Origin: a virus
Virus record (IMG/VR): IMGVR_UViG_3300020171_000333
Span: 1 to 32,954 of that record
Reading direction: 5' to 3' (one strand)
Length of the DNA: 32,954 nucleotides
Below the pieces are notes generated by a model, which ran no database searches, had not been told where the DNA came from, and saw only the letters and a program-made list of their open reading frames with translations. The position numbers and the translations under genes are program-made. Shown one piece after another: positions 1-32,954 of this stretch; positions within the stretch are counted from its first letter, which is position 1, and every line of letters starts with the position of its first letter.

Positions 1-459
1 CATCCTTCACACTTCTGGTTTACCCCACCATCAAAAGATACCTTCTACTATAACTGGAACTGGTGGAGGGTAAGATCAACAGATGGTCACGCTGTTCACT
101 ACGATACTCAAATGGTTCCTGGACTTTGCGCATATCGTGAGCTTCTCATCGAGTACTATAGGCAGGTTGTCGAATATCTGACGAAAGTCGGATTTACTTC
201 AGACAATGCTCATAAAATAGGATTCGAGCCGGGGACTCATAAACGAGTGGACTTCGTTGGTAACTATAAAGTAGAACGCTTTGATTCAGACTTCCCGATT
301 ATAGATATTCGACACACTAGCAATCTAACATCTAGTAAGTGGACGCCAGATGCGTTTAGAAATCAGAAGAACTGTCAGGGCTGGGTAGAGAATGACGGCG
401 AGATTCCGTGTTGGGGTAGAATATATGGTAGATTCTTTGAGTTTTTAGGAGAGTTATGA
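1..459 (+). CDS. C-terminal part of a probable phage glycosyltransferase (5' end outside window)
   Basis: The frame is open from the first base of the window, so the true start lies upstream; the ATG at 112 is internal. The visible 152 residues are rich in Trp, Tyr and His. They carry DIRHTSNLTSSKW followed by an IPCWG segment near the end. From memory, a D-I-R-H..N.T..RW block plus I-P-G-W-G occurs at the C-terminus of phage proteins with a GT-A-like N-terminus, but the nucleotide-sugar-binding domain is not in the window. The stop overlaps the next start as ATGA, so it is translationally coupled to the deoxysugar gene that follows, which supports a role in sugar transfer. Family assignment is tentative. 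Confidence 0.5.
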   Translation, partial: HPSHFWFTPPSKDTFYYNWNWWRVRSTDGHAVHYDTQMVPGLCAYRELLIEYYRQVVEYLTKVGFTSDNAHKIGFEPGTHKRVDFVGNYKVERFDSDFPIIDIRHTSNLTSSKWTPDAFRNQKNCQGWVENDGEIPCWGRIYGRFFEFLGEL

Positions 460-1667
460 TCCAATCATCTAAAAGCGCAGTTAATAAAAAGGTACTTTAC
501 GCACAAGCGGTATACGGTGACGAGGAGAAACAAGCGGTAATGAAGTCGCTGGAGAATGGTTGGTTAGCATCCGGTCCATTGGTACAGGAGTTTGAGCAGA
601 AGATTGCCAAGCTATTCAACAAGAAATACGGGATCGCAGTCAATTCAGGATCTTCTGCCAATCTTCTGGCGGTCAAGGCGTTTGGGATACCAGCGGGGTC
701 TGAAGTTATAACCCCAGCCTGTACCTTTGCGACAACGGTATCTGAAATAGTAAACAACGGGTTGGTCCCTGTATTCGTAGATTCAGTCATAGGAAGATAC
801 ACGATAAATGAAGAGTTGGTAGAGGAGGCCATAGGTCCAAAGACAAGAGCGATCTTGGTACCGCAATTAGTCGGCGGGGCTACGGATATGCCAAAGCTGT
901 TCAAGATAGCCAAGAGGTTTGGTTTAGTGCTTATAGATGACTCATGCGACACCCTAGCTCCCTATATCGGGAAATATACCGTATCCCAATACGCTCATGT
1001 GACCACGACTTCTTTTTATGGCTCGCATATTATCACGGCGTGCGGAATGGGTGGAATGGTACTGACGAATAATGAAAAGTATCGAGACAAGATTGTTACT
1101 CTTCGCGACTGGGGAAGAGTAGGAAACGACGCAGAAGAGTTTGATAAACGGTTTGATTTCGAGATAGATAACATTCCTTATGATTCTAAGTTTCTCTATT
1201 CAGATTTCGGGTATAACTTGAAAATGAATGAAGTGTCGGCGGCTTTTGGTTTAGAACAGCTAAAAAGACTACCCGGGTTCATAGAGCAAAGAACTAAGAA
1301 CTTTAACGCTCTATACAACTATTTTTCTCATTATCGGGAATGGTTTTACCTTCCAAAGGTCATAGCAGGGGCTAGAACTAATTGGCTGGCTTTTCCGTTG
1401 AGTATTAGGCACGCTCCTTTCACTAGATTTGATTTTTTGAAGTACCTTGACGGCAAGGGAATACAGGTAAGAGTACTTTTCTCTGGGAATATAACCAGAC
1501 ATCCGATATACAGAAACAATCTGTCTGCATGGAGAGTAGCCAGCCTTTTAACAAATGCGGACTATATTATGGCTAATGGGTTTCTATTAGGTATGCACCA
1601 AGGGTTAGGAGAGAAGGAGATCGAATATGTTAAGGATGTCTGTGAAGACTACTTTAGAAAATTCTAA
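456..1667 (+). CDS. DegT/RfbH-like PLP-dependent sugar 3-dehydratase
   Basis: A 403-residue fold-type I aminotransferase-family protein (DegT/DnrJ/EryC1/StrS). Visible landmarks are the phosphate-binding GSSANL near residue 65, LIDDSCDTLAP near 159 and SFYGSHIITACGMGG at 186-200. At the position of the Schiff-base lysine stands His191. This Lys-to-His change is the hallmark of the ColD and RfbH/E1 enzymes, which remove the C3 hydroxyl of a 4-keto-6-deoxy NDP-sugar instead of transaminating. The late block VLFSGNITRHPIYR also resembles RfbH. The product would be a 3-deoxy intermediate of a 3,6-dideoxyhexose, presumably reduced by the next gene. An AGGAG precedes the ATG. Substrate (CDP- or GDP-sugar) is not determinable. 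Confidence 0.85.
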   Translation: MIQSSKSAVNKKVLYAQAVYGDEEKQAVMKSLENGWLASGPLVQEFEQKIAKLFNKKYGIAVNSGSSANLLAVKAFGIPAGSEVITPACTFATTVSEIVNNGLVPVFVDSVIGRYTINEELVEEAIGPKTRAILVPQLVGGATDMPKLFKIAKRFGLVLIDDSCDTLAPYIGKYTVSQYAHVTTTSFYGSHIITACGMGGMVLTNNEKYRDKIVTLRDWGRVGNDAEEFDKRFDFEIDNIPYDSKFLYSDFGYNLKMNEVSAAFGLEQLKRLPGFIEQRTKNFNALYNYFSHYREWFYLPKVIAGARTNWLAFPLSIRHAPFTRFDFLKYLDGKGIQVRVLFSGNITRHPIYRNNLSAWRVASLLTNADYIMANGFLLGMHQGLGEKEIEYVKDVCEDYFRKF

Positions 1668-2301
1668 AATCCTATTTCTTGGAGGTTCTGGACTTCTTGG
1701 TACTTATTTAGTTCCACTATTAAAAAGGTACAAACCAGAATATGAAGTCATTTGCCCCAGTCATCAAGAGTTAGACCTTTGTAGCAATATAAAACCTATT
1801 CCTGGTATAGATTTAGTTGTTCACGCCGCCGCATACACAGAAGTGACTATGGCAGATAAGATGGCAAGAAAATGTGTGAATATCAATGCGTGGGGTACGG
1901 ATAGGTTGATAAAGGCTTATCCCGACACTCCATTTGTATACATATCCAGTGAGTATGCGTTGAAACCGACTAATATGTACGCCGCCTCTAAGTTAATGGG
2001 TGAGTTGGTAGTAAGGGCTAATTGTAAATATTATCTGATCATTAGAACGTTATTTAAGCCAGATATTTGGGAATGGGATAATGCGTTCGCCGATCAGTGG
2101 ACACAAGGGGACGTTGTAAGCGTTATAGCACCGTTAATCGCCAAGAAAATTAAAAGATGGAATAGAAGGAGCGAAAAGCTAGTTTATGTGGGAACTGGAC
2201 GAAAACTTATGATAGACATTGCTAGAAAAAGTAAACCAAACGTAGTTCCCAGTTCTGTAAAAGATATAAAGACTGTTGTTATCCCTAGTGACTATCGGTA
2301 G
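1627..2301 (+). CDS. NAD(P)-dependent sugar reductase/epimerase, RmlD-like SDR
   Basis: A 224-residue extended short-chain dehydrogenase. It has the nucleotide-binding GGSGLLG at 19-25, a VVHAAAYTEV segment near 64 and the catalytic YAASK (Tyr118, Lys122) preceded by VYISSEY. It is shorter than the usual 280-300 residues of RmlD, so the substrate-binding C-terminal part is reduced. Such enzymes reduce the 4-keto group of an NDP-deoxysugar and would complete the pathway started by the RfbH-like enzyme, as ColC or RfbS do. The start lies 41 bases inside the previous gene, with AAGGAG seven bases upstream, which decides it over the internal Met four codons later. The stop codon is part of the downstream promoter repeat. 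Confidence 0.8.
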   Translation: MLRMSVKTTLENSKILFLGGSGLLGTYLVPLLKRYKPEYEVICPSHQELDLCSNIKPIPGIDLVVHAAAYTEVTMADKMARKCVNINAWGTDRLIKAYPDTPFVYISSEYALKPTNMYAASKLMGELVVRANCKYYLIIRTLFKPDIWEWDNAFADQWTQGDVVSVIAPLIAKKIKRWNRRSEKLVYVGTGRKLMIDIARKSKPNVVPSSVKDIKTVVIPSDYR

Positions 2302-2316
2302 CGTATAATTAAATTA
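2297..2316 (+). promoter_or_regulatory. Promoter -10 element, copy 1 of a 20-bp repeat
   Basis: GGTAGCGTATAATTAAATTA overlaps the stop of the reductase gene and contains a perfect TATAAT at 2304-2309. The same 20 bases recur at 3883-3902, again overlapping a stop codon. No convincing -35 is visible at normal spacing. A transcript starting about seven bases after the -10 would begin at the conserved leader of the adhesin gene. Confidence 0.6.
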
Positions 2317-2324
2317 GTCTGACG

Positions 2325-2369
2325 ACTTCCTAACCTCTTTGAGACTGGTAAAGATTGGACATCTTTATT
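2325..2369 (+). promoter_or_regulatory. Conserved 5' leader element of the adhesin gene (copy A)
   Basis: ACTTCCTAACCTC at 2325-2337 is followed by GAGACTGGTAAA at 2341-2352, then by a perfect 6-bp hairpin (AAAGAT 2350-2355, ATCTTT 2361-2366) ending three bases before the ATG. The same two motifs in the same order, plus a terminal small hairpin, precede the major capsid gene at 32473-32522. Neither leader has a Shine-Dalgarno. Seen: the repeated motifs. Inferred: an RNA element controlling translation or stability of abundant virion proteins. Confidence 0.6.
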
Positions 2370-3887
2370 ATGTCTACAATAAAAGTTTTAGTAGTAGCAG
2401 GAGGTGGTAGCGGTGGAGCTTCTCTGGCTGGAGGTGGTGGTGCAGGAGGCGTTATCTATGATGCCGCCTATTCTGTTTCTGCTGGGGAATATACAGTCAC
2501 TGTTGGAGCTGGTGGGACTGGCCCTGCAAGTTCTGGGACTGGTGACAACGGAGATAACTCTGTATTTAATGATCAGACTGCTGTTGGAGGTGGATACGGA
2601 AGAAGTCATGGCAGTGGTGGGGCAATGGCTGGAACTGCCGGGGGATCTGGGGGTGGAGGTAACTATGATGGGACGGGATACGATGGAACTGCTGGGCAGG
2701 GAAATGCTGGAGGAGGTCAAGCTTCCGAGCAAGGAGGATCTGGAGGTGGCGGTGCGGGAGCGGCAGGAGAAACAAAGCCAGAAGGAGCAGGAGGAGATGG
2801 CGGAGTGGGAGTTTCGAACTCGATCACTGGTTCAGCAGTTTATTATGCTGGTGGGGGTGGAGGGGCAGATGATAACGAACTTGGTGGAGAAGGTGGAAAC
2901 GGTGGTGGTGGACATGGGAGCACTGGCGGAGATGGTGGGAATGGAACTGCGAATACTGGTGGCGGCGGAGGCGGTGGTTGGGCGTACGAAGGGTACTATG
3001 CGGGGAGTGGTGGATCGGGAGTTGTCATTGTCAGTTACGTCACAGCGAACTTTGGGGAGAATTTCTCTGATGGTGTTGAGAATACAGACTATACGAAGAC
3101 CACAGATGGTGCAAATACAGTCTTCAAGTGGATCACGACTGGAAACCACACATTCACAATTGTAGATAAAAGCTCTGCGAGTGCATCACCGTCAGTTTCT
3201 ATCAGCGCAACACCGTCTTCTAGCGCATCTACGTCTGTCTCTGCTACGCCCTCATCTTCGGAATCAGCATCTTCGTCGGTGTCTGCGTCATTATCGATCT
3301 CGTTATCTCCATCAATTTCGGAATCATCTAGTAAATCTATTACTGGTTCTGCAACTCCATCTATTTCTGTATCTGCTTCAGTCTCTGCAAGTTCGTCTAT
3401 CTCTCTTTCTCCTTCCGTTAGCCAAAGTGTAAGTATTTCGCTATCTCCAAGCATTTCTGAGTCAGTATCTCAATCAGTTTCTATCAGTCTTTCTCCGTCA
3501 GTTTTCATTAGTAGCTCACCATCAGTCAGCGCGTCAGTCTCAGCTTCAGTTAGCATCAGTATTTCTCCATCTGCTTCGATAAGCCTTTCTCCCTCTATTT
3601 CAGAAAGTTTATCTCCTTCAATATCGGCATCGGTTTCTGCTTCATTGTCTATTAGTGTCTCTCCATCAATTTCAGTAAGCAAAAGTCCGTCTATCAGCGC
3701 GTCTGTTTCAGTCTCATTGTCACCAAGTTCTAGCGTCAGTCCTTCTCCATCTCCTGCAGTTTGGGAAGACAAATATGCAGTCAGAGGTAATTCGTGGAGT
3801 GATAAATATTCTGCAAGGGGGAATACATGGTCAGATAAGTATTCAGTCAGAGGTAATTCGTGGACGAATAAATATAGAGAATGGTAG
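2370..3887 (+). CDS. Glycine-rich/serine-rich virion adhesin (receptor-binding protein)
   Basis: A 505-residue low-complexity protein in three parts. Residues 1 to about 225 are a Gly-rich domain with many GGGG runs, a VTVGAGG motif and an ending GSGGSGVVIVSYV, typical of phage glycine-rich tip adhesins. After a short linker, roughly residues 265-465 are a Ser tract built of S-x-S and S-P-S units with Val, Ile and Ala. The last 40 residues are tandem 11-residue repeats of the form W-S-D-K-Y-x-x-R-G-N-S. The ATG at 2370 is chosen over an in-frame TTG at 2355 because 2355 lies inside the leader hairpin and the capsid gene sharing this leader starts at the matching place, also Met-Ser. It probably sits at a fibre tip; sugar genes lie directly upstream. 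Confidence 0.7.
   Translation: MSTIKVLVVAGGGSGGASLAGGGGAGGVIYDAAYSVSAGEYTVTVGAGGTGPASSGTGDNGDNSVFNDQTAVGGGYGRSHGSGGAMAGTAGGSGGGGNYDGTGYDGTAGQGNAGGGQASEQGGSGGGGAGAAGETKPEGAGGDGGVGVSNSITGSAVYYAGGGGGADDNELGGEGGNGGGGHGSTGGDGGNGTANTGGGGGGGWAYEGYYAGSGGSGVVIVSYVTANFGENFSDGVENTDYTKTTDGANTVFKWITTGNHTFTIVDKSSASASPSVSISATPSSSASTSVSATPSSSESASSSVSASLSISLSPSISESSSKSITGSATPSISVSASVSASSSISLSPSVSQSVSISLSPSISESVSQSVSISLSPSVFISSSPSVSASVSASVSISISPSASISLSPSISESLSPSISASVSASLSISVSPSISVSKSPSISASVSVSLSPSSSVSPSPSPAVWEDKYAVRGNSWSDKYSARGNTWSDKYSVRGNSWTNKYREW
3769..3885 (+). repeat. Tandem 33-bp coding repeats (11-residue WSDKY-RGN unit)
   Basis: Three full units and a partial fourth at the adhesin C-terminus: WEDKYAVRGNS, WSDKYSARGNT, WSDKYSVRGNS, WTNKY. 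The first and third share an almost identical DNA stretch (CAGTCAGAGGTAATTCGTGG). Aromatic, Lys and Arg spacing is strict, unlike the loose Ser tract before it, so this is probably a folded or binding tail. Confidence 0.75.
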
Positions 3888-3902
3888 CGTATAATTAAAT
3901 TA
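3883..3902 (+). promoter_or_regulatory. Promoter -10 element, copy 2 of the 20-bp repeat
   Basis: Identical to the 20 bases at 2297-2316, with TATAAT at 3890-3895. Here the -10 is followed after six bases by an ATG at 3902, so the transcript start would fall on or next to a start codon (leaderless). It also serves the Ser-rich tail protein gene that starts at 3999. Confidence 0.6.
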
Positions 3903-4012
3903 TGATTTACGAGAGGACGGAAGAAATCAATGAGAAATGTCATAAAACAACCGAAACTTATGGAAATAGAGTAGAATTTATTAAAAGAAAGGAGCAATAT
4001 GCCTATTTATGA
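3902..4012 (+). CDS. Possible small protein, 36 residues
   Basis: An open frame reading MIYERTEEINEKC... to a TGA at 4010-4012, inside the next gene's start region. It is charged and helical-looking with no membrane segment, and I do not recognise it. Support is positional: its ATG lies exactly six bases after the -10 of the repeated promoter, and without it a 111-base untranslated leader would remain. Its 3' end carries the AAGGAG that serves the gene at 3999, so it could act as a coupling leader peptide. It may equally be a chance frame. Confidence 0.35.
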   Translation: MIYERTEEINEKCHKTTETYGNRVEFIKRKEQYAYL

Positions 4013-5600
4013 AATTTCCGGTTTTTCTGGAGGGATTTCTGATTTTGCTGATCGCGGAATAAAGAATAGTTTCAAGTTTGGTGCCAACTTATCAATCAGG
4101 AAAGCCGTCGATAGCCTCACTTGCCAACAGACTTTAAAGGAAGAAGGGGAGTTTGATAGTCATTCTCCTTCCCTTTCGGTCTCTCCTTCCGCTACGGGGA
4201 GTGCTAGCCCCTCTGTATCTGCGAGCAAAAGTTCCAGTCCCACGCCAAGTCCATCATCTTCCGTTTCTCCTTCTCCGAGTCCCACACCATCAGTTTCTAA
4301 GAGTGCATCGCCATCTGTCTCTGTCAGTTCTTCAGTCAGTCTTTCTCCATCCCCAAGCTCAGGGTTTACAACTATATTCGAGGGATTGATCCGTACGTTT
4401 GTGAAAGCAAGCGATGGGTATACATACGGGTTCGATAATACTGGATGTATCTATCGAAGAGACTCTGCTGGTTACTGGCAAAAGGTATACGATGATCCAG
4501 ATGGAGAGATAAAAGGGGCTGAAGAGAAGCCATCATCTACTGGCAAGCGATGGTTGTTTTGGGCAACAGATAGAAAGCTCAAGAGAAAAGATTTAGATTT
4601 AGATTGGACAGAAGCCAATGTAGAAACTTTCGCACAGAATTTAGAATCCTGCGATTGGCACACTATGAGACAGGTGGCTGGATCATTAATGATCGCTAAC
4701 AAAGAATATCTAGCAATGGTGGGATATGACGACTCGTACACTAACGAAGCTCTTGATCTAATCCCCGGAAATACTGCAAAGACATTGGTGGAACGAAATG
4801 GGCGCGTGATTACTGGTACAGTCCTCACTGGTGATCCGACGGTGGGAATCAATGGAGCGGTAGATGCGGAATATCCCCTAGCTCAGGTAGGAACTGACGG
4901 AGATATCTATTACTCCGATATGTCAAGTTCTATCCCCGTGAAGAGATTCCCGGGGGGCGGTCAGGTAAACCCCGGTGGCGTCTGCAACGAGGTAGAACAG
5001 ATAAACTTCTTCGAATGGGATCAAAACGCTCTTTCATGGATTGATAAACAATCAGTCGGCAATATGGCGTTATTCGCAGTCTATAGTGCAGATACAGGGT
5101 ATGACGGTATCTACAGTTATGGAAGAAAAAACAAAAATAAACCATTTGCTCTGAACTTGGATTATGCGATTGATGGGATTGAAGAACTGGGGGCGATTAC
5201 TAGCGTTAGTGGAACTATTTTAGTAAGTTATCGGGACGGACCAGAATTTGGAGTAAAAGCGGTCGATTCAACAACAAAAGCCACAGCAACGTATTACGGA
5301 CTGGACTTTAGAGCGCCAGTTAAGAAACCGACTAATATCACGAACTGGAAGTATGCGGAGGTCTTCTGCAGTCCACTTCCTGCTGGCACATCGATACAGT
5401 TCAAGTATAAGTTGAACAAGAGTAGTTCATTCACATCAGCCATGATGGAGAATGGATCTACAACCTTTACGGCTTCCGGTGAGAAACGAGCAGTCTTCTT
5501 AATCGGAGAAGAAGCAGAGATATTCGAACCACAGGTTGTTCTCACCCCAACAGGAAATACCAGTGCAGAGGTACATCGCGTGAGAGTTTATTTCGACTAA
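3999..5600 (+). CDS. Tail structural protein with internal Ser-rich linker
   Basis: A 533-residue protein. The first 50 residues (MPIYEISGFSGGISDFADRG...) end in IRKAVDSLTCQQTLKEEG, like the N-terminus of phage tail-tube/hub proteins that anchor a beta-propeller. Residues 52 to about 122 are a Ser/Pro/Val tract like that of the adhesin upstream. The rest is beta-rich with repeated aromatic and Gly turns (YTYGFDNTGCIYRRD, DGDIYYSDMSS, YDGIYSYGRKN), suggesting propeller-like blades. The strong AAAGGAG before the ATG fixes the start. Podovirus tail-tubular B-like function is an inference from architecture and neighbours, not from a clear family motif. The Ser tract looks inserted between anchor and propeller. 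Confidence 0.55.
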   Translation: MPIYEISGFSGGISDFADRGIKNSFKFGANLSIRKAVDSLTCQQTLKEEGEFDSHSPSLSVSPSATGSASPSVSASKSSSPTPSPSSSVSPSPSPTPSVSKSASPSVSVSSSVSLSPSPSSGFTTIFEGLIRTFVKASDGYTYGFDNTGCIYRRDSAGYWQKVYDDPDGEIKGAEEKPSSTGKRWLFWATDRKLKRKDLDLDWTEANVETFAQNLESCDWHTMRQVAGSLMIANKEYLAMVGYDDSYTNEALDLIPGNTAKTLVERNGRVITGTVLTGDPTVGINGAVDAEYPLAQVGTDGDIYYSDMSSSIPVKRFPGGGQVNPGGVCNEVEQINFFEWDQNALSWIDKQSVGNMALFAVYSADTGYDGIYSYGRKNKNKPFALNLDYAIDGIEELGAITSVSGTILVSYRDGPEFGVKAVDSTTKATATYYGLDFRAPVKKPTNITNWKYAEVFCSPLPAGTSIQFKYKLNKSSSFTSAMMENGSTTFTASGEKRAVFLIGEEAEIFEPQVVLTPTGNTSAEVHRVRVYFD

Positions 5601-5602
5601 AT

Positions 5603-6124
5603 ATGACAGATGAAGATAAAGTTTTTAAGCCAGTCGAAATTGAAGATGCTCCTTTTCCTTCTGAAACAACGGAAACTGTTGCTGGCGTCTCTAGTACTTC
5701 TAGTGGTGGTGTTGTCACTGCAAAGACCATAAAAGAACGGACATTCCCTACCAAGATTATCGCCCACGAAACAATCAGTGCGGCACTAAATACAAAGTCA
5801 AAGAAGATACTTGGAACATTCGAGTTTACTGAACAGGGAGCGATTCAAGTTGGCAAGTATGCCAACGGGGTATCCGGTGATGTAAAACTCTCTCCTAATG
5901 GAATTGTGGCTCGTGATTCTTCTGGTAATAATACCTTTACCCTTGATGGGACTACCGGAGACGCGACATTCAAAGGAACTGTACAGGCAGAAACAGTGAT
6001 AGCTGGAGCAGTTCAAGTTGGCGACGATAGTGTTGTTATAGACGGAGCGAATAGAAGAATACTTGTTTATGACGCCAGTGGAATACCAGTTGGATTGTTT
6101 GGGTATTTAGAGAATGGATTTTAA
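5603..6124 (+). CDS. Tail fibre/tip protein, small
   Basis: 173 residues starting two bases after the previous stop (TAAATATG) with no Shine-Dalgarno, so reinitiation is likely. The N-terminal third is polar and low in order. The C-terminal two thirds read as short beta repeats (SGNNTFTLDGTTGDATFKG, VQAETVIAGAVQVGDDSVVIDG), a pattern known from phage fibre shafts and host-specificity proteins. It probably forms a trimeric shaft or connector of the fibre whose outer parts are the next two genes. No catalytic motif is seen. Confidence 0.6.
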   Translation: MTDEDKVFKPVEIEDAPFPSETTETVAGVSSTSSGGVVTAKTIKERTFPTKIIAHETISAALNTKSKKILGTFEFTEQGAIQVGKYANGVSGDVKLSPNGIVARDSSGNNTFTLDGTTGDATFKGTVQAETVIAGAVQVGDDSVVIDGANRRILVYDASGIPVGLFGYLENGF

Positions 6125-7018
6125 ATGGGTGACTATGGCGTAAAGTTTGTCAAAGCTGGTAGCGGGGATAATGTATTAAGCGTTTCTGATAAAGACGCGG
6201 CTTTCACCACCAAGCATAAGATTCTGAAGTTATTTATGTGGGGAAACACCACTATAACTACTGATGGTAGTGGCGATGGGTCGGTTACCATAACCCATGG
6301 GCTGGGTTTTGCTCCAGCATTCTTCGTATTCCGAAAAGGCACAGCGTACAACGCCTTAATGGACGCAACCTCATATACTAACGCCTTTTGGCCGCTGGGA
6401 GCTAGAAATATATGGAGCGATGATAACGTAGACCATGCTTTGCATGCTTATACTACCTCTGACAAACTATATATTGTAGCCAAGGGAGCTACCGCATCAA
6501 AGACATATACCTTCCGATACTATGTTCTGGTTGATTTAGCCCAAGATTTTAATGGATCGGATTTATCTACCTTAACAAATTCCTATGGGACTAAATTTTC
6601 TACAACTGGAACCGACGTAACAACGGCCAAAGAATATGAATTAGTTTATAGTACAAAATACAAGGCTCTTCAGTATTATGATGAGAGTTTTAAGAATCAA
6701 GATTTAACTCTTCCTGCTGGTTGGGCTAGTGAAGTAGATACTTCTGTGCCGATGGGAACGTATGTAGACTTTACACATGGCTTGGGATACCAGCCGTTCT
6801 ATTTGGCTTTCTTTAATGGCTACATGGTTCCGTATATGGCAGTAAATGGAGCTGACGCCATTGATTACGAGATAAATGGGTTCTGCGATAGTACAAGAGT
6901 TAGGATTTCTTTTTACAAGGAATCTTTATATATAACTGGGAACTCCTACGGGTGGACAGAAAGTGAGACAATTAATATCAAGGTGTATATATTTACCGAG
7001 GATTTAACAGCAACTTAA
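6125..7018 (+). CDS. Tail fibre protein with HGLGY modules
   Basis: 297 residues; the ATG follows the previous TAA directly. It contains two copies of a beta module: VTITHGLGFAPAFFVF near residue 57 and VDFTHGLGYQPFYLAF near 217. The first is preceded by GVKFVKAGSG...NVLSVSDKDAAFTTKHK, which has a recognisable counterpart in the next gene. Proteins with T-H-G-L-G-Y-x-P are common among phage distal fibre and tip proteins. No lyase or hydrolase active site is visible, so binding rather than degradation is inferred. Coupled to its neighbours by stop-start junctions. Confidence 0.6.
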   Translation: MGDYGVKFVKAGSGDNVLSVSDKDAAFTTKHKILKLFMWGNTTITTDGSGDGSVTITHGLGFAPAFFVFRKGTAYNALMDATSYTNAFWPLGARNIWSDDNVDHALHAYTTSDKLYIVAKGATASKTYTFRYYVLVDLAQDFNGSDLSTLTNSYGTKFSTTGTDVTTAKEYELVYSTKYKALQYYDESFKNQDLTLPAGWASEVDTSVPMGTYVDFTHGLGYQPFYLAFFNGYMVPYMAVNGADAIDYEINGFCDSTRVRISFYKESLYITGNSYGWTESETINIKVYIFTEDLTAT

Positions 7019-7019
7019 T

Positions 7020-7970
7020 ATGGCAAACGAAGTAGTATTCAAACCAAGTAATTCAGCGGATTTTCAGTATGAAACTCAAACTGGTGCCAAGGGAAATATA
7101 GAAGCCGATGCTGGGCAGACGAGATTGTTGGGATGGGTAAAAGGAGCAATTAGATTCAATAATGTGACTGTGAATAAAGGAACGACAGTAAATTCTGCCA
7201 TGGTAAATTTTTATATTACCGAAAGATTTGGAAGTGGTGAAGTCAAGTCAAAAGTTTATGGAATAGATGAAAATAATACTGCGAATTTCTTTGATTTAAA
7301 TGCTTTTGGAAGAGACCACACTACTGCGTGGACAACAACGGGAACTACTCAAGGAGCTGGGGAATACTGGAATTTTGACGTTAAAGATATTGTAAACGAA
7401 ATATTCGCTAGAGATGGGTGGAGCAGTGGTAATTCTCTTGGAATATTAATAGAAGATAACGGAACCGCATCCGGGGCTGACTTATATGTATCATCAAACT
7501 ATGAAGACAATTCTAGGTTGGTTATTCGCGTCTCTGCTGAACCAGACTTTACCCCAACTCCTATTACGGTAGATGTCCCAACGTTCCCCGGAGCTAATAG
7601 CTTTGGAATGAAATTCAGTAAGCCCGGAGTAAACGTTTTAACTGCCACCGAAGCCGAGACATATTTCACTACCAGAAAGAAATCTTTTAAAATTCATATG
7701 TACGGGCAAGGAACTTGCGATGGAGGAAACGTATGGACTGATATAACTCATGGACTAGATTATATTCCTTCATTTTTAATTTATGGAGATGCTGGACTCA
7801 AAGCATCTAATTTTCATGTAAAAGTTCCTCGTCAATATTATGGTGCAGATGACCCTCTGGGATTTGAGGGTGATTGGATGGCTTACGCCGATACTAACAA
7901 AATTAGTGTCAACTCAGTTGTTGGCGGAGATTTTATATATTATATTTTTCTTGACCCACTTGAAGAATAA
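7020..7970 (+). CDS. Tail fibre protein with DNRLRE/CBM-like domain
   Basis: 316 residues. The first 180 resemble the DNRLRE-type beta-sandwich of carbohydrate-binding proteins: a GAIRFNNVTVNKGTTVNSAMVNFYI strand set, WNFDVKDIVNEIF, then GWSSGNSLGILIEDNG and a closing SRLVIRVSAE. Residues from about 193 on repeat the module of the upstream gene (GMKFSKPGVNVLT...FTTRKK, then DITHGLDYIPSF). The gene follows a TAATATG junction with no Shine-Dalgarno. Likely role: carbohydrate recognition at the fibre tip. The DNRLRE assignment is from strand pattern and memory. Confidence 0.6.
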   Translation: MANEVVFKPSNSADFQYETQTGAKGNIEADAGQTRLLGWVKGAIRFNNVTVNKGTTVNSAMVNFYITERFGSGEVKSKVYGIDENNTANFFDLNAFGRDHTTAWTTTGTTQGAGEYWNFDVKDIVNEIFARDGWSSGNSLGILIEDNGTASGADLYVSSNYEDNSRLVIRVSAEPDFTPTPITVDVPTFPGANSFGMKFSKPGVNVLTATEAETYFTTRKKSFKIHMYGQGTCDGGNVWTDITHGLDYIPSFLIYGDAGLKASNFHVKVPRQYYGADDPLGFEGDWMAYADTNKISVNSVVGGDFIYYIFLDPLEE

Positions 7971-7990
7971 TCTAAAAAAAGCATATGGTG

Positions 7991-7996
7991 TAGAAT
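7991..7996 (+). promoter_or_regulatory. Candidate -10 (TAGAAT) for the adaptor gene
   Basis: TAGAAT ends eight bases before the ATG at 8005 and no Shine-Dalgarno lies between, so a leaderless transcript is predicted. No clear -35 is visible. Confidence 0.4.
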
Positions 7997-8004
7997 AACT
8001 TTAT

Positions 8005-8712
8005 ATGGATACGCTTGACGACCTCATTATTGCTTTACGATCCGATCTTAACATAACTTCCAGTAGCTCACTATATCCAACTGCAACACTAGAATTGGCA
8101 ATCAATCGGGCATATATCAAGGCAAGTAGGCTATTCAGATGGCCGCAATTGGAGGATGCCAAGAGAACTACCAGTCAATTAAATATCGAATACTATGATA
8201 TGCCGGAGACATGGAGTCCTAATTCAATGTGGAGACTGGAAGTAAACGCAGTGCAGTACGGAGAAGACCCGGATGGTAGTCCAATGTCTTATGAAGATTA
8301 CACACAATGGAGAGCAGACACTGACAATGCGGCCAGCACTGATGAGAAGTGGGCGCAACAGTGGCTCCGCTTCTTCTTCTGGCCACTTCCAACTGCAGGG
8401 CTAACAATTGACGCGTGGGGGCAGAAGAATGTTACAGCATTGTCTAGTGGGACAGACGACACGATCTTCAGTCATAACATGCCGGAGTGTAACGAGGCGT
8501 TGGTTCTTGAAGCATCGGCAATTTTAAAGAAAAAAGGTGAGGATGATAAAAAGGGAGTAATGTTTAGTGACGAGTCTAAGCAGATATTAGCGGTATCTTT
8601 TGGCAAACTAAAGCAGGAAAAAGCCAAATTTGAAAAAACACAACCGTTCTTCCATGTTGATGATATGTTTGGACACTCGGCGACATCAGACATTATAGGG
8701 AATTTTAGCTAA
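8005..8712 (+). CDS. Head-tail adaptor / tail tubular A-like protein
   Basis: 235 residues. The N-terminus (TLDDLIIALRSDLNI...LYPTATLELAINRAYIKASRLFRWPQLE) is the helical opening usual for gp6-like and podovirus tail-tubular A/adaptor proteins. A Trp-rich beta middle follows (TWSPNSMWRLEVN, WLRFFFWPLPTAGLTI), then a long C-terminal helix with many Lys. Adaptors of this kind sit under the portal and dock the tail. Neighbouring internal-protein genes fit that order. There is no Shine-Dalgarno; a -10 eight bases upstream suggests a separate leaderless start. Confidence 0.6.
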   Translation: MDTLDDLIIALRSDLNITSSSSLYPTATLELAINRAYIKASRLFRWPQLEDAKRTTSQLNIEYYDMPETWSPNSMWRLEVNAVQYGEDPDGSPMSYEDYTQWRADTDNAASTDEKWAQQWLRFFFWPLPTAGLTIDAWGQKNVTALSSGTDDTIFSHNMPECNEALVLEASAILKKKGEDDKKGVMFSDESKQILAVSFGKLKQEKAKFEKTQPFFHVDDMFGHSATSDIIGNFS

Positions 8713-9890
8713 TGGCAACATACGATCCATCATCATTGGGAATTAAACCACCGTCGGGAGGGTTCCAACAGGGCGGATGGTATAACGGTCGTCAGTTTTG
8801 GGGTGGTCAACTATCTGATCCCGGAGTTATCAATCCTCTATCTAGCCAAGTCGGAGCTGGTCAACTGGTATCCGCAGAAGTAAACGCTCAATCGGCGGCG
8901 GCACAAGGACAAACCCCCCAACAGCTTGAGACGTATTTGCAGTCGCAGAGGCAACAGCAACCAAAACCAGTCCAGACTCCTGTTACTTTTCCTACCCCAA
9001 GCGGTTCTGGAGCGTTCCAAACAACATCTCCGGTCCAAGGAGGCGGCGCAGTTTCAGGAGTACCGACAGCTGGAATGACCCCCCAACCGACAATTGATTT
9101 AGTAAGTTTGTATAACACAGCCTATAAGTCCGCTGGAATTACTGATTTGGAATCTAACATGGTAAAACAGAATCAGGCATTCGCGGATGCCCAATCTAAG
9201 ATAAATGACAACCCCTATCTTTCGGAAGCGCAGAGAGTAGGTAGGATACAGAAATTGCAGACGGACTTTAATGCCAATACGGCTAATTTGCAAAAAGAAA
9301 TTGCTACTAAAAAGGCTGACATTGAAACGCAGATGAATCTTCAAACAAAGCAGTTTGATATCAATTCTACGGCGGCTCAACAGGCATTAACTCAGTTTAA
9401 TACCCTTCTTTCAATGGGGGCTTTAGCAAACGCTAGCGGTGAAGATATTGCTAACTTTACTAGAAGCACCGGAATCCCGAGCAGTATGATCTATAGCGCT
9501 ATCAAATCAGCTAGTGATAAAAAGGCCAAAGAAGATCAAGCAAAAACGCAAGTAATACAGTCAACAGCCGATTCTGGGGAGGTCACGGTAAGCGTTATAA
9601 ACACAGAAACAGGAGAGATTATTAGTCAAAAAAGTCTGGGGAAGGTCGGTAATGCCCAAACAACTGGAACCTCCGCAACTGGGATAAAGCAGAGCCAGAC
9701 AGACCAGTTACAAGCCATCAAAGATGACGTGGTCAACGAAATAAGAGGTGGGATGACGCTACAGGATGTATTCAGATTGGCTAGTAATTACCTTGATGCT
9801 AACGAAATACTAAGGCTCTACAATACTAACAGCATTTATGGACCAGCTGAAGAAAGCGAAGATCAACTAAAGAAATATGGCGTTAAATAA
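8712..9890 (+). CDS. Virion protein, Gln/Pro-rich N-terminus (function unknown)
   Basis: 392 residues; the ATG overlaps the previous stop by one base (TAATG). Residues 1-135 are Gly, Gln, Pro and Ser rich with no predicted core. The centre (about 140-260) is helical and polar, with heptad-like runs from NMVKQNQAFADAQSKIN to IETQMNLQTKQFDINSTAAQQ. The end is mixed. No enzyme motif is seen. Its place between adaptor and internal proteins, and its flexible helical composition, suggest a small internal/ejection protein like T7 gp14 or gp15, but similarity cannot be shown by eye. Confidence 0.5.
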   Translation: MATYDPSSLGIKPPSGGFQQGGWYNGRQFWGGQLSDPGVINPLSSQVGAGQLVSAEVNAQSAAAQGQTPQQLETYLQSQRQQQPKPVQTPVTFPTPSGSGAFQTTSPVQGGGAVSGVPTAGMTPQPTIDLVSLYNTAYKSAGITDLESNMVKQNQAFADAQSKINDNPYLSEAQRVGRIQKLQTDFNANTANLQKEIATKKADIETQMNLQTKQFDINSTAAQQALTQFNTLLSMGALANASGEDIANFTRSTGIPSSMIYSAIKSASDKKAKEDQAKTQVIQSTADSGEVTVSVINTETGEIISQKSLGKVGNAQTTGTSATGIKQSQTDQLQAIKDDVVNEIRGGMTLQDVFRLASNYLDANEILRLYNTNSIYGPAEESEDQLKKYGVK

Positions 9891-9892
9891 CT

Positions 9893-11662
9893 ATGGGTAC
9901 ACTTACCGACTCCTACTTTGCTAGCAAGTCTCAACTGCAGGGAAAGCCAGTACAACCTGCTACATCCACTGGCTCAGGTTCTGTTCTACAGTCATATCAG
10001 TCTAACAAACAATATTTAAGGACAGCTCCACAGCTTCCGCCTGCATTCGCTCCATCTCCGCAAACACAGACAGCGCAAACACTAACTGTACCAAAGCCGG
10101 CCAATCAGTTAGGGCAAATTGGGACTGATATTTTCTCTGGTATAAAAAGTCTTGCTCCCAAGATTAAGCCGACCATAGTAAAGGGTCTATCATTTGCCTT
10201 ATCAACTGCTAAATCAGTCCCCTCGGCGGTATCGAAAACAGTATCCAAGGTAAAGCAAACAGCACCCCAAAAGATTGTCGAGGCTTTTAAACAGCAAGAG
10301 AAGGCCCCTGCCATGCAGTTAGATATTGTTTTGGATGTTGTAAAAGGACTTTTGGGTGAGCGCGGAGGTGGACGTCCAGAAGTAGGAAGAATTGGTGGCC
10401 CAGTATTAGAAACACAGAAATACTCGTCTTTAAATCCAGCCCCTACGTATAAACCAGAGAGCAAGGCCCAGGCGATGGGATCGCTAGGGTACAAACTTAT
10501 CGAAGATATTGTAGTGGGAAATCTGACTGGAATAAATCAGAGTTTTGAGACTGGGGCTAAATCTATAACTTCCACCCCCCAGTTCCAATTTGCCGCCTCT
10601 ACAATTCAGGGGTTTACCAGCAAACAGTTTAACAATCTACTTCAGAAGGTTAAACCGTTAAGAATAACATTCAAAGACCTGCAGGACGTAACTACCGGAA
10701 AGGGAACGGCAGAGCAATTAATACGTTTCCAGAAGTTTAATGAGTTAAAAACTAATGGGATGCCAGTAGATGAAATATTGAAAGCCGGAGAGAAAGTAAA
10801 AGTTAGTCCAACTACCAGAGTATTTGATTTCTTGAACGACACCGTTGATAAAATCAAAAAGACATTGACATCTAGTTTTAGTCCGGAAGAGCAGAAATTG
10901 CTCACTTCCGGAGAAGCAAAATTAAAAAGCGTAATTGGCACAGGTGACAAAACATCGCAAGAGCTGATAAATGCCGTCATAAATAATGGGTTAGAGAAGA
11001 CATCGGAAGGTAAAAAAGTCTTGAAATTAGCCGTAGAAGCTCAAAGAACAGGAAATAATATCAAAGTAGAACTGCCTGTTTCTAAGATAGAAGTACAACC
11101 CACAAAAAAGATAGAAGTACCCAGAGGCCAGTTACCAGTGGGAGAAGGAAGGGTTAAAGTTAGCTCTCTTGAGGCTAGAGTGACGGAAACACTAAAGAAC
11201 GTCAACCAAGAGAAGATAGATCAACTGGGAGTAGCAACATATAACCAGATGAGTAAAAAAGAGAATATTCAAGCAGCTTCGGAGTACGTAATTAATAATC
11301 CAGAAGATGCAATGAAAGTGTTGACCGGAGAAATTGAACCCCCAAAAGGTGTTTTGCGTAATTCTGTTTATGTGGCGATGGAGAACATGGCAAGAGATGA
11401 CGTCGAATTAGCTCGTAGACTGGCCTCTATTTCTTCTACCAGAGCCGGACAAGAAATAAGCATTTTAACTGAGATATCGCCTGAATCTCCAGTAAAGTTA
11501 ATAAAAGACGTACAAGACACTAGGATAGAAGTTGTAGAGAAAAGAATGGGAAAGAAAATATCTCAAGTTGCTAAAGAAGAAGTTGCTAAAATAAAGAAAC
11601 AGGTTAAGAAGATAGATAAATACGACTGGGGAAAGTTTATAGATTCTATAGAAACTTGTTAA
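9893..11662 (+). CDS. Large internal virion protein, part 1 (ejection-type)
   Basis: 589 residues, starting just after the previous TAA. The first 160 residues are disordered (Gln/Pro/Thr) with a Lys-rich helical tract. The middle has helical segments, and the C-terminus contains ENMARDDVELARRLASIS followed by TRAGQEISILTEISPESPVK and a Lys-rich coiled coil. That last block is reminiscent of polyvalent/internal virion proteins of phages. It ends one base before the next gene (TAATATG), whose protein appears to continue the same functional unit. Likely packaged in the head and ejected with DNA; no catalytic residues are seen. Confidence 0.55.
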   Translation: MGTLTDSYFASKSQLQGKPVQPATSTGSGSVLQSYQSNKQYLRTAPQLPPAFAPSPQTQTAQTLTVPKPANQLGQIGTDIFSGIKSLAPKIKPTIVKGLSFALSTAKSVPSAVSKTVSKVKQTAPQKIVEAFKQQEKAPAMQLDIVLDVVKGLLGERGGGRPEVGRIGGPVLETQKYSSLNPAPTYKPESKAQAMGSLGYKLIEDIVVGNLTGINQSFETGAKSITSTPQFQFAASTIQGFTSKQFNNLLQKVKPLRITFKDLQDVTTGKGTAEQLIRFQKFNELKTNGMPVDEILKAGEKVKVSPTTRVFDFLNDTVDKIKKTLTSSFSPEEQKLLTSGEAKLKSVIGTGDKTSQELINAVINNGLEKTSEGKKVLKLAVEAQRTGNNIKVELPVSKIEVQPTKKIEVPRGQLPVGEGRVKVSSLEARVTETLKNVNQEKIDQLGVATYNQMSKKENIQAASEYVINNPEDAMKVLTGEIEPPKGVLRNSVYVAMENMARDDVELARRLASISSTRAGQEISILTEISPESPVKLIKDVQDTRIEVVEKRMGKKISQVAKEEVAKIKKQVKKIDKYDWGKFIDSIETC

Positions 11663-11663
11663 T

Positions 11664-14174
11664 ATGAGATTTTGTTTAACTGTAGATACCAAGAATAAGT
11701 TCAAGAAAGCTCTTCGAGAGGGTGCAATTGACCCTATTAAGTTATCTGGAATGTCCAGCGTAGAAAGGAATAAGTTTTTATCTGGATTTGTAGGAAAGGA
11801 AAATTCGACTGGGGTTAATTCTCTATTCGAGAGCAAACTGCTTCTGAAGAATCAGAAAGCAGGGTATATCTCGTGGGCAAAGAAAGTCATGGGGATCAGG
11901 CCAGAAGTCAGAAGGGATTTGATTTCAAAGATAGAGAGAATGGATAGAGTACTAGATCCAAAAGAAGGCGAACAGTTCCTGCAAGATTTGGCTAATACCA
12001 AATTGGGAGTAAATGTTACCGAGACAGAAGCTAAGAAGATTAGCGAGATGTCTAAGGTTGTTTCAGATTTAAGAAGTAAAACGGATACGAACAAATCAGA
12101 CGTTCCGTTAGGAAGAGCCAAGTTAGATTTGATTGACTATGTCAATAAGTTGGGAGGGAAAAAAGCAGACTTAGCAACCAATATAGCTGGACTTCCCAGG
12201 ACAATCATGTCTTCTTTCGATCTTTCTGCTCCTCTAAACCAGGGGTGGGGGATGTTAAGCAGAAAACGGTTTTACACTTCTCTTGGAACAATGCTGAAGT
12301 CCGCTGCGAGCGAAGGAGCATATAGAGACCTGCAAGCAGAGATTATTACTCATCCGAAATATGATCTAGCAAAAAAGTCTGGTCTTCGACTGACAGAATT
12401 GGGTAACAGGCTAGAGCTAAGAGAAGAACAGTTTATGAGTTCCCTTGCAGACAAGGTTCCTGTTCTTTCTGGATCACAGCGAGCATACACAGCATTCTTA
12501 AATAAACTTCGGATGGATTCGTTCAGTGATCTTGTCAAAAAAGCCGAGGTGGCTGGGGAAGATGTAGGTATGGGTTCTAAATCCGCAGAAGATCTGGCAA
12601 AAGTGGTCAATAATTTTACTGGTGGAGCAAGGGTCGGGAAAGTAGAGGGAGCAGTTCCGTTATTGAATGCGACGTTCTTTTCACCTCGGAAGATCAAGTC
12701 AACCATAGAAATAATGAATCCCATCAACTATGTGAGTCCTAAAATAAGCAAAACGGCAAGGAATGAAGCAACGAGAAACCTCATTGGAAGTGTGGCGTTG
12801 TCAGCTGGAGTTATCGCTCTCTATGGATTATTGACTGGAAGAAAACAGGAAACTGATCCTACTAGTACAGATTTTGGAAAGATTAAATCTGGGGATACCA
12901 GGTTAGACACGAGCGGAGGAAATGCCACCTATTTGAACCTTTTATCAAGATTGGTTACCGGAAAGATAAAAGGTCAATCTGGTATATCAAGAAAACTTGG
13001 AACTGGATATGGGGAAACCTCTGGGGCAGACTTGGTTGCTCAATTTTTGAGGTACAAACTTTCTCCTAACGCCTCCTTGTTAATTGATGCTGTCACTGGA
13101 GCTAATGCGATTGGAGAGAAAAAGACCATTTTACAATCAGTTATAGATCGCTTTAAGCCCATGTTTGCTAACTCTGTAGTGGAGCTTTTGAAGAGTGATA
13201 CCAGCGGTAAGTTTGGATTTGCTCTAGGCGGTTTGTTTGGGGCAGGATTAAATACTTATAAGCCAACCTCCGCTGATTGGTCTATTAGTGAGGGGAAAGA
13301 GTTGCTACAGTTCAAAGAAAAAGTTGGCGAAGATAAATTCAAACAAGCTAACGAGACTTTCAATAAGAGTTATGACGAGTGGTTTAAGAAAGTACAGAAT
13401 AATCAGACCTATAAATCTCTCTCCGACGAAGAGAAACAGAAAGCTATTACAAAGAAAAAGAATGAACTGAAGTCAGAGATATTCAAACAATACCAGTTCA
13501 AATATAAACAAGAGAAAAGCAAGGATATCCCATCCAGCAAAGACCTTGAATCTTCGGCCAAACCTCCCAACAAATTAGCAGAAGCTATCCAGGGGTTAAG
13601 GGCATCTAAGCAAGTCCCCGGGGCCAGCGCTTGGTTCTGGGAAAAGAAGAAGATGTTGTCTCCTAAACCAGATGAGGAGAGTACACCAGTAATACCAGAA
13701 GCTGAAGCTTCTAAACCAATTATAAAAGCACCACAAAAAGCTAAGCCAACAGAGACTACGTATGGTAGAAATCCAAGTACCAAGAAGGTGAAAGCCGATC
13801 CAGTCGTACATGCGGCTATCGCCGATGCTTCTAAGAAGTATGGAATACCAGCTGAAATCCTGTACGATATCGGGTTCTCTGAAAGTTCACTTAATCCAAA
13901 TCCTCCTAAAAATCCTAAGAGTTCGGCTGGGGGGTTATTCCAGTTTACTAACGGCACATGGGAAACAGTTAAAAATTATGCTAGGATGAAAGGGAGTACA
14001 TTGAAATTGCCCAGTATAGATAAGAATGATCCCAGATCGTCTGCAATGGCGGCGGCATATCTAATTAAAAATGGACAATTGGGCAGATGGGATGCTAGCA
14101 AGTGGAACTGGGGCGAATACTGGTCAGATGACGAACTGGAAGAAATGGGATTTTATAAACAAACTAAGAGATGA
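11664..14174 (+). CDS. Large internal virion protein with C-terminal lytic transglycosylase domain
   Basis: 836 residues. The N-terminal 80 residues (KLSGMSSVERNKFLSGFVG, then SLFESKLLLKNQKAG) match a pattern I recall from large polyvalent phage proteins. The middle has SGSQRAYTAFLNKLRMDSF near residue 270 and an LLNATFFSPRKIKS block, as in LPD38-like regions, then a hydrophobic stretch (NLIGSVALSAGVIALYGLL) that could insert in membrane. After a charged coiled coil comes an SLT domain, with catalytic Glu near 740 in GFSESSLNP and SSAGGLFQF after it. The role would be local peptidoglycan opening during DNA ejection, as T7 gp16 does. It starts without a Shine-Dalgarno at a TAATATG junction. 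Confidence 0.75.
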   Translation: MRFCLTVDTKNKFKKALREGAIDPIKLSGMSSVERNKFLSGFVGKENSTGVNSLFESKLLLKNQKAGYISWAKKVMGIRPEVRRDLISKIERMDRVLDPKEGEQFLQDLANTKLGVNVTETEAKKISEMSKVVSDLRSKTDTNKSDVPLGRAKLDLIDYVNKLGGKKADLATNIAGLPRTIMSSFDLSAPLNQGWGMLSRKRFYTSLGTMLKSAASEGAYRDLQAEIITHPKYDLAKKSGLRLTELGNRLELREEQFMSSLADKVPVLSGSQRAYTAFLNKLRMDSFSDLVKKAEVAGEDVGMGSKSAEDLAKVVNNFTGGARVGKVEGAVPLLNATFFSPRKIKSTIEIMNPINYVSPKISKTARNEATRNLIGSVALSAGVIALYGLLTGRKQETDPTSTDFGKIKSGDTRLDTSGGNATYLNLLSRLVTGKIKGQSGISRKLGTGYGETSGADLVAQFLRYKLSPNASLLIDAVTGANAIGEKKTILQSVIDRFKPMFANSVVELLKSDTSGKFGFALGGLFGAGLNTYKPTSADWSISEGKELLQFKEKVGEDKFKQANETFNKSYDEWFKKVQNNQTYKSLSDEEKQKAITKKKNELKSEIFKQYQFKYKQEKSKDIPSSKDLESSAKPPNKLAEAIQGLRASKQVPGASAWFWEKKKMLSPKPDEESTPVIPEAEASKPIIKAPQKAKPTETTYGRNPSTKKVKADPVVHAAIADASKKYGIPAEILYDIGFSESSLNPNPPKNPKSSAGGLFQFTNGTWETVKNYARMKGSTLKLPSIDKNDPRSSAMAAAYLIKNGQLGRWDASKWNWGEYWSDDELEEMGFYKQTKR

Positions 14175-14395
14175 CAAAAATCGATAATTATGAATTACTA
14201 AAAGATGTTTACTTAACCGTGAACAGAGTGGAAGATAAGATGGATAAGAGGATAGTGAGCATAGAGGCCAGAATAGATAACCTCGAGGACTTTAAATCTA
14301 ATTTAGCTGGGAAGATTACCATTTTGGGAGCGATAGTACTATTGGTAGTAAACTTCGCGTGGGATATAGGAAAAAAGTTACTAGGAAAAGAGTAG
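14171..14395 (+). CDS. Small coiled-coil membrane protein (holin/XhlA-like)
   Basis: 74 residues; its ATGA start overlaps the previous stop by four bases. Residues 1-45 are a charged amphipathic helix (VNRVEDKMDKRIVSIEARIDNLEDF), and residues 50-66 are one transmembrane segment (ITILGAIVLLVVNFAWDIG), ending in a Lys-rich tail. This layout is that of XhlA/hemolysin-type accessory lysis proteins. It precedes the endolysin/holin genes, which supports a lysis role. A structural membrane-contact role is also possible. Confidence 0.5.
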   Translation: MTKIDNYELLKDVYLTVNRVEDKMDKRIVSIEARIDNLEDFKSNLAGKITILGAIVLLVVNFAWDIGKKLLGKE

Positions 14396-14404
14396 AATAT
14401 ATCT

Positions 14405-14464
14405 GTGAGATATCCAGTGGATGACTATAATTCCAAGTGGTACGACGCTCAAGGGTTCGGGAAG
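14405..14464 (+). pseudogene. Diverged duplicate of the endolysin 5' end, cut off by the HNH gene
   Basis: Reading from GTG at 14405 gives MRYPVDDYNSKWYDAQGFGK, which matches 14 of 20 residues of the endolysin start at 14977 (MRFPVDNYERDWYSAQGFGK); the DNA matches at 41 of 60 positions. Similarity stops at 14464, and base 14465 is the last base of the antisense HNH stop codon. The + frame then runs on through HNH antisense sequence to 14980 with no sensible protein. I read it as the remnant of a second, diverged copy of the peptidase gene. Confidence 0.65.
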
Positions 14465-14938
14465 TTACCAGTTCTGGAAATCAGGATATTTCCCAAAGTA
14501 AGAAGGGTTGTGCAGTCTCAGATGACAAGCAAAGCAAACAGTTCTAAGATTTTTTGGATCAGAATTTCTTCTATTCATATCTCTATGGTGTACGAGGAGT
14601 CGAACGATTTTCCCTTTTCTCGTGTGATTTTCTGCAGTTTTCCCGCACAATTCACAAAATTCTTTTCTAAATTTTGTATACATTGTTCCTCCATCTTTGT
14701 ACCGAGGATTTTTTATTCCACACATTTTTCCCTTCAAAGATTTTTTAACACTTTCTATTCTTTTTTCAGAAAACATTTGACAGTTATTGGAACAGTATTT
14801 TTTCATGCGCCCACAATTTACTTCATAACCTGGAGAAACAAATGGTCTCTGACAGTACAGACACTGAAAAACGAAATACATACCACCCTTCGGAGCTCCT
14901 GGTCTTGTACAAAACCCCTTCCAAATGAGATTACTCAT
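14465..14938 (-). CDS. HNH homing-type endonuclease inserted at the endolysin gene
   Basis: 157 residues on the - strand, the only clear gene on that strand. Zinc pairs are CLYC near residue 27, CSNNC near 49 and CELC near 95. The HNH core is LLVHHRDMNRRNSDPKNLRTVCFACHLRLH (His117, His118, Asn130, His139). NPRYKDG before the core is typical of intron-associated/homing HNH proteins. I chose Met at 14938 because a -35 TTGACT, 17-base spacer and -10 TATTAT lie just upstream, with the -10 ending six bases before the ATG (leaderless). Its stop abuts the duplicated endolysin fragment and its promoter abuts the real endolysin start, the pattern of a mobile free-standing endonuclease. Confidence 0.85.
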   Translation of the reverse strand: MSNLIWKGFCTRPGAPKGGMYFVFQCLYCQRPFVSPGYEVNCGRMKKYCSNNCQMFSEKRIESVKKSLKGKMCGIKNPRYKDGGTMYTKFRKEFCELCGKTAENHTRKGKIVRLLVHHRDMNRRNSDPKNLRTVCFACHLRLHNPSYFGKYPDFQNW

Positions 14939-14940
14939 GA

Positions 14941-14973
14941 TGATATAATATACGGTATGCACGAAGGAGTCAA
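14941..14973. promoter_or_regulatory. Overlapping divergent promoters between HNH gene and endolysin
   Basis: On the + strand TGATATAAT (14941-14949) is an extended -10 reading into the endolysin, whose GAAGGAG site follows at 14963-14969. On the - strand the same AT core gives TATTAT (14945-14950), with TTGACT (14968-14973) 17 bases upstream, reading into the HNH gene. The -10 boxes share five base pairs, so the two transcripts should exclude each other. Confidence 0.6.
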
Positions 14974-14976
14974 TAT

Positions 14977-15864
14977 ATGAGATTTCCAGTGGATAATTAT
15001 GAGAGAGACTGGTACTCAGCACAAGGATTTGGAAAAAAAGTTACAAATACATATTGGCATGAAGGCGAAGATCTCAATTTAAAAACTGGCGGAGATACCG
15101 ACCTTGGACAACCAATATTCGCTATTGCCGAGGGTATAGTTACTTCAGTTCATAACCATGTTGGTGGAAATTCATTTGGAAAACATATTCATATAAAACA
15201 TGTAGGATTGTGGGGTTCCTGCTGGTCTCACTGTTCCCACTGCCTGGAAATATTGGTAAAAGAAGGAGACAAGGTGACAGAAGGGCAAAGAATAGCATTG
15301 CTAGGGAAGTCAGGAACTGACGTAGCGCACCTGCATTTCGCGATTAAGAGAGAGGCGACGGGAATTGATGCTATTGCTACCACAGAAGAAGAGTTAAAAA
15401 AGTGGCACAACCCGTTAGAGTTCATTAGGAAGTGGCAAGGGAATCCAGAAAATGATGATATTAATATCGTCAGGGCCAAAAGGGACGAGAACTGGAGTTT
15501 ATACACCGAATGTAAGAAATCGCTGGAGGCGGTACAGGAAAAATACCGGAGTGCAGAGGCAATGGCACAATCCTATGAGAATTTCTTTAATGATGTTTGC
15601 GAGATCATTAAGCCAGATAAAAGAGATATCCCCTCGGTTATCGGTAGGGTGACAGCATTGAAAGACAAAGAATCTTCATTTATCCAGCTTGAGGAAAATG
15701 GGAAAAAGCTGTCCGAGAGGGTATTAGCCGTTACTACAGCCAATATAGAGTTAGAACGCCGTCTAGGAGTATTACAAAGCTCTGTAGGGCATGAGGAAGG
15801 AGGTGTTAGCGTGTGGACAGAATTAAGAAATTGGTGGTATCGCCAGAATTGGTGGAGGCGGTAA
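14977..15864 (+). CDS. M23 family endopeptidase (endolysin)
   Basis: 295 residues. It is a LytM/M23 zinc peptidase with the first ligand motif HxxxD at His28-Asp32 (HEGED) and the HxH motif at His118-His120 (AHLHF). Gly-rich strands between them include GQPIFAIAEGIV. A Cys/His-rich insert (CWSHCSHC) follows the KHIHI strand. After residue 150 comes a long coiled coil (about 150-270) ending in a Trp-rich tail, probably for multimerisation or wall binding. It cuts cross-link peptides of peptidoglycan. A GAAGGAG site eight bases upstream and the extended -10 at 14941 give it its own transcript. The holin gene starts inside its 3' end. Confidence 0.85.
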   Translation: MRFPVDNYERDWYSAQGFGKKVTNTYWHEGEDLNLKTGGDTDLGQPIFAIAEGIVTSVHNHVGGNSFGKHIHIKHVGLWGSCWSHCSHCLEILVKEGDKVTEGQRIALLGKSGTDVAHLHFAIKREATGIDAIATTEEELKKWHNPLEFIRKWQGNPENDDINIVRAKRDENWSLYTECKKSLEAVQEKYRSAEAMAQSYENFFNDVCEIIKPDKRDIPSVIGRVTALKDKESSFIQLEENGKKLSERVLAVTTANIELERRLGVLQSSVGHEEGGVSVWTELRNWWYRQNWWRR

Positions 15865-16058
15865 AAGAAGGACTGCGAGTTATGGCGCTGGCCATGGTCC
15901 CAATGTTAATATCTTCTCTGGAAGCCGGGAAAACCGACTGGAAGATTATTGTTATCGGCGGAATTATTGCCGGACTGCGTTTTATTGACAAATTCCTGCA
16001 CGAAATAGGAAAGTCTAACGGGAAGAGCGTGTTATTAACAGGAATTACAAGATTTTAG
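15813..16058 (+). CDS. Holin (two transmembrane segments)
   Basis: 81 residues starting with GTG inside the endolysin gene. A strong AAGGAGG at 15797-15803 lies nine bases upstream, which decides this start. An amphipathic N-terminus is followed by transmembrane segments near 23-37 (VMALAMVPMLISSL) and 43-58 (WKIIVIGGIIAGLRFI) and a polar, Lys-containing tail. Size, topology and the 52-base overlap with the endolysin gene are typical of phage holins, which permeabilise the membrane at the end of infection and release or activate the endolysin. Confidence 0.75.
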   Translation: MDRIKKLVVSPELVEAVKEGLRVMALAMVPMLISSLEAGKTDWKIIVIGGIIAGLRFIDKFLHEIGKSNGKSVLLTGITRF

Positions 16059-16067
16059 TATGAAAAC

Positions 16068-16262
16068 ATGAAAACACACGAAGCGGAAAAAATATTAATC
16101 GGTCTCGAAGATTCATGTTTTCCCGAGGGCAAGAGTTTGCGAATGACGCTGAATGCCGCAACTGAATTGTTTCTGCAAATGGAAGAAGTTTTGGATGCCG
16201 AAGAATTATTAAGAATAATGGCTAGAATTCAGTTAATACCTGATATTGATGAGTCTGTCTGA
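16068..16262 (+). CDS. Small hypothetical protein
   Basis: 64 residues (MKTHEAEKILIGLEDSC...), acidic and helical throughout, with no membrane segment and no known motif. It follows the holin by ten bases with no good Shine-Dalgarno and overlaps the HNH gene downstream by 14 bases. Codon use and tight packing support a real gene. Function unknown. Confidence 0.6.
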   Translation: MKTHEAEKILIGLEDSCFPEGKSLRMTLNAATELFLQMEEVLDAEELLRIMARIQLIPDIDESV

Positions 16263-16686
16263 GAAACAAAAACAATGGATTCATAAACGCGATGCCGAGG
16301 AGTGTCAATTTCCCGACTTCGAAAAAGGACAATTGGCGAAATGCGGGAATGAAAGACAGTTAGAGGTTCATCACATCCTTTGCCAAAGATACGCGCAAGG
16401 GCTTTTGGGAATGAGTGAACAAGAAATAGACGATCCCCGAAACTTAATTTTGATCTGCAAGGCCCACCATGACGGAGTAGTGCATCCCGATGTGTATACA
16501 GCGCTGGACGAATACAGGCAAGGGAACAAGAATTCTTTCAAGGAGATGCAGGAAAATAGAGATAGAATAGTAGCCGAGGGCGATATATACTGGAACGATA
16601 CTTATGACGAAGCATTGAAATATGTAGCCGAAGAACGGACTGATGCATGGGCGGTCAGAGGCCACAAATGGCCGAGAAAAAAATGA
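16249..16686 (+). CDS. HNH endonuclease
   Basis: 145 residues from the ATG at 16249 (an in-frame TTG three bases earlier is less likely). A first zinc pair, CQFPDF...AKCG (Cys19, Cys32), leads into LEVHHILCQRYAQ and DDPRNLILICKAHHDGVVHP, which supply the His-His, Asn and His of the beta-beta-alpha-metal fold. The C-terminal half is Trp/Tyr rich and unassigned. It overlaps both neighbours, so it sits within an operon rather than as an obvious insert. It may be a packaging-related or homing nuclease; it lies far from the terminase genes. Confidence 0.8.
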   Translation: MSLSEKQKQWIHKRDAEECQFPDFEKGQLAKCGNERQLEVHHILCQRYAQGLLGMSEQEIDDPRNLILICKAHHDGVVHPDVYTALDEYRQGNKNSFKEMQENRDRIVAEGDIYWNDTYDEALKYVAEERTDAWAVRGHKWPRKK

Positions 16687-16910
16687 CAGTAAGAGAAACG
16701 GAACACTTGAATTTAGGGGCGGAGTTCGGTATGGTAACCTGCAAGGATTGCCCGTCTTCATTCAACGAATTAATTTTATTGCGTATTCACAAGGGATATG
16801 GAAAATCTGCGGAAGAATTGACGGCACAGGAAGAAAAACAAATATATAATACAGCGAACAATCACAGAAAAGATCACGATGTTAGAGTAATATTTGGGCA
16901 CAAAACATGA
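16683..16910 (+). CDS. Small zinc-finger-like protein, unknown function
   Basis: 75 residues from an ATGA overlap with the HNH stop; an in-frame ATG at 16668 would add five residues (MAEKK). TCKDCPSSF near residue 19 supplies one C-x-x-C, and later His residues (NNHRKDHD) could complete a metal site. Otherwise it is charged and helical. It is the last gene before a long non-coding region that starts with its own promoter. Function unknown. Confidence 0.6.
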   Translation: MTVRETEHLNLGAEFGMVTCKDCPSSFNELILLRIHKGYGKSAEELTAQEEKQIYNTANNHRKDHDVRVIFGHKT

Positions 16911-16914
16911 ATAT

Positions 16915-16923
16915 TGATATAAT
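16915..16923 (+). promoter_or_regulatory. Extended -10 promoter for the non-coding region
   Basis: TGATATAAT, identical to elements at 14941 and 31557. A weak -35 (TTGGGC, 16894-16899) lies 18 bases before TATAAT. Predicted start is near 16930, exactly at the first stem of the candidate RNA. Confidence 0.6.
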
Positions 16924-16929
16924 GTTTGC

Positions 16930-17208
16930 ACGGAGTCAAACTTTGGAGAGAGAATAATACCTCTCGATATACATGGCTCCGTCTTTTGTTAATAATGCCG
17001 GTGAGGGGCTTTTGCGGTAAAACATTAACTGCGGCAGACTTAGCTTTCTGGGCCAGATAATGCGCTAGGAAAGGAGAATCAACTAACCGCTATCCTATGC
17101 CCCGATCCGGCTCCAATTTAAGAAGATAAGTGGCCTTCCCTAAAGTTGTAGCTTTAGCATTCCGGTGAGGTATTGTTGGCCACTGATACATATTATATAT
17201 ATATCAGT
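16930..17208 (+). ncRNA. Candidate structured non-coding RNA A
   Basis: There is no credible coding frame between 16911 and 17388. Stems seen: ACGGAG 16930-16935 with CTCCGT 16977-16982, enclosing GAGAG/CTCTC and followed by TTTTG; GCCGG-TGA-GGGGC 16997-17009 with GCCCC-GAT-CCGGC 17099-17111, ten pairs around a symmetric loop that can form tandem G-A pairs; TAGGA/TCCTA (17066, 17093) inside it, whose loop ACCGC can pair with GCGGT 17014-17018 as a pseudoknot; AGTGGCC 17129-17135 with GGCCACT 17178-17184, enclosing CTAAAG/CTTTAG; and ACTGATA/TATCAGT (17182, 17202). CCGGTGAGG occurs twice (16998, 17162). It matches no RNA class I can recognise. Confidence 0.55.
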
Positions 17209-17211
17209 CAA

Positions 17212-17388
17212 ATACAAGATATTGCAAGATATATGTGTAACAGATGTGTATGTGTCAACAACGTGTACATTATTCTGTACAGCGCATTAAGTGTGTATTG
17301 ATTCCCGGTATAAATAGGCGTAGAGTGATAAATGCGGTTCGTGCAAGGTGTTCTGATTAGTTGATAGATTGATAGACGGATAAACAGT
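17212..17388 (+). promoter_or_regulatory. Intergenic control region with repeated TGTGTA/TGTACA words
   Basis: AT-rich, without a gene. It holds a cluster of related words (TGTGTAACA, TGTGTATG, TGTGTCAACA, CGTGTACA) from 17234 on, and TGTACA-N6-TGTACA at 17264-17281, a symmetric operator-like site. TGTGTAACAGATG (17234-17246) and TATTGCAA (17220-17227) both recur at 18646-18668 before the HTH gene. A possible TATAAA lies at 17309. It is likely the control region for the early operon starting at 17389. Confidence 0.5.
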
Positions 17389-17577
17389 ATGGACGAACAG
17401 AAAACTATAAATACCACGCCAGAAGTTTACGCACAACGATGCCCAAATTGTAACGGAAGAGGCCATGTTGGTTATGAGGCTAAACCATGTCCTACTTGTG
17501 GAAATACAGATCATAAAGGAATTGTCTACGTCCCATTAAAGTATCCGGCGGTGAACGGAGGGGGAGATGAAAACTAG
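17389..17577 (+). CDS. Small zinc-finger protein (DnaJ-type CxxCxGxG)
   Basis: 62 residues. RCPNCNGRGHVG near residue 17 and PCPTCGNTDHKG near 33 form the two halves of a DnaJ-like zinc knuckle, common in small phage early proteins. First gene of the early block after the control region. No clear Shine-Dalgarno. Its 3' end overlaps the HNH gene by 11 bases. Role unknown; nucleic-acid or protein binding is the usual inference. Confidence 0.65.
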   Translation: MDEQKTINTTPEVYAQRCPNCNGRGHVGYEAKPCPTCGNTDHKGIVYVPLKYPAVNGGGDEN

Positions 17578-17872
17578 GATAAATATTTCAAAAACGATTA
17601 GACAAATGGTTTTCGCTAGAGATGGGTGGATGTGTGTTTATTGTTGGAAAGAACCGACTACGTGGAGAGTAGAAAGGGGATTAAAACCTTTCCGAATAAA
17701 TTTAATTCCCCTAGATGAAAAAGGGAGAGAATTTGAAATAGACCATGTAGTTCCATATTGTGAAACAAAAGATAATTCTTTTTACAATCTAGTTACTTCG
17801 TGTTGGGAATGTAATAACAGAAAATCTAATAGAAGGTGGAAAAACCCTTGTATACGTAAACTAAAAATATGA
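17567..17872 (+). CDS. HNH endonuclease, short
   Basis: 101 residues with a complete HNH site: CVYC (Cys23, Cys26), FEIDHVVPY (Asp59, His60), then SFYNLVTSCWECNNRKSNR with the second zinc pair and Asn residues. This is the classical McrA/restriction-like HNH layout, unlike the longer HNH protein at 16249 and the homing-like one at 14465, so the three are not recent duplicates. AACGGAGGGGGAG lies upstream of the ATG. It sits between the zinc-finger gene and the replisome organizer, with short overlaps on both sides. It may be a homing nuclease or a replication/recombination nuclease. Confidence 0.8.
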   Translation: MKTRINISKTIRQMVFARDGWMCVYCWKEPTTWRVERGLKPFRINLIPLDEKGREFEIDHVVPYCETKDNSFYNLVTSCWECNNRKSNRRWKNPCIRKLKI

Positions 17873-18387
17873 AGACCCGAATTGTACACACAAAAGTTTG
17901 GTCAGACGATTGGTTTTCTGGTCTTTGTCAAACTACTAGATTTTTATTTTTATATTTAATTACGAATGAAAGTATTGGGTTATCTGGAATTTATGAAATA
18001 TCAGATAGAAAGATAATGTTTGACACTGGACTATCTAAGGCAGAACTGGAAGAATCTAAAAAGAAGTTATCCGAAAAGGTTGATTTTTATAAGGGGTGGG
18101 TAAAGATTAAAAATTCAAAAAAGTACAATAAGGCCTACACCGAAAGCAGTAAGAATCAAATTGCCCTAGGAAGAGAACTTGGTTATATATCAGACGATAT
18201 TTTAATTCATTTTGATAGTCTATCCGAAAAAATGGATAGTCTATCTCCTTTTGGAGATAGTACCATAAATCATAAATCAGAAATCATAAATGATAAATCA
18301 GAAATCAAAAATCAGAAATCAAGGGGTGGGAATTTTGAACATTATGATTGGGTAAAAGAATTTAATGCTAAACGCTATGTTAAATAA
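17869..18387 (+). CDS. Phage replisome organizer / replication initiation protein
   Basis: 172 residues. The N-terminal 100 have the winged-helix pattern of phage replication organizers: VWSDDWFSGLCQTTRFLFLYLITNE, then GLSGIYEISDRKIMFDTGLS and GWVKIKNSKKYNK. The C-terminal part is unusual: Ser/Asp-rich (DSLSEKMDSLSPF) and then a 7-residue repeat (NHKSEII, NDKSEIK, NQKS) encoded by AT-rich direct repeats. Family members usually recruit a helicase loader or host helicase at the origin, and the lambda O gene holds its own origin. No phage polymerase or helicase is in the window, so host replication proteins are probably used. Confidence 0.75.
   Translation: MKTRIVHTKVWSDDWFSGLCQTTRFLFLYLITNESIGLSGIYEISDRKIMFDTGLSKAELEESKKKLSEKVDFYKGWVKIKNSKKYNKAYTESSKNQIALGRELGYISDDILIHFDSLSEKMDSLSPFGDSTINHKSEIINDKSEIKNQKSRGGNFEHYDWVKEFNAKRYVK
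18214..18321 (+). repeat. Candidate replication origin: inverted and direct repeats inside the organizer gene
   Basis: GATAGTCTATC occurs twice (18214, 18235); each is a near-palindrome. CTATCTCC-TTTT-GGAGATAG (18241-18260) is a perfect 8-bp hairpin. Then come iteron-like copies: TAAATCAGAAATCA at 18273 and 18294, and the same with one change at 18308. A cluster of iterons plus AT-rich DNA within the initiator gene is how lambdoid origins are built. Origin function is inferred. Confidence 0.55.
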
Positions 18388-18652
18388 TAATTTAGGAGAG
18401 GGTTATCAGAAGTTCAAGAAGGCGGCGGAGTTGATAAAGAAAGGGATTACCCCTCCCCATAGTGCTTCTAAATTCGGCGCGGCCTCACATAAAATGTATT
18501 CTGAATTATCTAAAGAGGAGCTGGAAGCTAAAATAAAAACGGCCGAGGAGTTTTTGAAGAAGATCGGACCCGAAGACAAGCGTTTTGAAGAGGCTAACCG
18601 GAGATATATGGTATTAGAGGATCGCTTAGCGGAGAAGATATTCGGTGTGTAA
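18365..18652 (+). CDS. Small helical protein, unknown function
   Basis: 95 residues, or 91 if the second ATG at 18377 is used; neither has a Shine-Dalgarno. It starts inside the 3' end of the replisome organizer in another frame. It is helical and charged (KKAAELIKKGITPPHSASKFGAAS, then a Glu/Lys coiled coil). Its position suggests a helper of the initiator, such as a loader-binding protein, or the C-terminal part of an ancestral longer initiator reached by frameshift; no slippery site is evident. Its stop overlaps a repeated operator-like word. Confidence 0.6.
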   Translation: MLNAMLNNNLGEGYQKFKKAAELIKKGITPPHSASKFGAASHKMYSELSKEELEAKIKTAEEFLKKIGPEDKRFEEANRRYMVLEDRLAEKIFGV

Positions 18653-18668
18653 CAGATGAGTATTGCAA
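18646..18668 (+). promoter_or_regulatory. Repeat of operator-like words upstream of the HTH gene
   Basis: TGTGTAACAGATG (18646-18658) and TATTGCAA (18661-18668) both also occur in the control region at 17220-17246, in the opposite order. A candidate binding site for the HTH protein encoded next. Confidence 0.4.
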
Positions 18669-18698
18669 TGGTGTGAAGAGATGTGTAATATAGCACTT

Positions 18699-18899
18699 AT
18701 GAATGAAAATCATTATGTATACGGATCAGAAGCAATTATAGAATTGCTGACAATCAAGACGGTTATGTTAGAGATGGGAGTTTCAAAAAGGACAGTAATG
18801 AGTTGGTTAGATAAGGGGATGTTAAAAAGAATAAAAATCGGCGGATTAGTCAGAATCGATAGAAGAGATTTAGAGAGTTTAAAAAAAGGAATCAAGTGA
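18699..18899 (+). CDS. Excisionase/MerR-like helix-turn-helix protein
   Basis: 66 residues from the ATG at 18699 (MNENHYVYG). The core MGVSKRTVMSWLDKGMLKRIKIGGLVRIDRRDLESLKKG is the standard winged-HTH of excisionase/AlpA/HTH_17 proteins: recognition helix SKRTVMSWLDKG, then wing KIGGLVRI and a D-x-x-x-L helix. Start choice is uncertain; a TTG at 18663 or the Met before LEMGVS are alternatives. No integrase is present here, so a transcription-regulator role for the early operon is more likely than excision. Two repeated words lie just upstream. Confidence 0.75.
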   Translation: MNENHYVYGSEAIIELLTIKTVMLEMGVSKRTVMSWLDKGMLKRIKIGGLVRIDRRDLESLKKGIK

Positions 18900-19189
18900 A
18901 AAATACTAAATCGCAATCCGCCGCCAAGAATACCAATAGAAGGGCAAAGGACAGGAGAGTCGGGCAGGCTCAAGGCCCCTTCGGCGGCGGGTTGACTTAC
19001 AATCTAAACAACGGAACGATTGATAAAAATAGTCAGTCATACCTTAAGGTACAAATGGGTTGTATCCGTGATTGTCTAAAAAACATTAAGGTGTGGAGCA
19101 TCTATAACGATGATAAATTTTGTAACGAGATTGATGACCTTCAGTTATCAATAGACATCTTGGAAGATTTAGCGAAGGAGGCCGAATGA
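18896..19189 (+). CDS. Hypothetical protein with basic N-terminus
   Basis: 97 residues with a GTGA start overlapping the HTH stop. The first 30 residues are basic (Lys/Arg with Gln and Ser), followed by GPFGGGLTYNLNNG, then a helical acidic C-terminus (IDDLQLSIDILEDLAKEAE). It may bind nucleic acid through the basic tail, but no family is recognised. Its stop overlaps the next ATG within a GGAGG-containing junction. Confidence 0.55.
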   Translation: MKNTKSQSAAKNTNRRAKDRRVGQAQGPFGGGLTYNLNNGTIDKNSQSYLKVQMGCIRDCLKNIKVWSIYNDDKFCNEIDDLQLSIDILEDLAKEAE

Positions 19190-19398
19190 AATTTCAGACA
19201 AGAGCGGCCAGTGAATACGCGGCCAACCATTCTATAAAAGAGGTTCTTGCTTTTATGGATGGGTATATAGCTTGCCAAAAAGATGAGATAGCGAAATTAA
19301 CACAAGAAATTTATCAGAAAAATGGAATGACCGAGTCAGAAAAAGAAGAAGCTCGGAGAGATCATGTAGCCGGAGATTTTATTCATGGCGAAAACTAA
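19186..19398 (+). CDS. Small hypothetical protein
   Basis: 70 residues with an ATGA overlap start and GAAGGAGG just upstream. Helical throughout (IKEVLAFMDGYIACQKDEIAKLTQEIYQ), charged C-terminus, no recognised motif. It overlaps the annealing-protein gene by 14 bases and is probably co-translated with it. Confidence 0.6.
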   Translation: MKFQTRAASEYAANHSIKEVLAFMDGYIACQKDEIAKLTQEIYQKNGMTESEKEEARRDHVAGDFIHGEN

Positions 19399-19996
19399 AA
19401 AGATAATCACCAAGTCGGATAGTTTAACTTTGGTCAAAGATCGAGTTTTGGATCAAAAGCAGATTTTGCATGTCATGCAGAGAACCCCGGCGGATCATGT
19501 CTACACCCGTCCGGCAAGAGGTGGCGGTACTTGGGATTATGTCACCGGGATTTACGTCAAGAAGGTTTTGAATTATGCCTTCGGCTGGGATTGGGACTTC
19601 ACAATTAAAAATCATGGGGTCGAGGGCGATTGCATTTGGGTAATGGGAAGGTTGGCGGTTAGAGCCAATGGCAAGGAAATTGTCCGAGAGCAGTTTGGCC
19701 GGGCTGACGTAAAGAAGAGAAAAGATGGGACTGGTTACTTGGATTTCGGGAATGACCTGAAGGCGGCCACCACCGATGCCCTGAAGAAATGCGCTTCCGA
19801 ATTAGGGATTGCCTCCGACGTTTATGGAAAGAATGAATTTAAGGAAATTAAGATAGCGGAGGTAAAGGAACTGCCTAAACCCGTCAGAACGCCTTCTGGC
19901 GTGGTTACACCGCCCCAGACACCTATTAAAAACGCCGACCCCGTTGTCGAAGTGACCGAAGACAATTTGGTTGAGATGAGAAAGGGGCTAGAGTGA
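19385..19996 (+). CDS. Rad52-family single-strand annealing protein
   Basis: 203 residues. The Rad52/Rad22-like pattern is visible: ILHVMQRTPADHVYTRPARGGGTWDYVTGIYVKKVLNYAFGWDWDFTI, a beta stretch CIWVMGRLAVRANGKEIVREQFG, then DLKAATTDALKKCASELGIASDVYG. Phage Rad52-like proteins anneal complementary single strands for recombination-dependent repair and replication. The disordered Pro-rich C-terminus would interact with partners. It is followed within the operon by a PD-(D/E)XK nuclease that could supply the single strands, a classic phage recombination pair. Confidence 0.8.
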   Translation: MAKTKKIITKSDSLTLVKDRVLDQKQILHVMQRTPADHVYTRPARGGGTWDYVTGIYVKKVLNYAFGWDWDFTIKNHGVEGDCIWVMGRLAVRANGKEIVREQFGRADVKKRKDGTGYLDFGNDLKAATTDALKKCASELGIASDVYGKNEFKEIKIAEVKELPKPVRTPSGVVTPPQTPIKNADPVVEVTEDNLVEMRKGLE

Positions 19997-20424
19997 CGAT
20001 AGATATTGACCAGTTATCCGATTTGGTCGCCACCGCAGACGGTATCTTTCTGTCAGCCAAAGCGGAGAAAACTTTGCTGAAACTGTTGGAAATCCAGAAG
20101 CAGGTAGAGGACGCGATTGACGGGGCTAAAAAGAAATTAGAAGAAACCGCATTAAAGATCAATCCCAACTTTCAATCAATTCAGGCGGACAACGTAAAGG
20201 TCTATTACCGAGCTTTTGGCTCAAGATACTTTATAGAAGAAGAAAATCTATCCCAAGTCCCGGCGGAAATGTACGAAAAAAAGGTGATTACCAAGTATTC
20301 TGCTAATGCTAAAGAAATTGAAAAGTTTGTCAAAGAAAAAGGTGGATTGCCATTCGGAGTCAAGGAAGCCGAAAGAGAAAAACAATTGGTGTTCGGACTT
20401 AAAAAAACAAATGAGAAAGAATAA
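19993..20424 (+). CDS. Hypothetical protein of the recombination operon
   Basis: 143 residues with a GTGA start overlapping the annealing-protein stop. Residues 20-50 form a long helix (LLKLLEIQKQVEDAIDGAKKKLEETALK); then comes a beta section (KVYYRAFGSRYFIEEENL) and a Lys/Glu-rich end. I do not recognise it. Its conserved place between annealing protein and nuclease suggests a recombination accessory. It overlaps the nuclease start by 14 bases. Confidence 0.6.
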   Translation: MTIDIDQLSDLVATADGIFLSAKAEKTLLKLLEIQKQVEDAIDGAKKKLEETALKINPNFQSIQADNVKVYYRAFGSRYFIEEENLSQVPAEMYEKKVITKYSANAKEIEKFVKEKGGLPFGVKEAEREKQLVFGLKKTNEKE

Positions 20425-21106
20425 ACTCCGAGTTAGTTACACAACTTTGAATATGTGGGCTGGTGGGAATTATGAGGGTTGCGTTAAAGCCTATTTCAAG
20501 TTGGATCAGATTGAAACCAAAGCCATGATAGAGGGCAAGGCGTGGCATCAGAAGTGGGCGGATCAGTTGTTAGCAACAAAGACACTCCCAACAGAGTTTA
20601 TCGGCGAGAAAAAATTTATTGCCCCGCAAACAGAATTAAAATTAGTAGCTTCATTGGGCAAGCTGATTGACCTTGTAGGCGTAATAGATGTTTACGACAA
20701 GCCCCTGATAATTGATTGGAAGACCGGGAAACAATCTAGCGAAACCTACGCATCGGGTACACAAATGGGAGTCTATGGAGTATTGGCTACACTGTCAAAG
20801 TTATTCGCCGATAGAGCGGAAATCTGGCACTACGACCAATACAGTAAGAAGTCCGACATGAGCATCGTTTGGATCACCGATCAGATGTTAAAAGACTCTC
20901 ACAACTGGATTATGACTAACGCCGGGGAAATGATGAACTATTTTGAACAGAATGATCTGTGGAAAAAGTTTGGAAATGAAACCAAAGACTGCCCGAAGTG
21001 TGATTATTTGCTGGAACACAAAAAGGGGATAAGCCAAAAAGGAAATAATTATGACGCTTGGTTCTGTCAGTCTAATAATAAGGAGCATACAATTTGGAAT
21101 AATTGA
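20411..21106 (+). CDS. PD-(D/E)XK exonuclease, Cas4/RecB-like
   Basis: 231 residues from the ATG at 20411; the longer frame upstream is overlap with the previous gene. Motifs: YTTLNMWAGG start, EGKAWHQKW (Glu41, His45), VGVIDVYDKPLIIDWKTGK (Asp93, Asp102, Lys104), then a Q-motif (TYASGTQMGVYGVLA) as in RecB-type nucleases. Near the C-terminus Cys residues (DCPKCDYLL ... WFCQ) may bind zinc or an iron-sulphur cluster as in Cas4/AddB. It probably resects DNA ends for the Rad52-like protein. Confidence 0.8.
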   Translation: MRKNKLRVSYTTLNMWAGGNYEGCVKAYFKLDQIETKAMIEGKAWHQKWADQLLATKTLPTEFIGEKKFIAPQTELKLVASLGKLIDLVGVIDVYDKPLIIDWKTGKQSSETYASGTQMGVYGVLATLSKLFADRAEIWHYDQYSKKSDMSIVWITDQMLKDSHNWIMTNAGEMMNYFEQNDLWKKFGNETKDCPKCDYLLEHKKGISQKGNNYDAWFCQSNNKEHTIWNN

Positions 21107-21113
21107 TTTCTTG

Positions 21114-21159
21114 CGGTTCGTGTTTATGTTTGGCTACCGCCTCTCGCAAACACGAGCCG
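21114..21159 (+). promoter_or_regulatory. Strong 12-bp hairpin in the 5' leader of the transglycosylase gene
   Basis: CGGTTCGTGTTT (21114-21125) pairs with AAACACGAGCCG (21148-21159) over 12 positions with a single G-U, with a 22-base loop. The GGAAGGAA ribosome site follows immediately after the stem. An alternative GCGGT/ACCGC pairing could compete. No T-run follows, so regulation of translation or mRNA processing is more likely than termination. Confidence 0.55.
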
Positions 21160-21171
21160 GAAGGAATTAAA

Positions 21172-21642
21172 ATGAAACTAATTAAGTACCATAGAACCAC
21201 TATTGAGTGCTGGAAGTCACAGGCATGGACAATATTATTCGGGCTACTGTGCTTTATCTTGGGTATCTTGTTCTATAAGTGGATGAATACACCAGTCAAT
21301 GAGATGATTAGTCCATTAGGAGATGTAAGCCAAATTCAGGTTTACGCTAACAACCCCATCGAAGATGTAAGGGCAGATGCAGAGAAGGCCATTGAGGTGT
21401 GGTTTGAAGAAGAAGATTGGGCTTGGGCGAAGCGAGTTAGTTTTTGTGAATCTTCATGGAATCCGAAAGCCGCAAGCAAGATATCTAGCGCAAAAGGGCT
21501 TTTTCAAATAATTTCTGGAACGCAAAAAATGATAGAACGTAATGTCGGAAAGACTTACGACCCTTACAATGCTTGGGATAACGCCGAGATGGCTAGTTGG
21601 CTTTTTTACAATATCGGGGCAAGTCAATGGGAGTGCAAATGA
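21172..21642 (+). CDS. Membrane-anchored lytic transglycosylase
   Basis: 156 residues from the ATG at 21172 with GGAAGGAA upstream. One transmembrane segment near residues 19-38 (WTILFGLLCFILGILFYKW) anchors it with the enzyme outside. The SLT domain has catalytic Glu93 in SFCESSWNPKAAS and SAKGLFQIISGTQ, then YDPYNAWDNAEMASWLF. It is distinct from the SLT domain of the internal virion protein at 11664. It lies in the early block, far from holin and endolysin, so it may remodel the wall early or act in superinfection control rather than in final lysis. The pentapeptide-like gene follows closely. Confidence 0.75.
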   Translation: MKLIKYHRTTIECWKSQAWTILFGLLCFILGILFYKWMNTPVNEMISPLGDVSQIQVYANNPIEDVRADAEKAIEVWFEEEDWAWAKRVSFCESSWNPKAASKISSAKGLFQIISGTQKMIERNVGKTYDPYNAWDNAEMASWLFYNIGASQWECK

Positions 21643-21656
21643 AGGAGGTGAAAAAT

Positions 21657-22313
21657 ATGTCAGATAAAAAAGGAAATACAGGGATAGAGAATACAGGCGA
21701 AAAGAATTCTGGGGACTGGAATTCTGGGTACGGGAATTCTGGGTACGGGAATTCTGGGTACAGGAATTCTGGGGACGGGAATTCTGGGGACAGGAATTCT
21801 GGGTACAGGAATTCTGGGGACGGGAATTCTGGGTACGGGAATTCTGGGGACAGGAATTCTGGGGACTGGAATTCTGGGGACGGGAATTCTGGGTACGGGA
21901 ATTCGTCTGATAGATCATCTGGAATTTTTTGTTCAGAAGGGGGAACAGTTAGAATTTTCAATCAAGATAGCGGTAAAAAATGGGACGAGATAGATCACCC
22001 AGGTTTCGAAGAGTTTTGGTTGAATAAGTGGATCGAGGGAGAGAATATGACCGAGGAAGAGAAGAAAGCCGATCCCGAGTTTTATGTTCGGGGCGGATAT
22101 CTCAAAACCTATAGTTGGGAAGAAGCATGGGCTAACTTTTGGAAAGATACTACCGAAGAGAATCGCCAGAAGGTTCTTAATCTACCCAATTTCGATGCGA
22201 AGATTTTTAAGGAGATCACCGGAATTGATGTAGACGTAGAAGAGAAAGACGATAAGACAAAGGAAGCGATGAGGCTATTGAAGGAAAAGGGCTATCGAAT
22301 AGTTAAAGATTGA
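21657..22313 (+). CDS. Pentapeptide-like repeat protein of phage family
   Basis: 218 residues from the ATG at 21657, with a consensus AAGGAGGTG upstream. Residues 17-83 are about 13 copies of N-S-G-[DY]-[GRW], a degenerate pentapeptide-type solenoid. The C-terminal part (VRIFNQDSGKKWDEIDHPGFEEFWLNKWIEG ... GGYLKTYSWEEAWANFW ... LPNFDAKIFKEITGIDV) resembles a conserved domain that I recall following such repeats in other phage hypothetical proteins. Function is unknown; the solenoid could mimic a surface or bind a partner. The repeat DNA is nearly perfect. Confidence 0.7.
   Translation: MSDKKGNTGIENTGEKNSGDWNSGYGNSGYGNSGYRNSGDGNSGDRNSGYRNSGDGNSGYGNSGDRNSGDWNSGDGNSGYGNSSDRSSGIFCSEGGTVRIFNQDSGKKWDEIDHPGFEEFWLNKWIEGENMTEEEKKADPEFYVRGGYLKTYSWEEAWANFWKDTTEENRQKVLNLPNFDAKIFKEITGIDVDVEEKDDKTKEAMRLLKEKGYRIVKD
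21704..21904 (+). repeat. 15-bp tandem repeat with 14 GAATTC sites
   Basis: Thirteen units of GAATTCTGGGKACNG type in phase with the codon frame, each giving N-S-G-D/Y-x and each containing an EcoRI site, plus a final GAATTC. Third-base and second-base changes are confined to two positions per unit, indicating recent expansion or active homogenisation. Confidence 0.9.
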
Positions 22314-22325
22314 TCCTTCGATCAT

Positions 22326-22357
22326 CCCGCCTAATTGAAGCTAAAAAGTTAGACGGG
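22326..22357 (+). other. Inverted repeat before the zinc-ribbon gene
   Basis: CCCGCCTAA (22326-22334) pairs with TTAGACGGG (22349-22357) with one mismatch and a 14-base loop. It is followed by A-rich sequence and GGGAGAAAC rather than a T-run. Possibly a weak terminator on the opposite strand or an mRNA end-protecting hairpin. Confidence 0.4.
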
Positions 22358-22374
22358 AAAATGGGAGAAACAAA

Positions 22375-22533
22375 ATGAAAAAACAAACTAAATATACTTG
22401 TGTCCAATGTCATCGGGAACTTGTAATGTTAATGTTTCGCGAAGGGCCAATGTATTTTTGTAATTATGCCGATTGCCCGAACTATGCCCTATTCGCCATA
22501 CCGCAAGAAAAGATGCCGGAGGAGGAAAAATGA
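22375..22533 (+). CDS. Small zinc-ribbon protein, 52 residues
   Basis: Starts MKKQTKYTCVQCHRE; Cys9 and Cys12 form the first C-x-x-C, and FCNYADC gives Cys29 and Cys34 as the second pair. GGGAGAAACAAA precedes the ATG. It ends in a Glu-rich tail whose GGAGGAAAAATGA carries both its stop and the next gene's ribosome site. It resembles the protein encoded at 23986 in size and Cys layout. Function unknown; nucleic-acid or protein contact is likely. Confidence 0.65.
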   Translation: MKKQTKYTCVQCHRELVMLMFREGPMYFCNYADCPNYALFAIPQEKMPEEEK

Positions 22534-22730
22534 ATCAAACAAACCTGTCCCAACTAAAATCCTCCCTGCTGGCGGAGTTTGAGGAGAAATGGAGGCTACT
22601 TTATACTGTTAAAGGTAATATACATTTAGTCCATACGAGGAATTTCGGCGGGAACGGTATGCAGTTTATAAGGGATTTCTTTTCCTCCGCCCTTGATATT
22701 GTCGCCGAGAAGATTGAGGAGGAAAAATGA
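22530..22730 (+). CDS. Small hypothetical protein
   Basis: 66 residues from an ATGA overlap with GGAGGAAAA upstream. Helical N-terminus (LSQLKSSLLAEFEEKWRLL), Gly-rich turn (NFGGNGMQFIRDFF) and an acidic end IVAEKIEEEK. Its 3' end again reads GAGGAGGAAAAATGA, the same junction as the gene before it, suggesting cassette-like reuse of this junction. No family recognised. Confidence 0.6.
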   Translation: MNQTNLSQLKSSLLAEFEEKWRLLYTVKGNIHLVHTRNFGGNGMQFIRDFFSSALDIVAEKIEEEK

Positions 22731-23068
22731 CAAAATACCACAATAAAATCAGGGAGTGCCGGCAGGGACACCGCCACCGGAGCGTGGCCGAAGCTAGGAG
22801 GTGTGGCGAACTTACTCTCATGGAAAAGGGTCATGCTATATCCCACTTGCAACAACAACCCGTATTCGAGTTGCAACCGAGTTTCACCTATCGCGGGGAG
22901 AAGATCAGGGCGATAAAATATTTAGCAGATTTTAGCTATCAGGATGGGGATAAATGGATAGTGGAAGACCAAAAAGGCATGCGTACCCCTGGCTATTTGA
23001 TGAAGGTCAAGATGCTGAAATATATCATGCGGGATCGGGAAGATTGGGAATTTAGGGAAATTAGGTAG
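22727..23068 (+). CDS. DUF1064-like nuclease (PD-(D/E)XK-type)
   Basis: 113 residues. The pattern of the phage DUF1064 family is clear: HRSVAEARRCGEL (Glu22), ISHLQQQPVFELQPSF, then IRAIKYLADFSY (Asp68) and KWIVEDQKGMRTPGYLMKVKML (Glu80, Lys83). The spaced E, D and E-x-x-K residues fit a PD-(D/E)XK nuclease fold. Family members sit in phage early regions and are thought to be endonucleases, perhaps acting on recombination intermediates. ATGA overlap with the upstream gene. Confidence 0.75.
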   Translation: MTKYHNKIRECRQGHRHRSVAEARRCGELTLMEKGHAISHLQQQPVFELQPSFTYRGEKIRAIKYLADFSYQDGDKWIVEDQKGMRTPGYLMKVKMLKYIMRDREDWEFREIR

Positions 23069-23070
23069 AT

Positions 23071-23475
23071 ATGACTAACTCAAAGAAAGCACCAGTCCAG
23101 GGGTGGGAGAAGATAGAATGTACATTTTGTAACGGGGATGGATTTACAGCCGAGCATTCGGGAGATATTTCTTGTGATGATGGGGAACACATGAATTGTC
23201 CTTTACAAGTCCAATGTAATGATTGCCACGGTGAAGGAGTATATATGACGCTTGATACTGTCCGCCAAACCCTCGCCGCCGAGAGGAAAAGATGGGTGGA
23301 GGAGATAAGGGGAATGAAGAAAGAATACAAACATCATTTTAATGTTGAGGGGTATGTAAACTGTTTGTTTTGCGGGAAAAAGATAAAAAACAATAAACCT
23401 AATTGTGAGCCTAACAGTGAATATAACCGAGCAATACGCGACATCCTCTCCAAACTAGAAAGAGGTGGGGAATGA
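23071..23475 (+). CDS. Zinc-finger protein, mosaic paralogue 1
   Basis: 134 residues. The N-terminal NSKKAPVQGWEK and C-terminal TLAAERKRWVEEIRGM ... ILSKLERGGE are shared almost word for word with the protein at 23687, while the middle differs. Here the middle has a DnaJ-like zinc knuckle (CTFCNGDGF ... CNDCHGEG), and a second CLFCGKK lies before the C-terminal helix. The shared ends are also near-identical in DNA. Function unknown; it looks like a modular adaptor. Confidence 0.65.
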   Translation: MTNSKKAPVQGWEKIECTFCNGDGFTAEHSGDISCDDGEHMNCPLQVQCNDCHGEGVYMTLDTVRQTLAAERKRWVEEIRGMKKEYKHHFNVEGYVNCLFCGKKIKNNKPNCEPNSEYNRAIRDILSKLERGGE

Positions 23476-23690
23476 AATCTAACTCAAAGAAAACATCTAC
23501 CAAAAAGATAGAGCTAACACCAACGCAAGCATTCCAGTTGCAAGCGGACGGCTTTCACAGGCTGGCTGAAACCATCAACCAAAATTTCGAGTTGTGGGGG
23601 AAGATCAAGGACGCGGTTATGTTTTTGTTAGCGGTACAGATATTTTATTTAGTATTTTTCGCTATTATATTTTGGAGGTATGTAAAATGA
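23472..23690 (+). CDS. Small membrane protein
   Basis: 72 residues with an ATGA start and GGTGGGGA upstream. The N-terminal 45 residues are polar and helical (SNSKKTSTKKIELTPTQAFQLQ), then one transmembrane segment near 49-68 (AVMFLLAVQIFYLVFFAIIFW), with RYVK at the end. It begins with the same Asn-Ser-Lys-Lys motif as the two mosaic paralogues on either side. A role in the envelope is likely but unknown. Confidence 0.6.
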   Translation: MKSNSKKTSTKKIELTPTQAFQLQADGFHRLAETINQNFELWGKIKDAVMFLLAVQIFYLVFFAIIFWRYVK

Positions 23691-23989
23691 ACTCAAAGAA
23701 AGCACCAGTCCAGGGGTGGGAGAAGCCATGCGATATGGGCTATCGACCGGGAGATGCAATTCGCGCCCAACTACTGAAAGAGGCTGGGCTTAATTTAGAA
23801 CAATATCGGAGGGCTTGTTTATCAGTAGAGGAGTTTATCGATACACTCGCCGCCGAGCGAAAAAGGTGGGCGGAGGAGATAAGGGGAATGGCAAGAGACC
23901 ATTATTGGGATAGCTTGTCGGAAGATAGCGGATTGATTATTAAACACATAGATGGCATCCTCTCCAAACTAGAAAGAGGTGGGGAATGA
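23687..23989 (+). CDS. Mosaic paralogue 2, no zinc knuckle
   Basis: 100 residues from the ATG at 23687 (ATGA overlap). It starts MNSKKAPVQGWEKP and ends TLAAERKRWAEEIRGM ... ILSKLERGGE, as the protein at 23071 does. The middle is instead CDMGYRPGDAIRAQLLKEAGLNLEQYRRACLS, resembling the short helical segment of a peptidase- or antitoxin-type protein (an R-P-G-D-x-I-R-x-x-L-x-E-x-G pattern, as seen in HigA-like starts). Same ends with a swapped centre suggest recombination between paralogues. Confidence 0.6.
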   Translation: MNSKKAPVQGWEKPCDMGYRPGDAIRAQLLKEAGLNLEQYRRACLSVEEFIDTLAAERKRWAEEIRGMARDHYWDSLSEDSGLIIKHIDGILSKLERGGE

Positions 23990-24150
23990 AATTCTGTATT
24001 AAATGCGGCGGGCAATTGGAAGACGTCTTTGGTGGCGAAACAGTGTTCACTTATTGCTACGATAGAAATTGCTCTAGGTATGGTTTAGTGACTATTGTAG
24101 AAAATCAAAAGCCAGAAAAGAAAAGAGCTAAAATAAAGAAAGGAGGATAA
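23986..24150 (+). CDS. Small zinc-ribbon protein, 54 residues
   Basis: Starts MKFCIKCGGQLEDVFGG with an ATGA overlap. Cys4 and Cys7, then YCYDRNCSRYG supply a zinc ribbon; the tail is Lys-rich (KPEKKRAKIKKGG). The final codons AAAGGAGGATAA are the ribosome site for the next gene, so the two are coupled. Similar in layout to the 52-residue protein at 22375. Confidence 0.6.
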   Translation: MKFCIKCGGQLEDVFGGETVFTYCYDRNCSRYGLVTIVENQKPEKKRAKIKKGG

Positions 24151-24154
24151 AAAT

Positions 24155-24343
24155 ATGTCAACTTTACAATATGTTCAACCAACAGATGAACAAAAAGTGG
24201 TAATGCAATCTTTTAGAGATAAGTTCGAAGCATTATTCAACGATCTTAAAGCATTGCCAGCTAGTCGTGGTATGTCTTTGGCTTTAACAAAGCTAGAAGA
24301 GAGTGCAATGTGGCTTAACAAAGCTATCACTAAAAACGATTAG
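24155..24343 (+). CDS. Putative Acb2/Tad1-like anti-defence protein (cyclic-nucleotide sponge)
   Basis: 62 residues with a very strong AAAGGAGG upstream. The C-terminal half, PASRGMSLALTKLEESAMWLNKAI, closely follows the signature I recall for the Acb2/Tad1 hairpin family (P-x-S-R-x-x-S-L-A-L-T-K-L-E-E-A-x-M-W-x-N-K-A-I). The N-terminal helix (TDEQKVVMQSFRDKFEALFNDLK) fits too. Acb2 sequesters CBASS cyclic oligonucleotides, and Tad1 binds Thoeris cyclic ADP-ribose signals; both are small, abundant oligomers. It is the last gene of the early block and is followed by a strong hairpin, consistent with high stable expression. Ligand is not predictable. Family call is from motif only. Confidence 0.6.
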   Translation: MSTLQYVQPTDEQKVVMQSFRDKFEALFNDLKALPASRGMSLALTKLEESAMWLNKAITKND

Positions 24344-24350
24344 TATTTTG

Positions 24351-24373
24351 TTGGCAGGGAGTATCCCTGCCAA
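24351..24373 (+). terminator. Perfect 10-bp hairpin after the Acb2-like gene
   Basis: TTGGCAGGGA, loop GTA, TCCCTGCCAA: ten uninterrupted pairs beginning eight bases after the stop codon. The downstream sequence GATAATATT is not a proper T-run, so it may end transcription weakly or protect the mRNA 3' end. Confidence 0.55.
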
Positions 24374-24417
24374 GATAATATTAAATAGATCGGATTGAAT
24401 GTTTAGGCACATTAAAA

Positions 24418-24565
24418 ACTTAATTGATCGGTGGGATGGCGAAAGAGAGACGCAGGTAGTACGGTTAAAGTAGGCCCTCTAGCTAATGACTATCCGTAGC
24501 CGCCCTTGATTCGCCTGTCCGGGGCGTGCAAGTTGAAATGGCTTGCTCCCACCGACCAGTTAAGT
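24418..24565 (+). ncRNA. Candidate structured non-coding RNA B
   Basis: A closing helix of 19 positions: ACTTAATTG-A-TCGGTGGGA (24418-24436) with TCCCACCGA-C-CAGTTAAGT (24547-24565), with one A-C mismatch and one G-U. Inside: TACGG 24460-24464 with CCGTA 24494-24498, extended past a five-base bulge by GTAG 24470-24473 with CTAT 24490-24493; CGCCC 24501-24505 with GGGCG 24522-24526; GCAAG 24528-24532 with CTTGC 24542-24546, stacked on the closing helix; and GGCGAA 24438-24443 able to pair with TTCGCC 24510-24515 in a hairpin loop (pseudoknot). No coding frame covers it. It matches no RNA class I can recognise. It lies between the anti-defence-like gene and the terminase genes. Confidence 0.65.
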
Positions 24566-24582
24566 ACCTTAAAATAGATCAT

Positions 24583-24652
24583 CCCTCCGAATCGGAGGGT
24601 CATAAAGACCGCTGTGGATGGAGACTAGGGCTTTCCTGGGCTGGCCACAGCG
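24583..24652 (+). other. Two further hairpins before the 55-residue gene
   Basis: CCCTCCG-AAT-CGGAGGG (24583-24599) is a perfect 7-bp hairpin. CGCTGTGG (24610-24617) with CCACAGCG (24645-24652) is a perfect 8-bp stem enclosing a weaker CTAGG/CCTGG stem. The second stem ends 13 bases before the ATG at 24666. Possible packaging-site, terminator or leader structures. Confidence 0.5.
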
Positions 24653-24665
24653 ATCCTTGCGATTT

Positions 24666-24833
24666 ATGGAACAAAATAAACGACTTTATCGTGAAATAAC
24701 CGTTGTCGAGTCATACACTAAAGATAAAAATGGGGTGGTGCATTGGCATTTGTTATTCCCCAACGGAGAGGAATGGATAAGACCCACGCCGTATACTGAG
24801 CTACCTTGGGTTGAGGTTAAGAGGAAATCTTAG
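24666..24833 (+). CDS. Small hypothetical protein
   Basis: 55 residues from the ATG at 24666; a longer in-frame start at 24618 lies inside the hairpin region and is unlikely. MEQNKRLYREITVVESYTKD, then GVVHWHLLFPNGEEWIRPTPYTELPWVEV: a compact beta-rich protein with several Trp, of unknown family. No Shine-Dalgarno; it follows the hairpins directly. Confidence 0.5.
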   Translation: MEQNKRLYREITVVESYTKDKNGVVHWHLLFPNGEEWIRPTPYTELPWVEVKRKS

Positions 24834-24841
24834 AGAGAAAA

Positions 24842-24850
24842 TGAGATAAT
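24842..24850 (+). promoter_or_regulatory. Extended -10 promoter (TGA-GATAAT)
   Basis: TGAGATAAT, a one-base variant of the TGATATAAT element, ends eight bases before the ATG at 24859 with only A/T between. It predicts a leaderless transcript for the packaging operon. No clear -35. Confidence 0.5.
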
Positions 24851-24858
24851 AATAAAAA

Positions 24859-25041
24859 ATGAGTGAAGAAAAGGAAATCATTGTAGGTTGTGATCATGTC
24901 AATGTATCTGGCCCGCGAGAGTCAGACGGGAGTTATAGGATTACATTTACCACTGGTGAGTATCAAAAAGATAATATTGCAAAGCTCATTACTTTACCAA
25001 GCGAAGTGGAAATAGAGCTTCATGTTAAAATAAGAGTGTGA
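24859..25041 (+). CDS. Small hypothetical protein preceding the terminase
   Basis: 60 residues (MSEEKEIIVGCDHVNVSGPRE ...), predicted all-beta, with a TGEYQKDNIAKLITLPSEVEIELHVKI end. No motif recognised. It is the first gene after the TGAGATAAT promoter, and its stop overlaps the GTG start of the small terminase, so it belongs to the packaging operon. Confidence 0.55.
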   Translation: MSEEKEIIVGCDHVNVSGPRESDGSYRITFTTGEYQKDNIAKLITLPSEVEIELHVKIRV

Positions 25042-25388
25042 TAGAAGATCAAAGACTCCCTCTAAAGTTAAAATATTTAGAATATTACAAAGAATTGCCA
25101 GTGCAGAAATTAGCGGCGGCATCGGTTGGAAGGAACGAAGATACGGCTATAACATGGAAGAAAGAGGATCCGGACTTCGCGGATCAAGTAAAACGAGCAA
25201 GGGCCGAATGGGCATTAAGGAAGGCAAAGAAGGTAAGAAGTAATGAGTGGTTGCTAGAGAGAGTTATGCATGAACATTTCAAAGAAAGAAGGACAGACGA
25301 GATTACTACTCCATCACCAATTCTAGGAGGAGTGACGAATGGCTTACATTCAAACCACGGCCTTGAAGAAACTCCTAAAGCTCAATAA
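25038..25388 (+). CDS. terS: Terminase small subunit
   Basis: 116 residues with a GTG start (GTGATAG junction). LKLKYLEYYKELPVQKLAAASVGRNEDTAITWKKEDPDFADQVKRARAEWALRKAK is the helix-turn-helix N-terminus of phage TerS (phBC6A51-like): a start helix, an HTH with W-K-K-E-D-P-D-F, and then helices. The C-terminus is short and Pro/Gly-rich. It recognises the packaging site and loads the large subunit. It overlaps the large subunit gene by 50 bases in another frame. The recognition site may lie in the hairpin-rich stretch upstream. Confidence 0.75.
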   Translation: MIEDQRLPLKLKYLEYYKELPVQKLAAASVGRNEDTAITWKKEDPDFADQVKRARAEWALRKAKKVRSNEWLLERVMHEHFKERRTDEITTPSPILGGVTNGLHSNHGLEETPKAQ

Positions 25389-26517
25389 GAGAGTTAGGGG
25401 TATTGCGGGCGGATCAGCGGCATCAAAGACGATATCTATTCTCCAGATTCTGATTGATAAATCCCAGAGCGATCCGAAACAGAAGCTAACATCAATTTGT
25501 AGTGAGTCTATGCCGCATCTTAGGAGGGGGGCAATGAGGGATTTCTTAGATATTATGAAAGTTCATAACTATTTTCGTGATGATCGTTGGGATAAGACGA
25601 ATAGCATCTATACATTTGAGACGGGAAGCGTTATTGAGTTCTTCAGCTTAGATATGCCCCATAAAGTGAGAGGTCCCAGAAGAGATAGGTTGTTTATCAA
25701 CGAAGCTAATAATAATTCAAAGGAAACATTCGACCAATTAGAGATTAGAACTAACGATGAGATTTGGTTGGACTGGAACCCCACTAATGAGTTTTGGTTT
25801 TACACTGATTTGTCTGGCAGGAAAGATGTAGATTTTCTAATCCTTACATACAAAGACAATGAGGGATTAAACAAAAGCATAGTAGATTCTTTGGAGAGTA
25901 GAATGGGAAACAAGAATTGGTGGCTTGTATACGGGTTGGGTCAATTAGGAGAAGTGGAAAGCCGGATATACACTGGCTGGGAAGTTGTAGATTCAGTCCC
26001 TCACGAAGCAAGGTTATGGAGGTACGGTTTAGATTTTGGATATTCTAACGATCCAACCGCTCTAGATGCGGTGTATCAATACAATGGTGGCTATGTGATA
26101 GATCAAATAGTCCATCAGTTAAGAATGTCGAATAGAGCAATTGCAGATACCCTAAAGAATATTCAATCGGCACTTGTAGTTGCTGATAGCGCTGAACCAA
26201 AGTCCATTGATGAGATTAAGTCTTACGGTATTAATATTCTGCCATGTGAGAAGGGACCTGGAAGTGTTCTACAAGGCATTCAGTACACACAAGAGCAGAG
26301 GATATCTTTAACTAAAAAGAGTGTAGAGACCATCAGGGAATATAGGAACTATCTTTGGATGACAGATAAAGAAGGGAAGATCATTAATGAACCGCAGGAT
26401 ATTAACGATCATCATATGTCTGCTATCCGATATGCAATTGCAAATGGAAGAAGAGTGAATTGGAAGCCCAACGATCCGGGTGGAGTAAAACCCTTCTTTG
26501 ATGGAATTTTAGCGTAG
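25339..26517 (+). CDS. terL: Terminase large subunit
   Basis: 392 residues. The ATPase has a deviant Walker A, GGSAASKT (24-31), Walker B RLFINEAN (117-124) and a W-L-D-W-N-P-T motif near 143 as in the Terminase_3/PBSX-type clade. The nuclease domain has YGLDFGYSNDPTAL (Asp232), VVADSAEPKS (Asp283) and INDHHMSAIRYA (Asp357). It packages DNA into the prohead and cuts it. It is somewhat short, but both domains are complete. AGGAGG precedes the ATG inside the small-subunit gene. Confidence 0.9.
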   Translation: MAYIQTTALKKLLKLNKRVRGIAGGSAASKTISILQILIDKSQSDPKQKLTSICSESMPHLRRGAMRDFLDIMKVHNYFRDDRWDKTNSIYTFETGSVIEFFSLDMPHKVRGPRRDRLFINEANNNSKETFDQLEIRTNDEIWLDWNPTNEFWFYTDLSGRKDVDFLILTYKDNEGLNKSIVDSLESRMGNKNWWLVYGLGQLGEVESRIYTGWEVVDSVPHEARLWRYGLDFGYSNDPTALDAVYQYNGGYVIDQIVHQLRMSNRAIADTLKNIQSALVVADSAEPKSIDEIKSYGINILPCEKGPGSVLQGIQYTQEQRISLTKKSVETIREYRNYLWMTDKEGKIINEPQDINDHHMSAIRYAIANGRRVNWKPNDPGGVKPFFDGILA

Positions 26518-26526
26518 TGATACAAT
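26498..26526 (+). promoter_or_regulatory. Promoter in front of the portal gene
   Basis: TTGATG (26498-26503), 17 bases, then TACAAT (26521-26526) preceded by TGA, an extended -10. The ATG at 26534 lies seven bases after the -10, at the predicted transcript start. Confidence 0.5.
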
Positions 26527-28369
26527 GTTATTAATGGACGGTATTAAGTTAGAAAACCCAGAATTAACGTTACTCAAGAATAACAAGAAGTCAGGATATA
26601 ACTATCGTGAGCGCAGGCAGGCAGACTGGGAAGAGAACTATACTTTGTATAGGGATAAAGTAACGATCAATAGATTGACTCAGAGACAATCTGTCAATAT
26701 GCCCTTGATGAAGCAAACAATTAGAACATTGTTAAAGGACGTTGATGACATGCCAGTACTTCAGTTTGAGAACTTGGATAATAAGAAAGAGGCACAGGTA
26801 TTCTTGAATGAGTATTGGAAGTGGACTGGAGAGCAAAAGCAAAATAGAATAGAACTTCAGGATATTATTGATAAGCGACAAGTATTCCTATTCGGAAGAT
26901 CATTCGATCAGTGGCAGATAGTAGATGGAAAAGTGAAGATGACGATTGAAGACCCCCAAGATATTCTAGTATCTCGATATACTGATCCAGTAGACCTTCA
27001 CTCATCACGATTTTTGATCCACACGCATATCTTTAAGCCATTGTCTACGTTAGAACAGAATAAAGACTATGACCAGAAAGCAGTCGCAAGATTAAAGCAG
27101 TTTTACGGTACTAAACTAGGATTAATCAAAGCGGCAGATAATCAGGAAATGTTGATACAGAAGAATAAGAAGATGGCAGATTTAGGTGTATCTGATGTGT
27201 ATGAGCCAGTGTTAGGAGAAACATATGTTGAGTTGTCTTTGCACTTTGTTTTTAGAGAAGAAAATGGAGAGAGTCAGATCTGGATGTATGTTGAGTGTGA
27301 TGATATGGAGATTTTGCTAAAGAAACCGTTGGAAGAGATAATCGGAGTAACAAAAGATCATTTTTGGAAAACACATTATCCGTATAACTCGTGGGCTGAT
27401 GATTTGGAACGTCAGGACTTCTGGTCTGATTCGATCGGAGATATTGTTAGAGTACCAAATAAAGTATTAAATTCGTGGTTTAGCCAGTTAGTAGAGAACA
27501 GAACGTTACGCAATTTCGGTATGCACTATTATGACTCGACAATCGAAGGCTTTGTGCCTTCTACATTCAATCCAGTGCCTTGGGGCTGGTATGGAGTTCC
27601 CGGTAAACCCAGCGAGGTATTACAGAAAGTAGAGATACCAGAGCTATCAGAGTCCTTGGATGAGATGCAATTTGTATTGACGATGGTCGAGAAGGCATCG
27701 GGAGCGACGGCCACACAGCAGGGAGTGCAACAACCTAATCAAACTACCCTCGGAGAAGTTGAGTTAGCGTTGGGACAAGCTAAGGAGAGGGTCAAGGGGA
27801 TGTCGAAGTTTTACACGCCGGCATGGAAGGATAGGGGAACTATGTTTCTGAAGATGGTGGAGGCTGGAGCCGACAAATTGGATGCGGTGAAGATCTATAA
27901 GAAGGGAAGAAACACGGATAATATCTTTGCCCGAGAGATCAGTCCGAAGGATTGGCAAACAGAAGCAGGATATCAGGTGAGAGTGTGGAGTCAAGATGAG
28001 AAAAATGCGGAAGATACCGACAAGTTAAATAAACTCAATAACGCCAAAATGGCAATGCCGGATAACATGAAACTAAACGAAGTCTATCAGCGGAAAGTAC
28101 TAGAATTTGCAGACTTGACTCCGGATGAGATAAACGAAATTATGCAATTAGAACAACAAAAGAGAGACATGCTGGCAAGTCAAGCTGGGATGATGGCTGG
28201 TGCGATGCAACCGCCAATGGCTCCAATGCAAACTCCGCCTCAAGCTCCTGCGCCAGCACCTATGGCCCCGTCAATAACAGCTCCTAAGAAAAAGTCAAAT
28301 AGGTCTAAAGAGACAGTCGACAAATTGAAAGGTTTACGAAGTAAAATCAAGTTAGCATCAAATGAATGA
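26525..28369 (+). CDS. Portal protein
   Basis: 614 residues. YRERRQADWEENYTLYRDKVTINRLTQRQSVNMPLMKQTIRTLL is a typical portal N-terminus (clip/stem entry). The middle has LHFVFREENGESQIWMYVECDDMEIL, with an SWADDLERQDFWSDSIGDIVRVPNKVLN stretch. Near residue 400 GATATQQGVQQPNQTTLGEVELAL and WKDRGTMFLKMVE match portal crown helices. The end is Met/Pro/Ala-rich and then basic. It forms the ring through which DNA enters. The first ATG (26525) overlaps the -10 element; the third in-frame Met at 26534 is the likely leaderless start. Confidence 0.85.
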   Translation: MLLMDGIKLENPELTLLKNNKKSGYNYRERRQADWEENYTLYRDKVTINRLTQRQSVNMPLMKQTIRTLLKDVDDMPVLQFENLDNKKEAQVFLNEYWKWTGEQKQNRIELQDIIDKRQVFLFGRSFDQWQIVDGKVKMTIEDPQDILVSRYTDPVDLHSSRFLIHTHIFKPLSTLEQNKDYDQKAVARLKQFYGTKLGLIKAADNQEMLIQKNKKMADLGVSDVYEPVLGETYVELSLHFVFREENGESQIWMYVECDDMEILLKKPLEEIIGVTKDHFWKTHYPYNSWADDLERQDFWSDSIGDIVRVPNKVLNSWFSQLVENRTLRNFGMHYYDSTIEGFVPSTFNPVPWGWYGVPGKPSEVLQKVEIPELSESLDEMQFVLTMVEKASGATATQQGVQQPNQTTLGEVELALGQAKERVKGMSKFYTPAWKDRGTMFLKMVEAGADKLDAVKIYKKGRNTDNIFAREISPKDWQTEAGYQVRVWSQDEKNAEDTDKLNKLNNAKMAMPDNMKLNEVYQRKVLEFADLTPDEINEIMQLEQQKRDMLASQAGMMAGAMQPPMAPMQTPPQAPAPAPMAPSITAPKKKSNRSKETVDKLKGLRSKIKLASNE

Positions 28370-29312
28370 AAACATCAAGTCAATTATAAAAGAGATTGAT
28401 GACCTTATCGGAAGTGTCAGCAAGAACGGTGAAGAACTTTCTCAGGAAGTTATTGATACTCTTGAAGAGATCGCCAACGATCTTTCGCTAATAAAGGACA
28501 AGAAGAAGTCTAAGAATGCCCAAGATTTGGTTGATAAATTAGATAAGCTTATACAGACTACTTCCAACAATGAGGGAGTATCCAAGGAAACAGCTAGGTC
28601 GATAGTGTCGGCGATAGAGAAGATTAGGATAGAGACTCCAGCTCCGCAAGTGAATGTAAAACCACCAGAAGTGAATGTAACAGTCCCTCAAATAAAGGCG
28701 CCTACTGTAAATATTCCAGAGACAGTTGTCAATTTTCCAGATGAGATTAGGGTCAAGGAACCGTCTTGGATATCGAGAATATTTCCAGTTAGCAAATTGT
28801 TAGAGAAGATTGAAGAACTAAAGATGGCGGTAGTTAAGTTCAATTTGCCCACAAAAGCCAGAGATGCTATTGCGGTTAGGCTTTCAGACGGAGAGAAGTT
28901 TTATAAAGCTATGGGCGGAATTGCGTCTGCTATTACCAGCGCGGTTCCCTTCACAAAATCAGATGGCATGGACTATCCAGCCCTCTTGGACAATGATAGA
29001 CACCAGCAGGTGGATGTACTCACCATGCCAGACGTCACAGTAAACACTGGAGATATAGAAATCGGAGCGGTGGAGATAAAGAACTCTACCGATGACACAA
29101 GAGCAACGGTTACTTCTAAGGGACTTGCTGTGTTTGACGAGACTACCAATTCACTTTGTCCTGCTGTCTACGATTATATTTCTCTCTCCTATACAGGAAG
29201 CAATCTTACTGGAGTAGTCTTCAAGACTGGTGGATCTACCGGAACGACTGTATCCACCCTCACGCTTGGCCATGATGGAAGCGATCAATTAACGAGCGTC
29301 ACAAAAACATGA
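28362..29312 (+). CDS. Virion-associated protein with PxVNVP repeats
   Basis: 316 residues overlapping the portal stop by eight bases. Residues 1-88 are an acidic-basic coiled coil. Residues 95-135 are V-N-V-x-x-P-x-V-N-V type repeats (NVKPPEVNVTVPQIKAPTVNIPETVVNFP) that would form an extended beta filament. The C-terminus is beta-rich with SLSYTGSNLTGVVFKTGG and a Thr/Gly-rich end. It is reminiscent of a head decoration or fibre-anchor protein. No firm family. Confidence 0.5.
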   Translation: MNENIKSIIKEIDDLIGSVSKNGEELSQEVIDTLEEIANDLSLIKDKKKSKNAQDLVDKLDKLIQTTSNNEGVSKETARSIVSAIEKIRIETPAPQVNVKPPEVNVTVPQIKAPTVNIPETVVNFPDEIRVKEPSWISRIFPVSKLLEKIEELKMAVVKFNLPTKARDAIAVRLSDGEKFYKAMGGIASAITSAVPFTKSDGMDYPALLDNDRHQQVDVLTMPDVTVNTGDIEIGAVEIKNSTDDTRATVTSKGLAVFDETTNSLCPAVYDYISLSYTGSNLTGVVFKTGGSTGTTVSTLTLGHDGSDQLTSVTKT

Positions 29313-30637
29313 GCTTCTTATTTAACCCCTTCTCTGGAAGGTTTGACATAACTCTATCAGCGAGTGAAATTTTAACAAAGATTCTCACTGTTGATGGAGC
29401 TGGAACTGGACTTGATTCAGATCTTCTTGATGGACAACATGGTAGTTATTATGCACCACTCACCTCGCTCTCAAGTTATGTTCTAAAGGCAGGGGATACG
29501 ATGACGGGAGCTCTGTTGTTTATAGACAATACGATTGATATAGGAGCTTCGGGTGCAACAAGACCGCGAACTATCTATGTGGGAACTTCCATAATTAACC
29601 CTCTTTTAATTGGCGGCACTTCTACCACTGCCGACCTAACCCTTCAAACCACTTCCGGCGTCGGCACAACAGGTGCCGATATGCACTTTCTGGTGGGAAA
29701 TAACGGAGCTACTGAAGCGATAACGATACTTAACACTGGCAACGTCGGCATCGGCATCACAGCCCCCACCGCCAAACTCCACATCGTAGGTTCTGCTAAT
29801 ACCCAACAACTCATTGTCAAAGCCAACGCTACTCAAACCGCCAACCTCACCGAATGGCAGAATAGTAGTGGGACAGTGCTAAGTTGTATTGACGGTGCTG
29901 GAAAATGGGGGTTAGCAAACGGTCAAGCGGCGGTCACAATAGCTAACGTATTAGTATACGCTGTTAATACAGTTACGGTAACGACTGGCTCCCCAGCTGC
30001 AATGGTATTTTTGACTCAGTCAAATCCTGGCGCATCCAGCAGTGCGACATTGTATGGAGTTAATGGTGCAACACAAACTAGTCCAGGAAATGCTCAAAAC
30101 CATACAGGATCATTGACGGGTGGCGCAATGAATTTCATTCATTGGGGTTCTGGTACTGTAACAAAAGCACGTGGAGTTTTTGGATATTTGGAATGCAAAT
30201 CAACAGGAAATATTACAGCAGGAAACGTCTTTGAGGCGTATGTAGAACCGCCAGCATCTACGGGGATAATCCAAACTATAAAATTATGCAACTTGAGAAG
30301 TATTTCGACGGGGCATACGGGGACAAACTACGCATTATATGTTGAGAGTCAAACTGTCGGTGGAACAAACTACGCCATCTACACTAATGCAGGGACAATC
30401 CACGCAGGGGATAAGATTGAATTTACTCAAACAGATGGGAATGAAGCGATTGATTCAGCCAACGACGGTTACATGGATTATTACGCTACTACACTTCACA
30501 GGTTCAATAATCCACTTACAATTGCAAATATTAAAAGTGGAGCTACACAGGCGGCAGCAGGTGCGGCGGCTAATGAGCTTTGGAAAACCGCCTCTCATGC
30601 AACGTTACCTGATAATGTAGTTTTAATTGGAGTTTAA
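29309..30637 (+). CDS. Fibre-like virion protein between portal and scaffold
   Basis: 442 residues, ATGA overlap with the previous stop. The N-terminal GLDSDLLDGQHGSYYAPLTSLSSYVLKAGDTMTGALLFI is the classic phage fibre attachment/shaft sequence (DGQHGSYYA, GDTMTG). NTGNVGIGITAPTAKLHI follows at about residue 145-162, the shaft-to-head motif. The C-terminus contains two G-T-N-Y-A-x-Y copies and GYMDYYATTLHRFNN. There is no Ser-protease-type intramolecular chaperone. A fibre gene among head genes suggests a head-attached fibre or a displaced tail fibre. Confidence 0.65.
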   Translation: MSFLFNPFSGRFDITLSASEILTKILTVDGAGTGLDSDLLDGQHGSYYAPLTSLSSYVLKAGDTMTGALLFIDNTIDIGASGATRPRTIYVGTSIINPLLIGGTSTTADLTLQTTSGVGTTGADMHFLVGNNGATEAITILNTGNVGIGITAPTAKLHIVGSANTQQLIVKANATQTANLTEWQNSSGTVLSCIDGAGKWGLANGQAAVTIANVLVYAVNTVTVTTGSPAAMVFLTQSNPGASSSATLYGVNGATQTSPGNAQNHTGSLTGGAMNFIHWGSGTVTKARGVFGYLECKSTGNITAGNVFEAYVEPPASTGIIQTIKLCNLRSISTGHTGTNYALYVESQTVGGTNYAIYTNAGTIHAGDKIEFTQTDGNEAIDSANDGYMDYYATTLHRFNNPLTIANIKSGATQAAAGAAANELWKTASHATLPDNVVLIGV

Positions 30638-30651
30638 GGAGGTGTTTAATT

Positions 30652-30954
30652 ATGGCTGGATCATTTAGCGTTACAAGTGGCAATACAACAGTAAATTTTA
30701 GTTACACAACAACGACTGTTAAAGTACAGGCAATTGTTACTGATGCGGCAGAGTGGTTATGGAATCATGGATATGGAGATCATGGAACAGCTGAAGTACC
30801 AATTCTTTTCTCAAGTCTAACTAATCAGCAAAAACTTAACTTAGTTGATGCTTATGTAAAACAAGTTATAATCGATACAGCTAACACAAACAAATCAGTT
30901 AAAGCACAGGACACTGCACGAGCAACTGAGGAAGCAAGTAAACATGTGTTGTAG
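30652..30954 (+). CDS. Small virion-region protein, unknown
   Basis: 100 residues with a strong AAGGAGGTG site. Beta-rich start (GSFSVTSGNTTVNFSYTTTTVKVQAIV) and a helical second half (LTNQQKLNLVDAYVKQVIIDTAN). A small head-completion or decoration protein is possible, but there is no family evidence. It is followed by a TATAAT promoter overlapping its stop. Confidence 0.6.
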   Translation: MAGSFSVTSGNTTVNFSYTTTTVKVQAIVTDAAEWLWNHGYGDHGTAEVPILFSSLTNQQKLNLVDAYVKQVIIDTANTNKSVKAQDTARATEEASKHVL

Positions 30955-30960
30955 TATAAT
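30955..30960 (+). promoter_or_regulatory. Promoter -10 (TATAAT)
   Basis: GTAGTATAAT overlaps the stop of the 100-residue gene; AAGGAGGT and the next ATG follow within 24 bases. No clear -35. Confidence 0.45.
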
Positions 30961-30978
30961 TGTCTGAAGGAGGTCTAT

Positions 30979-31122
30979 ATGGATAAAGTTAAGGCAATGA
31001 ATATCATCAAGGAGGCTTGCGCTGGGGTAGTAGCCAATTTGCAGGCTCACCAGATGATCCAACAAGCAATTCAAGAAATTGAAAAAGAGTTGGGACCAAA
31101 AGATCAGAAAGACAAGAAGTAA
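30979..31122 (+). CDS. Small helical protein, 47 residues
   Basis: MDKVKAMNIIKEACAGVVAN, then a Gln-rich amphipathic helix and a Lys/Asp-rich tail. A consensus AAGGAGGT eight bases before the ATG and its own -10 support reality. Unknown function; the all-helical, highly charged form fits a scaffold- or portal-associated peptide. Confidence 0.55.
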   Translation: MDKVKAMNIIKEACAGVVANLQAHQMIQQAIQEIEKELGPKDQKDKK

Positions 31123-31123
31123 T

Positions 31124-31441
31124 ATGTTAGATCAGATACTTGAAAGGATTGGTTTAAAATATGAAGACCTTAGTGGTGTCGAAAAGGAAACTCTTAGAAA
31201 GTGGATGGAAGATTTGGGAAAAAGCCAGATTGGTATTGAGAATATTAAGACGTATGTTGATTCGATGCGTGATTCAGTTGCAGAAGAACTCACTAAAACA
31301 GGGCATGGAACGAAGCAAGACCTATTTTTGAAAGCTAGACTGAGAAACTATATGCTATTAGGAGCGTTTCTGTCGACTCCAGAGAAAGCAAAACAAGCAT
31401 TGGATAGAGCATTAGCTGGAATAGTTGCCAAAAAAGGATAA
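31124..31441 (+). CDS. Helical protein of the head region, unknown
   Basis: 105 residues from the ATG at 31124 in a TAATATG junction with no Shine-Dalgarno. MLDQILERIGLKYEDLSGVE opens an all-helical protein with GKSQIGIENIKTYVDSM and DLFLKARLRNYMLLGAFLSTPEKAKQALDRAL. It recalls small helical proteins found upstream of scaffolds in other phages, but no motif is decisive. Confidence 0.6.
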   Translation: MLDQILERIGLKYEDLSGVEKETLRKWMEDLGKSQIGIENIKTYVDSMRDSVAEELTKTGHGTKQDLFLKARLRNYMLLGAFLSTPEKAKQALDRALAGIVAKKG

Positions 31442-31442
31442 T

Positions 31443-31559
31443 ATGCCGTTCAAATCATTAAAGCAAAGAAAATTCATGTGGGCAAAGAAACCAGAGATAG
31501 CAAAGAAGTGGACAAAGAAGTACGGATCAAAGATCTCTAAGTCAAAAAAGAAAAAGTGA
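31443..31559 (+). CDS. Very small basic phage protein (MPFKS...QRKFMWAK type), 38 residues
   Basis: MPFKSLKQRKFMWAKKPEIA followed by KKWTKKYG and a Lys-rich tail. From memory this is a widespread tiny phage family beginning M-P-F-K-S-x-x-Q-R-x-[FY]-M-[WY]-A, with P-E-[IM]-A-K-x-[WF] after it, usually unannotated because of size. The strong net positive charge suggests binding to DNA or to the acidic scaffold encoded next. TAATATG junction start. Its stop TGA is the first part of the TGATATAAT promoter. Confidence 0.65.
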   Translation: MPFKSLKQRKFMWAKKPEIAKKWTKKYGSKISKSKKKK

Positions 31560-31565
31560 TATAAT
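31557..31565 (+). promoter_or_regulatory. Extended -10 promoter (TGATATAAT) for the scaffold gene
   Basis: Identical to the elements at 14941 and 16915. Its TGA is also the stop codon of the small basic gene. The scaffold ATG lies 33 bases downstream with an AAAGGGACGG ribosome site. Confidence 0.6.
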
Positions 31566-31597
31566 ATTTTTATCCAAACCCTGAAAGGGACGGAAAA

Positions 31598-32410
31598 ATG
31601 TCAAAGAAACACGTCAAACCCACGACAGAAGAGCTAGAAGAGAACGCACAAAGGATCGCGGCCGAGTTGGAACAGGAAACTCCACCAGTTATTCCGCAGG
31701 AACCGGTAAAAGAACCAGAAAAAACAGAAGAGAAGAAAGAAGAGATCAAAGAGGAGCCAGAAGAAGCTGAGAAAGAGGAGAAACCAGTTGAGAAAGAAGA
31801 TAAAGAGCAGGTTGATTACAAGAAGAAGTTTATCGAGTCTACTAGAGAAGCACAGATACTTCATGCAAAGAACAAGAAGATAAACGACGCGTTCGAAGAA
31901 GCCCAGAAGATACCAACTCCAGATGATGAGCAAATGCAAAAAGAATATGTGGACTGGGATTTAATGAGCGAATTTGAAAAGAAGATGGCAAAAGATAGTT
32001 ATATTAGCAGGGTTAGGTTTGAATCATTATCTAAAGTAACAGCTGAATTTAAGGACTTAGAGGTATGGCAAGAAAGAGTAGAAAATTTTATTGGCGATCC
32101 AAAAACTCTGATAAACAAACCAGAATTAGAGGGGAAACAAGAAGAGTTTAGACTGTTTGCTAACAAACCCAGCAGAAGAGGCGTAGACTTTGATACATTA
32201 GTCTCATCCTTCCTTTGGGACGAAAATAAGGCTATGTCTAGCAAACCAAAAAACAAGGGATCAATGTTCGAGACTGGAACTGGCGGTCCGAATGATAATC
32301 CCCAACCTAAGCCTGACAAGATTAGCATAGAAGAGGCTAGGGTTCTAAGACAGAGCGATTATGGTAAGTGGAAAGAGTATTTAAAGGCCGGAAAAATAGA
32401 AGATATGTAA
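31598..32410 (+). CDS. Capsid scaffolding protein
   Basis: 270 residues. A low-complexity acidic N-terminus (Glu/Lys/Pro-rich to about residue 70) leads into helical segments (KKKFIESTREAQILHAKNKKI, then EFEKKMAKDSYISRVRFESLSKV) and a small polar C-terminus (SIEEARVLRQSDYGKWKEYLKAGKIEDM) that likely touches the coat. Position immediately before the coat gene and composition are those of phage scaffolds, which guide prohead assembly and leave before packaging. Start supported by AAAGGGACGG. Confidence 0.75.
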   Translation: MSKKHVKPTTEELEENAQRIAAELEQETPPVIPQEPVKEPEKTEEKKEEIKEEPEEAEKEEKPVEKEDKEQVDYKKKFIESTREAQILHAKNKKINDAFEEAQKIPTPDDEQMQKEYVDWDLMSEFEKKMAKDSYISRVRFESLSKVTAEFKDLEVWQERVENFIGDPKTLINKPELEGKQEEFRLFANKPSRRGVDFDTLVSSFLWDENKAMSSKPKNKGSMFETGTGGPNDNPQPKPDKISIEEARVLRQSDYGKWKEYLKAGKIEDM

Positions 32411-32431
32411 AACTCGTGGCTGGCAGACCCC

Positions 32432-32460
32432 TTGACAAACCATTTTATAGGGTATACGAT
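32432..32460 (+). promoter_or_regulatory. Promoter of the major capsid gene
   Basis: Perfect TTGACA (32432-32437), 17 bases, then TACGAT (32455-32460) or TATACG two bases earlier. The only promoter in the window with a consensus -35, fitting the most highly expressed gene. The transcript would start near 32467, a few bases before the conserved leader. Confidence 0.7.
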
Positions 32461-32472
32461 AGCAATCAGATA

Positions 32473-32522
32473 ACTTCCTAACCTCCTGAGCGAGACTGGT
32501 AAAAGTCTAATAGATTTTTACT
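32473..32522 (+). promoter_or_regulatory. Conserved 5' leader element of the capsid gene (copy B)
   Basis: ACTTCCTAACCTC (32473-32485) and GAGACTGGTAAA (32492-32503) as in copy A (2325-2352). Downstream AAAAGTCT can pair with AGATTTT (one bulged G) to make a small stem before the ATG; AGACT/AGTCT is an alternative. There is no Shine-Dalgarno in the 50 bases before the start. Confidence 0.6.
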
Positions 32523-32954
32523 ATGTCAAGCGCATACGCAACAAAACTAGCAGAAGGATTTTCACAAAGACTAATGAAAGAGGTCTATGACAGATCTCTT
32601 ACCGATGTTGTAGTCAACCGAGACTACGAAGGTGAGATTAACGAAGTTGGTTCTAAACTAAATATCCTCAATATTGCTCGTATTTCAGAAAAGACCTACA
32701 CTGGTGCAGATTTAACTGCAGATTCACTCTACGAGAATAACGCTACTCTTACCATTGATCAGTACAAGTCCTTCTACTGGAAAGAGAAGACCCTTGACCG
32801 CTGGTTGTCCTACGTTAAAAATCCACATGCAACTGTAGTTCAACAGAAAGCTGATGAGCGTGCGCATAATATGGATACGTATCTCTTAGGCTTGTATGGA
32901 GATGTGGCCGCAGGGAATAGAGTCGGAACAGATGAATCCACTGGGACAGTTACA
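32523..32954 (+). CDS. Major capsid protein, N-terminal part (runs off window)
   Basis: 144 residues are visible, open to the window end. MSSAYATKLAEGFSQRLMKEVYDRSLTDVVVNRDYEGEI... then VGSKLNILNIARISEKTYTGADLTADSLYENNATLTIDQYKSFYWKEKTLDRW resembles the N-arm and E-loop of P22/HK97-fold coat proteins, with an expected I-x-K-x-x-S-x-K-x-Y-x-x-G block. It follows the scaffold gene and has the strongest promoter. The leader lacks a Shine-Dalgarno. Only the order and motif support the call; the P-domain and A-domain lie outside the window. Confidence 0.8.
   Translation, partial: MSSAYATKLAEGFSQRLMKEVYDRSLTDVVVNRDYEGEINEVGSKLNILNIARISEKTYTGADLTADSLYENNATLTIDQYKSFYWKEKTLDRWLSYVKNPHATVVQQKADERAHNMDTYLLGLYGDVAAGNRVGTDESTGTVT

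Follow-up and report, generated by a model that had tools for sequence, protein, structure and literature searches.

The window analyzed here is an entire IMG/VR virus record, 32,954 bases long, in which terminase genes are present. On the plus strand, at positions 24155–24343, it contains an acb2-like gene that runs from an ATG start codon to a TAG stop codon and encodes a protein of 62 residues, with a PF24729 hairpin domain at residues 6–60. The reading frame is intact, and the sequence quoted in the original prediction, PASRGMSLALTKLEESAMWLNKAI, is identical to residues 35–58 of the product. Upstream of the ATG the frame is open for only six codons, giving a total open frame of 68 residues. 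A Shine-Dalgarno sequence, AAGGAGG, can be read directly at 24140–24146 (+), 8 nucleotides 5' of the ATG, where a very strong ribosome site had been predicted. The stop codon is adjoined by a hairpin at 24344–24380 (+), with a 17-bp stem and a 3-nucleotide loop; its arms (24344–24360 and 24364–24380) are 88% complementary. The hairpin that had been proposed after the gene is therefore present and strong, but it carries no T-run and was not called as a terminator in a terminator scan. Both the Shine-Dalgarno sequence and the hairpin after the stop codon would be compatible with a high level of expression. The open reading frame is not a chance occurrence, because it matches a Pfam family with an E-value of 1.1e-14, has viral relatives of up to 85% identity and shows a dN/dS ratio of about 0.1.

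Directly 3' of the acb2-like gene, positions 24344–24680 form a noncoding region of about 320 nucleotides that folds strongly (z-score of −4.95 against shuffled sequences, with none of 100 shuffles as good). Its core (24418–24565) has a z-score of −4.05 when taken as 24410–24570 and is closed by a 19-nucleotide stem of 89% complementarity. The region has no matching family in Rfam, BLAST against phages and E. coli genomes gave no match, and the closest acb2-bearing viruses lack it. Pattern scans left one common block, the 27-nucleotide AGC(C/A)GCCCTTGATTCGCCTGTCCGGGG, which is shared (26 of 27 positions identical) with positions 192–218 on the minus strand of record L202, where it sits between tRNA-Ser and tRNA-Cys genes. 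Three further pattern matches (L203, L204 and L205) fall within coding frames and were attributed to chance, and an nhmmer search on the stretches from one pattern scan gave nothing similar to the region. By eye, pairing is possible between the conserved loop UUCGCC and a sequence upstream of it, GGCGAA in the window or GGC(A)GAA in L202, so that a pseudoknot is possible in both copies. PF24729 had no match in the L202 record, in a search that left the control sequences unmatched as well. Since the closest acb2-bearing viruses do not have the region and PF24729 found no match in L202, the region is, as far as can be seen, unrelated to acb2; it may be a novel structured RNA.

Several other reading frames in the window have unusual features. 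The proteins encoded at 23071–23475 and approximately 23688–23989 have a common N-terminal segment, NSKKAPVQGWEK, and common C-terminal segments (AAERKRW.EEIRGM ... ILSKLERGGE), whereas their middle parts diverge; this has the appearance of a local duplication with replacement. In a protein encoded at 21597–22313, NSG(D/Y)x pentapeptide-like repeats follow one another over a long stretch. Positions 456–2301, at the edge of the record, hold an aminotransferase-like and a sugar-nucleotide reductase-like open reading frame, recognized by eye only, which are possible glycan modification genes. Two open reading frames at 2355–5600 contain long low-complexity stretches rich in Ser, Pro and Val (SPSVSAS).

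Acb2 and Tad1 sponges take up the small nucleotides with which bacteria signal alarm and trigger anti-phage defenses. The prediction that the 62-residue protein belongs to this family was borne out by an HMM search, in which it scored 54.8 bits against the Pfam entry PF24729 (Acb2/Tad1, hairpin domain), double the curated cut-off of 27. The match spans positions 2–58 of the 58 in the profile. As positive controls, the Acb2 proteins of T4 and PaP2/PaMx33 scored 71.4 and 66.5 bits, respectively. A single-sequence phmmer search of the PDB gave nothing significant. When a family profile built from the window protein together with 14 relatives was run against all PDB sequences, it matched "Acb2 homolog 43" (Protein Data Bank code 9ptq) with an E-value of 9.4e-5, as well as Tad1 chains, and T4 Vs.4 weakly (E-value of 0.054). 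NCBIfam has no model for the protein, and its two PHROG matches (1454 and 15810) are both of unknown function. DUF3549 matched with an E-value of 0.046, which did not reach the cut-off, and was rejected. These results support the assignment of the protein to the Acb2/Tad1 hairpin superfamily.

The AlphaFold monomer, predicted with the family alignment as input, is a helical hairpin with helices at residues 11–32 and 38–58 and a mean pLDDT of 90.7, and it has the two long antiparallel helices that the PF24729 superfamily requires. A Foldseek search of the PDB placed the T4 Acb2-cGAMP complex first, followed by Tad1 chains at ranks 4–12 and then by apo Acb2 of the PaP2 type. All of the 13 best chains are T4 Acb2, PaP2/PaMx33-type Acb2 or Tad1, in line with the structural resemblance to known sponges that was originally expected. 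Because the protein is tiny, the E-values are individually weak (the best is 0.18), and it is the ranking that carries weight; generic helical hairpins appear further down the list. The protein is a stand-alone hairpin with a short N-terminal element and without a β domain, which is an Acb2-like architecture. The C-terminal half, ASRGMSLALTKLEESAMWLNKAI, does align with the Tad1 hairpin, with Arg-38 and Thr-45 in common, and together with the ranks of the Tad1 chains this would suit a Tad1-like function, in which the protein would chiefly bind a gcADPR isomer produced by the TIR enzyme of a Thoeris system and not a CBASS nucleotide. However, the Tad1 arrangement of an N-terminal β domain followed by a C-terminal hairpin is not found here, and the six open codons upstream of the ATG leave no room for it; in addition, T4 Acb2 ranks ahead of Tad1. 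The pockets of Tad1 for gcADPR are formed by loops together with the α1 and α2 helices (PMC12043709), which also counts against this function. With the β domain absent, a gcADPR role appears distinctly unlikely.

The ligand-binding residues were compared by alignment. In PaMx33 Acb2, Tyr-11 and Lys-26 are reportedly needed for cGAMP binding, and Arg-67 and Thr-74 are said to be linked to a trinucleotide site (Huiting 2023, Cao 2024). These four residues align with Tyr-6, Arg-21, Arg-38 and Thr-45 of the window protein, a correspondence that may serve as a lead to its cGAMP and trinucleotide sites. In T4 Acb2, Tyr-8 and Phe-82 stack on the bases of cGAMP, and Tyr-8, His-11, Lys-23 and Arg-79 form hydrogen bonds or salt bridges with it; Thr-12 is a helix cap, and the mutations Y8A and F82A reduce binding (PMC10097602). 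According to PMC12657230, T68M in a T4-like phage lowers Acb2 binding. Tyr-8, Thr-12 and Thr-68 are identical in the window protein (Tyr-6, Thr-10 and Thr-45), and Lys-23 and Arg-79 are replaced conservatively by Arg-21 and Lys-56, whereas His-11 and Phe-82 are lost, with Pro-9 and Thr-59 in their place. A loss of ligand-pocket residues, named at the outset as evidence against the original prediction, is thus seen at the counterparts of His-11 and Phe-82, while the mapped Tyr, Arg/Lys and Thr positions are kept. Judged by this alignment, the T4 pocket residues whose mutation weakens binding appear to be largely kept.

The loss of Phe-82 and His-11, like the generic hairpins lower in the Foldseek list, would be in keeping with a protein that has lost or changed nucleotide binding and has another small-helical-bundle role in the phage. 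In the same alignment, PaMx33-type Acb2 has Leu and Ala in the columns of these two residues, and it is a proven cGAMP sponge (PMC12043709), so neither residue is required across the family. Among 97 distinct sequences, Thr-45 is conserved in all 97, Arg-38 in 96 and Trp-53 in 94; the column of Arg-21 holds Arg or Lys in 88, and that of Tyr-6 holds Tyr in 75. This conservation across very divergent phages is strongest in the family signature and does not merely follow a hydrophobic core pattern, which makes a loss or change of binding very improbable. The replacement of His-11 and Phe-82 by Pro-9 and Thr-59 could also mean that the 62-residue subfamily is a minimal sponge with a remodeled pocket for a signal other than that of the T4 and PaMx33 proteins; we regard this as unlikely.

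Relatives of the protein are encoded on 171 IMG/VR stretches and, at a lenient E-value limit of 1, in 266 phage records. Against eight close viral relatives the dN/dS ratio is approximately 0.07–0.14 in the pairs where it could be computed, most pairs being close to saturation at synonymous sites, and the gene is kept by purifying selection. A comparison of the sequence fetched around each relative, with several loci incomplete on one side, found that the large terminase is the only other window protein encoded near relatives, in 2 of the 12 nearest (L002 and L013). The low dN/dS ratio and the general lack of another common neighboring gene indicate a selected, mobile gene, which appears to move among largely unrelated viruses. 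One relative of 67% identity, possibly a prophage gene, is located at positions 8001–8183 of a 469-kb Henriciella MAG contig (L082). As a single close relative from a scan of genome contigs, it is not enough to name a host. The terminase of the window gives no host assignment either, since its best phage match, at 46% to Flavobacterium phages, is too distant.

Taken together, the protein is very probably a minimal Acb2-type sponge that sequesters cyclic di- or trinucleotides. A short N-terminal segment carrying Tyr-6, which would stack on the ligand, is predicted to precede the two antiparallel helices (approximately residues 11–32 and 38–58). By homology, the protein probably forms a compact hexamer, and cyclic di- and/or trinucleotides from a CBASS or similar synthase would be bound in the pockets between its subunits. 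Stoichiometric sequestration would lower the free signal, so that the killing effector of the host stays inactive; the hexamer, the ligand and the countered defense are all inferred. Acb2 is characterized as a homohexamer that binds three CDNs, sequesters cyclic oligonucleotides and thereby lets phages grow again on CBASS cells. At the positions of the T4 hexamer interface, Ala-66 is kept (Ala-43), Ala-73 corresponds to Ser-50 and Ala-77 to the bulky Leu-54. The A77I mutation disrupts the T4 Acb2 hexamer (PMC10097602), and Leu-54 suggests some caution about this assembly; PaMx33-type Acb2 has Ile in the same column. The presence of the gene suggests hosts that use nucleotide-signaling defenses (CBASS or similar).

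The Acb2 family, its mechanism and its hexamer have already been published, and the Panoptes system is known to exploit Acb2-type sponges (PMC12657218). What is new here is a very small member, which adds a well conserved Acb2 subfamily that spreads horizontally in uncultivated phages. Its 62 residues offer a compact scaffold for the question of what a minimal sponge needs, the principle itself being established. Tad1 (for example from a Clostridium botulinum prophage, code 7uav) has the C-terminal signature R..[SA]..LT..EE..MW in common with the window protein but is about 125 residues long, with an N-terminal β-sheet domain that the window protein does not have. Acb2 homolog 43, the best sequence match of the family profile in the PDB, is also short (76 residues) and has a solved structure, but its similarity is low outside the REKS..TKLEE segment. 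PaP2/PaMx33 Acb2 (p26, codes 8h2j and 8ixz) shares the PF24729 domain and, like the window protein, is without the Phe-82 and His-11 of T4; at 94 residues, its helices and interhelix loop are longer. T4 Acb2 (Vs.4, code 7uq2), the best structural match in the PDB, has the PF24729 domain and the helical hairpin in common with the window protein, and its Tyr-8, Lys-23, Thr-68 and Arg-79 find counterparts there, whereas its 88 residues include a long interhelix insertion that the window protein dispenses with.
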